Below, in pieces: positions 1 to 64,000 of a DNA stretch of 64,000 nucleotides. Position numbers and translations under genes: made by a program. Source of the DNA: Amedibacillus dolichus DSM 3991 (GTDB taxonomy: Bacteria; Bacillota_I; Bacilli_A; Erysipelotrichales; Erysipelotrichaceae); the NCBI RefSeq assembly GCF_000154285.1, contig NZ_DS483460.1, positions 1 through 64,000 on the forward strand, given 5' to 3'. The notes beneath the pieces were generated by a model. That model ran no database searches. It saw only the letters and a program-made list of their open reading frames with translations, and was not told the origin of the DNA. Position 1 is the stretch's first letter. Each line of letters begins with the position of its first letter.

Positions 1-1
1 C

Positions 2-3000
2 TCGCCACTGTGGTGGATTCCCCCTGGGCAAGTACGGCAGGATGAGGAAAACCTACCTGAAGGAACATCGTCCCATCCTCTACAACCAGATGCTGCTGAG
101 CGAGAAGTTGTACCAGCACCTTCTGGAGATCGACGAGACCGCCCAGAGCAGACTGGAGCAGATGATGCCCCAGCTGGCGAAAGAAGCGGGAGCCACCGAG
201 GAACTGAAAGCCAGCGATCCCATGAAGTGGGTGGGGCTGATGAACACCTGCAAAGCCCAGGCAGAGGAGATCCTGATGGCGGAGCTTATCAACAGCTGAC
301 CCTAAACCTGTTCCTCTCCGAAGCGGAGCAGATCCAATCCATAGATGAAGCAGAGAATGTAGCGCATACATCCTCTGCTTTTTCTTTTGCCCAAAATGAT
401 ATTGACCATGTGCTGCGTTTGGGAGGCAATACAGATCGTCAGAGAGAGCGTGTGGTTGCAGCCTTTGAAAAGCAGAAAACCACCGCTGAGATTGCCGAGA
501 TACTGAAAACGCTGTATCACGGCGGTAACGGCCTTGGCAGTGTGAGTGCATGGTATGCCGAGGATGGTATCCATCTTTCCCACGGGAAGTCTGTCCGTTA
601 TGACAGGTCTGCCCAGGTCATTTCCTGGGAGAGTGCCGCAGAGCGTATCGGGGAGCTTTTGAAAAGTGGTCAGTTTGCCTCCAATGTGGAGCTTGCAGAA
701 GCGGCAGGCTATGAACGCTCCCTACTTGCAGAAAAGCTCTGGTATCTGTATCACGATCTCAGTGAGGACGCCAGAGAAGCCGGATATTTGTCCTGCCTGT
801 CAGAGATCAAAGGCAATGGGTTCCCGGAGGAGACCCATCGCCTGACGGAGCAGCTGAGTGACCCGGCTTTCCGCCAGACCCTCAAGGAAGAATACGCTGC
901 CTTCTGGACTGCCTATCAGCAGGACATTGACCTGTTGCGTTTTCACTATCACAGACCAAGGAAGATCTGGGAGAACCTGAAGGACCTTGACCTGCCGCGC
1001 AGGACCTTTTCTTCAGACCTTTCCCAAGTGCCAACCGTTCAGCACTTCATTACCGAGGATGAGATCGACGCCGCTATGACCGGCGGCAGCAGTTTCGCCG
1101 GAGGAAAAGGCCGTATCTATGCGTTCTTCATGGCAAACCATACGGATAAGGAGAAAGTGAGATTCCTCAAAGACGAGTATGGCATTGGCGGACGCTCTCA
1201 TGCCCTGTCCGGCGCAACACACAGCGGCGAAGATCACGATGGGAAAGGTCTGCACTATAAAAAGCAGGACTGCCCGGATGTTCACTTGAACTGGGAAAAG
1301 GTTGCCAAGCGCATTACCTCACTTGTCCAGAAAGACCGCTATCTTACCGAACAGGAACAGGCGCAGTATGACAAGATCCAGTCTGAAAAGGAATTGGCAG
1401 AAGAAGATGCCATTCAAGCCCAGCAGCCGGAGATGGAGGAAGAAACGCCAAAGCCTACCTTTGGGGAGCAGTTTGAGCAGTATAAGCCTGTGGTGACTGC
1501 CACCATTTCCGAGGATACCGCATATCGCAATGCCTGCGGTCATTCTGACCGTGAAAATGCTGTCATCGAGGGCAATGCCGCTGTGCGCCGTGCGGTTCTT
1601 GGTTCTAAGGATATGGAGCTGATCCGACTCTATTCGGATGTGCCGGAGTTCCGTCAGCGTTTACACCGGGAAGTGATCGACGAGACCTATCCAAAGCTCC
1701 ATGAGCTTCTGCGCCCTCTTTCTCAGGAAGATATTGATACTGCCCTTTGTGCATGGAACGGCAATATCGAGAGTAAACACGCTGTTGTCCGCTATATGAA
1801 AGACCATGCAAGAGAAAAAGATACCGCCGCATGGCTGGCTCAGGAATACGGCGGCAGTAACAGCAACAGCCTGTTCGTTGTCCGTGCCGGCAGCCCGGAG
1901 GAAACGCAGCTGCCCTGGCCGAAGGTACAGCGCCGGATTGCCCAGCTCATTCAGGAGGACCGGTTCTATACCGAAGAAGAACAGAACCGTTTTGACGACA
2001 TCGACCCAATCGCCATCCGGGAAGCTCTGAAAGAAAGAGGGATCGTCAACGGCCAAGTGGCAGACCCGGAAGAACTGGACAATGATCCGTTTATCCAACA
2101 GGTGATGTCAGATGTAGAGCAGATCGCAGATGCCGAGACAGAGCAGACTTCCGAAGTTTCCATTTCCGATAAGGAATATGACGCAGTTCGCCGCCCAATT
2201 CCGCAAAGAACCTCCTATGACCCAGCCGCCCCGGTCTATGCCGTGGGCGATACCGTGTATATCGAGGATGACGCCTATCAGATCACAGAGTTGCGGGAGG
2301 ACACCGTACAGCTTTTGCCCACCGGGATGGTATATCCCATCTACCGGGCAGAGCGCAAAGAACAGTTCGAGCAGCTGCTTCGGGCAGACAGCCGCAATGC
2401 TTACTATACCGAGTTTCTTCCTATTGACCCGGACAAGGCAGATCAGGACTTGCGGGATGTATTGGCTCATGGACTGATGGATGAAGCGGATAAAAAGCAG
2501 ATTTCCACGCTGCTGCAATCCGGCAGGAGCAACAGCGAGATCGCCTACTGGCTGAGCAGAGCCTATTCCGGTGAGATCGAGACGCTGAATTTGGAGACCG
2601 GCGATATTGTCGATTACCGTACCACGGCACAGGGCATAGAACTGGAAGTCATGGATGCAGAGGAAAAGCGTCTGGCTATGCTGTATTTCCGCTGGGATGA
2701 GGTTGCGCCTTTGCTGCGCGGGATGTATGCCCGTCAGCTGGATGGCTTTGGACAGGAGCAGTCAGAACCAACTGCCGAATCCCCGACCTTCCATTCCGAG
2801 ACCGTGGCCGTCTATCCGGGCGACAAGAACAATCTGCCTTATGATGTGGTGGTGGAACGGCTGCATATCGAGGAGCCGGAGCCACCAGCCCCTGTGACAG
2901 AGCCGGAAAAAACCTTTGAGGAAGTGCTGGATGAACAACCGTTTTCCATTCAGGTCAACGGCCAGTGGCAGACCTTCCCCAATGCCAAAGCTGCCGAAGA

Positions 3001-6000
3001 AGCCTCCTATGAGGAATACAAGGCCAACCTGCGCCGCAATGCACAAAACTTCCGTATTACCGATGAGCATTTGGGTGAAGGCGGTCCGAAAGCCAAGTTC
3101 CAGGCAAATATCAATGCCATTCGTTTGCTGAAAGAGCTGGAAGTTGCCGGACAGCAGGCAAGCCCTGAACAGCAGGAGGTTCTTTCCCGCTATGTGGGCT
3201 GGGGCGGTCTTGCCGACGCCTTTGACCCGGAGAAACCGGCATGGGCTTCCGAGTATGCCCAGCTGAAAGAGCTGCTGCCCCCGGAGGAATATGCCGCCGC
3301 CAGAAGCTCCACCCTCAACGCTCATTACACCAGTCCTACGGTCATTCAGGCCATCTATGAAGCGGTGAGCCGTATGGGATTTGAGACCGGAAATATTCTG
3401 GAGCCATCTATGGGTGTAGGCAATTTCTTCGGTATGCTGCCGGAGGAAATGCGAAACAGCCGTCTGTACGGCGTGGAGCTGGACCCGGTTTCCGGGCGCA
3501 TCGCAAAGCAGCTCTATCCCAAGGCGGACATCACAGTAGGCGGCTTTGAGACCACCGACAGGCGTGACTTCTTTGACCTTGCCATCGGCAATGTGCCTTT
3601 CGGTCAGTATCAGGTCAATGACAAAGCCTACAACAAGCTGAATTTCAACATTCATAATTACTTTTTCGCCAAAGCATTGGATCAGGTGCGTCCCGGCGGT
3701 GTGGTAGCTTTTGTGACCTCCCGCTATACCATGGATGCCAAGGATTCCACCGTGCGCCGCTATCTTGCCCAGCGTGCCGAGCTGCTGGGAGCGATCCGTC
3801 TGCCTAATGACGCGTTCAAAAAGAATGCCGGTGCCGAGGTTGTATCGGACATCATCTTTCTCCAAAAGCGGGACCGTCCGCTGGACATTGCACCAGAGTG
3901 GACGCAGACCGGCATTATCAGGGTTCCCGCAAAGTCGCAAGACTTTGTGGGAGAAGGAGGAGCGACGGAGCAAGCGAGCTTTTCGCCGCAAGGCGGAAAC
4001 GAGCAGGCGCAGTCCGCGACGACGCAGGATGGGTTTGCCATCAACCGGTATTTTATCGACCACCCGGAAATGGTGCTGGGCAGACAGGAGCCGGTAAGCA
4101 CTGCTCATGGTATGGATTACACCGTGAACCCTATCGAGGGACTGGAGCTTTCCGACCAGCTGCATGATGCTGTGAAGTACATTCATGGCACTTATCAGGA
4201 GGCAGAGGTGCCGGAGCTGGGCGAAGGCGAAGCCATTGACACCTCCATTCCTGCCGACCCAAATGTGAAGAACTATTCCTATGCCATTGTAGACGGGCAG
4301 GTGTACTATCGGGAAAACAGCCGCATGGTGCGCCCTGACCTCAACGCCACCGCCGAAGCCCGTGTGAAAGGTCTTGTGGGACTGCGTGATTGTGTGCAGG
4401 AACTGATCGACCTTCAGATGGATGCAGCGGTTCCAGACAGCACCATTACCCAAAAGCAGGCGGAACTGAACAGCCTCTATGACAGCTTTTCTGCAAAATA
4501 TGGCCTTATCAATGACCGTGCAAACCGCCTGGCCTATGCAGATGATTCTTCCTATTACCTGCTCTGTGCGCTGGAAGTCATCGACGAGGACGGGAAACTG
4601 GAACGTAAGGCGGATATGTTCACCAAACGAACCATCAAGCCCCATCAGGCAGTGGCTACTGTGGATACGGCAAGCGAAGCACTGGCGGTGTCCATCTCGG
4701 AAAAAGCCTGCGTAGATATGAGCTATATGAGTCGGCTTACCGGAAAAACAAAAGAAGCACTGGCCAGAGAACTGCAAGGCGTGATCTTCCGTGTGCCGGG
4801 ACAGCTGGAACAGGACGGCACACCCCATTATGTGACTGCTGATGAATACCTCTCTGGCAATGTACGCCGCAAACTGCGTCAGGCGCAGCGGGCGGCACAG
4901 CAGGACCCGGTTTATGCAGTCAATGTGGAAGCTCTTACTGCCGCGCAGCCCAAAGACCTGGATGCGTCGGAGATCGAGGTGCGTCTGGGCGCTACCTGGA
5001 TCGACAAAGAGTACATCCAGCAGTTTATGTATGAGACCTTCAACACCCCGTTTTATCTCCAGCGCAGCATTGAGGTCAACTATTCCTCCTTTACCGCTGA
5101 ATGGCAGATCAAGGGGAAATCTTCTGTATCCTACAACGATGTGGCAGCTTATACCACCTACGGAACCAGCCGCGCCAATGCTTATAAGATTTTGGAGGAC
5201 AGTCTGAACCTGCGGGATGTCCGTATCTATGACACCATAGAGGACGCGGATGGAAAAGAGCGCCGCGTGCTGAATGCCAAGGAGACCACCCTGGCTGCTC
5301 AAAAACAGCAGGCGATCCGGGAAGCCTTTAGGGACTGGATCTGGAGAAACCCGGAGCGCCGCCAGACTTTGGTGCGCCAGTATAACGAAGAAATGAACTC
5401 TACCCGTCCCCGCGAGTATGATGGCAGCCATATCACTTTTGGCGGCATGAACCCGGCCATTACCCTGCGGGAACACCAGAAAAGTGCCATCGCCCATGTG
5501 CTGTATGGCGGAAATACCCTGCTGGCACACGAAGTAGGCGCAGGCAAAACCTTTGAGATGGTGGCCGCTGCGATGGAAGCCAAACGCCTGGGCTTGTGCC
5601 AGAAATCTCTCTTTGTGGTTCCCAACCACCTGACTGAGCAGTGGGCATCGGAGTTTCTGCGCCTCTATCCTTCTGCCAACATCTTAGTCACAACCAAAAA
5701 GGACTTTGAGACCCATAACCGCAAGAAGTTCTGCGCCCGTATTGCAACCGGTGACTACGACGCCATCATCATGGGACACAGCCAGTTTGAGCGTATCCCC
5801 ATCAGCCGGGAGCGCCAGGAACGGCTTCTCTATGAGCAGATCGACGAGATCACCGAGGGCATCGCAGAGGTGCAGGCCAGCGGCGGAGAGCGTTTTACCG
5901 TCAAGCAGCTGGAGCGTACCAGAAAGTCTCTGGAAGCCAGACTGGAAAAGCTGCAAGCCGAGGGGCGAAAAGATGATGTGGTAACTTTTGAGCAGCTGGG

Positions 6001-8065
6001 TGTAGACCGGCTGTTTGTGGACGAGGCCCACAACTATAAAAACCTGTTTTTATACACAAAAATGCGGAATGTGGCTGGTCTTTCCACATCGGACGCGCAG
6101 AAATCCTCCGATATGTTTGCCAAGTGCCGCTATATGGATGAGATCACCGGAAATCGTGGCGTGATTTTTGCCACCGGCACACCGGTCAGCAACTCCATGA
6201 CCGAGCTTTACACCATGCAGCGTTACCTTCAGTATGAACGCTTGCAAGAGCTGAACATGACCCACTTCGACTGCTGGGCTTCCCGCTTTGGGGAGACCGT
6301 CACAGCATTGGAGCTGGCACCGGAAGGCACCGGATACCGGGCAAGAACGAGATTCAGCAAGTTCTTTAACTTGCCTGAGCTGATGAACCTGTTCAAAGAA
6401 GTGGCCGACATTAAGACTGCCGATCAGTTAAATCTCCCTACCCCGGAAGTGGAGTACCACAACATCGTGGCGCAACCCACCGAACATCAGCAGGAAATGG
6501 TCAAGGCTCTTTCGGAGCGCGCATCGCTGGTACACAGCGGAACCGTTGACCCGTCCCAGGATAATATGCTCAAGATTACCTCGGATGGCCGCAAGCTGGG
6601 GCTTGACCAGAGGATCGTCAACCAGATGCTGCCGGATGAACCCGGAACAAAGGTCAATCAGTGCGTGGACAACATCATGCAGATCTGGCGGGACGGCAAA
6701 GCTGACAAGCTGACCCAGCTGGTGTTCTGCGACATTTCTACCCCGCAGGCAAAAGCTCCTGTAAGCAAGGCGGCGAAAACGCTGGATAATCCACTGCTTC
6801 ACGCACTGGAAGGCGCTGTGCCTCTGCCGGAGCAGGAACCGGTCTTTACGGTATATGACGATATTCGTCAGAAACTCATTGCCCAGGGGATGCCTGCCGA
6901 CCAGATCGCTTTTATCCATGAAGCCAATACCGAAGTGCGGAAAAAGGAGCTGTTCTCTAAAGTCCGTACCGGTCAGGTTCGTGTCCTTTTGGGCAGCACC
7001 GCCAAGATGGGCGCAGGCACCAATGTGCAGGACCGTCTGGTGGCACTTCATGACCTGGACTGTCCGTGGAGACCGGGAGACCTTGCCCAGCGCAAGGGCC
7101 GTATCGAGCGCCAGGGCAACCAGAACCCCCTTGTCCATGTGTACCGCTATGTGACAGAAGGAACTTTTGACGCATACCTCTGGCAGACGGTGGAGAACAA
7201 GCAGAAATTTATCAGCCAGATCATGACCAGCAAAAGTCCGGTTCGCTCCTGCGATGATGTGGATGAAACCGCCCTGAGTTTTGCCGAGATCAAGGCTCTG
7301 TGTGCCGGAGATCCCCGTATCAAGGAGCGTATGGATTTGGATGTGGAGGTATCCCGCCTGAAGCTGATGAAAGCCGACCACCAGAGCAAGCAATATCGTC
7401 TGGAGGACCAGCTGCTCAAATACTTCCCGGAGGAGATTGAAAAGCACAAAGGTTTTATCAAGGGCTTTGAATCCGATCTGGAGGTTTTGACAGCTCACCC
7501 GCACCCGGAGGACGGTTTTGCTGGTATGGAGATTCGTGGAGACCTGCTGACCGATAAGGAGAACGCCGGTGCAGCCCTTTTGGATGCCTGCAAGGAGGTC
7601 AAAACCTCCGATCCGGTGCAGATCGGCAGCTACCGGGGTTATGCCATGTCCGTGGAATTTTCCGCTTGGAAACAGGAGTATACGCTCCTGCTGAAAGGAC
7701 AGATGACCCACCGGGCAACCCTTGGTACAGACCCTCGCGGAAATCTTACCCGTATCGACAATGCCCTCGCCCAGATGCCCCAGCGTCTGGAGGCGGCAAA
7801 GGCCCAGCTGGATAACCTCTATCAGCAGCAGGCTGCCGCAAAGGAGGAAGTCGGAAAGCCATTCCTTTATGAAGAAGAACTGAGAAGCAAAAACGCCCGT
7901 CTGGTGGAGCTGGATACCCTGCTCAACATCGAAGGAAAGGGGCAGGCACACACCGAGTCTGTTGTTGCCAAAAGCACACGGCCTTCGGTGCTGGATAACC
8001 TAAAACGCCCGGTGCAACCCCGCAGTACAGACAAGAAACCAAAACAGCATGAGGAGGTGCGATAA
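2..8065 (+). CDS. ICE methylase/SNF2-type helicase fusion protein, 5' end outside window
   Basis: This is the very large conjugative-element protein of the LtrC/SNF2 type, about 2,687 residues in this window. The frame is open to the left edge with no stop and no start codon before GTG 227, so the true start lies upstream. An N6-methylase-like domain shows motif EPSMGVGNF (about residue 1134 of the visible part) and a catalytic-loop relative AIGNVPFG (about 1197), with NVPF replacing the usual NPPY/F. A superfamily 2 helicase follows, with HEVGAGKT (about 1843), DEAH in VDEAHNYKNL (about 2007), TGTPVSNS, and the C-terminal QRKGRIERQG (about 2363). The likely role is in DNA processing during transfer, since relatives lie beside mobilization genes; the activity is inferred. 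Residues 1-90 are a low-complexity linker read from DNA that also encodes a TnpV-like frame. A 110-bp hairpin insert sits at 3926-4035. The stop is one base before the next gene's leader. Confidence 0.9.
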   Translation, partial: SPLWWIPPGQVRQDEENLPEGTSSHPLQPDAAEREVVPAPSGDRRDRPEQTGADDAPAGERSGSHRGTESQRSHEVGGADEHLQSPGRGDPDGGAYQQLTLNLFLSEAEQIQSIDEAENVAHTSSAFSFAQNDIDHVLRLGGNTDRQRERVVAAFEKQKTTAEIAEILKTLYHGGNGLGSVSAWYAEDGIHLSHGKSVRYDRSAQVISWESAAERIGELLKSGQFASNVELAEAAGYERSLLAEKLWYLYHDLSEDAREAGYLSCLSEIKGNGFPEETHRLTEQLSDPAFRQTLKEEYAAFWTAYQQDIDLLRFHYHRPRKIWENLKDLDLPRRTFSSDLSQVPTVQHFITEDEIDAAMTGGSSFAGGKGRIYAFFMANHTDKEKVRFLKDEYGIGGRSHALSGATHSGEDHDGKGLHYKKQDCPDVHLNWEKVAKRITSLVQKDRYLTEQEQAQYDKIQSEKELAEEDAIQAQQPEMEEETPKPTFGEQFEQYKPVVTATISEDTAYRNACGHSDRENAVIEGNAAVRRAVLGSKDMELIRLYSDVPEFRQRLHREVIDETYPKLHELLRPLSQEDIDTALCAWNGNIESKHAVVRYMKDHAREKDTAAWLAQEYGGSNSNSLFVVRAGSPEETQLPWPKVQRRIAQLIQEDRFYTEEEQNRFDDIDPIAIREALKERGIVNGQVADPEELDNDPFIQQVMSDVEQIADAETEQTSEVSISDKEYDAVRRPIPQRTSYDPAAPVYAVGDTVYIEDDAYQITELREDTVQLLPTGMVYPIYRAERKEQFEQLLRADSRNAYYTEFLPIDPDKADQDLRDVLAHGLMDEADKKQISTLLQSGRSNSEIAYWLSRAYSGEIETLNLETGDIVDYRTTAQGIELEVMDAEEKRLAMLYFRWDEVAPLLRGMYARQLDGFGQEQSEPTAESPTFHSETVAVYPGDKNNLPYDVVVERLHIEEPEPPAPVTEPEKTFEEVLDEQPFSIQVNGQWQTFPNAKAAEEASYEEYKANLRRNAQNFRITDEHLGEGGPKAKFQANINAIRLLKELEVAGQQASPEQQEVLSRYVGWGGLADAFDPEKPAWASEYAQLKELLPPEEYAAARSSTLNAHYTSPTVIQAIYEAVSRMGFETGNILEPSMGVGNFFGMLPEEMRNSRLYGVELDPVSGRIAKQLYPKADITVGGFETTDRRDFFDLAIGNVPFGQYQVNDKAYNKLNFNIHNYFFAKALDQVRPGGVVAFVTSRYTMDAKDSTVRRYLAQRAELLGAIRLPNDAFKKNAGAEVVSDIIFLQKRDRPLDIAPEWTQTGIIRVPAKSQDFVGEGGATEQASFSPQGGNEQAQSATTQDGFAINRYFIDHPEMVLGRQEPVSTAHGMDYTVNPIEGLELSDQLHDAVKYIHGTYQEAEVPELGEGEAIDTSIPADPNVKNYSYAIVDGQVYYRENSRMVRPDLNATAEARVKGLVGLRDCVQELIDLQMDAAVPDSTITQKQAELNSLYDSFSAKYGLINDRANRLAYADDSSYYLLCALEVIDEDGKLERKADMFTKRTIKPHQAVATVDTASEALAVSISEKACVDMSYMSRLTGKTKEALARELQGVIFRVPGQLEQDGTPHYVTADEYLSGNVRRKLRQAQRAAQQDPVYAVNVEALTAAQPKDLDASEIEVRLGATWIDKEYIQQFMYETFNTPFYLQRSIEVNYSSFTAEWQIKGKSSVSYNDVAAYTTYGTSRANAYKILEDSLNLRDVRIYDTIEDADGKERRVLNAKETTLAAQKQQAIREAFRDWIWRNPERRQTLVRQYNEEMNSTRPREYDGSHITFGGMNPAITLREHQKSAIAHVLYGGNTLLAHEVGAGKTFEMVAAAMEAKRLGLCQKSLFVVPNHLTEQWASEFLRLYPSANILVTTKKDFETHNRKKFCARIATGDYDAIIMGHSQFERIPISRERQERLLYEQIDEITEGIAEVQASGGERFTVKQLERTRKSLEARLEKLQAEGRKDDVVTFEQLGVDRLFVDEAHNYKNLFLYTKMRNVAGLSTSDAQKSSDMFAKCRYMDEITGNRGVIFATGTPVSNSMTELYTMQRYLQYERLQELNMTHFDCWASRFGETVTALELAPEGTGYRARTRFSKFFNLPELMNLFKEVADIKTADQLNLPTPEVEYHNIVAQPTEHQQEMVKALSERASLVHSGTVDPSQDNMLKITSDGRKLGLDQRIVNQMLPDEPGTKVNQCVDNIMQIWRDGKADKLTQLVFCDISTPQAKAPVSKAAKTLDNPLLHALEGAVPLPEQEPVFTVYDDIRQKLIAQGMPADQIAFIHEANTEVRKKELFSKVRTGQVRVLLGSTAKMGAGTNVQDRLVALHDLDCPWRPGDLAQRKGRIERQGNQNPLVHVYRYVTEGTFDAYLWQTVENKQKFISQIMTSKSPVRSCDDVDETALSFAEIKALCAGDPRIKERMDLDVEVSRLKLMKADHQSKQYRLEDQLLKYFPEEIEKHKGFIKGFESDLEVLTAHPHPEDGFAGMEIRGDLLTDKENAGAALLDACKEVKTSDPVQIGSYRGYAMSVEFSAWKQEYTLLLKGQMTHRATLGTDPRGNLTRIDNALAQMPQRLEAAKAQLDNLYQQQAAAKEEVGKPFLYEEELRSKNARLVELDTLLNIEGKGQAHTESVVAKSTRPSVLDNLKRPVQPRSTDKKPKQHEEVR
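3..299 (+). pseudogene. TnpV-like C-terminal reading frame overlapping the helicase gene
   Basis: A second open frame covers the first 299 bases, offset by one from the helicase frame. It reads GKYGRMRKTYLKEHRP, then continues to WVGLMNTCKAQAEEI and ends at a stop at 297-299. This matches the conserved C-terminal part of TnpV transposon-encoded proteins as I recall them. The helicase frame through the same bases is also open and gives a hydrophilic, proline- and glutamate-rich linker. No good ribosome binding site is seen for ATG 42. It may be an old TnpV gene captured inside the helicase gene, or an expressed overlapping gene whose 5' part is outside the window. Confidence 0.55.
3926..4035 (+). 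repeat. In-frame palindromic insert with two GCAA-loop hairpins
   Basis: Within the helicase gene, just after the methylase domain, lie two hairpins. The first is an 11-bp stem (3926-3936 with 3941-3951) closed by GCAA. The second is a 7-bp stem (3981-3987 with 3992-3998) also closed by GCAA. The encoded stretch is Gly/Gln/Ala-rich and unlike the flanking protein. From memory, related proteins go almost directly from PEWTQTG to DGFAINRY, which would make this an insert of roughly 38 codons that keeps the frame. Confidence 0.45.
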
Positions 8066-8066
8066 C

Positions 8067-8873
8067 ATGAATACTAACGATCTGAATACAGCCCTTTATG
8101 AAAAGATGGCTGCCGAACAGGATAAGTTCCGGGACTGGCTGAAAAGCCAGCCCCCGGAAGAAATCCTGCACCACACCTATGAATATACTGTCCGTGAGGA
8201 TATTGTGATGGCGATGGAGGAGCTGGAGCTGACCGACGCCCAGGCCAAGGCACTTTTGGAATCTCCCTCTCCATTGGCGGATGTGTACCGCTATTTTGAA
8301 AAGCTGGAGACCGGCTATATGGATGTGATCCGGGACAGTATTGAGAACCGTGCCGATGATGTGTGCAAGGCGCAGGAAGAATTACGAACCGCCCCTCTCT
8401 ACCCCCATTCTGCCGCCTATGCGTCCGAGCATGGAGAGATGGCACAATATAACTGTTCGTATCAGGCGAACAGCGCCTGCAAAGAAGCCATTGCGCAGAC
8501 CATCAGCGCCCACTATGCAGAGAACCGGCTGGATACGGAGGCGGCGGTCAAAGATGTGCTGGAAAAGTTCGGGACGGAACGGGTACAGTTTATTCTTGCC
8601 AATACCATCCAGCGCAAGAACTATGACGGGCGTATCTCTCAGGACAATAAAGCATGGGCAAAAACCATTCCCATGCCGGAGGACAGCGGCGCTTCTCGCC
8701 ACTGTGCCTATCTGGTGGTAGATCAGGTCAATCCCGGTTTGACCGATCTGTTCACCAGACAGTTCCGAAAAGTTGCTCAAGAACAGCAGAAAAGTTCTGT
8801 CCTGCAAAAGCTCAAACAGGAGCTGCCCGCCCATAAGTCTGCCGCCCCGAAAAAACGGGAGCCGGAGCGATAA
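8067..8873 (+). CDS. DUF3848/DUF3849-type conjugative element protein
   Basis: A soluble protein of 268 residues with no signal or membrane segment. The N-terminal third (residues 1-90) resembles DUF3848, with a motif like FRDWLKSQPPEEIL. The remainder resembles DUF3849, including the Arg/Asn-rich block NTIQRKNYDGRIS and a following WAKTIPMP. These domains are recurrent in Tn1549/CTn-type elements next to the large helicase gene; no biochemical role is established that I know of. ATG 8067 is preceded by GAGGAGG at 8051-8057. The gene starts two bases after the helicase stop and runs into mobC after a two-base gap, so it belongs to the same transcript. Confidence 0.8.
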   Translation: MNTNDLNTALYEKMAAEQDKFRDWLKSQPPEEILHHTYEYTVREDIVMAMEELELTDAQAKALLESPSPLADVYRYFEKLETGYMDVIRDSIENRADDVCKAQEELRTAPLYPHSAAYASEHGEMAQYNCSYQANSACKEAIAQTISAHYAENRLDTEAAVKDVLEKFGTERVQFILANTIQRKNYDGRISQDNKAWAKTIPMPEDSGASRHCAYLVVDQVNPGLTDLFTRQFRKVAQEQQKSSVLQKLKQELPAHKSAAPKKREPER

Positions 8874-8875
8874 CC

Positions 8876-9214
8876 ATGGCAAAGCGCAAGCGGGATGTTC
8901 CGGTTTTGTTTTGGGTGTCCGCAGAAGAACTGGAGCTGATCCATCAAAAGATGCAGCAATACGGGACAGAGAATTTGAGCGCTTATCTGCGGAAAATGGC
9001 ACTGGATGGGTATGTGGTCAAACTGGATCTGCCGGAGCTGAAGGAGTTGGTTTCCCTGATGCGCCGAAGCAGCAACAACTTGAATCAGCTGACTCGCAAA
9101 GTGCATGAGACCGGGCGGATTTATGATGCTGACTTGGAGGATATATCCCAGCGGCAGGAACAGTTATGGGACGGAGTTAAAGAGATACTGACACAACTCT
9201 CCAAACTTTCGTAA
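8876..9214 (+). CDS. mobC: MobC-like relaxosome accessory protein
   Basis: A 112-residue protein that starts very basic (MAKRKRDVPVLFWVS). It carries a ribbon-helix-helix-like segment and then the family hallmark RRSSNNLNQLTRKVHETG near residues 63-80. MobC proteins bind near oriT, help melt the nick region and recruit the relaxase. Here the relaxase lies 2.4 kb downstream, separated by the AbiE cargo, which suggests the cargo inserted between the two mobilization genes. A strong terminator follows at 9235-9287. No oriT can be placed from sequence alone. Confidence 0.85.
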   Translation: MAKRKRDVPVLFWVSAEELELIHQKMQQYGTENLSAYLRKMALDGYVVKLDLPELKELVSLMRRSSNNLNQLTRKVHETGRIYDADLEDISQRQEQLWDGVKEILTQLSKLS

Positions 9215-9234
9215 CCGGGACAAATACTCCATCT

Positions 9235-9287
9235 GCGGAGGGAGGAACGGCGTTTCTTCGCCGCACCTTCCTCCGCTTTTTCTTTTT
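9235..9287 (+). terminator. Strong intrinsic terminator after mobC
   Basis: A long GC-rich hairpin, arms 9235-9252 and 9259-9276, is followed by a T-rich tract (9277-9287). It closes the helicase-DUF3848-mobC transcript. Confidence 0.85.
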
Positions 9288-9369
9288 GTCTGTATCCTTG
9301 CCTTTTGGCTGTGAGACAGGGATAATGGAATCAGGAACAGGAACTGTGATTTTGGGAGGAGGCATAACA

Positions 9370-9681
9370 ATGAGGGCATTGGTATTTTTGTTGAAACTGC
9401 TGTTGAAGATCGTGATGGTTCCGGTGATTCTGGCGCTGACCCTGTTCGTTTGGATTTGTGTGGGGATCGTCTATGTCTCCGGTCTGGTGCTGGGGCTTAT
9501 CAGCATGGTGATCGCCCTGCTGGGTGTGGCGGTTCTGCTGACCTGTTCCCTGCAAAACGGCATTATCCTGCTGGTGATGGCATTCCTTATTAGTCCCTAT
9601 GGTCTGCCGATGGCTGCCATCTGGCTGCTGGGCAAGGTGCAGGACTTGAAGTTTGCCATTCAGGATTTGGTTTATGGATAA
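9370..9681 (+). CDS. Small membrane protein, CD1845-like
   Basis: A 103-residue, almost wholly hydrophobic protein with about three membrane segments: residues 3-25, 28-50 and 53-75. A short amphipathic tail (LLGKVQDLKFAIQDLVYG) ends it. It resembles the CD1845-type proteins found beside mobilization genes in clostridial conjugative elements. Function is unknown. ATG 9370 follows TTGGGAGGAGG at 9352-9362; longer upstream readings lack such a site and overlap the terminator region. Confidence 0.7.
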   Translation: MRALVFLLKLLLKIVMVPVILALTLFVWICVGIVYVSGLVLGLISMVIALLGVAVLLTCSLQNGIILLVMAFLISPYGLPMAAIWLLGKVQDLKFAIQDLVYG

Positions 9682-9737
9682 AATGCGCGGTCACAAAAAT
9701 GCCAGACAGTGTCTGTTAAATTGCTATATTTACTTCT

Positions 9738-9765
9738 GTGCTACATCCGTGTATAATAGTAGCAC
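9738..9765 (+). promoter_or_regulatory. Probable AbiEi operator over the -10 box
   Basis: Inverted repeat GTGCTAC (9738-9744) and GTAGCAC (9759-9765) brackets a TATAAT -10 box at 9752-9757, immediately upstream of abiEi. AbiEi antitoxins are known to autorepress by binding inverted repeats at their own promoter, so placement and symmetry fit. Confidence 0.7.
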
Positions 9766-9776
9766 GAAAGGAAGTG

Positions 9777-10385
9777 ATGGATGTGACCAAATCAGAGCGG
9801 TTTGAGCAATTAGACAGACTTCTGACCGAGCATGATGGGATGCTGCAAACCGCACAGGTAATCGCCAGCGGAATTGTAAAACCCATTTTTTATGAATATG
9901 TCAAAGAGAAAAATCTTCAGCAGGTTGCTCACGGAATTTATGTCTCCGAGGACACCTGGATTGATGCGATGTTTCTGTTACATCTGCGATGTGGTCAGGC
10001 AGTATTTTCCCATGAATCAGCGCTATTTTTCCATGACTTGACAGACCGGGAACCATCTCCATACGCTATCACGGTGCGCAGAGGGTACAGCACCACTCGC
10101 TTAAAGGCAGAGGGCCTTTCTGTTTACACCATCAAACCAGAACTATATGAGGTAGGGCTGACAACTGGCCAAACACCTTTTGGGCATACGGTTCCTGTCT
10201 ATGATATGGAGCGCACCATCTGCGATCTGCTCCGAAGCCGAAGCAGCATGGAAATACAGACTTTTCAAGGTGCGCTGAAGATGTATGCCAGAAGAAAGGA
10301 CAAGGATCTGCGGACTTTGATGCGGTATGCCGGTATGTTCCGGGTTGAAAAAATTTTACGGCAGTATTTGGAGGTGCTTTTATGA
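9777..10385 (+). CDS. abiEi: AbiEi-type antitoxin (type IV toxin-antitoxin)
   Basis: A 202-residue protein with an N-terminal winged-helix domain (residues 1-60, KSERFEQLDRLLTEHDG then QVIASGIVKP). The AbiEi C-terminal domain follows, with IYVSEDTWID, SHESALFFHDLTDREP and the conserved YDMERTICDLLR. AbiEi represses its own operon and counters AbiEii without direct protein contact in the studied cases. ATG 9777 has AAAGGAAG just upstream at 9767-9774. The stop overlaps the abiEii start by four bases (ATGA), so the pair is translationally coupled. The pair is likely cargo for phage defence or element stability. Confidence 0.9.
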   Translation: MDVTKSERFEQLDRLLTEHDGMLQTAQVIASGIVKPIFYEYVKEKNLQQVAHGIYVSEDTWIDAMFLLHLRCGQAVFSHESALFFHDLTDREPSPYAITVRRGYSTTRLKAEGLSVYTIKPELYEVGLTTGQTPFGHTVPVYDMERTICDLLRSRSSMEIQTFQGALKMYARRKDKDLRTLMRYAGMFRVEKILRQYLEVLL

Positions 10386-11236
10386 TAAAGACAGCAAGGC
10401 AGCTAAAAGATTTGATTCGCAATCTTTCCAGAGAAAAATCTGCGGATGCACAGCTTTTAATGCGAAACTATATGATGGAGCGTTTTCTGGAGCGTATTTC
10501 CCTTTCTGAATATCGTGATAAATTTATTCTGAAAGGCGGGATGCTGGTAGCGGCAATGGTTGGACTGGATGCCCGTTCCACGATGGACTTGGACGCTACT
10601 GTAAAAGGAGCCAATGTTAATGTAGAGGAGATCGAGAACCTGATTTCTGCTATTGTGAGTGTGCCGATTGATGATGGCGTCAAATTTCAGCTGAAAAGCA
10701 TTTCAGAGATTATGGATGAAGCGGAGTATCCTGGGATTCGGGTCAGCATGACTACAACCTTTGACGGTGTGGTGACACCTTTGAAGATTGACATTTCCAC
10801 AGGGGATGCCATTACCCCCAGGGAGGTACGCTACTCTTTCAAGCTGATGCTGGAAGATCGCTCCATTGACATTTGGGCATACAATCTGGAAACCGTTCTG
10901 GCTGAAAAGCTGGAAACAATCATCACCAGAACCACCACCAACACCCGCATGAGAGATTTCTATGACATTTATATTCTGGATCAGCTCCACGGGAACACAT
11001 TGAACCGGCAGACGCTCCATGATGCGCTGCGGGCCACTGCCCACAAACGCGGGACAGAACAACATCTTGCAGAAGCTGCCGAAGTTTTTGAAGAAGTGGA
11101 AAATAGTCCGGTGATGCAGAAACTTTGGGAATCGTACCGTAAAAAATTTTCCTATGCGGCAGATCTGGAGTGGAACATCATCATGGGGGCGGTTCGCAGT
11201 TTATATGCGCTCAGTGAAAAGGAATCGAGCCTATGA
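10382..11236 (+). CDS. abiEii: AbiEii-type nucleotidyltransferase toxin
   Basis: A 284-residue member of the AbiEii/AbiGii toxin family. The nucleotidyltransferase core is visible as FILKGGMLVAAMV (about residues 43-55) and RSTMDLDATVKG (about 62-73), providing the GG and DxD-type metal-binding residues. A conserved YNLETVLAEKLETIITR with RMRDFYDIY follows around residues 165-200. Family members act as GTP-binding or tRNA-modifying nucleotidyltransferases that arrest growth. It overlaps abiEi by four bases and the next gene by four bases, so it is the middle gene of a three-gene operon. Confidence 0.9.
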   Translation: MIKTARQLKDLIRNLSREKSADAQLLMRNYMMERFLERISLSEYRDKFILKGGMLVAAMVGLDARSTMDLDATVKGANVNVEEIENLISAIVSVPIDDGVKFQLKSISEIMDEAEYPGIRVSMTTTFDGVVTPLKIDISTGDAITPREVRYSFKLMLEDRSIDIWAYNLETVLAEKLETIITRTTTNTRMRDFYDIYILDQLHGNTLNRQTLHDALRATAHKRGTEQHLAEAAEVFEEVENSPVMQKLWESYRKKFSYAADLEWNIIMGAVRSLYALSEKESSL

Positions 11237-11541
11237 AGAAGCATGGACATTATTGTAAAGTCTGCGGAGAATATAAGGCTAACGAAATATTTTCCGGCAA
11301 AGGTCATGCGGCGTACATCTGTAAATCCTGTGCTTCTTTATCGCCGGAGAAACAAGCGGAGCAAATGACGGTAAACCGCTTACTGAATCTCCCTTGGCGG
11401 TTATCAAAGGAGCAGATTTCCTGGCTGAAAAACCGAATGAAAGATAAGCGCCCGGAAGTTCGTGCACTGGCAAAAGAACAATACGAGATGAGGTTTCCTC
11501 CGAAGCGGTTAGAGGACATCGAGGACGATTTTATAGAATAG
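11233..11541 (+). CDS. Zinc-ribbon-like third protein of the AbiE operon
   Basis: A 102-residue protein that I cannot assign to a named family. It begins MKKHGHYCKVCGEYKANEIF and continues to YICKSC, giving two CxxC pairs typical of a small zinc ribbon in residues 8-35. The rest is helical and charged, with an acidic tail (RLEDIEDDFIE). The start ATG overlaps the abiEii stop (ATGA), and a good terminator follows at 11546-11578. This places it in the toxin-antitoxin operon rather than with the relaxase. A role as accessory regulator or RNA-binding partner is guesswork. Confidence 0.75.
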   Translation: MKKHGHYCKVCGEYKANEIFSGKGHAAYICKSCASLSPEKQAEQMTVNRLLNLPWRLSKEQISWLKNRMKDKRPEVRALAKEQYEMRFPPKRLEDIEDDFIE

Positions 11542-11545
11542 CAAA

Positions 11546-11578
11546 AGCGGTCTGCACCATGCAGGCCGTTTCTTTTTT
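11546..11578 (+). terminator. Terminator of the AbiE operon
   Basis: An 11-bp stem (11546-11556 with 11560-11570, two G-T wobbles) and a three-base loop are followed by TCTTTTTT. The relaxase ribosome binding site begins right after it. Confidence 0.85.
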
Positions 11579-11595
11579 AGAAAGGAGGCCCTTCT

Positions 11596-13008
11596 ATGGC
11601 AACCACACGCATCATGCCCCTGCATATCGGCAAGGGGCGCACTGAGAGCCGAGCAATCAGCGACATCATTGATTATGTGGCAAATCCGCAAAAGACCGAC
11701 AACGGAAAACTAATTACCGGCTATGGCTGTGACAGCCGGACCGCCGATGCAGAGTTCCTTCTGGCGAAGCGGCAGTATATCTCCGCCACCGGGCGGGTGC
11801 GCGGGGCGGACGATGTGATCGCTTACCATGTGCGCCAGTCATTCAAACCCGGTGAAATCACACCGGAGGAAGCCAACCGCCTGGGCGTGGAATTTGCCAA
11901 GCGGTTCACCAAGGGCAATCACGCCTTTGTGGTCTGCACCCACATAGACAAATCGCACGTTCATAATCACATCATCTGGTCGGCGGTCAATGCAGATTGT
12001 GACCGAAAGTTCCGCAACTTTTGGGGCAGCACCAGAGCCGTCCGACGCTTGAGCGATACCATCTGTATCGAGAACGGATTGTCCATTGTGGAGGACCCGA
12101 AACCCCACGGAAAAAGCTACAACAAGTGGCTGGGCGATCAGGCAAAGCCCTCTCACCGAGAGCTGCTTCGTGTGGCGATTGACAACGCATTATCACAAAG
12201 TCCTGCCGACTTTGAAGAACTGCTGAAGCTGTTGCAAGAGTATGGTTGTGAAGTCTCAAAGCGCGGAAAATCGTATCGACTGAAGCTCTCTGGTTGGGAG
12301 AAAGCCGCCCGCATGGACAGTCTGGGCGAAGGATATGGATTGGAAGATTTGCGGGCAGTTCTCTCCGGGAAGAAAGCACATACCCCGCGAAAGAAAACAG
12401 TCACACAGGCAGAACCGCCGAAGGTCAATCTGCTGGTGGACATTCAGGCAAAATTGCAGGCCGGAAAAGGTGCTGGCTATGCTCGATGGGCTAAAGTTTT
12501 TAATCTGAAACAAATGGCGCAGACCATGAATTACCTGTCAGAGAACAATCTGCTGGAGTATGCGGTTTTGGAAGAAAAGGCTGCGGCTGCCACGGCACAT
12601 CACAATGATCTTTCGGCGCAGATCAAAGCGGCTGAAAAGCGCATGACAGAGATCGCTGTTCTGCGTACTCACATCGTAAATTATGCCAAGACCCGTGAGG
12701 TCTATGTGGCATACCGCAAGGCGGGTTACTCTAAGAAATTCCGGGAAGAACATGAGGAAGAAATTCTGCTCCACCAGGCTGCCAAGAATGCCTTTGATGA
12801 AATGGGAGTCAAGAAGCTGCCTAAGGTTAAAGAGTTGCAGACGGAGTACGCGAAATTGCTGGAAGAAAAGAAAAAGACCTATGCCGAGTACCGGCGTTCC
12901 CGTGAGGAAATGCGGGAGCTTTTAACGGCAAAGGCAAATGTAGATCGAGTGCTGAAAATGGAGGTAGAACAGGATGTTGAAAAAGAAAAAGACCACGGCC
13001 AGCGGTAA
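11596..13008 (+). CDS. MobA/VirD2-family relaxase
   Basis: A relaxase of 470 residues that would nick oriT and lead the transferred strand. The N-terminal catalytic domain has the family start MATTRIMPLHIGKGR, a candidate catalytic tyrosine in IIDYVANP, and the three-histidine metal motif as HIDKSHVHNHIIWSAVN (about residues 117-133). Residues 190-300 include a PADFEELLKLLQEYGCEV segment seen in relatives. Residues 300-470 are helical and charged, rich in Lys and Glu, and probably coiled coil. ATG 11596 follows AAAGGAGG at 11581-11588. It sits apart from mobC because of the AbiE cargo. Confidence 0.9.
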   Translation: MATTRIMPLHIGKGRTESRAISDIIDYVANPQKTDNGKLITGYGCDSRTADAEFLLAKRQYISATGRVRGADDVIAYHVRQSFKPGEITPEEANRLGVEFAKRFTKGNHAFVVCTHIDKSHVHNHIIWSAVNADCDRKFRNFWGSTRAVRRLSDTICIENGLSIVEDPKPHGKSYNKWLGDQAKPSHRELLRVAIDNALSQSPADFEELLKLLQEYGCEVSKRGKSYRLKLSGWEKAARMDSLGEGYGLEDLRAVLSGKKAHTPRKKTVTQAEPPKVNLLVDIQAKLQAGKGAGYARWAKVFNLKQMAQTMNYLSENNLLEYAVLEEKAAAATAHHNDLSAQIKAAEKRMTEIAVLRTHIVNYAKTREVYVAYRKAGYSKKFREEHEEEILLHQAAKNAFDEMGVKKLPKVKELQTEYAKLLEEKKKTYAEYRRSREEMRELLTAKANVDRVLKMEVEQDVEKEKDHGQR

Positions 13009-13023
13009 GCTGGTCCTGGTCAA

Positions 13024-13171
13024 AAGCGTTCGCAGAACGCGCAGCCACAGAATGAAATTCTGTGTTCAAAGGGGCTTGGGGGCGCTGCCCTCAACAAGCA
13101 AGCGGAGAGGAAAATCACGGAGGGATTTTCTTCTCTGCGGGCCTGTGTGTATTAACACAGGCATTGCTTGC
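13024..13171 (+). other. Hairpin-dense, possibly structured RNA region after the relaxase
   Basis: Four clean hairpins are packed into 150 bases. They are GCGTTC/GAACGC (13026-13040), CACAGAAT/ATTCTGTG (13046-13064), and a three-way-like unit closed by GCAAGC/GCTTGC (13098-13103 with 13166-13171). That unit holds GAAAATC/GATTTTC (13110-13130) and GCCTGTGT/ACACAGGC (13141-13162). The stretch lies between the relaxase and a TnpV remnant. No known RNA family is recognised. It could be a transcript end structure, a remnant of an inserted element, or part of oriT. Confidence 0.45.
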
Positions 13172-13231
13172 CGGTATTATCCCTGAATCAGAATAATTTC
13201 GGAATAACCACCGTTCTAACTATCCCACATG

Positions 13232-13354
13232 ATGGAGACTGCGGGTGTCACGGAAGAACTGAAAGCCTGTGACCCTATGCGTTGGGTGGGGCTGATGAAC
13301 ACGCTGAAAGCGCAGGCAGAGGAAATTATTCAAGATGAACTGATTTACAAATAG
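13232..13354 (+). pseudogene. TnpV C-terminal remnant
   Basis: Forty codons from ATG 13232 encode a TnpV-like tail, including GVTEELKACDPMRWVGLMNT followed by LKAQAEEIIQDELIYK and a stop at 13352-13354. It closely resembles the TnpV-like frame at the start of this window, which reads ATEELKASDPMKWVGLMNT. The upstream two thirds of a normal TnpV are missing. It marks a breakpoint where the transporter island joins the mobilization module. Confidence 0.7.
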
Positions 13355-13369
13355 TTTTTAGGCACAAGA

Positions 13370-13409
13370 AAGGCCGGGACTTTGCTATCAAGTGGCAAAT
13401 CCCGGCTTT
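13370..13409 (-). terminator. Terminator of the AraC-type regulator gene
   Basis: Inverted repeat AAGGCCGGGA (13370-13379) with TCCCGGCTTT (13400-13409) has an inner TTTGC/GCAAA extension. On the minus strand the arm ends in CCTTTCTT, directly after the regulator stop at 13414. It probably works in both directions. Confidence 0.75.
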
Positions 13410-13413
13410 ACTC

Positions 13414-14406
13414 TTATATATTTCCCAAATTCTTTGACCGCCGGTATTCCAGTGGGGACAGACCAAATTGCTTTTTGAATACCGAAGCAAATTTGCTCTG
13501 GTTTATATATCCAACCTGCTCCGCTGCCTCTGCTACAGACAGCTTTGTGGTAGAAAGTAATTCTGCGGCTTTTTTCATACGGGTTTCACGCAGATACACG
13601 GAGATGTTCTGTCCAAAAACTCCCCGGAAATAGTTTTTCAGGCTGGTTTCACTGACGGAAAACTGTGCAGCCAGTTCCCACGCAGGATGGTGCTGGCGCA
13701 GATCAGAAGTGATGATTTTTTCCACACGCTTTGCAATATCTACCTGTGTTTCTGTGAAGAATGTGCAGGCTTGAGAAGGCGGTATTTCTTTCAGATTCTG
13801 GAGCAGCGAAAAAAGCGCCAGGGTATAGATTTTCATTTGCATAATGGAAAGCGGCACAGAGATATCCAACAAGGACCACAGTTTTTTTAGTATTTCTTCT
13901 ATTTCGGGAGAAATGGCCGAGATATAAGTGCTTCCAGCCGGGCAGTAAAGCTCTCTGATTTTGTGGAAATCAATATCAAATTCCGTTTGTATCCAGGCAC
14001 TTTGCTCTGCTGCGGCATCCATATCAATAAAAAACTCCATACCTTCATAAATTCGGCGGGGATAAACATATTGCTGTCTGGCAAAGCGTTCTGTCAGAGA
14101 TATTTCACCGTCTTTCACATACACAAAGTTTCCGTTATTCAGAATGAGCTCACACCGCCCGGTTACGCAGTAATTTAAGAGCAGCGGGCCTGTTTCTATG
14201 GAGCCATTATCACGAAAGTCCGGAGCTGCCCATGTGGGTGAATTTATAAAAATATAGGCTAAGGTGAGTCCGGGAAACAATGGGAAAAAGGTCATAGAGC
14301 CTTTTCCATCTTTCTCTTTTAAGATGAGCTCGGCGCTATATTCACTGCGTTTTATGGATATACCGGGGACTTCAATGCTTTTCTTAATGATTTCATCTAT
14401 CTTCAT
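13414..14406 (-). CDS. AraC-family regulator, PchR/YbtA-like
   Basis: A 330-residue regulator. The N-terminal two thirds is a sensor domain. The C-terminal AraC DNA-binding domain (residues 235-330) contains FSVSETSLKNYFRGVFGQ and then a second helix-turn-helix, SVAEAAEQVGYINQSKFASV, ending FGLSPLEYRRSK. The SETSLKNYFR type of first helix is typical of PchR/YbtA regulators that sense iron-siderophore complexes, as I recall that family. It is divergent from the ECF/ABC operon with a 205-bp shared intergenic region, so it likely activates that operon when the cognate metallophore enters the cell. ATG 14406 has an AGGAG site upstream on the minus strand. Confidence 0.8.
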   Translation of the reverse strand: MKIDEIIKKSIEVPGISIKRSEYSAELILKEKDGKGSMTFFPLFPGLTLAYIFINSPTWAAPDFRDNGSIETGPLLLNYCVTGRCELILNNGNFVYVKDGEISLTERFARQQYVYPRRIYEGMEFFIDMDAAAEQSAWIQTEFDIDFHKIRELYCPAGSTYISAISPEIEEILKKLWSLLDISVPLSIMQMKIYTLALFSLLQNLKEIPPSQACTFFTETQVDIAKRVEKIITSDLRQHHPAWELAAQFSVSETSLKNYFRGVFGQNISVYLRETRMKKAAELLSTTKLSVAEAAEQVGYINQSKFASVFKKQFGLSPLEYRRSKNLGNI

Positions 14407-14569
14407 TTCATAACTCCTACTATTCGGTTTTTTGGCGGGCCTGCTTGAATTGGCAATTCTATTATAAAAGCAGGAACCCAGCCAGTCAACCTTAAAACTC
14501 GTTGCTGTTTGGAGCTAAAAAGACGATTGGTTGTAGAGAACTGTGTCGTACTATGGTATCTTATAAAGA

Positions 14570-14587
14570 GGTTAGTAAATGCTAACC
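14570..14587 (+). promoter_or_regulatory. Inverted repeat, candidate operator of the DtxR-type regulator
   Basis: GGTTAG (14570-14575) and CTAACC (14582-14587) form a 6-bp inverted repeat with a 6-base gap, just upstream of the ribosome binding site of the first transporter gene. The half-sites are those of DtxR/IdeR boxes, although the gap there is one base. The regulator encoded at the far end of the operon (20,926) is the natural candidate to bind here. Confidence 0.5.
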
Positions 14588-14611
14588 AGCAAATGAATGG
14601 AGGTATTCGTT

Positions 14612-15196
14612 ATGAATAACAAGTTACAAACAAAAGACCTGATTAACCTCGGTCTGTTCACGGTTCTTTACTTTGTCATCGGGTGCTGTGTTGCTATTCC
14701 CATTGGGTTTGTTCCGATCTTTCTTCCTGTCCTCGGAAGTCTGTGGTCGCTGATTACCGGCATCCCTTTCATGCTGTTCCTCACCAGGGTTAAGAAATTC
14801 GGCATGGTTACAATCATGGGCGTTTTGAGCGGCCTGCTGATGGGGCTTACCGGTATGGGTTTCTGGGGTGTGCCTATGGGGCTGATTTTCGGCTTGCTTG
14901 GAGACCTGATTTTGAAATCCGGCGATTATAAAAGTGCAAAGAAAAGTATTCTTGGTTATGCAGTATTCAGTCTGTGGATGGTCGGTACATACATCCCCAT
15001 GTATTTTATGGTCGAGGACTCCTGGGCCAGCTTTGCCGCCAGTTTCGGTGAGGAATACGCCGATCGGGTAATGGCGGTCATGCCGATGTGGAGCATTATC
15101 CTTGTGGTTGCCGGGATTTTTGTCTTTGCCATTTTGGGCGGTTTGCTTGGAAAAGCACTCCTGAAAAAACACTTTGCGAAAGCGGGAATTGCATGA
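14612..15196 (+). CDS. ECF transporter S component, MptD/Trep_Strep type
   Basis: A 194-residue hydrophobic protein with about five membrane segments, starting MNNKLQTKDLINLGLFTVLY. The N-terminal LQTKDLINLGLF and the middle GFWGVPMGLIFGLLGDLIL resemble MptD/Trep_Strep substrate-binding subunits of energy-coupling factor transporters. The S component selects the substrate; the ligand is unknown. ATG 14612 is preceded by GGAGG at 14599-14603. Its stop overlaps the next start (ATGA at 15193). It opens an operon of five transport genes and a regulator. Confidence 0.75.
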   Translation: MNNKLQTKDLINLGLFTVLYFVIGCCVAIPIGFVPIFLPVLGSLWSLITGIPFMLFLTRVKKFGMVTIMGVLSGLLMGLTGMGFWGVPMGLIFGLLGDLILKSGDYKSAKKSILGYAVFSLWMVGTYIPMYFMVEDSWASFAASFGEEYADRVMAVMPMWSIILVVAGIFVFAILGGLLGKALLKKHFAKAGIA

Positions 15197-15936
15197 TGGA
15201 GGGGGTATCCTTCTCTGCCACAACGGACAATCGCAGAGGGATTCGGCTTGATCCGCGCACGAAGTTGATTTTGCTGCTGACGGTTACTACATTGATGTTC
15301 AGCACCAGCAACGAAGGGATTATGAATTTTATAAAACCTGTGTTAAGCCTGATCCCCTTTGTGCTGATCCTGTCGGAACGCCGCTTCAAAACGGCAGGCA
15401 AGTATCTGTTTTTATATCTTGCCTGTTTTGTATTGGAACGCATAGCTCTGACGACATTAAGTGGTCTGTTGTCCTTTGTGGTTTTGGCAATTACATCCAT
15501 TATGACGCGGTTTGCCCCAGGCATTATGACGGGGGCCTATCTGCTTTCTTCAACCTCAGTCAGTGAGTTTATCGGTTCTATGGAACGTATGCACCTGACA
15601 GAAAAAATTATAATTCCTATGTCTGTTATTTTTCGTTTCTTCCCCACAATCAGCGAAGAATACCAGGCAATCCGGGACGCAATGAAAATGAGAGGCATAC
15701 GATTTGGTGGGAAAAACCCATTTTTAATGGTGGAATACCGTCTTGTACCGCTGATGGTGTCCGTTGTAAAAATTGGGGATGAACTTTCCGCCGCTGCACT
15801 GACGCGGGGGCTTGGCGCTCCGGTCAAACGGACCAACGTATGTCAGATTGGTTTTCATATTCAGGACATGATTGCTGTTCTGCTCTGTGCTTTATGTTTT
15901 GCGCTGTTTTTGATGGGACAGTATTTTGTTTTTTAA
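15193..15936 (+). CDS. ECF transporter transmembrane subunit EcfT (CbiQ-like)
   Basis: A 247-residue membrane protein. It starts with the family-typical RLDPRTKLILLLTV and has about five membrane segments. The coupling-helix motif is present as AMKMRGIRFGGKN (around residues 160-172), with an ALTRGLGAPVKRT segment near 206-218. EcfT couples the S component to the ATPases. The start is ATG 15193, overlapping the S-component stop, with ATG 15196 as a one-codon alternative. It is followed after 12 bases by the fused ATPase gene. Confidence 0.85.
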   Translation: MMEGVSFSATTDNRRGIRLDPRTKLILLLTVTTLMFSTSNEGIMNFIKPVLSLIPFVLILSERRFKTAGKYLFLYLACFVLERIALTTLSGLLSFVVLAITSIMTRFAPGIMTGAYLLSSTSVSEFIGSMERMHLTEKIIIPMSVIFRFFPTISEEYQAIRDAMKMRGIRFGGKNPFLMVEYRLVPLMVSVVKIGDELSAAALTRGLGAPVKRTNVCQIGFHIQDMIAVLLCALCFALFLMGQYFVF

Positions 15937-15948
15937 GGGGGTGAGCTT

Positions 15949-17421
15949 ATGATAAAGATTGACCATATTTCATTTTCCTATGGAGAAGAAAATGAAAATA
16001 CCGGGGGCGTCCGGGATATTGATCTAAATATAGAAGATGGTCAGTTTGTTGTCCTCTGCGGTGAAAGCGGGTGTGGAAAGACCACGATTACCCGCCTGAT
16101 TAACGGGTTGATCCCTCATTATTATGAGGGACAGATGGCGGGAGAAGTATGGGTAAATGGGGAAAAGGTTTCCGAGCAGCCTCTTTACGATACAGCCGCA
16201 GTTGTAGGCAGTGTGTTTCAAAACCCCCGGTCCCAGTTTTTCAATGTGGATACAACCAGTGAAATTACATTTGGCTGCGAAAATCTTGGACAGCCAGAAA
16301 AAGACATCCGAGAACGGTTTGCAAAAACGGTTCGGGATTTCCGGCTGGAGAAGCTGATGGATCGTAATATCTTTCACTTATCCGGTGGAGAGAAACAAAA
16401 AATTGCCTGTGCCGGAGTATCCATTATGGAACCGGATGTTCTCGTTATGGACGAACCCTCGTCCAATTTGGATGCAGCGTCCATCCTTGATTTGAGAAAG
16501 ATTCTTGCGTTCTGGAAGTCGCAGGGGAAAACAATTATTGTATCGGAACACCGGCTTTATTATCTCCGTGGTCTGGCGGATCGGTTTATTTACCTGGCAG
16601 AGGGGCAGGTGAGCCGTGATTATTCTGCGGCAGAATTTGAGCAGCTCACGGAGCAGCAGCGATCTAATATGGGACTGCGCACATTTGCTTTAGAGCGTCT
16701 CCTGCCTCCGGTTCTACCGCAGCAGGAAAAGACTGCCCTTGCGCTCCATAATTTCCGCTTTGCCTATAAAAATGAACCGGAAACCTTACATATCATGGAT
16801 TGTGAAATTCCCACAAACCGAATTGTTGGGATTATTGGGAATAACGGTGCCGGTAAATCCACGTTCTCTCGCTGTTTCTGCGGCTTGGAGAAGCGCTGTG
16901 GGGAGATTGTCTGGAACGGAAGAAAATACCGTCCGAAAGACCGGCTGAGTACCTGCTATATGGTCATGCAGGAGGTAAATCATCAGCTTTTTACCGAGTC
17001 GGTTCTTGATGAAGTGCTGATTAGTATGGAGGAAGAAAACCAGGAGCGGGCAGAGGAAATCCTGAACCGGTTAGATTTGCTGGCTTTTAAGGACAGGCAT
17101 CCCATGTCCCTTTCCGGCGGCCAAAAACAGCGGGTAGCGATTGCCTCGGCAATCGCTTCTAAACGCTCTATTTTATTTTTTGATGAACCGACCAGCGGCC
17201 TTGATTATAAACACATGAAAGAGGTTGCAAATGTCCTGCGACAAGTCAGGGACACGGGTATTACCGTGTATGTCATTACTCATGATCTTGAGTTGATATT
17301 AGACTGTTGTACGGATATTGTCCATTTTGAGAACGGTTCCATCATTGACCAATTCCAAATGGATGAGGCGGGTCTTGAAAAAATCAGAAACTATTTCATA
17401 AAGGGGGTATCTGTAAAATGA
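15949..17421 (+). CDS. Fused ECF ATPase with two ABC domains (EcfA-EcfA')
   Basis: A 490-residue protein carrying both ATPase domains of an energy-coupling factor transporter. Domain one has Walker A CGESGCGKTTITR (about residue 38), signature LSGGEKQ and Walker B VLVMDEPSSNLD. Domain two has IGNNGAGKSTFSR (about 294), LSGGQKQR and ILFFDEPTSGLD. Fusion replaces the usual EcfA1/EcfA2 pair. ATG 15949 follows AAGGGGGTGAG. Its stop overlaps the next start by four bases. Confidence 0.9.
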   Translation: MIKIDHISFSYGEENENTGGVRDIDLNIEDGQFVVLCGESGCGKTTITRLINGLIPHYYEGQMAGEVWVNGEKVSEQPLYDTAAVVGSVFQNPRSQFFNVDTTSEITFGCENLGQPEKDIRERFAKTVRDFRLEKLMDRNIFHLSGGEKQKIACAGVSIMEPDVLVMDEPSSNLDAASILDLRKILAFWKSQGKTIIVSEHRLYYLRGLADRFIYLAEGQVSRDYSAAEFEQLTEQQRSNMGLRTFALERLLPPVLPQQEKTALALHNFRFAYKNEPETLHIMDCEIPTNRIVGIIGNNGAGKSTFSRCFCGLEKRCGEIVWNGRKYRPKDRLSTCYMVMQEVNHQLFTESVLDEVLISMEEENQERAEEILNRLDLLAFKDRHPMSLSGGQKQRVAIASAIASKRSILFFDEPTSGLDYKHMKEVANVLRQVRDTGITVYVITHDLELILDCCTDIVHFENGSIIDQFQMDEAGLEKIRNYFIKGVSVK

Positions 17422-19163
17422 AGGAGGAAAAGAAGGAGTCACCCATAGGCATCTTATGGGGATGGGGCAAACCCTATCACTGGAAATTCATCGGCAGCAT
17501 TGCCCTTGCGGTATTAGGCGTAGCCTGCCAGATGGTGCCTTATTTCTGTGTAGCTCATATTGTTACGCTGATGTTGTCCGGGGATCAGAATTTTTCGCAC
17601 TATACAGCAGCTTGTGTTATTGCGCTTTGCGGTTATTTGGGAAAAGTCATATTCTCAAATCTTTCCACAACAATTTCTCACACAGCGACCTATTACACGC
17701 TGCGAGATCTCCGGGAGAATATTACCGAAAAACTGGCCCGCGTCCCGATGGGGACGATTTTAGATACTCCGTCCGGTCAGTATAAAACGACGATTGTTGA
17801 CCGGGTAGAAGGGATGGAGCCAACCTTCGCGCACCTGATCCCGGAAATGACTGCAAATGTGCTGGTGCCTTTGGTAATTGTCGTGTATCTATTCGTCATG
17901 GACTGGCGCATGGCTCTCCTGTCCCTTGTCACGCTGGTGGTGGGCCTTGCTGTTATGTCTGCTGGCATGAAGAACTATCCCGTTAAGTGGGAGGGCGCGG
18001 TTAAAGCGGGAAAGCAGATGGCAAACGCCATTGTAGAGTACATTGGTGGGATTGAGGTAGTCAAAGCATTTAGTCAATCCGCCGGTTCCTACAAAAAATA
18101 TTCTGACGCAGTAAACTACAATGCCAACTACTATGTGGACTGGATGAGAGAAAACCAGAAAACCATGAGCGCCTACAACGCCATTTTGCCCTCGGTGTTG
18201 ATCTGTGTGCTACCCTGCGGCTTCGCGTTCTGGCTCTCCGGTAGCCTGGAACTTTCCACTTTCCTGTCTATCGTAATTTTCTCGCTGGGCCTTGTTGGGC
18301 CGATTATCGCGGCCTTTACCTTTACGGACGATTTGGCCGTATTGGGGACAAATGTGGAAGAAATCAGCCAGCTTTTGAACGCTGAAGAACTGAACCATAA
18401 GGATGCGCCGGTCAAGCTGGCAGACACCGGCATTTCTCTTAGGTCTGTGTCTTTTTCCTATGACGGGACAACAGAGGTTTTGCATGATGTGAATCTCGCC
18501 ATCCACCCCGGAACCATGACCGCCCTTGTAGGGCCGTCCGGCTCCGGCAAGTCTACGGTGGCGAAGCTGATTGCCGGGTATTGGGATGTTACATCCGGCA
18601 GCATTACCCTCGGCGGCCATGAGCTGAAGGATATGCCGCTGTCTGAAATTGCAGACCAGATTTCCTATGTATCTCAGGACAACTACCTGTTTAACCGCAG
18701 TATCCGGGAGAATATCCGCATGGGAAGCCCCAGTGCCACGGACGCAGAGGTGGAGCAGGCAGCCAAACAAAGCGGCTGCGACGCCTTTATCCGCAAGCTG
18801 GATAATGGCTATGATACGGTTGTCGGCAGCGCCGGTTCCCATCTTTCCGGCGGTGAACGCCAGCGGATTGCCATCGCCCGCGCCATGCTGAAAAATGCGC
18901 CGGTTGTCATTTTGGACGAGGCAACTGCCTATATCGACCCAGAGAATGAGGCGCTGGTGCAGAAAGCCATTTCCACTTTAACTGTCGGCAAGACCCTGAT
19001 TGTGATCGCACACCGGCTGTCTACCATTGTTGGCGCAGATAACATCGTTGTGGTGAAGGATGGAACCATCCACGCACAGGGTACGCATGAGAAACTGTTG
19101 GAAACCTGCCCCCTCTACCGGGATATGTGGCAGGCGCATATCGGCGCGAAAGACCAGATGTAA
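17418..19163 (+). CDS. ABC half-transporter, first of an IrtAB/YbtPQ-like pair
   Basis: A 581-residue type IV ABC half-transporter. Six membrane helices fill residues 20-310. The ATPase domain follows, with Walker A LVGPSGSGKSTVAK, signature HLSGGERQRIAIARAM and Walker B VVILDEATAYIDPE. Such exporters usually pump outward, but the IrtA/IrtB and YbtP/YbtQ pairs of this fold import iron-siderophores. Pairing with a second half-transporter, a PchR-like activator and a DtxR-like repressor favours the import reading here. It overlaps the ECF ATPase gene by four bases and is 14 bases from its partner. Confidence 0.85.
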   Translation: MKEEKKESPIGILWGWGKPYHWKFIGSIALAVLGVACQMVPYFCVAHIVTLMLSGDQNFSHYTAACVIALCGYLGKVIFSNLSTTISHTATYYTLRDLRENITEKLARVPMGTILDTPSGQYKTTIVDRVEGMEPTFAHLIPEMTANVLVPLVIVVYLFVMDWRMALLSLVTLVVGLAVMSAGMKNYPVKWEGAVKAGKQMANAIVEYIGGIEVVKAFSQSAGSYKKYSDAVNYNANYYVDWMRENQKTMSAYNAILPSVLICVLPCGFAFWLSGSLELSTFLSIVIFSLGLVGPIIAAFTFTDDLAVLGTNVEEISQLLNAEELNHKDAPVKLADTGISLRSVSFSYDGTTEVLHDVNLAIHPGTMTALVGPSGSGKSTVAKLIAGYWDVTSGSITLGGHELKDMPLSEIADQISYVSQDNYLFNRSIRENIRMGSPSATDAEVEQAAKQSGCDAFIRKLDNGYDTVVGSAGSHLSGGERQRIAIARAMLKNAPVVILDEATAYIDPENEALVQKAISTLTVGKTLIVIAHRLSTIVGADNIVVVKDGTIHAQGTHEKLLETCPLYRDMWQAHIGAKDQM

Positions 19164-19177
19164 GGGGGTGTTGTCAG

Positions 19178-20914
19178 ATGTATGGAACATTGAAAAAAAT
19201 CTTTGCTTTTGCAGGCAGCAAAAAAGGGCTTTTGAAAAAATCCCTGTTGTTTGCGTTTCTGTCCGGGCTGTTTTCAGCCATGCAGTTTGCCGCCCTCTTT
19301 GTAGTGATCGGTGCGCTGGTATCTGACAACCGGGACGGAAGCATTGTCTGGATTTCGTTGGGAATTATGGCGGTATCCCTCATCGGGCGTATCATCACGA
19401 CCTACTTTTCCACGATGGAGCAAACGGAAACTGGCTATTGCATGGTAGCGGAAAAGCGTATCCACATTGGAGATCGGCTGCGCTATATCCCGATGGGCTA
19501 CTTCAACAAGAATAGTATCGGGAACATTACCGCCATTGTCACAACAACTTTGGGCGATGTAGAGAACTCAGCAGCCCGTGTCCTGGTGTCAGTGCTGGGC
19601 GGTTTTTTCAACTCGGTTGCCCTCGTCATCGTCCTGTTGGTATTTGACTGGCGGATCGGTCTTGTGGCCGCTGCCGGTGTCCTGATTTACCTTGCGGCGG
19701 CGGAACTGGCGCTTCGCAAATCTGCCGCGCTCAGCGGGGTACGCCAGCACACACAGGAGTCCCTTGTGGAGTCTGTGTTGGAGTACATTCAGGGGATGGG
19801 GATTGTCAAAGCATTTGGACTGGAACGGGACAGCACGCAGTCTATCGGCAGTGCAATTAAGGCGAGCTGCCGGGACAACCTGAAACTGACAAAGGCCAGT
19901 GTTCCCTATGACGCCATCAAACAGGCCGTTGTCCGGGTGTTTAGCGTCCTGTTGCTTTTGGCCTCGGTCTGGTTCTGGCTGGACGGCTCCCTGTCGCTGG
20001 CCTACGGCTTGATTTTGGTGATTGCTTCTTTCATGGTGTTCAACGATTTGGAGAACGCCGGGAATATGGCCTCTTTGCTGCAAATGCTGGCGGCCTCGAT
20101 GGATACGGCAAACTCCATTGATGACACGCCGGTGATGGACGAGAAAGGCGCTGACATTACGCCGAAGTCCAGCGAGATCGTGTTTGACAAGGTGGATTTT
20201 TCCTACGCAGACCGCAAGATATTAGATCAGGTCAGCTTTACCATTCCCGAAAAAACGACTACGGCCATTGTCGGCCCTTCCGGGGCAGGAAAGACAACGA
20301 TGTGCAATCTGATTGCCCGTTTTTGGGATGTGAATGCCGGGAAGATTACCATAGGCGGTACGGATGTACGGGATTTTAAGCTGGACAGCCTGATGAAGAA
20401 TATCTCGATGGTGTTCCAGAGCGTATACCTCTTTGCAGATACGATTGAGAACAATATCAAGTTTGGCTGCCCGGATGCTACCCATGAACAAGTGGTTGAA
20501 GCGGCGAAAAAGGCTTGCTGCCATAACTTTATTTCTGCCCTGCCGGATGGCTATGACACCGTGATTGGCGAGGGAGGCGGTAGTTTGTCCGGCGGCGAGA
20601 AACAGCGGATTTCCATCGCCCGCGCTATGCTGAAGGACGCACCTATCATCATTTTGGACGAGGCAACAAGCAGCGTTGACCCGGAGAATGAGGATGAATT
20701 GCAGCGGGCTATCGAGGCATTGACCCATGACAAGACCATCATCATGATTGCCCACCGTCTGAAAACCGTCCGCAACGCCGATCAGATCCTTGTACTGGAC
20801 AACGCTCATATCGTCCAGCGCGGCACTCATGCGGAGCTGATCCAGCAAAAGGGCCTGTATGCCGATTTTGTATCGGCCAGACAGGAGGCCATCGGCTGGA
20901 AGCTGGCTCAGTAA
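19178..20914 (+). CDS. ABC half-transporter, second of the pair
   Basis: A 578-residue partner with six membrane helices (about residues 20-300) and an ATPase domain. It shows Walker A IVGPSGAGKTTMCN, signature SLSGGEKQRISIARAM and Walker B IIILDEATSSVDPE. It most likely forms a heterodimer with the preceding product. ATG 19178 was chosen because AAGGGGGTG (19162-19170) precedes it; the longer in-frame reading overlaps the upstream gene without a ribosome site. The substrate is inferred, not seen. Confidence 0.85.
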   Translation: MYGTLKKIFAFAGSKKGLLKKSLLFAFLSGLFSAMQFAALFVVIGALVSDNRDGSIVWISLGIMAVSLIGRIITTYFSTMEQTETGYCMVAEKRIHIGDRLRYIPMGYFNKNSIGNITAIVTTTLGDVENSAARVLVSVLGGFFNSVALVIVLLVFDWRIGLVAAAGVLIYLAAAELALRKSAALSGVRQHTQESLVESVLEYIQGMGIVKAFGLERDSTQSIGSAIKASCRDNLKLTKASVPYDAIKQAVVRVFSVLLLLASVWFWLDGSLSLAYGLILVIASFMVFNDLENAGNMASLLQMLAASMDTANSIDDTPVMDEKGADITPKSSEIVFDKVDFSYADRKILDQVSFTIPEKTTTAIVGPSGAGKTTMCNLIARFWDVNAGKITIGGTDVRDFKLDSLMKNISMVFQSVYLFADTIENNIKFGCPDATHEQVVEAAKKACCHNFISALPDGYDTVIGEGGGSLSGGEKQRISIARAMLKDAPIIILDEATSSVDPENEDELQRAIEALTHDKTIIMIAHRLKTVRNADQILVLDNAHIVQRGTHAELIQQKGLYADFVSARQEAIGWKLAQ

Positions 20915-20925
20915 AGGAGGTTCAG

Positions 20926-21297
20926 ATGAAACTTCATGCGTCCGGGGAGGACTACCTGGAAACCATCCTTGTTCTCCAAAAGAAACGCGGTATGGTGCGC
21001 TCCGTAGATGTGGCCCGGCACATGGAGGTATCAAAGCCCAGCGTGTGCCATGCAGTGGCTACCTTGCGGGACGGCGGCTTTCTTATGATGGACGAAGATC
21101 ACTTTCTCCATCTGACCGATGTGGGCCGCGAGGTAGCCGAAAAAATCTACGAGCGTCACTGCTTCTTTACCGAGCAGCTTATCACCGCAGGCGTTGACCC
21201 CAAAACTGCGGAGGCCGATGCCTGTCGTATTGAACACATCATCAGCGATGAGAGTTTTGACCGGCTGAAAGAGGCAGCCGAACAAGAGCAAAACTAA
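20926..21297 (+). CDS. DtxR/MntR-family metal-dependent regulator with DtxR-like ligands
   Basis: A 123-residue repressor made of a winged helix (SVDVARHMEVSKPSVCHAVA) and a dimerisation/metal domain, without the C-terminal SH3 domain. Ligand positions can be followed. EDYLE matches MntR EDYIE, and ERHCFF carries the conserved His. The key block is DACRIEHIISDE, matching DtxR EACRWEHVMSDE, with Cys where MntR has Glu. That Cys is associated with iron-type DtxR sites, so Fe(II) sensing is more likely than manganese. It ends the transporter operon (AAAGGAGG before ATG 20926), which suggests feedback on the whole operon. Confidence 0.85.
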   Translation: MKLHASGEDYLETILVLQKKRGMVRSVDVARHMEVSKPSVCHAVATLRDGGFLMMDEDHFLHLTDVGREVAEKIYERHCFFTEQLITAGVDPKTAEADACRIEHIISDESFDRLKEAAEQEQN

Positions 21298-21421
21298 AAC
21301 CGAATAAGCCAAGCGATCCTGCCCCGACCAACGGGGAAAAGAAAAAAACCGTTGCAGGGTAGGCAGCTTCGTGCGCCCATAATGGATTTTCAAGGACTGC
21401 GGCGGTTTTGAGTAACATCAA

Positions 21422-21499
21422 GGCCGCCGTTCCTTATGCCCTCGACAAAGGAGTGACGACTACACGCTGACACGGCGGCTTTAGGAGGGAGCCGCCGTG
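21422..21499 (+). promoter_or_regulatory. Leader with mutually exclusive GC-rich stems
   Basis: The gene-free stretch 21298-21764 holds repeated complementary blocks. GGCCGCCGT (21422-21430) can pair with ACGGCGGC (21472-21479), and CACGGCGGCT (21471-21480) can pair perfectly with AGCCGCCGTG (21490-21499). Only one of the two stems can form at a time, as in an attenuator. It lies upstream of the sigma-like gene and may belong to its leader or to the end of the transporter transcript. Confidence 0.4.
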
Positions 21500-21587
21500 A
21501 AGCAAAGACCGCTTCGACATAATTCGGCAGGAATTTACCTGTCAAAAAAAGCCTGACCGTCAATCGGCCCCCGTCTGCTTATGAACA

Positions 21588-21600
21588 GGCACTATCGTGG
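21588..21600 (+). promoter_or_regulatory. XRE operator-like motif upstream of the sigma-like gene
   Basis: GGCACTATCGTGG. The first eleven bases recur exactly at the start of the divergent XRE gene (22626-22636), and a close variant lies at 22700-22714 on the other strand. See the XRE sites. Confidence 0.5.
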
Positions 21601-21633
21601 CTGGTCCATAAGCGTCATAAGTCCTCTTTTAGC

Positions 21634-21672
21634 AGCGCCAGCCGCCGTTCTTCGGATGCTGGCGCTTTTGTT
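21634..21672 (+). terminator. Intrinsic terminator between the transport island and the sigma-like gene
   Basis: AGCGCCAGC (21634-21642) pairs with GCTGGCGCT (21658-21666) and is followed by a T-rich stretch. A further small hairpin, TTCGGG/CCCGAA, lies at about 21686-21706. Confidence 0.75.
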
Positions 21673-21764
21673 TGTCGTTTTTTCGGGAATTTCCCCGAAA
21701 GATGTCGCTCACCGCCTTCATTTTGGTTCACCCGTCAACCCGTGAATCGAAATGGAGGTACATA

Positions 21765-22190
21765 ATGCAGAAGATCAATCTTCGGGAACTGTATCCCGAT
21801 GTGTATAAAACCAATGTCTTTGTAGACGTGGCCGAGGAAGTCGTGGCCGCGATCCGGGGCCAGGAGCAGGACGATGCCGCCTATGAACGCCGGAAGTTCC
21901 GACACAAGGCTCACTACTCTCTGAACCGGGAGGATGGCATTGAAAACGATGCCCTCAACCGGCCACTCACCCCGGAGGAAGTCCTGGAGCAGAAGCTGCT
22001 GCGGGAGGAAGTGTATGCCGCGCTGATGCAGCTGACTGCCATCCAGGCCCGGCGTATCTACGCCCGGTTTTACTTGGGCATGACGGTGGCCGAGATCGCC
22101 CGGATCGAGGGTGCTGACCGCCGCCGCGTGTGGGAGAGCATCCGGCGCGGACTGAAGAAGCTGGCGCGGTTGCTGGATACGGCCCAATAA
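21765..22190 (+). CDS. Sigma-70-like factor of the conjugative element
   Basis: A 141-residue protein. Residues 1-60 are a variable N-terminus (MQKINLRELYPDVYKT). Residues 75-135 form a region 4-like helix-turn-helix domain, with TPEEVLEQKLLREEVY then GMTVAEIARIEGADRRRVWE. Small sigma-like proteins of this type sit near the recombinase end of Tn1549/CTn elements and probably control excision or transfer genes. ATG 21765 follows GGAGG at 21754-21758. A shared terminator lies between it and the convergent XRE gene. Confidence 0.8.
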   Translation: MQKINLRELYPDVYKTNVFVDVAEEVVAAIRGQEQDDAAYERRKFRHKAHYSLNREDGIENDALNRPLTPEEVLEQKLLREEVYAALMQLTAIQARRIYARFYLGMTVAEIARIEGADRRRVWESIRRGLKKLARLLDTAQ

Positions 22191-22218
22191 CCTGATCGCC
22201 GCATAGCGGCAAAAAGAG

Positions 22219-22250
22219 AGCCGGTGGGGGTTTTTATTCCTCCACCGGCT
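22219..22250. terminator. Bidirectional terminator between sigma-like and XRE genes
   Basis: AGCCGGTGG (22219-22227) pairs with CCACCGGCT (22242-22250). On the minus strand it is followed by CTCTTTTT, which suits the XRE gene; the plus-strand tail is less T-rich. Confidence 0.7.
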
Positions 22251-22630
22251 TACTTATTCTCTAAATGTTCATCTGGGTCAACCCCAGCCGTCTGCACCAT
22301 CTCTTTTAGCTCATCAGTCAACGCGCGGGTCGAGTTTAACAGCACTTTTCTGGCAGCCGGAGGGCACGAAAGGTAAAGCTGCCGCATATCGTTGGCGGCT
22401 TGCTCATCTTCAGGCAGATCGAGATTCATCAGGGAATCTAAAGATAAATTCAAGACTTTGCAAAAAGCGCGCAGAACCTCAAAAGAAGGATTCTTCACCC
22501 CTCTTTCGCAGCCTTGAACGTGCTTTAGAGAAACGTGGCTCAGATCTGCGAGTTCCTGCTGCGTCAATCCTTTTTCCTTACGCGCTTTTTGTATCCTTCG
22601 TCCCAGCTCTTTTATCAGTTCCATAGGCAC
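22250..22630 (-). CDS. XRE-family repressor
   Basis: A 126-residue regulator. The N-terminal Cro/C1 helix-turn-helix is at residues 8-65 (KARKEKGLTQQELADLSHVS, then VQGCERGVKNPSFEVL). The C-terminal helical part ends in acidic residues. It is convergent to the sigma-like gene in the place where Tn1549/CTn elements carry their control repressor. The start is GTG 22630 (GGAGA six bases away) or ATG 22624. The operator-like sequence GGCACTATCGTCTCC covers the start, which points to self-repression. Confidence 0.85.
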   Translation of the reverse strand: MPMELIKELGRRIQKARKEKGLTQQELADLSHVSLKHVQGCERGVKNPSFEVLRAFCKVLNLSLDSLMNLDLPEDEQAANDMRQLYLSCPPAARKVLLNSTRALTDELKEMVQTAGVDPDEHLENK

Positions 22631-22714
22631 TATCGTCTCCTTAATTATATTTTATCGTGCCCATTTCCTTGCAGGAAGAACCTCATAAAAGGCGTTTTTG
22701 AGTACGATAGTACC
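22626..22714. promoter_or_regulatory. Pair of inverted XRE operator-like sites
   Basis: GGCACTATCGTCTCC at 22626-22640 (plus strand) and its near-copy GGTACTATCGTACTC read on the minus strand at 22700-22714 face each other across the XRE promoter region. They match at 12 of 15 positions. A third copy is at 21588-21600. This is the pattern expected for a dimeric repressor controlling itself and one other promoter. Confidence 0.55.
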
Positions 22715-23279
22715 TATTTTATTGTGCTTGTAAGGAGCTTGCGCTGTCCGCAGCTTCTATGAAGGGACAAGGCAAAATATTTTTTTCAAATAAATCGCAG
22801 TACAGACAGGACAAATCGCCTGTTTTTGTCATGGCTGTCAAGAAGGAGCTTTTCTTTCGCTGACCTTTGACAACTGAATACACGGCAGAACAGGTACATA
22901 ACCCGCGCATGAGCGAGTGCAGGACGCCGCGAAGATGGAGCAGCCAGGAGGTGATGGACAAGCTGTTTCGGAGCGATCAACGTCCCTGTGACCCGGATGG
23001 TGGCACATTCGGCGCGATGACTGCGCGGGGGCTTAAAGATACTTCCTCACGGCCCGCCAAAGACTTGGGGGGAACCCTGCGGCACACGATACGAACGGTG
23101 CTGCGGAGTTATGACAGCCGCGCCAGCGGAGACCTGTTGTGTTCCCATCGTCAGGGGGCGTGGCAAATATGACGAGTAATCCGAACAGAATAACAGTAGC
23201 CGCACCAGGTTTTTATCCGAAGATTTCTTTCAGACTGGTGCGGCTATTTAAGTATTAAGATATTAAGGAGGCGAGAGTG
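22715..23279. other. Long gene-poor stretch with a perfect 11-bp hairpin
   Basis: No convincing gene is seen. A 101-codon open frame at 22867-23172 has no ribosome site of quality and no recognisable domain. AGCCGCACCAG (23198-23208) pairs perfectly with CTGGTGCGGCT (23235-23245) but lacks a T tract, so it may be a regulatory or processing hairpin ahead of the toxin gene rather than a simple terminator. Confidence 0.5.
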
Positions 23280-23630
23280 ATGTTTGAAAAATTCCATCGA
23301 GGTGACATATATTCGGCTGATTTAAGCCCTGGTATCGGCTCTGAACAAAGTGGCTCTCGTCCTGTACTCATTCTTCAAAATAATGTGGGAAATTGTTTCA
23401 GTCCTACGATTATTATTGCAGCAATTACCAGTGTAAGCAAAAAAAGCAGAAAGTTCCCCACGCATTACCACTTAAATGACAGATGCGGTTTGGTGAAACC
23501 ATCTGTTGTTATGCTGGAACAGATCAGAACGATCGACAAGTCGAGGTTAAAAAACTATATTGGTCATCTAAACAAGGATGACATGGAAAACATAAACAAG
23601 ACGCTCTTGTGCAGTCTGGGGATTACATAA
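23280..23630 (+). CDS. MazF/PemK-family toxin
   Basis: A 116-residue protein with the family's beta-barrel landmarks. These are FHRGDIYSADLSPGIGSEQS (start), RPVLILQNN, PTIIIAAITS and VVMLEQIRTIDKSRLKNYIG. The conserved GSEQSGSRP loop carries the catalytic Arg/Ser region of MazF-type mRNA endonucleases. ATG 23280 has AAGGAGG at 23265-23271; GTG 23277 is an alternative. No MazE-like antitoxin is seen just upstream. It may act in element maintenance, or an antitoxin may be supplied elsewhere. Confidence 0.85.
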   Translation: MFEKFHRGDIYSADLSPGIGSEQSGSRPVLILQNNVGNCFSPTIIIAAITSVSKKSRKFPTHYHLNDRCGLVKPSVVMLEQIRTIDKSRLKNYIGHLNKDDMENINKTLLCSLGIT

Positions 23631-23709
23631 AAGTGCCGAAAGGCCGTATCATTTTCAGGCTGTGCAAGTAGAGTTATAATTTCGTTAGGAATTGCGGAGG
23701 TGATTCTGA

Positions 23710-23871
23710 ATGGAGAATATCCAGAATAAAAGCGCATTGATTCCTTCAGATGAAATCCGGTCAGAAGAACTTCTGGCGGAACAAAAATTTGAAGCGTTTA
23801 TCACTTCGCTGGCACATATCATCGAGAAATATGGTATGAGAGTGCTGGGCGAGGTTGACGGAGCTGCGTGA
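23710..23871 (+). CDS. 53-aa helical protein ahead of the recombinase
   Basis: A short gene starting at ATG 23710 with GCGGAGG eight bases upstream and ending in TGA 23869-23871. The product is acidic and predicted helical (IPSDEIRSEELLAEQKFEAF, then ITSLAHIIEKYGMRVLGEV). It is not recognised. It lies between the MazF-like toxin and the serine recombinase, so it could be an antitoxin, although it follows the toxin, or a recombination helper. Its good ribosome site and clean frame support a real gene. Confidence 0.65.
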   Translation: MENIQNKSALIPSDEIRSEELLAEQKFEAFITSLAHIIEKYGMRVLGEVDGAA

Positions 23872-23926
23872 GAATCGCAGCTTTACATAGGATATTTTCC
23901 AAAAGTAAATTTTGGAGGTATGAATT

Positions 23927-25597
23927 ATGAACCGATATGGAAAACGCTGTGTTTTGTATCCGAGGGTCAGCACAGAGATGCAAGTGGACGGATACAGCCT
24001 GGAAGGTCAAAAAAATATGCTGACACGATTTGCGGATCGTGAGGAAATGATCGTTGTTGATACTTATGAAGATGCCGGTAAATCCGGTAAATCCATTGAG
24101 GGACGGCCTGCCTTTCAAAAAATGCTCAGAGATATTGAGGATGGCTTGGACATTGACTATATTTTAGTGTATAAGCTGTCACGGTTTGGCCGTAATGCAG
24201 CAGATATACTTAACTCTTTGGAGCTGGTTCAATCTTATGGTGTAAATCTGATTTGCATAGAAGAAGGGATTGATTCCTCTCAGACAAGCGGAAAACTTTT
24301 GATTTCTGTACTATCTGCTGTGGCTGAGATTGAGCGTGAGAATATTATCGAGCAGACGATGAACGGGCGGCGCGAAAAGGCACGGCAAGGTGGATGGAAT
24401 GGTGGCTTTGCTCCCTACGGATATACACTGGAAGATAACAAGCTGATGATTGAAGAAACAGAGGCTGTGGCAATACGGAAGATTTTTGAATTATATACTT
24501 CATCGGAAATCGGTTTGGGTGGTATTGCGAATCAGTTGAACTTACAAGGTATACGGAAAATTCCGAGGCAGAATGGCACATTAGAGGATTGGACAGGACA
24601 TTTTATTAAACTGATATTGGATAACCCGGTTTATTGCGGTAAAATTGCCTATGGACGGAGAACGAAGGAAAAAGTCAAAGGCACAAAAAACGATTACCAG
24701 ATGAAAAGAAATGACGATTACATTCTGACAGAGGGACAGCATAAAGGAATCGTTAGTGAGGAGGTATGGGAAAAGGCTCATGCCAAGCGTCTTAGAACCG
24801 GAGTAAAGCAACCGTCAAAAATTGGGCGGGATCGAGTTCATTTGTTATCCGGTCTGCTGAAATGCCCGGTTTGTGGAAGTCCCATGTATACGAATAAACA
24901 CGCATGGACAAATAAAGATGGCACTTACAAAGAAATTTACTATTATGTATGTAGTCGGAATAGGATGGTCCGAGGTAAGCATTGTGAATATAAGGCAATG
25001 CTGAAAAAGACCGATATTGAACCGATGGTCATTGAGGCAATTCGTGAGATCGTAAGGAATGAGGAATATGCCCAGGCCATTAAAAAACGGATTGGCGTTC
25101 AGATTGACACGAAAGCTGTGGATAAAGAACTGGAGGGCTATCAGGCAAAGCTGAAGGAAGTTGATCTGAATAAAACAAGATTGGAACGGGAAATTGACAG
25201 TCTCCCTGCTGATGCAAAATACCGGGAACGAAAGCTCCATGATATGACCTTGCGGTTAGATTCCCTATATGATGTCATTGTTGAGCTGGAGGAAAAAATC
25301 GAAGATGCCAGACTTCGGCGAGATGCAATTAAGCAGCAGGCAATTACTCTTGAGAATATTTACAAAATCATGGTGAATTTCGACTGCGTTTATAATATAA
25401 TAAATGACGAAGAAAAGAGAAATGTGGTCACAGCCTTGATTAAAGAAATTGAAATTTACAGGAATGACGAGTCTGAATATCCGCTAAAGCGGATTGGCCT
25501 GAATTTTCCGGTGTTCAAGGATGGCGGGGAAGTTACGGAACTTTTGTGGGACAAAGGGAATACCGTTGAATCAGTGTGTCTGATAGTAAGAAAATAA
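23927..25597 (+). CDS. Large serine recombinase (element integrase)
   Basis: A 556-residue site-specific recombinase. The N-terminal resolvase domain has the catalytic serine in CVLYPRVSTEMQ (about residue 15), with SLEGQKNML and YKLSRFGRNAADIL. A recombinase domain follows (GGFAPYGY). The zinc beta-ribbon has KCPVCGSPM (about 310) and VCSRNRMVRGKHC (about 345). A long coiled-coil lies at residues 385-470. This architecture is that of TndX/TnpX-type integrases that excise and integrate conjugative elements. ATG 23927 follows TTTGGAGG. It is the last gene of the element, and a terminator follows at once. Confidence 0.93.
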   Translation: MNRYGKRCVLYPRVSTEMQVDGYSLEGQKNMLTRFADREEMIVVDTYEDAGKSGKSIEGRPAFQKMLRDIEDGLDIDYILVYKLSRFGRNAADILNSLELVQSYGVNLICIEEGIDSSQTSGKLLISVLSAVAEIERENIIEQTMNGRREKARQGGWNGGFAPYGYTLEDNKLMIEETEAVAIRKIFELYTSSEIGLGGIANQLNLQGIRKIPRQNGTLEDWTGHFIKLILDNPVYCGKIAYGRRTKEKVKGTKNDYQMKRNDDYILTEGQHKGIVSEEVWEKAHAKRLRTGVKQPSKIGRDRVHLLSGLLKCPVCGSPMYTNKHAWTNKDGTYKEIYYYVCSRNRMVRGKHCEYKAMLKKTDIEPMVIEAIREIVRNEEYAQAIKKRIGVQIDTKAVDKELEGYQAKLKEVDLNKTRLEREIDSLPADAKYRERKLHDMTLRLDSLYDVIVELEEKIEDARLRRDAIKQQAITLENIYKIMVNFDCVYNIINDEEKRNVVTALIKEIEIYRNDESEYPLKRIGLNFPVFKDGGEVTELLWDKGNTVESVCLIVRK

Positions 25598-25641
25598 AAA
25601 TTTGACTCCTGACAATTAGGAGCTAGTTAATAGTATGTTGG

Positions 25642-25668
25642 CTGGTTTTGAATAAAACCAGTCTTTTT
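25642..25668 (+). terminator. Terminator after the serine recombinase
   Basis: CTGGTTTT (25642-25649) pairs with AAAACCAG (25654-25661) around a GAAT loop, followed by TCTTTTT. Confidence 0.85.
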
Positions 25669-26152
25669 GATGATAAATATATTCAGGAAAAACAAAAATC
25701 TCTAAAATAAATGATGAAGTGTATAGAGAAAAATTGTTGCAAAAATAATTCGTATTACTAAAAACTTAATATTCTATAAATTTCTTGTATTTCCATTAGA
25801 ATTCCATTATAATTCTTTCGTGATATTGAAAAGGAGGTTGGCATTGAGTTTATCACATCATTACAATTGACTAGTAGAGTAAACTGCTCTACAATTTGAC
25901 CCATTGAAAAAAGGCCATACGGACAGCCAGGTCAAATGCCGATTATGATGACTGTGTCATCTTGTTGAAGGGTAAAACCTTAAATTTTATAAGTGTGTAC
26001 TTGTGAAATCAATAAGAGTAGTAAAAGTATAACATTACTATATAGACTCAATGACAATCTGCAAAATAAAAAGATAATAAAATAAGATATATCCATGGCA
26101 TAGGCAGATTAGATGAGCAAGTACCTTCTATGAATGAGTAGAAAGGGAGAAA
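25669..26152. other. Probable element-chromosome junction, gene-free
   Basis: Base composition falls here to the AT-rich level of the rest of the window, so the right end of the element should lie in or just before this stretch. No att core can be named because the left end is outside the window. Around 25831-25990 a ribosome-site-like AAGGAGG is followed by very short frames. A decayed coding look (frame containing NADYDDCVILLKGK at about 25934-25975) may be a gene remnant. I cannot assign it. Confidence 0.5.
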
Positions 26153-26158
26153 ATGACC

Positions 26159-26941
26159 ATGAAAAAAGTTTTAGCAATTTTTTGTTGCACAGTTTTATTA
26201 TGTGCTTGTTCTGTAAATGAAACAAATAAAGAGGAAGAAAATCAAGGGAATTATACAGATGAAATGAAAATTTCTTATGCATTAGATTTATCGGAAGAAG
26301 ATGGTGCGGACAGTGCAGAGCGTGAAGGTGATCACCCAAAGAGTCCGTATTTTAATCAAATTGATTTCTATAATTTAGAATCTACAGATACATTAACGAT
26401 CCTACCGAAATTTAAAACGATGCAACAGACATCTGAATGGAGTTGTGGCGTGGTCGCATCTTTAATGGTAATGAATTATTTTGATCGATTGGATCAGTTT
26501 AATGAAAAATCTTTAGCTGAGATGCGATATAATGAATTAGAACCGGAAGCTACATCGTTAGCATCTATTGAAAAGATTTTTGATGAAGTTGGAGGATTTG
26601 AAACAACTTCAACATTTGATTATGCTGATAAAATGGACGAAATCAGCTTAGAAATGATTGAATCCACTTTAAAAGAAGGATACCCTATGATTGTAGCATG
26701 GAATGATTGGGGAGGCCATTGGCAAGTCATTATCGGATATGATAATATGGGAACAAAAACAACGCAAGATGATGTTATTATTGTCGCAGATTCTTATGAT
26801 ACTACTGACCATAATCAAGATGGATATGGAGTATATGGTGCGGAGCGTTTCTTTTATAATTGGACAATGTATGACTTCTTTGAAAATATGGGAGTTGAGA
26901 ATGAACGTGATTGTTTATTCTTAATCGCGCGTCCTAATTAA
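26159..26941 (+). CDS. C39-type papain-fold lipoprotein
   Basis: A 260-residue exported protein. The signal peptide ends in a lipobox, VLLCACS (Cys about residue 18), so the protein is anchored to the outer face of the membrane. An acidic linker follows. The peptidase C39-like domain has a candidate catalytic Cys in TSEWSCGVVASLMVMNYF, His in GGHWQVIIGYDN and Asp/Asn in VADSYDTTDHNQDG. Family members cleave peptides or remain without known substrate. ATG 26159 is eight bases after AGGGAGA; ATG 26153 is too close. It is the first chromosomal gene beside the element, with its own terminator. Confidence 0.8.
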   Translation: MKKVLAIFCCTVLLCACSVNETNKEEENQGNYTDEMKISYALDLSEEDGADSAEREGDHPKSPYFNQIDFYNLESTDTLTILPKFKTMQQTSEWSCGVVASLMVMNYFDRLDQFNEKSLAEMRYNELEPEATSLASIEKIFDEVGGFETTSTFDYADKMDEISLEMIESTLKEGYPMIVAWNDWGGHWQVIIGYDNMGTKTTQDDVIIVADSYDTTDHNQDGYGVYGAERFFYNWTMYDFFENMGVENERDCLFLIARPN

Positions 26942-26943
26942 CT

Positions 26944-26973
26944 AGGTGTAATTGAAAAATTACATCTTTTTTA
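26944..26973 (+). terminator. Terminator of the C39 lipoprotein gene
   Basis: A ten-bp stem (26944-26953 with 26958-26967) and a GAAA loop are followed by a T run. Confidence 0.85.
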
Positions 26974-27110
26974 TATATTAGAAAATTGGATAAATAAGTA
27001 ATACACATTGAAATCATACAGTTCAGTTTTAAGCTTTCCGCTACATTCTCTGAATTTCTAAAACTTATCAATTCTTTCTTTCCTGTTATGAAAAAAGAAT
27101 AAGACACTAT

Positions 27111-27160
27111 AAAAGTCGAGAATATAGTTAGTATAATAACTAAATTTACTCGACTTTTTA
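27111..27160. terminator. Long palindrome downstream of the MATE gene
   Basis: AAAAGTCGAG (27111-27120) pairs with CTCGACTTTT (27149-27158). An inner TAGTTA/TAACTA (27125-27130 with 27137-27142) stacks on it. A-rich and T-rich flanks let it terminate from both sides; the MATE gene ends 30 bases away on the minus strand. Confidence 0.75.
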
Positions 27161-27189
27161 TGAGTGTGTAGATCACTTATCCTTTATTT

Positions 27190-28545
27190 TTAAACAACGA
27201 TTGGCTGATGTATGATTTTTTTACGTACCACTAAATAACAAATGGCATGAATCGATGCAGTTAACAGCCAAGAAATCGGATAAGAAATGTAAAGACAGAA
27301 TAAGGTATGATGCATTTGAAAAATGGTAAAAATCCAAATAATGCGGAAGATGCAAGCGCCACTTAAGGACACCAACATTGGCATGATGGAATATCCCATG
27401 CCACGAAGGCTACCTACAAAGACGTCCATGATACCACATAGCAAATATGGTGCAGAAATAAGGCTTAAACGTAAAATACCATAGCGAATAACTTCTTCAC
27501 TGGTGGTATATAGACTAAGCAGCGGGTGTCCTAAAAGATAAGCTCCGATTCCCATTACCAAACCAATGGTACTGACAACAGCGATACAAGTAAGTAGGAT
27601 TTTATCAATGCGATGATATTGTTTTGCGCCCATGTTTTGAGAAGTAAAGCTAAGTGCGGTTTGATAAACAGAATTCATCGCATTATAGACAAAGCCCTCA
27701 ATATTGCTGGCAGCTGTGTTTCCGGCCATTACAACAGAGCCAAAGGAATTAACACTGGATTGAATAAGTACATTGGAGATTGAGAAAATCGTACCTTGCA
27801 GTCCGGCAGGAATCCCGATTTTTAACATTACACTTAGCTTATCCTTATGAAGTCTTATCTTTTTACGCTCCAAACGTAAAGCTCCATCAGATTTGCTTAG
27901 GCTTAACCAGATAAGAACCGCAGAAATAATTTCGGAAATCAAAGTGGCAGTTGCTACACCGGCTACTCCCATATTAAATACAATAACAAAAATCAAATTG
28001 AAGATGACATTAACAATTCCGGCAGCAGTTAAAAAGTATAAGGGACGCTTAGTATCACCAACCGCACGAAGAATAGCAGCTCCGAAGTTATAAATCATAA
28101 AAGCCGGCATACCTAAAAAGTAAATGCGCATATAAATAACTGCTAAATCAATGACATTTGCAGGAGTACCCATAAGCTTTAACATCGGTTTGGCAGCAAA
28201 CACTCCGATAATCAGCATGAGAATACCACCGACAATTGCTGTATAGATGGCTGTATGTACGCTTTCTTCGATTTCATCATAATCTCTTGCACCGTAATAG
28301 CGACCGACGACGACATTGGCACCAACGGAAATACCGATAAACAGATTGATTAAAAGGTTAATCAAAGAGCTTGTAGAACCAACGGCAGCTAAAGACTCAC
28401 TGCCGCTAAAGCGACCAACTACAACGATATCCGCGGCATTAAATAAAAGCTGCATGATACCGGAAAGCATCAATGGAATTGAAAATATAATAATTTTTTT
28501 GAATATGGGTCCCTCACACATATTCATTTCAAAGCTTCGTTTCAT
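27190..28545 (-). CDS. MATE-family multidrug efflux protein
   Basis: A 451-residue membrane protein with twelve predicted helices in two similar halves. Landmarks are IIIFSIPLMLSGIMQLLFNA, VVGRFSGSESLAAVGST and NVVVGRYYGARD near the N-terminus, and a second-half repeat around AGNTAASNIEGFVYN and QNMGAKQYHRIDK. MATE proteins export cationic compounds using Na+ or H+ gradients; the substrate here is unknown. The gene is alone on its strand between two terminators. The start is ATG 28545 with GGGTGATG upstream. Confidence 0.9.
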   Translation of the reverse strand: MKRSFEMNMCEGPIFKKIIIFSIPLMLSGIMQLLFNAADIVVVGRFSGSESLAAVGSTSSLINLLINLFIGISVGANVVVGRYYGARDYDEIEESVHTAIYTAIVGGILMLIIGVFAAKPMLKLMGTPANVIDLAVIYMRIYFLGMPAFMIYNFGAAILRAVGDTKRPLYFLTAAGIVNVIFNLIFVIVFNMGVAGVATATLISEIISAVLIWLSLSKSDGALRLERKKIRLHKDKLSVMLKIGIPAGLQGTIFSISNVLIQSSVNSFGSVVMAGNTAASNIEGFVYNAMNSVYQTALSFTSQNMGAKQYHRIDKILLTCIAVVSTIGLVMGIGAYLLGHPLLSLYTTSEEVIRYGILRLSLISAPYLLCGIMDVFVGSLRGMGYSIMPMLVSLSGACIFRIIWIFTIFQMHHTLFCLYISYPISWLLTASIHAICYLVVRKKIIHQPIVV

Positions 28546-28616
28546 ATCATCACCCTATCTTAAACGCTTTTTATTATAGCAGTATTTTTACTTTTTGCAA
28601 TTTTCTGAATGAGGAA

Positions 28617-28642
28617 AAGCCGCTCCCTTTCGAAAGCGGCTT
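28617..28642 (-). terminator. Terminator of the collagen-like gene
   Basis: AAGCCGCT (28617-28624) pairs with AGCGGCTT (28635-28642), with TTTCGAAA inside. Read on the minus strand it directly follows the collagen-like stop and precedes the MATE gene. Confidence 0.8.
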
Positions 28643-28650
28643 AAAACTAT

Positions 28651-29306
28651 CTATGCTGCATGAAAGCTTACATCATCAATATCAATGGATTGTTCACCTA
28701 GGCCATCAGCCAAAAATACTATCTCTGCCCTTGCTGCTGACAACGGTGCTTTTTTGGTTAAAATACGATAATATCCCCAAGAGCGAGTTGAGGTAGTTGT
28801 ATCTTGATTGCGTATCGTGATGGTATCTCTTGCCAGCTCACCACCGACATCATTACGGAAAATAACACTTGCCGTTAAACCGATTTGCTGACCTTCTCCT
28901 TTTGCGAAAAAGGAAAAGGCGTAGAAACACCCTTCTTGGATATCGATGAATTGCGATAGACGACCATTATCCTTTAGGTTTACAGCATATTGCCCGGACC
29001 TTGCGCATCTGTTGATGTTACAAGCACAGTGCTATTGGCAATCCACCCAACAGGCAGTTGGTTGTTTACGGCCTCCATGCCCGGATTTTCAACCTGTTCT
29101 CCTAAGGAAGTACAGCTACAACTACATTGTCCGGTAGCTCCCGTTGCTCCGGTTGCTCCGGTTGCACCTGTTGCACCGGTAGGCCCGGTAGCACCACGAA
29201 AGCCTCTAGGTCCACGTCTGCCACAACATGAATGAAAACAAGAACTTTCAAAACAGTTATCAATAGTAGTAGCATCAAAATCCTCAGGAGTACAATAGTT
29301 TCGCAT
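28651..29306 (-). pseudogene. Collagen-like surface protein with carbohydrate-binding-like tail, one-base frameshift
   Basis: ATG 29306 (GGAGGTG upstream) starts MRNYCTPEDFDATTIDNC, a Cys-rich head. A Gly-x-y stretch follows (GPRGFRGATGPTGATGATG and more, about nine triplets encoded by 9-bp repeats at 29130-29215), then CSCSCTSLGE and a domain beginning NPGMEAVNNQLPVGWIANST. That frame stops at 28980-28982. The next frame continues at once as QYAVNLKDNGRLSQFID and runs to a stop at 28651, ending SIDIDDVSFHAA. The join near 28990 (GPG then QYAVNL) reads as one domain split by a single-base slip. This is either a recent mutation or a sequence error. Such proteins resemble exosporium or spore-surface collagen-like proteins. 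Confidence 0.75.
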
Positions 29307-29428
29307 AAAGCTCACCTCCAATCAATTTATAGTATGCTTCAAGACTTCAATGGAAGCGATACCTGCCTACACTTTCCACAATAAAAAATTGACAATTCAT
29401 TAAAGAAAGGCTATTCTATTATAGAAAA

Positions 29429-29595
29429 GCATGATAGAGGCGCGATTGCTAAGAGTAGTTTTTACCACTTTTGCAGGCACAAGGACGAATGAAAGGAGTA
29501 ATCGCCGAGATTTGCTAGCATTGCCTGATGCTATCAAATTGGGATGTCGGATAAGATCCGCCATACTGTCGCACAATGCGGAGAGCTATCATGGC
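29429..29595 (+). ncRNA. Lysine riboswitch (L box)
   Basis: The closing stem P1 pairs ATGATAG (29431-29437) with CTATCAT (29586-29592). Inside are the conserved blocks AGAGGCGCGAT, AAGAGTAG, GAAAGGAGTAATCGCCGAGA and the terminal GCGGAGAGC, in the order known for lysine riboswitches. The 3' side of P1 (29588-29595) can instead pair with 29620-29627, which is the 5' arm of the downstream terminator. Lysine binding should therefore favour termination. This fits control of a lysine transporter. Confidence 0.85.
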
Positions 29596-29617
29596 AAATC
29601 GGGATTTTTTTATGCCC

Positions 29618-29646
29618 TAGCCATGATGCGTCATGGCTTTTCTTTT
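29618..29646 (+). terminator. Expression-platform terminator of the lysine riboswitch
   Basis: AGCCATGA (29619-29626) pairs with TCATGGCT (29631-29638) around TGCG, followed by TTTCTTTT. The alternative antiterminator pairs 29588-29595 with 29620-29627. Confidence 0.8.
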
Positions 29647-29665
29647 GGAAAAGGAGTTAAAGGGT

Positions 29666-31429
29666 ATGAGAAAAAAACGATTTCGCTTTATCTTGATTAC
29701 AGTCTTGATGCTGATTTCACTTGGCATCTTTACAACCGATGTGCATGCAAGTAAAGATCCTACACAGGAAAGTGGAACAAAAACCATACAATGTGATGCC
29801 TGTGATGGAAGTGGAGTATGTATGGAGTGTTTAGGCAGTAAGGAAAGTTGTGATAGCTGTAAAAACAGCAGGCAATGTACGACATGTCAGGGAAGTGGCT
29901 ATATCGCTTCCCCAAGTAAGTTTTATAATACGGCATGGGCATTATTGCCTCCACTCATTGCAATTGGCTTGGCACTTTTAACAAAAGAAGTCTATTCTTC
30001 TTTATTTATAGGGATCATAGTTGGTGGCTTACTGTTTGCGAATTTCTCGTTAGAAGGAACACTTTTACATGTATTTAATGATGGAATTGCCAATGTTTTA
30101 GCGGATAGCTATAATGTAGGAATTTTGGTTTTCCTTGTTATTTTAGGAACTATGGTATGCTTAATGAATAAAGCGGGAGGTTCTGCGGCCTTTGGACGTT
30201 GGGCAAAAGAGCATGTGAAAAGTCGTGTTGGAGCACAGCTTGCAGTTATTATTTTAGGCTGCTTGATCTTTATTGATGATTACTTCAACTGTCTTACTGT
30301 AGGAAGTGTTATGCGACCGCTAACCGATGCACATAGGATTTCAAGAGCAAAGCTTGCTTATATCATAGATGCCACAGCGGCTCCGATCTGCATTATTGCA
30401 CCGATTTCCTCATGGGCGGCAGCAGTTGCGGGATTTGCGGAAGATGGTCAAGGTCTTAGTTTGTTTATACAAGCTATTCCTTATAATTTTTATGCCTTGC
30501 TTACGATTTTGATGATGGTAGGCTTAGTACTTATGAAAATTGATTTTGGAGCAATGGCAAAGCATGAACGCAATGCGATTAAAAACAATGATGTATTTAG
30601 TGGAGAAAGCGTATATCAGCAGGTAGAAGAGCGCTTTGAAGATACGAATGGGAGGGTATTGGACTTGATATTTCCGATTCTTGTCTTAATAGTGTGCTGT
30701 GTAATAGGAATGCTTTATTCCGGAGGCTTTTTTAGAGGAGTGGATTTTATAACGGCATTTTCCAATTCCGATGCTTCCGTTGGTTTAATGTTAGGCTCTG
30801 CGATAGCCTTGTTGATTACCTTTCTTTATTATGGCTTACGTAAAGCAATGAGCTTTAAGGAAATGATGGCATGCCTTCCTGAAGGTTTTAAGGCGATGGT
30901 TCCTGCCATCTTGATCTTAACCTTTGCATGGAGCTTAAAAGCAATGACGGATTCTTTAGGAGCGAAATATTTTGTGCGTGATTTGGTAGTATCCGGTGCA
31001 CAAGGAATGCAGATGTTATTGCCGGCACTTATTTTTCTAATTGGTTGTGGCTTAGCATTTGCCACCGGGACTTCATGGGGAACTTTCGGTATTTTGATTC
31101 CAATCGTGCAAAGTGTTTTCTCGATGGATCAACCACTTGCTATTATTTGTATTTCGGCATGTATGGCAGGTGCGGTATGTGGTGATCATTGCTCACCTAT
31201 TTCAGATACGACCATCATGGCATCTGCCGGTGCACAATGTGATCATGTAAGTCATGTTTCTACACAGCTTCCATACGCTTTGTTATGTGCGGGAATATCC
31301 TTTGTAACCTATATTCTTGCGGGTACATTGGCATATTTTGACGGACCTGCAATCCTTGCTTTGCCAGTTGGAATGAGCTTGATGCTTGGTATATTGTTTT
31401 ATTTAAAGCGTCGCTACGCAAAGCCATAA
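29666..31429 (+). CDS. NhaC-family transporter, probable lysine uptake, with DnaJ-like cysteine-rich N-terminus
   Basis: A 587-residue protein. It opens with a signal-like hydrophobic segment (FRFILITVLMLISLGIF). A short extracytoplasmic region follows with four Cys pairs in the pattern CDACDGSG, CMEC, CDSC, CTTCQGSG (residues 43-75), like a DnaJ zinc-finger block. The remainder is an NhaC-type antiporter fold with about eleven helices, including IDDYFNCLTVGSVMRP, ISSWAAAVAGFA, ATGTSWGTFGILIPI and GDHCSPISDTT. NhaC relatives under lysine riboswitches have been proposed as lysine transporters, and the L box upstream supports that here. ATG 29666 follows AAGGAG at 29651-29656. The Cys block is an unusual addition. 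Confidence 0.85.
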   Translation: MRKKRFRFILITVLMLISLGIFTTDVHASKDPTQESGTKTIQCDACDGSGVCMECLGSKESCDSCKNSRQCTTCQGSGYIASPSKFYNTAWALLPPLIAIGLALLTKEVYSSLFIGIIVGGLLFANFSLEGTLLHVFNDGIANVLADSYNVGILVFLVILGTMVCLMNKAGGSAAFGRWAKEHVKSRVGAQLAVIILGCLIFIDDYFNCLTVGSVMRPLTDAHRISRAKLAYIIDATAAPICIIAPISSWAAAVAGFAEDGQGLSLFIQAIPYNFYALLTILMMVGLVLMKIDFGAMAKHERNAIKNNDVFSGESVYQQVEERFEDTNGRVLDLIFPILVLIVCCVIGMLYSGGFFRGVDFITAFSNSDASVGLMLGSAIALLITFLYYGLRKAMSFKEMMACLPEGFKAMVPAILILTFAWSLKAMTDSLGAKYFVRDLVVSGAQGMQMLLPALIFLIGCGLAFATGTSWGTFGILIPIVQSVFSMDQPLAIICISACMAGAVCGDHCSPISDTTIMASAGAQCDHVSHVSTQLPYALLCAGISFVTYILAGTLAYFDGPAILALPVGMSLMLGILFYLKRRYAKP

Positions 31430-31466
31430 ACATGCATGTATTTTCTCGGTATTTGTTGGAATCATC

Positions 31467-31497
31467 AGAAAAAGAACGCAGAAGCGCTCTTTTTCTT
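31467..31497 (+). terminator. Terminator of the NhaC-type gene
   Basis: A 13-base arm (31467-31479) pairs with 31484-31496 around AGAA with one mismatch, and carries the T run in its 3' arm. Confidence 0.8.
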
Positions 31498-31731
31498 AAA
31501 TTCCTTTTGTTATAGTATGAATTATTGCAAATGTATAAGCTTGTGGTAAATTCAAAAATCATGCATACTATGGGTGTGTTAGATAAAGACAAATCTGACA
31601 TAACCTTCATCGCATATCCTTCGATTATTTCGACAATTATGAAATTATGTTGCTCCTCGAAAAAGATGAATTACTGATAAGATGCTTAGATATAATTTAT
31701 TGTATGTGGTGGAGATATTTCTTTTTGAAAA
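31498..31731. other. Gene-free stretch between convergent units
   Basis: No open frame of quality, hairpin or repeat stands out here. It separates the NhaC-type unit from the convergent rubredoxin-like gene. Confidence 0.5.
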
Positions 31732-31765
31732 GGCATTGCAGTCCCTATATTCTTTCTGCAATGCC
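31732..31765 (-). terminator. Terminator of the rubredoxin-like gene
   Basis: GGCATTGCAG (31732-31741) pairs with CTGCAATGCC (31756-31765). The minus-strand 3' side continues TTTTC. Confidence 0.8.
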
Positions 31766-31775
31766 GTTTTCCTTC

Positions 31776-31955
31776 CTATTTCTTATTTCTTTGATATTCA
31801 TCGCTTGCTAAATGCACCTCTAGCTCGATACTTCTTTCTTTAAATTCTTCTTTTCCATGGTCGCACAGAGGACAGCGATAATCGTTTGGTTCCTTTTGAA
31901 AATCCTCACCATCATATACATAACCGCAAATACTGCACATATATTGTGTTTTCAT
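31776..31955 (-). CDS. Rubredoxin-like domain protein
   Basis: A 59-residue protein with the rubredoxin iron-binding pattern: YMCSICGYVYDGED near the N-terminus and RCPLCDHGKEEF after about 13 residues. Two CxxC pairs bind one iron, or zinc in relatives. The tail (RSIELEVHLASDEYQRNKK) is charged. The start is taken at ATG 31955 because AAAGGAAAGG lies just upstream; a longer in-frame start has no such site. It likely transfers electrons in oxygen or peroxide handling, but no redox partner is adjacent. Confidence 0.85.
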   Translation of the reverse strand: MKTQYMCSICGYVYDGEDFQKEPNDYRCPLCDHGKEEFKERSIELEVHLASDEYQRNKK

Positions 31956-32031
31956 GCTATCAATCCTTTCCTTTATCATTCTAAAGTAATTATAAAGAAA
32001 TTTAAAATCCTGTCATGTGTTTTGCTCATAC

Positions 32032-32175
32032 CTAGCCGTTAAAATTTACTTTATCGAATTTTGCGTTATTTTTACGCTTTCCAAGCTTTCTTTCCAAGGC
32101 TTTGGATTGCGGTTGCTTTTTTGCTTGACGACTTTTTTCTAATAATGCTTTTGTATCTATTTTCTGATTGCTCAT
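32032..32175 (-). CDS. 47-aa basic protein coupled to the HAD phosphatase
   Basis: ATG 32175 overlaps the stop of the HAD gene (ATGA), and AGGAGG lies within the end of that gene, so translation is coupled. The product begins MSNQKIDTKALLEKSRQAKK and is rich in Lys, Arg and Gln, including ERKLGKRKNNAK; it ends at TAG 32032-32034. No family is recognised. The charge suggests nucleic-acid or ribosome binding. The clean ribosome site and overlap argue it is real despite its size. Confidence 0.7.
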   Translation of the reverse strand: MSNQKIDTKALLEKSRQAKKQPQSKALERKLGKRKNNAKFDKVNFNG

Positions 32176-32867
32176 ATAGAACCTCCTACAATGTTGTATA
32201 ATTCTTTTAATTGACGTATTTCATAGGTTATCGGAAGTGAGTGTTCATTGCTTAACTGTTTGGGATTGAACCAACAAGTGTCAATACCGGCATGAAAACC
32301 ACCTTGCATATCGCTTGCCAAGGAATCACCGATAAGCAGCAGCTTATTTGGATCTTTTTCTTTAATTCTTGCAAAGCAAGTTGTAAAATATTCTTTTTGC
32401 GGTTTTCGATACCCGATTTCCTCGGAAATAAATACATCTTGAAACCATGATTGCAGCTTGCTTTCCTTTAGACGCCGATATTGTGTTTGAATTACTCCAT
32501 TGGTTACAATATATAAATCAAAGCTTTTTGCCAATGTGGAAATAACCTCTAAAGCATCTGGTATTACTTGATGTCCGCGACTTAATGCAGCTAGGTAAGT
32601 ATTTGCAAAGGCAATGCCATCATCGTCTATTTGCAGCTGTTGAAAAAGCTTGCCAAAACGGGAATAAATTACATCTTCACGTGTCTTTTCGCCGTTTTCA
32701 TAAGCACTCCAAAGCTCTTTGTTAATAGCTAAATATGCTCGTTTGATTTGTTCGTTGTATGGATAGCCATAATATCGGAAGGTTTCCTTTAATGCATCAT
32801 CTTCGCAAGCATCAAAATCAAGCAGTGTACCATCGGCATCGAATAATAAAGTGGTGTAGTTTTTCAT
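32172..32867 (-). CDS. HAD-superfamily hydrolase, YjjG-type pyrimidine nucleotidase
   Basis: A 231-residue protein with the four HAD motifs: LLFDADGTLLDFD (motif I, nucleophile Asp about residue 10), IVTNG (II), the Lys of GYRKPQKEYF (III) and LLIGDSLASDMQGG (IV). The helical cap and the motif II wording match YjjG/YfnB enzymes, which remove phosphate from non-canonical pyrimidine nucleotides. ATG 32867 follows AAGGAAAGG; a longer reading lacks a site. It is translationally coupled to the downstream 47-aa gene. Confidence 0.85.
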   Translation of the reverse strand: MKNYTTLLFDADGTLLDFDACEDDALKETFRYYGYPYNEQIKRAYLAINKELWSAYENGEKTREDVIYSRFGKLFQQLQIDDDGIAFANTYLAALSRGHQVIPDALEVISTLAKSFDLYIVTNGVIQTQYRRLKESKLQSWFQDVFISEEIGYRKPQKEYFTTCFARIKEKDPNKLLLIGDSLASDMQGGFHAGIDTCWFNPKQLSNEHSLPITYEIRQLKELYNIVGGSI

Positions 32868-32927
32868 GTCCATTCCTTTCCTTGTATTATTATAGCGGCA
32901 TTTTATGAAAAGTAAAGAAAACAAGCG

Positions 32928-32956
32928 TTGACTTTTCGTTGAACCAAGAATAAAAT
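32928..32956 (+). promoter_or_regulatory. Sigma-A-type promoter of the MFS gene
   Basis: TTGACT (32928-32933), a 17-base spacer and TAAAAT (32951-32956). A ten-codon frame with an AGGAG site lies in the leader (ATG about 32968), possibly a leader peptide. Confidence 0.7.
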
Positions 32957-33061
32957 TAGGTTAGGAGATGATTTTCATGATACGTGCACCAAAACATTGA
33001 TTGCGATAAAGATATTTTGATAACATATTTTTATTGCGCAATTTTTGGGAAGGTGTAACGT

Positions 33062-34198
33062 ATGAAATATAATAAATATGTTTTTTATGTCCTTGCTTTT
33101 CTGCAAGGGCTTGTTTTTTATAGTGCAGTGGCAATGCTGTATCGTTTGGAACGTGGATTATCGGCTAGTCAAATAGGGATTATAGAAGGAATTCATACTA
33201 TTTTGATGGTTGTGTTGGAGGTTCCTTGGGGATATTTAGGAGATCGCATTGGATATAAGAAAACCTTGCTGCTATGTAATCTGTTATTTTTCATTTCTAA
33301 GCTGATGTTTTGGCAAGCGAATAGCTTTTTCGATTTCTTGGCAGAGCGATTGCTATTATCGGTTGTTATTTCCGGCATATCCGGTTGTGATATTGCTTTG
33401 TTGGATAATTCCATAAAGCCACAGGAAAGAGCACGTGTTTTTGGATTTTATCGTATGGTAGATGCTTTGGGTTGTATATGCTCCGGTCTCGCTTTTACCT
33501 TATTTTTTAAAGAAAATTATGAAATGGCAGCATTTGCAACTGTAATAGCTTATTTGTTGGCTTTTCTTATTACTTTTTTGTTGAAGGATTGTGAATCAAA
33601 ACGTGAAAAACTTTCTATGTATGGCGTTTATAAAGCGTTTATGAAGCAAAAGCACATACTTTTGTTGTTAATTGCTTCTGCTCTATTTATGGAAACAATG
33701 CACACGATCACTGTTTTTTATGCTCAGCTACAATATGAACGAGTGCATATTACAATGCAATATTTCGGTATTCTTTATATTATTCTTCAGTTTTTTGCTA
33801 TGATGAGCGGTTGGAGTGGAAAGTTTGTAAAAGGATTCGGAAAGAAAAAATTGACGCTTTTACTGTTTTTTATCGCAACGATAGGGTGTTTGTTATTACT
33901 TGTTACTACTTCTGCAGTGGTTTCTGTTCTCTCACTTGCCTTGCTTGTATTATGCAATAGCTTGTATTTGCCACTGTTCGATGTATATGAAAATGAATCG
34001 ATTGGCATAACCATGCGAGCCTCTATGCTTTCCTTTTATGCTGTTATAATGAACGGAATCAGTGCAATACTTCCAACTTGCTTTGGACTTGCCGCGGACA
34101 TTTCTTTGTCCTTTGTATATCTTTTGGGACTTATATTTATAATTATCGCAATCGGTTTATTTCTTTTTTGGCAATATATTTGTGAAAGAAAAGTATAA
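33062..34198 (+). CDS. MFS transporter
   Basis: A 378-residue membrane protein with twelve predicted helices. The major facilitator loop motif A appears after helix 2 as VPWGYLGDRIGYKKT (about residues 54-68). Further helices carry RLLLSVVISGISGCDIALLDN. A cytoplasmic central loop (KDCESKREKLSMYGVYKAF) separates the halves. It resembles small drug or metabolite exporters of Firmicutes; the substrate cannot be told. ATG 33062 follows GGGAAGGTG. A promoter lies 130 bases upstream, and no partner gene follows before tRNA-Trp. Confidence 0.85.
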   Translation: MKYNKYVFYVLAFLQGLVFYSAVAMLYRLERGLSASQIGIIEGIHTILMVVLEVPWGYLGDRIGYKKTLLLCNLLFFISKLMFWQANSFFDFLAERLLLSVVISGISGCDIALLDNSIKPQERARVFGFYRMVDALGCICSGLAFTLFFKENYEMAAFATVIAYLLAFLITFLLKDCESKREKLSMYGVYKAFMKQKHILLLLIASALFMETMHTITVFYAQLQYERVHITMQYFGILYIILQFFAMMSGWSGKFVKGFGKKKLTLLLFFIATIGCLLLLVTTSAVVSVLSLALLVLCNSLYLPLFDVYENESIGITMRASMLSFYAVIMNGISAILPTCFGLAADISLSFVYLLGLIFIIIAIGLFLFWQYICERKV

Positions 34199-34277
34199 AT
34201 AGCAGGGAGTAAATACCCATATTTCAACAAAATCTATTGATAAAGATTGATTTTCATGTATATTTTGTTAATTTTAA

Positions 34278-34306
34278 TTGCCATGGTGCATAAACTATGG
34301 TAATAT
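34278..34306 (+). promoter_or_regulatory. Promoter of tRNA-Trp
   Basis: TTGCCA (34278-34283), a 17-base spacer and TAATAT (34301-34306), 17 bases before the tRNA. Confidence 0.6.
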
Positions 34307-34323
34307 AATAGGGCAGTTGAAAT

Positions 34324-34397
34324 AGGGGTATAGTACAATGGTAGTATAACGGTCTCCAAAACCGCTGATGGGAGTTCGATCCTCTCTACCCCTGCCA
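34324..34397 (+). tRNA. tRNA-Trp (anticodon CCA)
   Basis: The acceptor stem AGGGGTA (34324-34330) pairs with TACCCCT (34387-34393). The anticodon loop CTCCAAA has CCA at 34356-34358. The T loop TTCGATC is present, and the 3' GCCA is encoded. A terminator follows. Confidence 0.95.
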
Positions 34398-34410
34398 TGA
34401 TAAAAGACAA

Positions 34411-34450
34411 GAACCAATGCTCTTAGATAGTTTCTAGTTCATTGGTTTTT
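34411..34450 (+). terminator. Terminator of tRNA-Trp
   Basis: GAACCAATG (34411-34419) pairs with CATTGGTTT (34440-34448), continuing into a run of T. Confidence 0.8.
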
Positions 34451-34709
34451 TTTGTGTTTTCACAAGTATTAAGGTTTATAAAAGTAATCAAAAACAAAAG
34501 GAACCTTCATTAAGTGTGCTATAATGGGATTAAACATGAGGCTTATCAAAAAAGTAAAGTGTTATGTTGTGCAATACGATTATGAAGCTATATGGATTGC
34601 CTTGTGCTAATATAGTTGTAATGGCTTTAAGCTTACTTGTCGCATAATAGGAAACCACTGTATTTTTTAGATTGAATAAGGTATTAGGAAGGAACCGGCA
34701 AAGGATACA

Positions 34710-35645
34710 ATGAAAAAGATTTTATTACTATTGAGCATTATGCTGTTAGGAGGCTGTCAGATGGGAACGCAGGAAAAGGAGGATTACTTATATTTTCTGT
34801 TTGCTACTCCTTTGGCAGAGCACGATATTTGGTTACAAGCAAAGGAAGGCTTTGATGATGCTTGTGAGGACTTCCATGTAAAAGGCGATTGGATCGGACC
34901 TACGGTGATTGATACGCTTGAAATGGAAGATGTAGTTTACACGGGAATTTTACAGCAGGCAGATGGTATTATTACGCAAGGCGTCATTTCGCGTGATATT
35001 GTAGCTTATGCTAATCAAAAGCAAATACCGATGGTGTTTGTCGATAGCAATATGGAGAACTCCGAGCATTTATATTATATGGGAAAGGATTTCAAAAAAC
35101 AGGCACAACTGTTATTAGCGGATATTGAAGAAAAGAAAGGAAAAAATGAGCCTTTAAAGGTAGCAATACAGGTAGCAAATCTTGATTTTCAAATTGCAAA
35201 GGATCAAATTGCCGAGGTTAAAGAGGTCTTTGAGCAACACCCGGGAGGATATGAAATTGTAAATGTAAGCGAATCGAAATCCGAGGAAATTCGGGCAAAA
35301 AAAGAGTGGGAGTTCGTGATGTCGCAGCATGCGGATATCAATGTAGCAATCAATTTTGCTGCTGAATCTGCAGAGTTTTGTTGGGAGGCTGCCATGCAGC
35401 AGGGGATTCGAGATGATATGTTGATTTATGGAGTTGATGATATGCCGATTACCTTAGACTTCATTAAGGAAGGCAAAATTGATGGAAGTGTGGTTACCTC
35501 TTTTTATCAATATGGATATGAAGGAGTACGAATATTATATGAATATGTTACAACGGGGAGAAAGCCGGAACATATCGAAACGAATTTGATTATTGTTGAT
35601 AAGGATAATATCAATCATTATAGAGAGTTGAACGATGGAAAGTAA
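34710..35645 (+). CDS. Periplasmic-binding-protein-like lipoprotein, first gene of a sensory operon
   Basis: A 311-residue lipoprotein with lipobox LLGGCQM (Cys about residue 16). The fold is that of type 1 sugar-binding proteins (DIWLQAKEGFDDACEDF near the start, then GIITQGVISRDIVAYANQ, GVDDMPITLDFIKEGKIDGS and YQYGYEGVRILYEYVTTGR). No ABC permease or ATPase is nearby. The next two genes are a YesM-type kinase and a YesN-type regulator. It therefore probably senses an extracellular sugar for the kinase rather than feeding a transporter. The start follows AAAGGA. The stop overlaps the kinase start. Confidence 0.8.
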   Translation: MKKILLLLSIMLLGGCQMGTQEKEDYLYFLFATPLAEHDIWLQAKEGFDDACEDFHVKGDWIGPTVIDTLEMEDVVYTGILQQADGIITQGVISRDIVAYANQKQIPMVFVDSNMENSEHLYYMGKDFKKQAQLLLADIEEKKGKNEPLKVAIQVANLDFQIAKDQIAEVKEVFEQHPGGYEIVNVSESKSEEIRAKKEWEFVMSQHADINVAINFAAESAEFCWEAAMQQGIRDDMLIYGVDDMPITLDFIKEGKIDGSVVTSFYQYGYEGVRILYEYVTTGRKPEHIETNLIIVDKDNINHYRELNDGK

Positions 35646-37050
35646 GAGAAGTTTTAAAGAAAAAGTAGAAAAGGCAAATACATGGCTGACAAGTATTGTT
35701 TTTGCGGTGGTTATTTTGTTTTGTATCATCAGCTATTGGACAGCATCTTCCTATAACCGCATTTTTCAAGGGTATCGTGAGCTGCAAAGCTATTATGATA
35801 ATGTGAAAGTCAGCTCTGATGAGTTAAAAAAATATCTGACTTCACAAGATGAGGAAAATTTAAAGCTGCATGAAACATCAATCCATGCTGCGAAGCATAG
35901 TTTGGAAAACATTCTTGATAATCCGGTGATGGAGGAAAAATGGCGTTTTCGGCTTTTAAAAAATATGCTGAACGAATACGAGAACTCTATCAAGGAGCTT
36001 ATGGAGCAGTATATGCGAAATGATGATCCGGCAAGCTATCGTGATTATTATGAACGCTTTTCCATGAATGAAAAGCTGATTCAAGAAACGTCAACAACGT
36101 ATTATCACCTAGTTACCAATGCTATGAGCAAGCAGAAGGAAATGCTTGACATCATTCAGCTTGTTGCCTTTGCGATGACAGCGGCAATGGCTATTATGAT
36201 GGTATTTTGGGTACGTTATTTTTCAAATCTGTTTTATACAACCTTATCAATGCCTCTGCAAAAGGTGTTAAAAAAGATTTCTTTGATTAAAAAAGGTCGC
36301 TATGATTTAGAAAAAGAGCCGCAAAGCTGTTTGGAAATGGAGGAGCTTTGTGTGGCTTTGGAGGAAATGGCAGGCAAGATTTCTCATAATATGGAAACCC
36401 AAAAGGAAAAGGCAGAGTTGGAGAAACGCTTGGCACAAAGTGAATTAAAGATGCTGCAAAATCAAATCAATCCGCATTTTCTGTTTAATACGCTGAACAT
36501 GATTTATTGTATGGCAGAAAAGGAAGGTGCAAAGGAAGCCTCCTCTATGCTTTTGAAAACAAGCCATTTACTGCGTTATGGGTTGGAAATGCAAAATCGC
36601 TTGAGTGATTTTAAACGGGAATTGCATGCACTTCAATATTATATTGATATTCAAAAATTACGGTTTGGAGATAAACTTGCAATTCAAGTTGATGTGCAGG
36701 ATATGGAGGCAATCGGAAATGTAGCGATACCGGGAATGATTTTTCAGCCGTTGATTGAAAATGCAATGAAGCACGGCTTGAAGGACTGTGTGAAAGATGG
36801 ATTGATCGGTATTGAAATTTGTAAGACTGCAGGCAATATCAATATCAAGGTATTTGATAATGGACAGGGAATGGCGAAGCCAATGCTAAAGCAGCTGATT
36901 GAAAATGATTATCATGCACCGGGCAGTACAAGCTTAGGTTTATATAATGTCGTGCATCGCTTGAAGGCTTATTATGCAGAACGTGTCAGTATTGATATTC
37001 AAAGTGATATAGGGTGTGGATTTGCTATTTATATAAGCATTGAATTATAG
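35635..37050 (+). CDS. YesM-type sensor histidine kinase
   Basis: A 471-residue membrane kinase. Membrane segments at about residues 16-36 and 178-200 flank an extracellular domain of about 140 residues, followed by a HAMP-like region. The His-kinase domain (family 5) shows LKMLQNQINPHFLFNTLN with the phosphorylated His near 280, and the ATPase has IFQPLIENAMKHGLKD and DNGQGM. The start ATG lies inside the last codons of the lipoprotein gene, so expression is coupled. It presumably receives the binding-protein signal and phosphorylates the next gene's product. Confidence 0.9.
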   Translation: MESKRSFKEKVEKANTWLTSIVFAVVILFCIISYWTASSYNRIFQGYRELQSYYDNVKVSSDELKKYLTSQDEENLKLHETSIHAAKHSLENILDNPVMEEKWRFRLLKNMLNEYENSIKELMEQYMRNDDPASYRDYYERFSMNEKLIQETSTTYYHLVTNAMSKQKEMLDIIQLVAFAMTAAMAIMMVFWVRYFSNLFYTTLSMPLQKVLKKISLIKKGRYDLEKEPQSCLEMEELCVALEEMAGKISHNMETQKEKAELEKRLAQSELKMLQNQINPHFLFNTLNMIYCMAEKEGAKEASSMLLKTSHLLRYGLEMQNRLSDFKRELHALQYYIDIQKLRFGDKLAIQVDVQDMEAIGNVAIPGMIFQPLIENAMKHGLKDCVKDGLIGIEICKTAGNINIKVFDNGQGMAKPMLKQLIENDYHAPGSTSLGLYNVVHRLKAYYAERVSIDIQSDIGCGFAIYISIEL

Positions 37051-37060
37051 GGAGGATACT

Positions 37061-38536
37061 ATGTATAAGGTTTTGATAGTAGAAGATGAAAAAATCGAAA
37101 GGGATCATTTGGTAAGTGTGATAGAGGCATTAACGCTTCCTTTTGAAAAAATCTTAACGGCAACCAATGGAAAAGAAGGATTATCGGTATTTGAAAAGGA
37201 ACAACCTCATATTGTAATTGCGGATATCAATATGCCGATGATGGACGGTTTGCAGATGATCGAAGCGATAAAGAAGCAAAGGGAGGCTACGGTATGTTTT
37301 ATCCTAAGCTCTTATGATTATTTCTCCTATGCACAAAAGGCATTGCGTATAGGAGTTAAGGATTTTATTTTAAAGCCCAGTGATCGTGAAACCATTTGTG
37401 CACTTTTAACCAAAGCGCTAGAGGAAATGCGATTACGTGCAAATCGTTACGAGCAGGAAATCAAGCTGATTCAAAAAATGCATGATTTTAATGAAGAAAT
37501 TATCAAGAATTGTTTTTACTCTATCATGACCTTACAGGATAAACATAAAATTCAGGAAAATTTGAAGCTGTTAGGAATTGAAGCAATAAGCGGAGTTTGT
37601 ATCGTATTTACGCATATTGATAAAAAGCAGCTGTGGGAAATATGCGATATCGTTAATGATTACGGGTATTTCGGTATTTGTGATATGGTGGACACGCAAG
37701 GTGTTTTATTTGTATTTGCATCTTATATTTTAGGAACCAAGGAAATTAACAGCTTAATGGAAACCATTGCCTCACTCTATACAGAGGTTCATATATTTTC
37801 CGGTATGATTGTAAAAGAAGATGAACGTTTGATGGATTCCTATAATCAAGCCAAAGCTAAGGCACTACAAATAGGAAAGACAGCGGATACGCTGTATGAT
37901 GAAAAAAGAATTGAGATGATTGCAAAGGACTTTTTGGCAGCATTGGAAGCAGAGGACAAGGCAATGCTGATTTCTCAGCTTTATCCGTTTGCTTCCATGA
38001 TAAAAGCAGATGGTTTTTATGATGATATGGTGCGCCTTCTTCATACGTTAGCAAGGGAAGTAGAAAATAAATACAATCTTTATTTTGATTGGAAACTTTT
38101 TAGTAAGGATATTGATTGTAGGATTCAAGATTTTGCATCTTTGGAGGCATTTGCAATGGAAATTTATGATATGCTGCAAAAAAGTATTCATTCTGCTAGT
38201 TATACGCAAAATGTAAGCAGTTATAAAAAAGCTTTAACATATATCGAGGAAAACTATCATAAGCCAATTACCTTAGTTACGGTAGCCGAGCATTTAAGTA
38301 TCACGCCGTTTTATTTGAGTCGTCTTATCAATAAGCATGGAAAGGAAAGCTTTACCGAAATCGTTAATTTCCAGCGAATTAAAAAAGCAAAGCAGTTAAT
38401 TGAAGAAGGATACTCCTTTAAAGAGATAACCTATCAAGTTGGCTTTACTTCACAAAGCTATTTTACAAAGATTTTTAAAAAACTTGTGCAGATGTCGCCG
38501 GGCGAATATAAAAGCAGATTTGAACAGGACAGTTAA
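37061..38536 (+). CDS. YesN-type AraC-family response regulator
   Basis: A 491-residue regulator. The receiver domain (residues 1-120) has VLIVEDEKIERDHL, phosphoacceptor Asp in IVIADINMPMMDGL (about 54) and the Lys of FILKPSD. A central region of 250 residues follows. The C-terminal AraC domain has ITLVTVAEHLSITPFYLSRL and YSFKEITYQVGFTSQSYFTK. ATG 37061 follows GGAGG at 37051-37055. The gene directly upstream of the GH89 gene has this regulator's expected direct-repeat sites in its promoter, so activation of that gene is the likely role. Confidence 0.9.
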   Translation: MYKVLIVEDEKIERDHLVSVIEALTLPFEKILTATNGKEGLSVFEKEQPHIVIADINMPMMDGLQMIEAIKKQREATVCFILSSYDYFSYAQKALRIGVKDFILKPSDRETICALLTKALEEMRLRANRYEQEIKLIQKMHDFNEEIIKNCFYSIMTLQDKHKIQENLKLLGIEAISGVCIVFTHIDKKQLWEICDIVNDYGYFGICDMVDTQGVLFVFASYILGTKEINSLMETIASLYTEVHIFSGMIVKEDERLMDSYNQAKAKALQIGKTADTLYDEKRIEMIAKDFLAALEAEDKAMLISQLYPFASMIKADGFYDDMVRLLHTLAREVENKYNLYFDWKLFSKDIDCRIQDFASLEAFAMEIYDMLQKSIHSASYTQNVSSYKKALTYIEENYHKPITLVTVAEHLSITPFYLSRLINKHGKESFTEIVNFQRIKKAKQLIEEGYSFKEITYQVGFTSQSYFTKIFKKLVQMSPGEYKSRFEQDS

Positions 38537-38586
38537 CGCATGCAAATAAGATAGAATAAAGATAGAAAATTGATAAAAGTAAGGAT

Positions 38587-38621
38587 CAGGTGAACCGATA
38601 AGAAGGTACACCTGTTTTTTT
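38587..38621 (+). terminator. Terminator of the sensory operon
   Basis: CAGGTG (38587-38592) pairs with CACCTG (38609-38614), followed by seven T. Confidence 0.8.
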
Positions 38622-38702
38622 CACGTTCTTACAGCATAGAAAGACATACAAGGCTATGTGTACATGAAATCCACAGTGAAGAAAAAAGAAGATTTTTTTG
38701 CT

Positions 38703-38731
38703 AGTGCAATATATTACAAACAGTGCAATAT
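38703..38731 (+). promoter_or_regulatory. Direct repeats, probable response-regulator binding sites
   Basis: AGTGCAATAT occurs exactly twice, at 38703-38712 and 38722-38731, 19 bases apart start to start, which is about two helical turns. They lie about -81 to -53 from the predicted start of transcription, the usual place for AraC-type activators, and directly downstream of the AraC-type regulator gene. Confidence 0.65.
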
Positions 38732-38748
38732 TTTGATAGTTTTTTTAA

Positions 38749-38777
38749 TTGCATGGCAATACATTCAAAATTATACT
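38749..38777 (+). promoter_or_regulatory. Promoter of the GH89 gene
   Basis: TTGCAT (38749-38754), a 17-base spacer and TATACT (38772-38777). The predicted start near 38784 leaves a 128-base leader. Confidence 0.65.
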
Positions 38778-38795
38778 TATACTTGGCTATGAATG

Positions 38796-38809
38796 ACAGT
38801 AACGACTGT
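38796..38809 (+). promoter_or_regulatory. Palindrome just downstream of the GH89 promoter
   Basis: ACAGT (38796-38800) AACG ACTGT (38805-38809), about 12-25 bases after the predicted transcription start. The position suits a repressor site; the repressor is unknown. Confidence 0.4.
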
Positions 38810-38911
38810 TTGAGCAAAGCATATATGAAAAATTTGGAAAAGGAGGAGAAAACGATACTTGAAAGATACATCTGTTAGACAATATATGAAGTAAGAAAGA
38901 GGAGGAACATA

Positions 38912-41900
38912 ATGAAAAAGCTATTTATTTCTTTTATTGCATTGAGTATGGCAATCGGTTCATTCCCATTGCAAAGTGTACGTGCTGCCGGAAGTAAGCT
39001 TAATATTTCCGCAAAGCAAGTAAGTGGATACGGAGCTTCAAGCAATCCATTAGCAAATATCGTTGATGGTAAAAAGGATACCTATTGGAAGTCCATGTCG
39101 CAAAACGGAGAAGGAAGTAGTGATGCGGAAAAGAAGAAATCACGCATGTACGACCATAACCGTTATATTGATATTAAATTAAATGGAACATACGATTTAG
39201 ATGAAATCGTAATTTATAATAAGGAAGGCTCATATAATAATTATTATATCTATGCGTCCTTAGATGGTGAAAAATACGATAAAATTGTTTCTAAAACAAA
39301 CAATTCCATAGCTACCAAGGAAGGAGATAAGCATTCTTTAAAAGGTGTGAAGGCATCTTACTTACGTTTGAATATGGCTTATAACTCCGATTCCTATGAA
39401 ACAAATTTAGCGGAGATTGAGGTATTTGGAGAAAAGCTTTCCGATGATGTGAAAGCAAAGCCAGAGATTAAGATTTCCGATTGGGAAGGCAGCAAATGGC
39501 AAAAAGAATGGGATAAGTTTGAAACAGATCAGACTTATGCCAATCAAAAAACCATTAGCGAAGTATCCAACTTAGTCGGACGTGTACTAGGAGAGGAATG
39601 GAAGGATCGCTTTGTTTTTGAAATCCGTGATGATCGAGCCGGTAATGATGTATTTGAAATCGAAGATGGAGATAACAGCATTATCATTCGCGGAAACGAT
39701 GGGGTTTCCTTAGCTTCCGGTTTCAATTATTATTTGAAAAACTTTGCTATGGTGGACTACAACCCACTCTATGACAGCAATACGGAAATGAAGCTTGGCT
39801 TAGTTCCGGTAAAAAACAAGATCGTAAAGGAAACGCAATACGATGTACGCTATGCGTTAAACTTTTGTACGTATTCTTATACGATGGCATTTTGGAGCTG
39901 GGACGAGTATCAAGAGTTTATCGATTGGGCGGCAATGAATGGAGTCAATTTGATGTTGGACATTGTAGGACAGGAGGAAGTAATCCGTCAGACACTGTTG
40001 GAATATGGCTTCACAAATGAAGAAATTAAAGATTATATTGCCGGTCCGGGCTATTTTGCATGGTTCTATATGCAGAACTTATATAGCTTTGGCGGACCGT
40101 TACCTGATGATTGGTTTGAACAGCGTGTAGAGTTAGGCAGAAAAATGCACGACAGAATGCAGGCTTTCGGAATCGATCCGGTTATCCAAGGCTTCTGTGG
40201 ACAGGTGCCGATGTCCTTTGTTGAAAAAAATGAGGGAGCAGTGCTGACACCGATTGACGAGTGGCCAAGCTTCACACGTCCGGCAATGATCAAAACTTAT
40301 TTATCACAAGAAGAAATTGCTGCTGGAAAAAAGGATTATTTTAAAGATGTAGCAAAAACCTTCTATGAGAAGCAGAAAAACGTCTTTGGAGATGTTTCCG
40401 ATTACTATGCCTCCGATCCTTTCCATGAAGGTGGAAATACACAGGGCTTAGATGTTACGAATATTTTTAAAACCGTGCAGGAAGAAATGCTGAAATCTAA
40501 TGCAGATGCAATATGGGTTATGCAGCAATGGCAAGGCAATTTGGATCATGCTAAGCTAAGTGGGCTAGTAAAGCCCGAGCAAGCTCTGGCATTGGATTTG
40601 CAATCCGACATGAATCCTTCCAGTGTGATGGAAAATGAAGGAATTTCTTGGATCTGGTGTATGCTTCATAACTTCGGTGGACGTATGGGTTTAGATGGTG
40701 AGGTTGAAGTAATTGCCAAAGAGCCTGCTATCGCCGCTTCAAACAATCAGTATATGAAAGGTATCGGAATTACACCGGAGGCCTTGGAAAATTCACCAAT
40801 CGTATATGAAATGTTATTTGATATGACTTGGAGCAAGGATCCAATAGATTATCAAGCATGGGTAGATAAGTATGCGACACGACGTGCCGGAGGCAGCAGT
40901 GATAGTCTGCAAGAGGCATGGGATATGCTGTTGGAAACAGCTTATAAGGATAAAGGAATTTATTATCAGGGTGCCGGGGAAACGGTTATCAATGCCAGAC
41001 CGGGAACCAATTTCTCCAGTGCTTCTACTTGGGGACACAGCAATATCTTATATGACAAGGAAGAATTGGATAAGGTATTGAGCTTATTGATAGAAAATTA
41101 TGACGCGTTCGCAGCATCAGAAGCTTATCGTTATGATTTGGCAGATGTAGCGGAACAAGTTTTATGTAATGCAGCAATTGAATACCACGCTTTGATGGTA
41201 CAAGCCCTTAACAATAAGGATAGTGCGGAATTTAAACGAATTTCTACACATTTCTTAGAATTGATCGATTTAAGTGATCGCATCTTAGGTTCAAGTGAAG
41301 AATTTATGCTTGGAACGTGGATTCATGATGCCAGAGAAATGCTAGATAATGCAGATGATTGGACAAAGGATCTGTTTGAATTTAATGCCAGAGCCGTGGT
41401 TACTACTTGGGGTGGTGAAAGAAGCGGATCATTAAAGGATTATTCAAATCGAAAATGGGCCGGTTTAACAAGTTCCTTCTATAAAGAACGTTGGAAGATG
41501 TGGATTTCCAATCGCCAGGCAGAGCTTGATAACACAGCAAAAGATCCGGTTGCTCAAAAAGCAGAAAGTAATTGGTTCTTATGGGAATGGCAATGGGTAA
41601 ATCGCAAATCCGATGATGGATTTAGCTTTCCAACCAAGGCTGATTACAGCAGCTTAAAAGAACTAGCAACAACCGCACTTGAACAATATTCAACGACAAG
41701 TATCAAGGATTTTGGCGGTGGCGAAGTAGAAGAAAAAGTAAATATCGCCGAAGGAAAGCTGTTTACGACAACACCGCAGACGACAGAGGAAACACGTCGT
41801 TTATTGACAAACAATAATGCCGGTGATCTGTGGTATGGAGAAGGACAGCAGGAATATCAGTTGGTTTTGGATTTAGAAGGCGTTTATGAAATTAACAGCT

Positions 41901-44900
41901 TAGAAATCTATTTGGAAAACTTAGCGCAAAATTTCCAATATAACTATAAGGTGGAATTTTTAGACAGCAAAACAAATGAATGGGTGGAAATAGCACACAA
42001 TACGGAAAACGATACCATGACGACACAAACCATTCTTGAGGTTGAGGAAGGCAAGAAGGTATTGGCTTCACAGGTACGCATAACAATGAATACACGCTCT
42101 AGCAGCAGTGAACAGCGCTTGCGTATCGCAGAGATTAAGATTTTCGGTAAAGCCTTGGAAACGACAACGTATTACAATGTCGCAAAAGGTTTGGTGGCAG
42201 AGTGTGATAAGCCTTCCGAAACCAATATCTCCTTACTAACCGATGACAATACCGCTACCCTATGGAAAACGGTATGGAAAGCAAGCAAGGAAGAAATGTA
42301 TCCGGCAACGGTAACTCTAGACTTAGCTTATTCCTATGATGATGCCAAATATGTTGAGGTATCTTTTGAAAAAGCAGGCTTGCCTTTCAAATTTACGGTA
42401 TCGGTTATTGACAGTACAGGAAAGGAAACGGTAATCCTAGATAAAACGGATCATACATCAGTACTTGAAGATGCAGTGTATAAAATCGACATTCCTGAAA
42501 CTATAACCGATGTACGAAAGGTTAAGGTACATTTTGCAGATTCTACCGGACAAGGTGCAGCTTATGCCGCTTCTCCTGCTATGAGTGAATTAAAGGTCAT
42601 GGCATTAAGCAGTCAGAAAAAGGAAGAAGTTAAAAATGTTGCATTACAAAAACCGGTAAGTGCATCAAGCACCAACACTGCCGGAGGCTTTAAAGCTGAA
42701 TATGTAACCGATGGCAATGTGGATACAGCATGGTGCTATGATGGAAATAAAGAAACAAACAGTGGTAATGTAGAAGTTGATTTACAAGGTGTTTACGATA
42801 TTAAAAATATTGATCTGACCTTTAAAAAGGAAAACTATACGAAGTATTATATCTTTGATGTATATGTGATCGATGAACTGGATCAAAAAACAATCGTATA
42901 TTCTGAAAATAAAGAAAACAAGCATACATATTCCATTCCTGTGAATAAGAAGATCAAAAAGCTAGGGGTAAGCTACAAAGGAAAATCCCAAGAGAGTAAC
43001 GGTTGGTTTGATGTTGCCGAGCTAGAAGCCTTTACGATCGTAGAGCCAAGTGATGCAGAGGTTATCTTCGGTGAGGGGATTCTTGATGGAGTAAGTGCAG
43101 CACAAGCCTATGCGGCAACTTTGGATAATAATCTTGATACGTTTGCAAGGGTTACAGATGAAGAAATTGTTTACGATTTGCATGGAAACTACTATGTAGA
43201 AAGTGTTGATTTTACTTTTGAAAAAGCAGAATTGGGATTAAAATACATGGTTTACGCAGAAAATGCGAAGGGTGAGCGTACAACGGTTTTGGATCGTTCC
43301 AATACCAATGCGCTTTTGGAAAACCGTAGTGTTAATGTAAAGGTAAATCGTGATGCGACTAAGATTATTTTCAAGCATCTTGGTAATAACGGACAAGGTC
43401 CTGCAAGTTTAGCGGAAAAACGCTTATATGAAGTAGATGTTCATTTAGGAAAACCGAAAAATGTTGCTTTAAATGCACAAATTACTGCCGGAGCGGAAAA
43501 TATGCTAGATGCTGATGTAAATACCGCTCATGAAATGAAAGCCAATGAGGCTGTTGAAATTACTTTGGCAAAGCCGGTGGATATCAATATGCTTCAGGTA
43601 TTGTTAAGCAATGAAGGTGCATATAAGATTGAGGTAAGATCAGCCGATGATCAGCAATGGACAACGATTTATGACGGAGCTGGAAAAGTGGATAATCTAT
43701 TCCTATTGGATCAGGTTGTTTTTTCGGACATGCTTCGTTTAACAGCAAAAAGTGATATCTCTGTTAAGGAGTTCAGTATTTATGAATTAGATGCAACGCC
43801 TGCTTTGGTAAGCTATATCGAAGAAGTAAGAGAACTTTTAGCTTCTAAAAAATACGATGGCAGCAACGGCAGCTATAGCGTAGAAGCAAAGCAAGCGGTG
43901 GAAGCGATGCTTGCGGAGGCAGATGTGGCAATTCAAGCCGGCTTAAGCTCCAATGATGTAGAGGCATGGAAAACGAAAATTTCCAAGGCTGTAAAAGATT
44001 TTGAGAAAAACGGTGTTATCTATATCCATCGTGATGGCTTATTAAACGCTATCTCTGAGGCAGAAATCACGATTGCAAGCTTAAAGAAAGCTGGTATGCA
44101 CGAGGCAGCGGAAGTATTGGAAAAGGTTTATACACAAGCATTAGAGGTTTATCGTAAATACGATGCAACCCAAGCGCAAATTGATGCTGCGCAAAAGGCA
44201 TTAAACGATGCGATTGCTGCTGCACCGGAAATATCAACGGTGAATAAAACAGCTTTAAAAAAGGCAATCAAGGAAGCGAAGGCAATACAAGCTGATCGCT
44301 ATACAACAAGCAGCTATAAGGTGTTAAAGAAAGCCTTGGAAGAAGCTGTTGCATGTGAAGGCTCAGATAAGGCAACACAAGAACAGGTAAACAGTGCTAC
44401 CAAAAGCTTACAGGCGGCACTTGATGGCTTGAAGCTTCGTGCGGATGCTGCTGATGCTAAGGCATTGGTGGACGAAATCAAGGCTTTAGGATATATAAGC
44501 AGCGACTATACGGTGCAAAGCTGGAAAGCATTTAATGCGGCATTGACTAAGGTAGAAGCTGTAATCAAGGATTCTTCTGATGTAAATGCAGAACAGTTGA
44601 AGGTAATGTTAGAGAATCTAAGCGATGCTCAGGCTGCTTTGGTTGATATTCATGAATTAAAGGCACTTGTAAAAGAGGTCAAAGAGTTTGTGAAGAATAT
44701 GACAACAAGCAGTGCTAAGAATATGAACGTGTTGTTAAAGGAAGCACAAGCGCTTTATGAAGCAGGCAGCAAAGAGGCTGTCGCACAAATGCTGACGGCA
44801 ATCAAAGCAGAAAAAGCGAACCTTGTGCCTAGAGGAAATGTCGAAGCCTTAAAAGCGAAGCTAGAGGAATATAAGAGTTTGAAGGAAAGTGATTATACGG

Positions 44901-45364
44901 CAGAAACTTGGAGCGTATATGAAAAAGCCTTACTTGCGGCTCAAGCAATCGTAAAGGATAACAGCGATGTATCGCAAGAAGCTGTCGATACTGCCTTGAA
45001 CTCTTTGGTACAAGCTAAAGAAGCTTTACAAAAGGTTATCGTAGAAATTCCTGTGGATAAGTCCATGTTGGAAAACTTGATTTCAGAAGCAAGCAACAAG
45101 CATGCGAAGGATTACACAGAGGAAAGCTGGAAGGTGTTTGAAAAAGCTTTACAGACTGCGAAAAGCGTACTTGCCGATGAAACAGTGGGAAGCAGTGATG
45201 TAGAAGCGGCATATCAAAACCTAAAGGAAGCAATGCAGGCATTGAAGAAGGCTGCTAATGCAGGAGTAGGAACCGGAGATACGACCAATATGGCATTCTC
45301 CTTAACACTGCTTTGCTTAGCAGGTGTAGCAATCCTGTTGATGACAAGAAAACGATTGAGATAA
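38912..45364 (+). CDS. GH89 alpha-N-acetylglucosaminidase, giant modular surface enzyme
   Basis: A 2150-residue exported enzyme. The signal peptide ends near SVRAAGS. An F5/8-type module (about 30-175) precedes the GH89 core (about 210-920), with YALNFCTYSYTMAFWSW, DPFHEGGNTQGLD and WIWCMLHNFGGRMG. By recall of the C. perfringens CpGH89 pair E483/E601, Glu506 and Glu623 are the likely catalytic residues. About five further discoidin-like modules fill 940-1630 and FIVAR-like helical repeats fill 1640-2110. The end reads GVGTGDTTNMAFSLTLL, a membrane helix and KRLR. This is a sortase-type tail whose LP is missing. CpGH89 removes terminal alpha-GlcNAc from gastric mucin; that substrate is inferred here. 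AGAGGAGG precedes ATG 38912. Confidence 0.93.
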   Translation: MKKLFISFIALSMAIGSFPLQSVRAAGSKLNISAKQVSGYGASSNPLANIVDGKKDTYWKSMSQNGEGSSDAEKKKSRMYDHNRYIDIKLNGTYDLDEIVIYNKEGSYNNYYIYASLDGEKYDKIVSKTNNSIATKEGDKHSLKGVKASYLRLNMAYNSDSYETNLAEIEVFGEKLSDDVKAKPEIKISDWEGSKWQKEWDKFETDQTYANQKTISEVSNLVGRVLGEEWKDRFVFEIRDDRAGNDVFEIEDGDNSIIIRGNDGVSLASGFNYYLKNFAMVDYNPLYDSNTEMKLGLVPVKNKIVKETQYDVRYALNFCTYSYTMAFWSWDEYQEFIDWAAMNGVNLMLDIVGQEEVIRQTLLEYGFTNEEIKDYIAGPGYFAWFYMQNLYSFGGPLPDDWFEQRVELGRKMHDRMQAFGIDPVIQGFCGQVPMSFVEKNEGAVLTPIDEWPSFTRPAMIKTYLSQEEIAAGKKDYFKDVAKTFYEKQKNVFGDVSDYYASDPFHEGGNTQGLDVTNIFKTVQEEMLKSNADAIWVMQQWQGNLDHAKLSGLVKPEQALALDLQSDMNPSSVMENEGISWIWCMLHNFGGRMGLDGEVEVIAKEPAIAASNNQYMKGIGITPEALENSPIVYEMLFDMTWSKDPIDYQAWVDKYATRRAGGSSDSLQEAWDMLLETAYKDKGIYYQGAGETVINARPGTNFSSASTWGHSNILYDKEELDKVLSLLIENYDAFAASEAYRYDLADVAEQVLCNAAIEYHALMVQALNNKDSAEFKRISTHFLELIDLSDRILGSSEEFMLGTWIHDAREMLDNADDWTKDLFEFNARAVVTTWGGERSGSLKDYSNRKWAGLTSSFYKERWKMWISNRQAELDNTAKDPVAQKAESNWFLWEWQWVNRKSDDGFSFPTKADYSSLKELATTALEQYSTTSIKDFGGGEVEEKVNIAEGKLFTTTPQTTEETRRLLTNNNAGDLWYGEGQQEYQLVLDLEGVYEINSLEIYLENLAQNFQYNYKVEFLDSKTNEWVEIAHNTENDTMTTQTILEVEEGKKVLASQVRITMNTRSSSSEQRLRIAEIKIFGKALETTTYYNVAKGLVAECDKPSETNISLLTDDNTATLWKTVWKASKEEMYPATVTLDLAYSYDDAKYVEVSFEKAGLPFKFTVSVIDSTGKETVILDKTDHTSVLEDAVYKIDIPETITDVRKVKVHFADSTGQGAAYAASPAMSELKVMALSSQKKEEVKNVALQKPVSASSTNTAGGFKAEYVTDGNVDTAWCYDGNKETNSGNVEVDLQGVYDIKNIDLTFKKENYTKYYIFDVYVIDELDQKTIVYSENKENKHTYSIPVNKKIKKLGVSYKGKSQESNGWFDVAELEAFTIVEPSDAEVIFGEGILDGVSAAQAYAATLDNNLDTFARVTDEEIVYDLHGNYYVESVDFTFEKAELGLKYMVYAENAKGERTTVLDRSNTNALLENRSVNVKVNRDATKIIFKHLGNNGQGPASLAEKRLYEVDVHLGKPKNVALNAQITAGAENMLDADVNTAHEMKANEAVEITLAKPVDINMLQVLLSNEGAYKIEVRSADDQQWTTIYDGAGKVDNLFLLDQVVFSDMLRLTAKSDISVKEFSIYELDATPALVSYIEEVRELLASKKYDGSNGSYSVEAKQAVEAMLAEADVAIQAGLSSNDVEAWKTKISKAVKDFEKNGVIYIHRDGLLNAISEAEITIASLKKAGMHEAAEVLEKVYTQALEVYRKYDATQAQIDAAQKALNDAIAAAPEISTVNKTALKKAIKEAKAIQADRYTTSSYKVLKKALEEAVACEGSDKATQEQVNSATKSLQAALDGLKLRADAADAKALVDEIKALGYISSDYTVQSWKAFNAALTKVEAVIKDSSDVNAEQLKVMLENLSDAQAALVDIHELKALVKEVKEFVKNMTTSSAKNMNVLLKEAQALYEAGSKEAVAQMLTAIKAEKANLVPRGNVEALKAKLEEYKSLKESDYTAETWSVYEKALLAAQAIVKDNSDVSQEAVDTALNSLVQAKEALQKVIVEIPVDKSMLENLISEASNKHAKDYTEESWKVFEKALQTAKSVLADETVGSSDVEAAYQNLKEAMQALKKAANAGVGTGDTTNMAFSLTLLCLAGVAILLMTRKRLR

Positions 45365-45373
45365 TCTGATAGT

Positions 45374-45408
45374 ACAGAGGGAACGATGATGTTCCTTCTG
45401 TTTTTTTA
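45374..45408 (+). terminator. Terminator of the GH89 gene
   Basis: ACAGAGGGAAC (45374-45384) pairs with GTTCCTTCTGT (45391-45401), followed by a T run. Confidence 0.9.
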
Positions 45409-45562
45409 TTTTGAAGGCGATGCTTTTAATTAAAGAAATGAAAGTAATTTGGCATCATAATAAAAAGATAGCTGCGTAGTTTATGATACCGCTATCAAAA
45501 AGTGCAAAAATAATGTTAAAAAATGTAAATAACGTATAAGAGGTTTAAGGTACTATTAGATA

Positions 45563-45576
45563 GGTAACGGCTTACA
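45563..45576 (+). promoter_or_regulatory. cre-like palindrome upstream of the GH123-like gene
   Basis: GGTAACGGCTTACA has arms GTAA and TTAC. Its complement TGTAAGCCGTTACC differs from the CcpA site consensus at two positions. It may be a catabolite or LacI-type operator. Confidence 0.35.
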
Positions 45577-45649
45577 TTTAGATAGAATCATTCATGTTAT
45601 GATAAAATCTATAAAAAGTACGTCATTCATAGGAAAAGGAGATGAACAG

Positions 45650-48600
45650 ATGTTTAAAAAAGGATTGCAGCTTTGTTTAGGTAATATTGTTTATGTTTGT
45701 AACAATATTTCCAACACAGCCGATAAACATTCTTGCGAAAGCAGAAAATGGGGTAATTGTCGATGATACGCAGACAGATCAAGCGTTAGATCATTACTTT
45801 ACTTTCTCAGATGCAACCGATTCAACTGGTAAAAAAGGTTGGGCTGCCGATACCAAGGAAGTTATCAATGGATCTCATGAGGCTAAAACACAGCATTGGG
45901 TGTGGACGCAGGATCAAGAGGAAGCAAAAAAGCATACATACACTTTTACGTTTAAGGGTACCGGTGTAAAGCTATATGGTGTGAAAAATGATAATCAAAA
46001 CAGCTTCCAATTAGATAACGGAAATGTTGAAACACTTACGATTAACGGAAGTGCTAATCAAATTACCACGTTATATGAAAAGTAAGACTTAGAATATGGA
46101 ACACATACGGTTTCTGTAACATTACCTTTTGGTACCGGACTTCAGGTAAGCTATGCTGAGGTATTCGGCGCAAAAGAAGGTTCTACTGTAAAAGAAACGA
46201 TTCTACCGAATAAGACAGAAGAAAAATACAATGCGTTTCAGTATCATGCGTATGAAGGCGCAAGCTGGACTGTCGGAGAAAAAGAGGCATATATTGATTT
46301 AGGTGCTTCTGATGATAAAGCCGAACAGTGCTACTATGAAATTCCATTCGTCGGAAATAAGATTACCATTACGGCTACCAAAGCACCTGTACATGGAATT
46401 GTGAAATTTACGGTTGATGGTGAACATGAACGAACCGTTGATTTATATGCAAAAAACAGACATGATGAATTGGTTTATGTGGTAGATGGGTTAAGTGAAG
46501 GTACACATACCTTAAAAGCCGTAACCCAAAAAACAAAAACCGGTAGTAAAATTGTAAATCAGGTCGTAAAGGCAGAGGTTTACCATGCTCCGTATGTATT
46601 AAAGGACATTGTTATTGATGCTTCTATGACTCTAATTCAGGGAAGCACGAAGCAGATCAAAGCGACAAGTGTACCGGAATATGCTCCAATGGATGATTTG
46701 TCGTTCTCATCGGATCATGCGGACATTGTAAGTGTTGATGAAAACGGAAAGCTTTCGGCATTAAAGGAAGGTAGTGCAACCATTCGTGTGGCTTGTGGTG
46801 ATGTTGTAAAAACGATGGAAGTCAAAGTTCTTCCGCAGACCAAGCAAATTGCCGGAACGATCGTAGATGAAAATTTACAATATACACAGGATACCTATGA
46901 AAAAGTAAGCACTATGGGACAGATGGAAGAAACCATTTCAGCTTGGCGAAATGACAGTGCAGTTTCCGAAATTGCGATTATTGCGAAGGATTCAAGTTTA
47001 GAAGATGTAAGCATTGAGGTTAGTGATTTTACGAATGCATACGGAACAATTGACGCAAGCAATGTAGATGCTACTTTTGTGAAATCCGTAGATGCTTATA
47101 CCGGAATGCCGGGGTGGGGTTATGCACCGAATCGCTATCCGGTAGGAAATTGTGCGGAAAGCTCTGATGTGTTATATACAAAAGATGCCGTTGATATTCC
47201 CTTTGCAGGCGTACAACCGATTTGGGTCAATGTAAATATTCCCAAAGATACCACAGCAGGTGTATATACGGGAACGATTAAGGTTTCCTGTAAGGATACA
47301 AAAGAGGTTTTAACGTTTACTTATCATGTAAATGTGCAAAATGTGGTCTTACCGGACGCAACTGAATTTGAAAACGGCTTTGATATTGAATTATGGCAAT
47401 ATCCATACAGCAGTGCAGAATATTATGGTGTAGAACCGTTCTCTAAAAAGCATTTTGAGATTTTAGAATCCATTATGGAAAAATATAAGAGCATCGGAGG
47501 TCATGCTATTACAACTACAATCAATGAAGATGCTTGGGATCGACAGACATACAGTAAGAATGAAGTACATTATCCGTCAATGGTGAAGTGGACGAAAGAA
47601 AAAGATGGCAGCTTTACATACGATTTTACCGATTTTGATAAGTGGGTACAATTCAATAAGGATTTAGGTATCGGTGATAAGATTGTTATTTACAGTATTG
47701 CACCATGGCATAATTCCTTTACCTATTGGGAAAATGGAAAGTTAGTAAAAGAAAGATTTACTGTGGGTTCTAAGCGTTATAATGAGGTTTGGACGGATTT
47801 CTTTACAGCAATGGTGAAGCATCCTGATGAAAAAGGTTGGTTTGACGATGCTTATGTAGGAATTGATGAGCGAGGCTTGAGTGAAACAGCGCTTAATCTA
47901 TTGGATACAATTAAAAATAAAGATGGAAAGACGTTAAAAACAGCCGGTGCGATGGATAATTTAACCGGTGGAGAGCACCCTAAGCTAGCACGCAGAATTG
48001 ATGATTTGAATGTGGGAGATACCGTTGTGCAAAATAATCCGGAAGTTTTCCAACAGCTATTAAAGGATCGAAATGCGTTAGGCTTGAAAACGACCTTATA
48101 TTCATGTACGGGACACATTCCGGGCAACTTCTCCTTAAGTGCTCCGGCTGAGAATTATTGGTCAATTTTATTTGCTTATAAAAACGGTACTACCGGTTTC
48201 TTGCGTTGGGCATACGATGCTTGGGTAGAAGATCCTTTAAGAGATACATCTCACTCTTCCTTTGAAGCGGGAGATTGTTTCTTGATCTTCCCTGATGAGA
48301 AAAACGTTGCCAATCCAACCGCAAAAAGCTCTATTCGTTTGGAAAAAATGGCACAGGGGGTTCGTGATGTGAATAAGTTAATGCTTATGACTGAGGAATT
48401 TCCACAATTGCAGGCTGATGTCGATGCCTTGTTGAATTCTTTTGATACAAGATACGAATCCAAAGGCTATTACTTAACCGATTCTGGTAAACAGGAAATT
48501 GCTAAGGATATGAATACCGTACATGATGGTATTGCGAAAATCACAGAGAAATATTTGGCATTAAAAGGAACCGGTGTCAATCGTGATAAATTGCTTCAGG

Positions 48601-48962
48601 CAATAGAAAATGCAAAACCGCTCTTATCTGAAAAAGATCTATATACGGTTGAATCCTTTACCGCTTTTGAAGCTGCATATCAAGAAGCAGAAAAAGCATT
48701 GAGAGATGCAAATAGCACACAAGAGAATTTGGATAAAGCCGCAAATGCTTTGGTCAATACACAAAAGGCTTTGGTAAAGGTTGATAAAGATCCATCTGCG
48801 CCAAATGAAAATCCATCAGATAAGCCATCTGTAGATCATTCAGATGATGTAGGTACAGGAGATTATACGAATTTAACCGTAGCATTCACTGTGCTTGGCA
48901 TAAGTGCTATCGGCGGATACATTTTATACAGAAAAAGAAAAGCTATGACGAATCAAGAATAA
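45650..48962 (+). pseudogene. GH123/DUF4091-like glycosidase broken by a frameshift and a stop
   Basis: ATG 45650 (AAAAGGAG upstream) starts MFKKGLQLCLG, but the rest of the signal peptide (VTIFPTQPINILAKAENG) is in another frame, so one base is off near 45680. The second frame then meets an in-frame TAA at 46083-46085 (EK stop DLEYGTHTVSV) and continues open to 48962. Parts in order are two beta-rich modules, a Big_2-like domain (about 46600-46850) and the hydrolase. The hydrolase's GIDERG carries the Asp-Glu pair (47865-47870) expected of GH123-type beta-N-acetylgalactosaminidases. A FIVAR-like helical repeat and a DDVGTGDYTNL sorting tail with a membrane helix follow. Two independent lesions suggest decay, unless they are sequence errors or recoding. 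Confidence 0.8.
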
Positions 48963-48987
48963 GTGATTCATAAATAGGATTAACAAG

Positions 48988-49023
48988 AGGTATTCTTTCA
49001 TTTAGGTGGTCGAATGCCTTTTT
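48988..49023 (+). terminator. Terminator after the GH123-like gene
   Basis: AGGTATTC (48988-48995) pairs with GAATGCCT (49012-49019), followed by TTTT. Confidence 0.7.
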
Positions 49024-49106
49024 GTTATGGAAATAAAAGCTGTAAAAGCAGAGGTAATGAAAAGGACAATAACATTTTATAAATGATGAGGAAAAAATAA
49101 CTAATG

Positions 49107-49138
49107 AAAGGAAAATCCTAAAAATCCTTTTCCTTTTT
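49107..49138 (+). terminator. Second terminator-like hairpin before the ThrE-type operon
   Basis: AAAGGAAAA (49107-49115) pairs with TTTTCCTTT (49128-49136), with T following. It may insulate the operon from the glycosidase gene. Confidence 0.6.
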
Positions 49139-49183
49139 GAAGCTATTTGCGATATACTTGTAACGTATGATTGAGGTGATCGC

Positions 49184-49945
49184 ATGAATGCCGGAAAATT
49201 ATTAGATGTATGTGGCTATGCAGGAAAATTATTGATTGAAAACGGAGCGGAAATTTATCGTGTAGAAGAAACAATGGTACGCTTATGCAAAAGTTTTAAA
49301 GAAGTGCAGGAGGCGGAAAGCTTTGTGATTTCTACCGGTATCATGTTATCCATTACAATTGACGGAGTAACACATACCAAGGTATTGCGTACACGCAGTA
49401 AGGGAGTGGATCTGAATTGCATTGCGCAAATCAATGCATTATCCCGAGAGAGCTCCACACGTCATTTTACGATTGATGAGCTGCATGAGCGCTTGACGGA
49501 AATTGCTCACATGAAGCATTATTCCATGGGACAAATGCTTTTTTTCTCTGCTTTGAGTGCCGGTGGCTTTGCCTTGTTTTTCGAAGGAAATTGGACATCA
49601 GCCTTTTACAGCTTTCTTATCGGTATGGTCACTGAAGCCGTTACCTTGTTTATGAATACCTATCATTTGAATAATTTTTTTATCAATGCAATTGCTTCCG
49701 GTATTGCAGCTGCTTTGGCATTAGGCATTCACACCCTTGATCCGCAAGCAGATATGGATATCATGATTATTTCCAGTATCATGCTTTTGGTGCCGGGCTT
49801 GGCAATTACCAATGCCATTCGTGATACAGTGGCAGGGGATTATGTATCCGGTGTCGCAAGAGCTTTGGAAGCTGTTATCGTGGCAGTAGCGATTGCGGCC
49901 GGTATCGGTTTTGTATTAAGTATCGGAATGAAGGGAGGAATGTAA
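49184..49945 (+). CDS. ThrE-type threonine/serine exporter, large subunit (DUF1212)
   Basis: A 253-residue protein. The N-terminal 110 residues are soluble and contain the ThrE hallmark ENGAEIYRVEETMVRLCKSF and VLRTRSKGVDLNCIAQINAL. Five membrane helices follow, with MLLVPGLAITNAIRDTVAGDY. Split ThrE exporters send threonine and serine out of the cell; here the second half is the next gene. ATG 49184 follows GAGGTGATC. It is the first gene of a compact five-gene unit. Confidence 0.85.
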   Translation: MNAGKLLDVCGYAGKLLIENGAEIYRVEETMVRLCKSFKEVQEAESFVISTGIMLSITIDGVTHTKVLRTRSKGVDLNCIAQINALSRESSTRHFTIDELHERLTEIAHMKHYSMGQMLFFSALSAGGFALFFEGNWTSAFYSFLIGMVTEAVTLFMNTYHLNNFFINAIASGIAAALALGIHTLDPQADMDIMIISSIMLLVPGLAITNAIRDTVAGDYVSGVARALEAVIVAVAIAAGIGFVLSIGMKGGM

Positions 49946-49946
49946 C

Positions 49947-50387
49947 ATGCTTTTGGGAATCGTCGGCAGTTTTTTTGCGGCTCTTGGCTTTGGTGTGCTT
50001 TTTAATATCAAAGGAAAAAACTTAGTGTTGGCAGCGATTGGCGGTATGCTTGGCGCAACGATGTATCGCTTGGCGCAGCAGTTGGGCTGTGGAGAAATGG
50101 CTTCTATGCTGCTAGGTTCTGTTTCTTTATCTTTATATGCGGAAATTTTAGCACGTGTATGTCATACGCCGGTAACGACCTTTTTGGTATGTGCGCTTAT
50201 ACCGCTTGTACCGGGTGGCGGCATGTATCGTACCATGCTAGCCGCAATCCAAGGGCATGTATTGGAAGCATTAACGATTGGCGTGGAAACAATGGCAATC
50301 GCAGGTATTCTAGTTTTAGGCATTTTAATGGTATCAACATTGATGAAGGCTATTTTTCGCCCAAAGAAAGTGAGTGATGCAGCATGA
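49947..50387 (+). CDS. ThrE-type exporter, small subunit (DUF3815-like)
   Basis: A 146-residue membrane protein with about four helices (FFAALGFGVLFNIKGKNLVL, then VCALIPLVPGGGMYRTML). The motif IPLVPGGGMYRTM mirrors VPGLAITNAIRDT of the large subunit. Split ThrE systems need both. It starts two bases after the previous stop with GGAGG upstream, and its stop overlaps the next start. Confidence 0.85.
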   Translation: MLLGIVGSFFAALGFGVLFNIKGKNLVLAAIGGMLGATMYRLAQQLGCGEMASMLLGSVSLSLYAEILARVCHTPVTTFLVCALIPLVPGGGMYRTMLAAIQGHVLEALTIGVETMAIAGILVLGILMVSTLMKAIFRPKKVSDAA

Positions 50388-52654
50388 AAAAAGTAGAATT
50401 GTTAGCCCCTGCCGGATCACTAGAGGCCTTGCAGGCAGCGGTGATGAATGGCGCAGATGCAGTATATCTAGGGGGAAAGCATTATGGTGCTAGAGCGTTT
50501 GCGAATAATTTTGATGAAGCGGAAATGAAGCAGGCTGTTGAATATGCCCATCAATACGGTGTGCGGGTATTTGTAACGGTGAATACTTTGATTTATGAAG
50601 AAGAAATCCATAGCTGTCTTGATTATATTGGAAAGCTGCAAGAGCTAGATGTCGATGCCGTACTTTTACAGGATTTGGGATTAGCAATGCTGGTACGACA
50701 GCGTTATCCGAATTTAGAGCTGCATGCCTCTACGCAAATGCATATTCATAATCGTGAAGGGATTGCGCTGATGAAGGAGCTTGGCTTTCAACGAGTCGTA
50801 TTGCCTAGAGAAACCAGTATCGAGGATATTCGAGAGTACGCAAAACTTGGAATGGATCTTGAAGTTTTTGTGCAGGGAGCCTTATGTGTGTCCTATTCCG
50901 GACAATGTCTTATGAGTTCTTTAACCTTATCAAGAAGCGGAAATCGAGGTGAATGTGCGCAAAATTGTCGTATGCAGTATAGCTTAGAAAAAACGGATAT
51001 GTATGGGACGCAGGTCTTAAAAGGAAAACATAAATATTTGTTATCACCAAAGGATTTGAACACCCTTTCCCATATCGGGGAGCTAATTGATGCCGGTGTG
51101 TATTCCTTTAAAATCGAAGGACGTATGAAGCGTCCGGAATATGTTGCGCTTATGACTGCTTGCTATCGTAAGGCGATTGATGCCTATATGGCGAAAGAGC
51201 CTTTTGAAGTGAGTGCAGCCTTGAGGGAAGAAATGCAAAAGATTTTTAATCGAGGCTTTACCGCAGGACATATCTTTCATGAGATGGGCAGCCATTTAAT
51301 GAATCCACTACGCCCTAATCACATGGGAATCGAAATCGGTAAAATCGTTTCCTTTACCAAGGATAAGGTACAGATTTTACTAACAAAACAGCTTTCACAA
51401 GGAGATGGCATTCGAATCTTGAATGAGAAAGAGGATTGTGGCTTTACGATCAATCGTCTGTATGTAAACGGCTATTTGGTAAAACAAGCAGAAGCAGGTA
51501 CTTTGGTTGAACTTGATAAAACCTTTTATGCGCAAAAGGGCAGTCAGGTATTGAAAACAAGCGATTGTAAACAGCTTTTGGATTTGCAGGACAGCTATAA
51601 GAAGAATAAGCGCTATGTAGCGGCGTATGCCGAATTTACCATGCAGCTTGGTGCTCATGCAAGACTTAGTGTAATGGATACAGACGGTTTTTATGCTGTT
51701 TGCGAATCCATAGATAAGGTAGAAAGGGCAATCAAAACACCGCTTTCAAAGGAGCGAATCGTACAACAGCTTCAAAAAAGCAAGGATTCGATTTTTCAAT
51801 TGGAGGGCATCGAGCTTACGGTAGATGAACAGACGACTTTACCGATCAAAGAAATCAATCGCATGCGCAGAGAAGCATTAGAACAATTAGCGAATCAACG
51901 TAAGCTAAGACACCCACATCGCTTAACGAAATCCATAGCATTGCCAAAACAAAAAGAAATGTCGCCTTTAGCGCCGATCATAGCGGTGGTACATACAAAG
52001 GAACAGTATGAGGCTTGTCAGGAAGCCGGTATTGCGATGATTTTTATGTATGAAGAATTGCATGATAAACTTCAACAAGGCTATGTACGCATTCCACGTG
52101 TGATGAAGCAGGCTTATCCCGATGAGTTTGTTATGATTCAGGAAAATGGCGGCAGCTATGCAAAACGTCCTTTTCTTTGCGATACCTCTTGTAATATTAT
52201 CAACCATCACAGTGCTGCCTTCTTCTTTCAAAGAGGAGCGAGGGGAGTATGCTTTTCTTTAGAGGCAAGCTTAGCACAATGCTGCGAAATTGTAAAAGCC
52301 TATGAAGCAAGTTATCAGGCAAAGGGAAACTTTATATATCCGGTGTATGGCAGAGAGGAATTGATGCTATCGGAATATTGTGCAATCAATGCAATAGAAA
52401 AGGATAGCGATAAAAAGCAATGCGGTTTGTGTCGTAAAGCGGAATATGCCCTTGTCGATATCAAGGGACAACGCTATCCACTGCTTTGTGATAAGGATTG
52501 CCGCATGCATATTTTAAATGCACAGCCAAGAAATCGAATAGCAGATATCAAACAGGCAAAACAGGTAGGTATTACAAGCTTTTTGTGTGTCTTTACAAAA
52601 GAAAATAAGACACAATGTGTCAATGTTCTTCAGAAGTTACAAGGTGAAGTATGA
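50384..52654 (+). CDS. U32-family peptidase-like protein (RlhA/YdcP-related)
   Basis: A 756-residue protein. The N-terminal U32 domain is clear: VELLAPAGSLEALQAAVMNG, DAVYLGGKHYGARAFA, ELHASTQMHIHN, the signature EVFVQGALCVSYSGQCLMSS, RGECAQNCRM and IEGRMKRPEYVA. Conserved Cys in GQC, EC, NC and a CGLCRKAEYALVD cluster later suggest an iron-sulfur or zinc site. U32 proteins such as RlhA and TrhP hydroxylate rRNA or tRNA; the peptidase label is historical. Which target applies here is unknown. The gene overlaps both neighbours by four bases. Confidence 0.85.
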   Translation: MKKVELLAPAGSLEALQAAVMNGADAVYLGGKHYGARAFANNFDEAEMKQAVEYAHQYGVRVFVTVNTLIYEEEIHSCLDYIGKLQELDVDAVLLQDLGLAMLVRQRYPNLELHASTQMHIHNREGIALMKELGFQRVVLPRETSIEDIREYAKLGMDLEVFVQGALCVSYSGQCLMSSLTLSRSGNRGECAQNCRMQYSLEKTDMYGTQVLKGKHKYLLSPKDLNTLSHIGELIDAGVYSFKIEGRMKRPEYVALMTACYRKAIDAYMAKEPFEVSAALREEMQKIFNRGFTAGHIFHEMGSHLMNPLRPNHMGIEIGKIVSFTKDKVQILLTKQLSQGDGIRILNEKEDCGFTINRLYVNGYLVKQAEAGTLVELDKTFYAQKGSQVLKTSDCKQLLDLQDSYKKNKRYVAAYAEFTMQLGAHARLSVMDTDGFYAVCESIDKVERAIKTPLSKERIVQQLQKSKDSIFQLEGIELTVDEQTTLPIKEINRMRREALEQLANQRKLRHPHRLTKSIALPKQKEMSPLAPIIAVVHTKEQYEACQEAGIAMIFMYEELHDKLQQGYVRIPRVMKQAYPDEFVMIQENGGSYAKRPFLCDTSCNIINHHSAAFFFQRGARGVCFSLEASLAQCCEIVKAYEASYQAKGNFIYPVYGREELMLSEYCAINAIEKDSDKKQCGLCRKAEYALVDIKGQRYPLLCDKDCRMHILNAQPRNRIADIKQAKQVGITSFLCVFTKENKTQCVNVLQKLQGEV

Positions 52655-53967
52655 GAGATGCATTCATAACACAACCAATTCGTCGTTTATATATGCATTA
52701 TTTAGTGCCTACACTGATTGCAATGCTATCTAGCTCGATGTACGTACTTGCCGATGTATATTTTATTTCCGTCGGTGCCGGAAGTGTAGGACTTGCTGCT
52801 TTAAATATTGCTATGCCCTTGTTCAGTCTGTTTTCTGCAATCGGCTTATGCTTTGGGGTAGGTGGTGCAACCATCATGGCGATTGCGGAAGGTAATCATG
52901 ATGCAGATTTACGCAATAAAGTGTTTACTTTAAGCATAGCAGGTATGAGCATACTTGGTTTATTATGCAGTATCTTCGGCTATCTGTTTACCGATCAGTT
53001 GGCGCTTTTGTTTGGCAGTGATGAAGCGTTATTACCCTATGCCGGTGAATATATGCGCATCGTGCTTGCCGGCTCGATTATCTTTGTCTTAATGTATTCC
53101 GCTAGTGTTTTGATACGTGGAGATCATGCCCCGAAAACCGCTATGCGAATTACGTTATTCGGGAATATTTCCAACATTGTTTTAGATTATGTGTTTGTAA
53201 TCACTTTTGGTTGGGGAATTGGCGGAGCTGCAATTGCGACAGTGATTGGAGCGCTGTTTGTCGTACTTGGTATGGGCTATCATTTCTTGTTTGGTAATCA
53301 TCAGGCAAGATTTGTTAAAAATGCATGGGATTTGGCTGCATTGAAACGGACCTTAAAAAACGGATTTGGCAGCGCCTTGATGGAAATCAGCATTGCGGTG
53401 GTCGTAATCATTTTTAATTTTGTGATTATGCGTTATGCCGATGCACTTTTTTTGGCAGCCTTTTCCATCATCACTAATATTGCCTATGTTTGCCGCGGCT
53501 TATTAAATGGTTTTGCTCAAGCAGCTCAGCCGATTATTTCTACTAATTACGGGGCGAAAGAAAAAGCACGTGTTGCCAGCAGCTTAAAAACCGCACTTTT
53601 TTGGAGTACGGCTTGTGCGGCATTGCTTTATTTGCTGTTTCTGTTATTTCCAAGAATGTTTGCGTCGATTTTTGCCTCCGGGGATCAAGCGCTCATTGCT
53701 TTAGCGGCGAAAGGAATTCGTTATTACTTTATATCGCTTCTTTTTACGGCACCGGTGATTGTGATTATGTATTATTTTCAATCCATTGAGCGTGGCAATA
53801 TGGCAACCGTTGTAGCTTTGTGTAAAGGTTTTGTCTTTGTTTTGCTAGGACTTGTAGTCTTGATGCTGTTGTGCAAGCTCGATGGCATTTGGTTAGCAAC
53901 CCCATTTGCCGAAGGTTTGGCATTGTTACTTTGTATTGCTTTGTTACGGAGAAGCCCCTATGAATAA
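52651..53967 (+). CDS. MATE-family efflux protein, second copy
   Basis: A 438-residue protein with twelve predicted helices in two halves (LYMHYLVPTLIAMLSSSMYV, AALNIAMPLFSLFSAIGL, and the second half from FGSALMEISIAVVVIIFNF with QAAQPIISTNYGAKEKARV). It differs from the minus-strand MATE at 27,190 in sequence and operon. It is coupled to the U32 gene (ATGA overlap) and overlaps the HD gene by eight bases, so it may export a compound linked to that unit. Confidence 0.9.
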   Translation: MRDAFITQPIRRLYMHYLVPTLIAMLSSSMYVLADVYFISVGAGSVGLAALNIAMPLFSLFSAIGLCFGVGGATIMAIAEGNHDADLRNKVFTLSIAGMSILGLLCSIFGYLFTDQLALLFGSDEALLPYAGEYMRIVLAGSIIFVLMYSASVLIRGDHAPKTAMRITLFGNISNIVLDYVFVITFGWGIGGAAIATVIGALFVVLGMGYHFLFGNHQARFVKNAWDLAALKRTLKNGFGSALMEISIAVVVIIFNFVIMRYADALFLAAFSIITNIAYVCRGLLNGFAQAAQPIISTNYGAKEKARVASSLKTALFWSTACAALLYLLFLLFPRMFASIFASGDQALIALAAKGIRYYFISLLFTAPVIVIMYYFQSIERGNMATVVALCKGFVFVLLGLVVLMLLCKLDGIWLATPFAEGLALLLCIALLRRSPYE

Positions 53968-54739
53968 AGAAGCTGTCAAAAATTACTTTTTGTCCTATGC
54001 GAAGGCGTATGAGCAAAGCAATCCCCAAATTCAACTGAAGATTGCGCATACCTTACGTGTTGCGGATCATGCTCTTGCGATTGCCAAGGGATTGAAGCTT
54101 TCCAATGAGGAGCAGGATTTGGCTTATACGATTGGTATGCTGCATGATATCGGACGCTTTGAACAGATCAAACGCTTCCAAACCTTTTATGATGCCAAAA
54201 GCGTAGATCATGCGAAGCTCGGTGTTGAAATTTTGAAGCATCAGCATATTGCAATAGATCTCAACTTTTCAAAAGAAGAACAAGGTTTGATTTATTGCGC
54301 AATAGAAAATCATAACCGCTATCATATTGCACAAGGCTTATCTTTAAGGGAATATCAGCATTGTTGTATTATTCGAGATGCCGATAAGTGCGATATTTTT
54401 CAAGCCCATTGTTTAGAAACAACACAGGCAATGCTTGGCTGTGAAGAAAAAGAGCTATTAGGCAGCTGCTTAAGTGATGCCGTAGTAAAGCAGTTTTTAC
54501 GCAAGGAAACAATTGACTCCTCCATACGCAAAAGTATGCTTGATGTATGGATATCCCATATTGCTTTGTTGTTTGATATTCACTATGAAGCTACGATGCA
54601 ACGTATTTTACAGCAGGGCTATTATGAGAAAATGCTTACGAAATATCGTTTTCAAGATGACACAACACAGCAGCTCTATACAGAACTATGTGCGTTTGCG
54701 AAAGATTATTTAGTATCATCATCTTTTAATAAGAAATGA
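53960..54739 (+). CDS. HD-domain phosphohydrolase
   Basis: A 259-residue soluble protein. The metal motif is complete. IAHTLRVADHALAIAKGL gives the first His, IGMLHDIGRFEQIKRF the HD pair, and RDADKCDIFQAHCL the last Asp. HD hydrolases of this size act on nucleotides or phosphorylated metabolites; the target is unknown. ATG 53960 lies within the last codons of the MATE gene. The 3' end overlaps the convergent oxidoreductase gene by 34 bases, so no terminator separates them. Confidence 0.85.
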   Translation: MNKEAVKNYFLSYAKAYEQSNPQIQLKIAHTLRVADHALAIAKGLKLSNEEQDLAYTIGMLHDIGRFEQIKRFQTFYDAKSVDHAKLGVEILKHQHIAIDLNFSKEEQGLIYCAIENHNRYHIAQGLSLREYQHCCIIRDADKCDIFQAHCLETTQAMLGCEEKELLGSCLSDAVVKQFLRKETIDSSIRKSMLDVWISHIALLFDIHYEATMQRILQQGYYEKMLTKYRFQDDTTQQLYTELCAFAKDYLVSSSFNKK

Positions 54740-56220
54740 GGATCCAGTGTATTGAACCCATCGCCAAAGGCATTGAGGTGATATTGCGCGGGTCCTTTTA
54801 TAATGTTGCCTTGATAGGAAAAGCGTGAACCATGACAAGGACAATCCCAAGTTTTATCCACTGTATTGAAGTTACAAATACAGCCGGCATGTGGACAGGT
54901 AATATCTACAATGAACAGCATGTTATGCTCATCGCAATATACGCCATATAAATGGTCATCGAAATTCATGATCTTGCCTTCATTAACCGATGGAAAATCA
55001 ACGTCCTCTGCTTTTCTTTTCCGTTTGAAAAACTCATATAGTACGTTGCCGTTTTCTTTCACAAAGCTAAGCGAGAAGAAAGAGGAAAGGCGAGCAGGGG
55101 CAAAGATATTTTCTTGATAGGGCTGATGAAAAATCATAGCGGAAATACGTTTTCCGGCAATATGAGAGGTCGTATTTCCCCATTTTCGAAAACCGCTTGC
55201 GAAATACAGATGCTCCTTTTCACTGCTTAAATAGCCAATCATTGGCAGTTTATCAAAGGTAATGTAATCTTGTGAGGACCATTGTGTGAGAAACCTACCT
55301 TGTACCCATGCTTGCGCAAGCTTTTGTAATTCGTTGTAGCTATCTTTTTTCATCTGTCCGCTTTTATGCGAGTTGCCGGCAACAAGCGTATGATCATGGT
55401 AGGCATGAATGGATTGAATCGGGTGATTTCCGATATGCAACAGCATTTGTTGCTTGATATTCGCCTTGGCAAAGGCAATGATTTGTTCCTGCTCGCTATA
55501 CATTCGGGCAAAGTAAAAACGCTTGTCATCAAGGAAAGGAAATTGTGTTGCGAATACGACATCATGGGCAGTAATGATATGCTCATTTACATAAAGGTGG
55601 TAGCAGTCATCGGCTTTTTTTATATCTCGAAGTGTGGAATGTTCAAAAATACGAATACCTTTTTTCGCAAGATAGCTTGCCAAACCTATTGCATAACGAT
55701 ATGGATCAAAGCGAGCTTGATGATGCATGGTAAGCTGTGCCTGCATCGGAGATTTTAAACTATCTGCTGTTTGATAGATACAAGGAATATCTAAGCTAAG
55801 ATAGGCTTGGTACTCCTTTTCCAATGTTTTTACTTCCTCCTCATTCATTGCATAAAGTGTTGCATCGCAGTATTCAAAATCACAGGCGATTGCATGTTTT
55901 TTGATGATTTCATCAATTGCGGCAAGTGCAGCTGTATTTTCTTCATAGTATTGCTTTGCCAGCTTTTTACCATAGCGAGTAAGCAAATTGTGATAAATAT
56001 AGCCATGCTGAGCACTGATTTTACCGGTGCTTCTTCCACTTGCGCCATAAGCAATTCGATCGGCTTCCACGATGATGATATCCTTGGTATTTTGAGAAAG
56101 ATAATAAGCGGTTGCCAAGCCGCATAAGCCACCACCGATAATAACAATGCTTGCGTTGGTACTGTTTGAAAGTGTAGGGTATGCTTGAGAGTTTGCTTGT
56201 GTTATCCAAAAAGAGTTCAT
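54706..56220 (-). CDS. FAD-dependent oxidoreductase with C-terminal Rieske domain
   Basis: A 504-residue protein. The N-terminal DAO-type FAD domain has the dinucleotide motif IVIIGGGLCGLATAYYLSQN (about 26-45), an ADRIAYGASGRSTGKIS loop and a C-terminal FAD-contact FASGFRKWGNTTSHIAG. The Rieske [2Fe-2S] domain (about 415-500) has CPHAGC and, 14 residues later, CPCHGSRF, giving both Cys and both His ligands. Relatives are common in Firmicutes and of uncertain substrate. The start is ATG 56220 with AAGGTGG upstream. It stands alone on the minus strand. Confidence 0.9.
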   Translation of the reverse strand: MNSFWITQANSQAYPTLSNSTNASIVIIGGGLCGLATAYYLSQNTKDIIIVEADRIAYGASGRSTGKISAQHGYIYHNLLTRYGKKLAKQYYEENTAALAAIDEIIKKHAIACDFEYCDATLYAMNEEEVKTLEKEYQAYLSLDIPCIYQTADSLKSPMQAQLTMHHQARFDPYRYAIGLASYLAKKGIRIFEHSTLRDIKKADDCYHLYVNEHIITAHDVVFATQFPFLDDKRFYFARMYSEQEQIIAFAKANIKQQMLLHIGNHPIQSIHAYHDHTLVAGNSHKSGQMKKDSYNELQKLAQAWVQGRFLTQWSSQDYITFDKLPMIGYLSSEKEHLYFASGFRKWGNTTSHIAGKRISAMIFHQPYQENIFAPARLSSFFSLSFVKENGNVLYEFFKRKRKAEDVDFPSVNEGKIMNFDDHLYGVYCDEHNMLFIVDITCPHAGCICNFNTVDKTWDCPCHGSRFSYQGNIIKGPAQYHLNAFGDGFNTLDPHFLLKDDDTK

Positions 56221-56412
56221 GTATAAGCCACCTTTCTTTTTATAGTGTGGATCGTTTTGAAAGAAGCATACCCTGCGTAGAAATGAGAATCGTGTGAAAG
56301 GATATTGCTGTACTTATCTTCTTTGTATAAATTGGGATAAAATCAACTCCGTTACACTAAGACATGATCATTTTCGATTCATATAATTTGTGATGGAACT
56401 TGAAAATTGACG

Positions 56413-56441
56413 TTGACAAGAGTATCCATGCTTTTTATAAT
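56413..56441 (+). promoter_or_regulatory. Consensus promoter of the ABC-F gene
   Basis: TTGACA (56413-56418), a 17-base spacer and TATAAT (56436-56441), both perfect consensus. Such a strong promoter before a 100-base leader suggests control after initiation. Confidence 0.85.
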
Positions 56442-56465
56442 AAAGAAAGATTGGAGCGTGAAAAG

Positions 56466-56477
56466 ATGTACAGATAA
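56466..56477 (+). CDS. Three-codon upstream ORF (Met-Tyr-Arg)
   Basis: ATG TAC AGA TAA at 56466-56477, with GGAG at 56453-56456, nine bases upstream. It begins about 17 bases after the predicted transcript start and ends just before the attenuator hairpin. Tiny leader ORFs of this kind let stalled ribosomes switch attenuators ahead of antibiotic-resistance ABC-F genes. The assignment is inference from layout. Confidence 0.5.
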   Translation: MYR

Positions 56478-56479
56478 AG

Positions 56480-56521
56480 ATAATGAAGCTAAATCATAGA
56501 TGCCATATTCATTATTTTTTT
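56480..56521 (+). terminator. Attenuator-like terminator ahead of the ABC-F gene
   Basis: ATAATGAA (56480-56487) pairs perfectly with TTCATTAT (56508-56515) and is followed by six T. The 20-base loop contains AAATCA (56491-56496), which could pair with TGATTT (56545-56550) beside the ribosome site. A short CCTC/GAGG hairpin (56532-56535 with 56541-56544) could mask the Shine-Dalgarno sequence. Confidence 0.55.
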
Positions 56522-56552
56522 CTGTTCACAGCCTCATTTGGAGGTGATTTTC

Positions 56553-58103
56553 ATGCTTGTATTTGAAAACTTAACAATTAAAGATTTAAAGAATCATTAT
56601 TTTATCGAGGATTTTTCGTATTCCCTAGGAAATATGGAAAGACTTGCTATTATTGGAGAAGAGGGCAACGGCAAAAGTTCGTTGTTGAAATGTATAATCA
56701 ATCGCAAAGCGGTCGAAGAATATATGGCCGTGAACGGAAAAATTATGTGTGATATGGAGCATATCGGCTATTTACCTCAGCAGCTTCCACATATTTGGGA
56801 TTCTGTATGCATCTGTGATTATATCTTAAAAAAAGAACCTGAGGAGGAACTAGCGGTTGAACGCTATAATGAATTACAAGAATTCAATAATCTTTGTGGC
56901 AGATTGCATCTGCCAAGTGATTTGCTGCTAAGAGATCAAACAATGGGGAGTTTAAGTGGGGGAGAAAAGGTAAAACTGCAAATTCTTAAACTGATGAAGG
57001 AACCGGTGGAACTGTTACTATTAGATGAGCCAACCAATGATTTGGATATTGCCGCATTGGAATGGCTAGAGAGCTTTTTGAAAAGCTGTGCATTGCCGAT
57101 TATTTTTATTTCTCATGATGTAAAGCTTTTGGAAAATAGTGCTACTACGATTTTACATCTGGAACAATTAAATCATCAAAGCAAATGCCGCCATACGATT
57201 TTTAAGGGTGGTTATCGGGAATATGTGGAAACACGTAAGGCACAGCTTGATAAAGCGATACAGCAGGCAAGAAAAGAAAAACAAGCATATATGAAGCAAA
57301 TGCAAAAGCTGAATGATGTAAAAAATGCAGTTCATGATGCATTGAATGATACAGTTCGTAATCCCTCACAGGCTGCCTTGCTGAAGAAGAAAATACAAGC
57401 TATTAAGGCACAGGAGAAACGCTTTGAAAAAGAAAGCTATGCGCATGTTGACAGCGTGGAAGAAGGAATTCAAATATTTTTTGAAAATGTAGCATTGCCG
57501 GTTAATAAAACGATATTGGATATGGAATTGGATTGCTTGCAGGTACAGGAAAGAGCTTTGCTGTATGATGTAAAACTGTTTGTTAAGGGAAAGGACAAGC
57601 TTATTCTAACCGGTGATAATGGTACGGGGAAAAGCATGCTGTTAAAGGAAATATACGCACAGCTATGGCAGAGGAAGGACATTTGCTTGGGCTATATGCC
57701 ACAAGATTATCAAGCGAAGATGGACTATGAACAAACACCGATTGAATTTTTGGCAGAAAGCAAGGATCGTAAGGATATTACACGAGTAAGAGAGCTATTA
57801 GGTGCTATGAAGTTTACCGGTGAAGAAATGACACATAAGATAAGAGAGCTAAGTGAAGGGCAAAAGGCAAAGCTTTATTTTTTGCGTTTTATTAAGCTTC
57901 GCTGTAATGTGCTATTATTAGATGAGCCTACGCGCAATTTATCTCCCTTAAGCAGTCCGTTGATAATCGAGCTGTTGGATAACTTTACCGGTTGTATAAT
58001 TTGTGTAACGCATGATCGACTGTTAATGGAAAGACTGCATGCAATGCACTATGAAATCAAGGATCAACGATTGTTATTGTGCGAGGATCGTTGCAGTGAA
58101 TAA
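56553..58103 (+). CDS. ABC-F family ATPase, possible ribosome-protection protein
   Basis: A 516-residue soluble protein with two ABC domains and no membrane part. Domain one has IGEEGNGKSSLLK, LSGGEKVKLQ and LLLDEPTNDLD. A charged interdomain linker follows (about 205-285, QARKEKQAYMKQMQKLNDVK), placed where ABC-F proteins reach the ribosome's peptidyl-transferase centre. Domain two has LTGDNGTGKSMLL, LSEGQKAKLYF and LLLDEPTRNLS. The second Walker B region ends in NLSPLS rather than NLD. Resistance to lincosamide-, streptogramin- or pleuromutilin-type drugs is possible but cannot be read from sequence. ATG 56553 follows GGAGGTGA. Confidence 0.85.
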   Translation: MLVFENLTIKDLKNHYFIEDFSYSLGNMERLAIIGEEGNGKSSLLKCIINRKAVEEYMAVNGKIMCDMEHIGYLPQQLPHIWDSVCICDYILKKEPEEELAVERYNELQEFNNLCGRLHLPSDLLLRDQTMGSLSGGEKVKLQILKLMKEPVELLLLDEPTNDLDIAALEWLESFLKSCALPIIFISHDVKLLENSATTILHLEQLNHQSKCRHTIFKGGYREYVETRKAQLDKAIQQARKEKQAYMKQMQKLNDVKNAVHDALNDTVRNPSQAALLKKKIQAIKAQEKRFEKESYAHVDSVEEGIQIFFENVALPVNKTILDMELDCLQVQERALLYDVKLFVKGKDKLILTGDNGTGKSMLLKEIYAQLWQRKDICLGYMPQDYQAKMDYEQTPIEFLAESKDRKDITRVRELLGAMKFTGEEMTHKIRELSEGQKAKLYFLRFIKLRCNVLLLDEPTRNLSPLSSPLIIELLDNFTGCIICVTHDRLLMERLHAMHYEIKDQRLLLCEDRCSE

Positions 58104-58123
58104 CGTATAAGAGAATGTATAGG

Positions 58124-58168
58124 AAAACCGCTTTGTATAGCCTTTTAGGAAGGTGGAGCGGTTTTTTT
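58124..58168 (+). terminator. Terminator of the ABC-F gene
   Basis: AAAACCGCT (58124-58132) pairs with AGCGGTTTT (58157-58165), followed by T. Confidence 0.85.
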
Positions 58169-58287
58169 GTATATCATTTTAAACAGGTAATCCTTGTTAT
58201 AGCGTATAATTCAAATTTATTTAAATAAAAAAATTTTTGTGATTTGTTGAAAAGTATAAAAAAAACATGCAAAAGTACAAAAAAAGT

Positions 58288-58337
58288 GGGGGGGGGTATG
58301 TTATTATATTAAAGTAAGCGCATACGTAAGCGTTTGC
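58288..58337 (+). promoter_or_regulatory. Promoter region with a nine-G tract and tandem GTAAGCG motifs
   Basis: Nine G in a row (58288-58296) sit just upstream of a TATTAT/TATATT -10 candidate (58302-58310), where the spacer to a -35 box would be. No good -35 is seen. Directly downstream, GTAAGCG occurs twice (58314-58320 and 58326-58332). The second reads GTAAGCGTTTGC and resembles the core of CcpA/LacI-type sites. A leader of about 180 bases to the gene follows, without a clear structure. Confidence 0.5.
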
Positions 58338-58508
58338 GAAAGTTTAGAAGGAAAGAGGTTGTATAGCTAAAAAAAGTTGATGATTTAGTTTTCACTAAGA
58401 AACGATGAAGAGAGCTTCAATTAAACGGAATTGTGATGGGCAAGGCAGAAATAAAGAAGAAAGGGAAAAGCAATTCCACCCAATCGTTGATAGGGAAATC
58501 TTGCCTAG

Positions 58509-61500
58509 ATGAGTATGAAGAAAAAAGGAATTTATAAGGGCGCAGTAGCATTCATGGCATTATGTATGAGTTGTGGAAGTATTATGCCTTTAAGTTCAAC
58601 TTATGTGCAAGCACAAGAAAATGTTGCAGAAAATGAACAAAATGGAATCGTGTCTTTATCTCAAAACGAAAATCAATATACATTTGGTAATGAGTACATT
58701 ACTCGTACGTTCAGTTTAACGAATGGTAAATTAAAAACCGAAAAAATCACTAACTATCGTACAGGGCAAACACCAAAGGTATTAACACCTGCGTCTAGTG
58801 AAGAATTCGTTATTAAGACTTTACCTAAAGAAATTGAAGGTAAATCTAAGGTAAATGTTAATGATGTTGTAGGAACAGGAGAAGGAAAAATCAGCAATTT
58901 GACTGATCAGGTATTGAGTTCTGATGTTCCAAGTAATTTTTGGGCTTCTAAAGATGCTAATAATTATGTTGATGGTAGTGAATTGTCAATCGAAATCGCA
59001 ATTGGAAGTAAGGAAGAAGTAAAGAAATTTAAATATGTACCTAGATTCGACAATAGTGCACGTTGGAATTGTACAGGTCGTGTAGAAGAAGCACAGTTAT
59101 TTTACTTTGATGATGAGAGCAATAGTTGGAAACAAATCGGAAGTACATACAAGATGAATGCTGAGGGTGAAACAGTTATTGAATTTGAAAAACCTATCAG
59201 CACTTCTAAAATTAAATTTGTTGCAACCAAAACATATCATTGGCAAAATGGTACTAATGGTCAACCGGATAACAGAAATAAAGTAATGTCTGCATCAGAA
59301 ATTGATTTATTAGGTGATGAAAACAATTCATTATTAGACAGAACAAGAAAAGAAGAGGCACAAATACTTAAATCAAGTGATTTAGAAGTAGATGGTGAGC
59401 CGACATTAACAGAAAGTAATGGGGTTAAGATTTTAACTTTTGCTTTTAAACCAAAGGAAGTAAGTGGTGTTGATTATACCATCAAAGAAGTTATTACTTT
59501 TAAAGATGGCGATTCTTTCATGCGCAAGCATTTGGAAATCAGTGTACCGGAAGCAGAGGCTAATAATGTAAAAATTGATTATATTGATCTAGAAAACATG
59601 GATTTTGCAGAAGAAGATGCTTCAGTGAATGGTAAATTAGGGGATAAAACACAAAATTATTGGACAATCCCTGAATTAAAAGATAATCCTGATATGGCAA
59701 ACATGAAAGGCGATTATTTAGAATTAGGACAACCTTATTATGTAGGTGCCATGTATTGGGGGTGTGAATTCCCGCAGTCTGAAAATAAAATAAGATTGAA
59801 TAACCAAACAAATAAACAAAACGGATTTATTCGTTATCACTATGGAAAATCTCTGGCTATAGATACACAATTCACAGAATATAACAATTACAATGGAGCT
59901 AATGGACAAGCCGGTAAAATGGTTACATGGGATAGTGTTGTCGGTGCTGCAAGAAGTACAGATTATTTGGTAGTACAATCAGATTTCTATGAATATATCG
60001 AAACGATTGCAACACCAACTGAATTTAGACAACAGTTTAACTCTTGGTATGATAACATGAAGAATATTACAGCTGAAAATATCAAGAGCAGTTTTTTTGA
60101 AGTAGAAAAAGGGTTCACACAGCATGGAGTAAATCCACTAGATTCTTATGTTGTTGATGATGGTTGGATCAACTACAATTCTTTCTGGGATTTTGATAGA
60201 AACCCAAGTAAATTCCCAAATGAATTATATGATTCAAGTTTACAAGTTCAACAGTTTGGATCAAATTTCGGTTTATGGTTAGGGCCACGCGGAGGATATG
60301 GAACACAAACTACGATTGCTAATTGGATTCAAAATGCAGGTTTAGGTTCTGTGAATCATCAATCAGGAAATGACATCAATATTTCCGATTCTCGTTACTT
60401 GAATAAACTTGTAACAGATATCTTTTTAGGATATCAACAAAAATTTGATATTAACTATTGGAAATTAGATGGAATGTTATTGAATCCTGCTACTGCCGAA
60501 ACCCCATATCATGTTACAGGTAACCCATTCTATACTATCAGTGAAACATACGAACGCTGGACAGACATGTTTGAGGATATGCGCGCACAGCGTGGAGATA
60601 AGGGATTATGGTTAAATATGACATCTTATGCTAATCCAAGCCCTTGGCATGTACAGTGGGTAAATAGTGTTTGGATGCAGAATACGGGAGATAGTGGATT
60701 TGATTATAAATTTAATTCAACCGATCAAGAAGCAATGTTAACTTACCGTGATGGAGATTACTATGATTTCTTTAATGAAAATCAATGGCAACTTCCAAAC
60801 AAGTATTTCTACAATCACGATCCGGTATATGCAAAGACAGCAAATAGTGCTCCTGGTGGAAAGCCAAACTATTTAATCAATTATAGTGATGAAGAATTAC
60901 GTGAACATTTGTATATGTTAGGAACACGTGGTACGGCATTCTGGGAATATTACTACAGTCCATCTATGTTTGATGATGATAAATGGGATATCAATGCTGA
61001 GGCTGCAAACTGGATTGAAGATAATTTTGATATTCTTCAAAAATCAAAAATGTTTGGTGGAAATCCGGAAACTGGAGATGTATATGGATATTCTTGTTGG
61101 AATGGAAATGAAGGAATTGTTTCTATTCGAAATCCAAAAGATGTAGAACAAACCTATACCTTGACTTATGATCGTTTGGTAGGCGTAAATGAAGGTATGA
61201 AGGACGTGTATGGGAAAGTTGTAATCGGCGATGTTGATAAATATCAAACCAACAAACCATTATCTTACGGTAATCAGATTACATTTACATTGAAACCAAA
61301 AGAAGTATTGATCATGCAATATGGTGAAAAAGATACAACAAGTGCAACGGTAAATTCTATCCACGGCGATAATAAGGTTGTTGAAGTGGAATTTAATGAA
61401 ACGATTCGTACACCAAAAGTAGAAGATTTCAAAGTAACAAATAACAAAGTAGAAAAGGTTGTATTGAAGGAAGACCTACGTACAGTAGCATTGACATTAC

Positions 61501-63245
61501 AAAAGGAAGTAGATGATCTATCTGACATTGAAGTAAAAGTAAACGGTGTAAAAGATGTAACGGGAAATACGACTTCTTTAAGTGTTGTTGATGATTATTA
61601 TAAAGATGATATCGTAAACAGCATCGTAAATCGTAAGCTAGATGGAAAAGAAATTCATAAAGGGAAAACATTATCTATTGATGGAACCGGAGGATTTACG
61701 GTATTAGGAACGATTGAAACAGTATCTAAGGGTGCCGAAATCATGCGACAGGAAAATGGGTATAGCGTTGGAATTGATGCAGAAGGATATTTGACATTCA
61801 CGATGAATGAAACAACAGCGAACTCAAAATATGTCAAGAAAACACGTCAAGAAGATGGAAGTGTTACATCAGAAACAAGAGGAATGATAGCTGATGGCAA
61901 GAAACATCAGTTTGCGGTAGTAAAAGAAGTCAACGGAATGTTGAAGCTTTATATTGACGGAGAATTAGTAGGATCAGCCTATAACAAAGCTAATGAAGAT
62001 TTCAAACTTGAAAAAGGAGAATTAGTATTTGCGAAAGGGTTAGAAGGAAAAACGTCTTATATCACAGTGTTAGATCGAGCATTGGCATTTAATGAAGTAA
62101 CAAATTATGTTGATGAAAAAGATATTAGTGGCAATGTTGCGGCACGTAGTTTAAACAAAGATGTGAAGGTTAGTGCTTTTGATGTAACTGAAAATAAAGC
62201 AGTAGCAGAGAAAGGTGATCGTCCTTTTGCTCATATCAATGATGGTAATAAGGCTTATCAAAATAATTACTTGGAGTTAACAGATACAACCGACAAGAAA
62301 CTGCATTCACGTTATGTTGAATTAGACTTAGGTAGTGAATGTGAATTGAATAAGCTGCATTTGACACGTTATGCAGATGGAAGAACTTACGGACCGACTG
62401 CTATCGTGTTGAGTAATGATAAAGATTTCAAAGATAAGACAGTAGTATTCAACTCCGATAAAGAGGGTAATGTGCATAACCTAGGTAAAGGAAAAGATGA
62501 ATTATATTCAGAAACTGCTGATGGAAAAACAATCAATTTAGAAAAACCGGTAAATGCACGTTATATCCGCATTTATGTGAATGGTAATAATAATAAAACA
62601 AGTACTTCCGATCATATCGTAGAGTTTGAAGCTTACGGAATAAAGAAAGGAAGAACGGCAGATTCTATCTATCGTATTGATTTCAGCCGTTTAGAAGCAC
62701 TTGTAAAAGAAGATTTGAGTAAGACTTATACGAAAACATCTATCAAAGCGTATAAGGAAGCTGCAAAAGATACATTGAAAGCTGCAGAAAAACTATTAGC
62801 GGATAAAGATGTAGCATCAGATGAAGAAGTTGAAAAGCTAATCGAAGAAATCAATGCACATAGAGAAGTATTAGTAAAACGTGCAGACACAACAAAAGCG
62901 AAAGAGTTGTTGGATAGTGTAGCTTCTTTGAATAAAAAGGATTATACCAAGGAATCTTGGAACACATTTGAAACAGCGAGAAAAGAACTTGAAAAAGCCG
63001 TTCAAGATACTTCAGATGTTAATGATGAACAGATGAAGCAGCTTATGAAAGCGCTAGAGGAAGCGAGAGCTAAGCTAGTGAAGGTTGATCCAAGTAATCC
63101 GATTGAACCTGTTGAACCACAACAACCGGAAGATTCAAAGGATGAAACAAATACCGGAGATGTAAGCAACATGGCAGGAATTCTTACTCTTATGCTAGTT
63201 TCAGGAGCAGGGGTTGTACTGTTAAAAAGGAAAAGCAGACAATAG
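58509..63245 (+). CDS. GH36-like (clan GH-D) modular surface glycosidase
   Basis: A 1578-residue exported enzyme. The signal peptide ends near STYVQAQ. A beta-rich N-terminal region with an inserted discoidin-like module (about 130-270) leads to the barrel (about 500-830). There VVDDGW, FGLWLGPRGGYG, YWKLDGML and MQNTGDSGFD are seen. Asp654 of KLDG and Asp728 of TGDSG are the likely nucleophile and acid/base. GH36 includes alpha-galactosidases and alpha-N-acetylgalactosaminidases; which applies is open. A LamG-like domain (about 1040-1200), an F5/8 module (about 1215-1380) and two FIVAR-like repeats follow. The tail reads TNTGDVSNM, then a helix and KRKSRQ, a sortase-like signal without LP. 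The start is ATG 58509 (weak AGGGAA) or 58515. Confidence 0.85.
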   Translation: MSMKKKGIYKGAVAFMALCMSCGSIMPLSSTYVQAQENVAENEQNGIVSLSQNENQYTFGNEYITRTFSLTNGKLKTEKITNYRTGQTPKVLTPASSEEFVIKTLPKEIEGKSKVNVNDVVGTGEGKISNLTDQVLSSDVPSNFWASKDANNYVDGSELSIEIAIGSKEEVKKFKYVPRFDNSARWNCTGRVEEAQLFYFDDESNSWKQIGSTYKMNAEGETVIEFEKPISTSKIKFVATKTYHWQNGTNGQPDNRNKVMSASEIDLLGDENNSLLDRTRKEEAQILKSSDLEVDGEPTLTESNGVKILTFAFKPKEVSGVDYTIKEVITFKDGDSFMRKHLEISVPEAEANNVKIDYIDLENMDFAEEDASVNGKLGDKTQNYWTIPELKDNPDMANMKGDYLELGQPYYVGAMYWGCEFPQSENKIRLNNQTNKQNGFIRYHYGKSLAIDTQFTEYNNYNGANGQAGKMVTWDSVVGAARSTDYLVVQSDFYEYIETIATPTEFRQQFNSWYDNMKNITAENIKSSFFEVEKGFTQHGVNPLDSYVVDDGWINYNSFWDFDRNPSKFPNELYDSSLQVQQFGSNFGLWLGPRGGYGTQTTIANWIQNAGLGSVNHQSGNDINISDSRYLNKLVTDIFLGYQQKFDINYWKLDGMLLNPATAETPYHVTGNPFYTISETYERWTDMFEDMRAQRGDKGLWLNMTSYANPSPWHVQWVNSVWMQNTGDSGFDYKFNSTDQEAMLTYRDGDYYDFFNENQWQLPNKYFYNHDPVYAKTANSAPGGKPNYLINYSDEELREHLYMLGTRGTAFWEYYYSPSMFDDDKWDINAEAANWIEDNFDILQKSKMFGGNPETGDVYGYSCWNGNEGIVSIRNPKDVEQTYTLTYDRLVGVNEGMKDVYGKVVIGDVDKYQTNKPLSYGNQITFTLKPKEVLIMQYGEKDTTSATVNSIHGDNKVVEVEFNETIRTPKVEDFKVTNNKVEKVVLKEDLRTVALTLQKEVDDLSDIEVKVNGVKDVTGNTTSLSVVDDYYKDDIVNSIVNRKLDGKEIHKGKTLSIDGTGGFTVLGTIETVSKGAEIMRQENGYSVGIDAEGYLTFTMNETTANSKYVKKTRQEDGSVTSETRGMIADGKKHQFAVVKEVNGMLKLYIDGELVGSAYNKANEDFKLEKGELVFAKGLEGKTSYITVLDRALAFNEVTNYVDEKDISGNVAARSLNKDVKVSAFDVTENKAVAEKGDRPFAHINDGNKAYQNNYLELTDTTDKKLHSRYVELDLGSECELNKLHLTRYADGRTYGPTAIVLSNDKDFKDKTVVFNSDKEGNVHNLGKGKDELYSETADGKTINLEKPVNARYIRIYVNGNNNKTSTSDHIVEFEAYGIKKGRTADSIYRIDFSRLEALVKEDLSKTYTKTSIKAYKEAAKDTLKAAEKLLADKDVASDEEVEKLIEEINAHREVLVKRADTTKAKELLDSVASLNKKDYTKESWNTFETARKELEKAVQDTSDVNDEQMKQLMKALEEARAKLVKVDPSNPIEPVEPQQPEDSKDETNTGDVSNMAGILTLMLVSGAGVVLLKRKSRQ

Positions 63246-63298
63246 TAAAACGTACATCTGATGATAGGAGAAATCTTATCTAAAGGGTAAAAGACAAA

Positions 63299-63346
63299 GC
63301 AGGTAAAGATAGATAGATTAGTAAAACTATCTTTGCCTGCTTTTTT
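63299..63346 (+). terminator. Terminator of the GH36-like gene
   Basis: GCAGGTAAAGATAG (63299-63312) pairs with CTATCTTTGCCTGC (63327-63340) with one mismatch-free 14-bp stem apart from an A-G contact, followed by six T. Confidence 0.9.
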
Positions 63347-63394
63347 AGTGTTGCACGTGAACTGTAGAAGGTATGATAAATTGTATTATTGTGA

Positions 63395-63418
63395 TATTGT
63401 AAATGCTATATTACAATA
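63395..63418 (+). promoter_or_regulatory. Palindromic operator candidate before the SIS-domain gene
   Basis: TATTGTAA (63395-63402) and TTACAATA (63411-63418) are perfect 8-bp arms with an 8-base spacer, 35 bases before the gene. A dimeric repressor is likely; RpiR- or GntR-type regulators often control such sugar-phosphate genes. Confidence 0.5.
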
Positions 63419-63452
63419 GTAATAGATAAAATGCTGAAAGGAGATGAAGGCT

Positions 63453-64000
63453 ATGTATCAAAAAGTATTTGAAGAAGGCTATGCAGTCGTGAAAAAAATT
63501 CAGGAAACACAGGAAGATGCGATTAAGCAATGCGCAAGACTTATTGCCGATGCGTATATAAGCAATCACACATTCTTTGTAAGTGGCAGTGGGCATTCCC
63601 ATACCGTAAGTGAAGAGTTTTACGGACGTGCAGGAGGCTTAGCATTTACCGTACCGATTTTAACAAGTGAATTGACGATGACCGAACACCCTACGAAAAG
63701 CTCTTATATTGAAAAGCTATCGGGATATGCAGAAATTTTATGTGAGCTTTATCATATTCAGGAAGGAGATGTAGTGTTAATTGCATCAAATTCGGGACGC
63801 AATGCATATCCGGTGGAATTAGCGCAATGTGCTAAGGAAAAAGGAGCAAAGGTGGTAGCAATTACAAGTGTGGCACATTCAAGTGCAACGACATCACGAG
63901 CAAAAAGTAAACAGAAACTAATGGATATAGCCGATGTGGTAATTGATAACTGTGGAGTATTAGGAGATGCGTGTTTAAAAATGGAGGGCATGGATACATT
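63453..64000 (+). CDS. SIS-domain sugar-phosphate protein (UPF0309-like), 3' end outside
   Basis: The first 182 residues of a sugar isomerase-like protein. SIS features are the sugar-phosphate loops FFVSGSGHSHTVSEEFYGRA and VLIASNSGRNAYPVELAQC, with VVAITSVAHSS and the ending YADVVIDNCG-like region (IADVVIDNCGVLGDACL). UPF0309-type proteins are thought to handle phosphorylated amino sugars. Next to amino-sugar-releasing glycosidases it could process imported hexosamine phosphates. ATG 63453 is nine bases after AAAGGAG; ATG 63444 is too close to that site. The gene runs off the window. Confidence 0.8.
   Translation, partial: MYQKVFEEGYAVVKKIQETQEDAIKQCARLIADAYISNHTFFVSGSGHSHTVSEEFYGRAGGLAFTVPILTSELTMTEHPTKSSYIEKLSGYAEILCELYHIQEGDVVLIASNSGRNAYPVELAQCAKEKGAKVVAITSVAHSSATTSRAKSKQKLMDIADVVIDNCGVLGDACLKMEGMDT

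Follow-up and report, generated by a model that had tools for sequence, protein, structure and literature searches.

What controls the ABC-F ATPase gene at positions 56553 to 58103 (+ strand) of the window, a 64,000-nucleotide stretch of Amedibacillus dolichus DSM 3991 DNA? The gene begins with an ATG at 56553 and encodes a 516-residue protein of a subfamily without a curated name. The region ahead of it had been read, from the letters alone, as a ribosome-stalling attenuator induced by antibiotics. We put the probability that it is a compact ribosome-mediated attenuator of the vmlR, cplR, and msrD kind at roughly three in four, namely that a ribosome stalled on a short upstream open reading frame (uORF) blocks a transcription terminator and, probably, makes the ABC-F start site accessible as well. 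The attenuation part of the earlier reading is strongly supported by the anatomy of the leader and by its conservation across the family, while for the drug inducer and the resistance role we infer only.

Within the 140 bases ahead of the gene lies a σA promoter, TTGACA-17-TATAAT (56413–56441, + strand), which matches the consensus at 12 of 12 positions and is the sole exact match within the 64 kb (0.01 expected). The three-codon uORF, ATG TAC AGA TAA (56466–56477, + strand), encodes Met-Tyr-Arg (MYR). Its Shine-Dalgarno sequence (SD) is extended, GGAG-C-GTGA (56453–56461, + strand). Specifically, GGAG (56453–56456) lies nine bases ahead of the ATG, and GTGA (56458–56461) forms the extension; the sequence GTGANA before the ATG is kept in relatives. 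Thus, both the perfect promoter and the three-codon ORF with its own SD, as claimed in the sequence-only reading, are present. The extended SD GGNGTGA is complementary to the 3’ end of 16S rRNA, and the conservation of GTGA needs no other explanation than this match. A 13-codon ORF started by the GTG at 56458 overlaps the uORF, but it was rejected because only one base would separate its SD from its start and because its frame is lost in a relative (L009). The conserved GTG is therefore read as part of the extended SD, not as a start codon. A whole-genome pattern search for further three-codon uORFs of this type returned only the leader site and a repeated coding-region stretch. A 23-base coding-region stretch (5962–5984) has an exact copy on contig C6 (12475) of the same genome and is perhaps part of a duplicated mobile element.

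Downstream of the uORF ATG lies one main hairpin, a terminator candidate (56476–56519, + strand; −8.5 kcal/mol), in which AAAGATAATGAA (56476–56487) pairs with TTCATTATTTTT (56508–56519). The last two bases of the uORF stop codon are the first two of the 5’ arm, and a run of seven Ts (56515–56521, + strand) places the expected early termination site near 56520. The sequence-only reading had described an 8-bp hairpin with a T run; the hairpin and the U7 are there, and the hairpin has 12 pairs rather than eight. This potential intrinsic terminator lies between the uORF and the gene, and its stem is weak: the core preceding the U run contributes −4.0 kcal/mol and is almost wholly A-U. Folding of the full leader is more stable than that of 200 out of 200 shuffles (z = −4.0), with only 87 nt from the uORF ATG to the ABC-F ATG. 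An Rfam search of the leader with an E-value limit of 5 gave chance-level matches to unrelated families only.

The ABC-F start site, which had been called possibly masked, could be covered by two predicted helices. The anti-SD GCCTC (56531–56535, + strand) is able to pair with GGAGGT of the ABC-F SD, GGAGGTGA (56540–56547, + strand), forming 5 bp with −6.0 kcal/mol; L009 has a comparable SD hairpin, GCCTCTAACAGGAGGT. In addition, an 11-bp helix (−11.8 kcal/mol) is predicted between the uORF SD region (56454–56464, + strand) and a strand that spans the ABC-F ATG (56548–56558, + strand). With a ribosome placed on the uORF, opening the start site is predicted to cost 10.6 kcal/mol instead of 14.5 kcal/mol, a drop also seen in shuffles (z 0.6). 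Accessibility of the ABC-F SD rises only from 0.29 to 0.38; it is a weak release test for the window, and opening energy and swap tests were used instead. Across the family, release of the start site is significant (p = 0.003), whereas the window alone does not go beyond its shuffles. The translational part is the weaker half of the mechanism.

The decisive evidence for a switch, as judged from sequence, is comparative. The ABC-F gene was searched for in 273 genomes of the same bacterial family, and the leaders of 108 genes were read; these relatives are not independent, which applies to all leader counts given here. When all that is required is a general SD, matching over 4 bases or more, and a length of three codons or fewer, a uORF is found in 34 of the 108 leaders (shuffle mean 7.1, largest 11). 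With the extended SD, defined after looking as a GTG directly ahead of the ATG, and a limit of 10 codons, a uORF is found in 70 of 108, compared with 3.4 in shuffles. As a control, 57 leaders of two ABC-F genes of housekeeping type, taken from the same bacterial family, gave 3/57 in either test. A short SD-bearing uORF is thus conserved among the orthologues. The peptide MYR is identical in L009 and L011, whose ABC-F proteins share 54% and 50% identity with that of the window. Other relatives encode MYNR, MYRK, MKR, MKN, MKL, MRN, MRK, and MRLR, among others, and the second residue among the 70 leaders is Lys in 22, Tyr in 17, and Arg in 15. The uORF encoding MRLR (L018) lies 143 bases upstream of its gene; we take MRLR to be the minimal macrolide-stalling motif of ErmD-type leaders. 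The window gene has its own promoter and a short leader, and in relatives σA-like promoters (at least 9/12) precede 43 of the 70 uORFs, compared with 12% in shuffles, mostly at a distance of 17–29 bases.

RNA structure is conserved along with the uORF. For the window, downstream pairing of the stop codon and the next ten bases has a mean probability of 0.90, compared with 0.34 when the downstream part is shuffled; over the 70 leaders, pairing of the footprint region is 0.51 versus 0.30 in shuffles (p = 3.5e-6). An RNA structure whose 5’ arm falls inside the footprint of a uORF-bound ribosome is thus supported for the window and its relatives. Terminator-like hairpins with a stability of at least 5 kcal/mol are enriched (25 of 70 leaders versus 7.1 in shuffles). 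L021, L023, L088, and L101 share the arrangement of the window, a terminator arm beginning at the uORF stop. In L010, L018, and L029, the terminator is further downstream, adjoining the gene, and the uORF-side arm pairs with a segment free of a U run. The leaders are too diverged for a single covariance model. In a swap test on 48 distinct leaders, pairing of each uORF end with the downstream arm of the same leader is ~3 kcal/mol better than with arms taken from the others (0 of 5000 permutations did as well), and the two have thus coevolved. The uORF ribosome site likewise prefers its own ABC-F start region, more weakly (family-wide p = 0.0028).

These features suggest how the leader may work. 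Transcription would start near 56448. Without stress, Met-Tyr-Arg would be translated, the ribosome would leave, the hairpin at 56476–56519 would form, and RNA polymerase would stop near 56520; in transcripts that read through, the ABC-F start site would stay at least partly paired. A drug that blocks the first peptide bonds, of the pleuromutilin, lincosamide, or streptogramin A type, would hold the ribosome on the uORF. The footprint of the stalled ribosome, placed at ~56457–56489 on the basis of a toeprint 16 nt downstream of the P-site codon in vmlR (PMC9226507), would cover the terminator 5’ arm and most of the strand that masks the ATG. Because its 5’ arm is covered, the terminator would be unable to form, and with both strands occupied the ABC-F gene would be transcribed and translated. 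Pleuromutilins, lincosamides, and streptogramins A are likelier inducers than macrolide-type drugs, because a three-residue peptide is probably too short for the tunnel contacts of the macrolide type. The variable uORF peptide fits drugs with little need for sequence context, and not amino-acid sensing.

Very short uORFs have precedents in MIN of vmlR (PMC9226507) and in MR[I/M] of cplR, MK[L/Q] of VmlR2, and MAGN of LsaA (PMC10201436); MYLIFM of msrD is a further short one (PMC10314930). The Bacillus subtilis vmlR leader also has a three-codon, SD-bearing uORF, and before its ABC-F gene a terminator and an SD-masking stem, for which the window has candidates; the peptides MDN, MDK, and MRK work there as well (PMC9226507), and MRK is present in two of the relatives (L016 and L056). 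However, the vmlR leader is 219 nt long and has four stem-loops with separate anti-antiterminator, antiterminator, and terminator, as opposed to 87 nt between the two ATGs and one main hairpin in the window. Clostridioides difficile cplR (PMC10201436) shares the three-codon uORF and, as proposed for the window, has joint attenuation of transcription and translation and a terminator near the gene start, but its 212-nt leader has two stem-loops and an antiterminator switch, and CplR is a curated antibiotic-resistance (ARE) family that the window protein does not match (222/780 bits). The msrD leader has no antiterminator: its stalled ribosome acts directly on an intrinsic terminator of about −8 kcal/mol and blocks it (PMC10314930), as proposed here, and the MsrDL peptide also starts with Met-Tyr. 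It differs in having six codons and macrolide-specific stalling through tunnel contacts, whereas a peptide of three codons is too short for such contacts. Listeria rli53, ahead of lmo0919 (vgaL), is likewise a short-uORF attenuator before an ABC-F gene, and the Rfam search gave no match of the window leader to it. The window leader may thus combine the direct block of msrD with the three-codon sensor of vmlR and cplR.

The predicted structure of the protein (AlphaFold, pLDDT 81.8) is a single chain without a membrane domain, in which two long helices (221–266 and 271–298) form the linker between two ABC domains, as expected of an ABC-F ATPase. In a fold search, every top match is an ABC-F protein; the ribosome-bound Sal(B), PoxtA, and VmlR2 rank first, and EttA and Uup follow closely. 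With the general ribosomal-protection ABC-F model (cut-off 380), the window protein reaches 283 bits, and it reaches at most 223 bits with the named resistance families (CplR, Vga, Sal, Msr, Lsa, OptrA, and others; cut-offs at least 680). In the tree, in which reference PDB chain 7p48 is Sal(B) according to the fold search, the subfamily stands apart as a well-supported clade on a long stem; branches are long, and a firm sister group among known AREs was not found. In the second ABC domain, the unusual DEPTRNLSP and LSEGQKAK replace the usual ABC-F motifs in nearly all members. The gene is patchy, occurring in 111 of 273 genomes, compared with 105 of 116 for a housekeeping ABC-F, although thresholds and samples differ between the two counts and many genomes are incomplete. 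Such patchiness matches a published sign of resistance ABCFs (PMC6723617). The protein is most likely a ribosome-protection factor. Another ABC-F of the same genome (L128, C16:8916–10436) groups with OptrA (support 99) and is near-universal in the family, and is probably a housekeeping relative of OptrA. Downstream of the ABC-F gene, a run of nine Gs (58288–58296) lies ~210 bases upstream of a gene for a 1578-residue secreted, surface-type protein. Such G runs can change length and switch expression.

Three other explanations were weighed. The leader could be mainly translational, its A-U hairpin being no true terminator and the stalled ribosome just freeing the ABC-F start, as in the erm genes. 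The weak stem speaks for this, as do the two helices predicted to mask the start site and the family-wide swap and release tests. The weak stem and, in several relatives (L010, L018), a uORF-side arm that lacks a U run also count against the preferred attenuator. Yet the U7 follows exactly after the stem, terminator-like hairpins are enriched in the family, the msrD terminator, which is proven to work, is predicted to be about as stable (−7.9 kcal/mol; PMC10314930), and release of the window's own start site is no greater than in shuffles; we consider a mainly translational leader unlikely. That the pieces came together by chance, a strong promoter and an A-T-rich leader happening to hold a three-codon ORF and a hairpin, is already disfavoured and very improbable. 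Three-codon ORFs and A-U hairpins are frequent in A-T-rich DNA, and shuffles themselves give about 7 of 108, but chance would have to account for MYR shared at 50–54% protein identity, for enrichment over both shuffles and housekeeping leaders, and for the swap test.

The uORF might also sense some other translation stress, such as a shortage of charged tRNA, ribosome stalling, or cold, with the ABC-F protein acting as a general translation factor rather than in resistance. The scores below the cut-offs of all ARE families, which also count against a drug-induced attenuator, agree with this, as do the separate clade and the unusual second nucleotide-binding domain. However, the uORF codons differ between relatives, so that what is read is not one particular amino acid; over half of the family's genomes gave no match to the gene, in contrast to a housekeeping ABC-F; and the best structural matches include ribosome-bound resistance-type proteins, with EttA and Uup ranking close to them. 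We therefore regard a general stress sensor as quite improbable. The attenuator remains the preferred reading and is well supported, and antibiotic induction and resistance are plausible.

A similar layout is also seen beyond the family. In mitis-group streptococci (L038–L046), a uORF encoding MNN lies ~190–280 bases before an ABC-F gene with ~37% protein identity. In S. infantis (L040), the promoter TTGACA-17-TATGAT is followed by the MNN uORF, which lies in a long hairpin with T6 at its end. The uORF of a Mycoplasmatota relative (L043) encodes MKINK. Consistent with these occurrences, the switch appears to travel with the gene subfamily and not with a single lineage, and the streptococcal protein is possibly an unrecognised inducible ABC-F. 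This kind of regulation is already known, whereas the ABC-F subfamily that carries it is apparently undescribed; no earlier description in Erysipelotrichaceae or pneumococcus was found in the literature searched, a result that by itself does not prove absence. More tentatively, and at somewhat less than even odds, we propose an undescribed inducible ribosome-protecting ABC-F subfamily of this gut family and the mitis-group streptococci, governed by a minimal switch with a single hairpin, in which one stalled ribosome would open two locks, the terminator arm overlapping the stop codon and the helix between the uORF ribosome site and the ABC-F start codon. If this is true, many gut bacteria and oral streptococci would carry a hidden, inducible resistance factor, an ABC-F protein without a specific name in curated models; the tiny uORF could be used to find further such genes, and the leader would serve as a minimal model of the shortest form that a drug-sensing attenuator can take.
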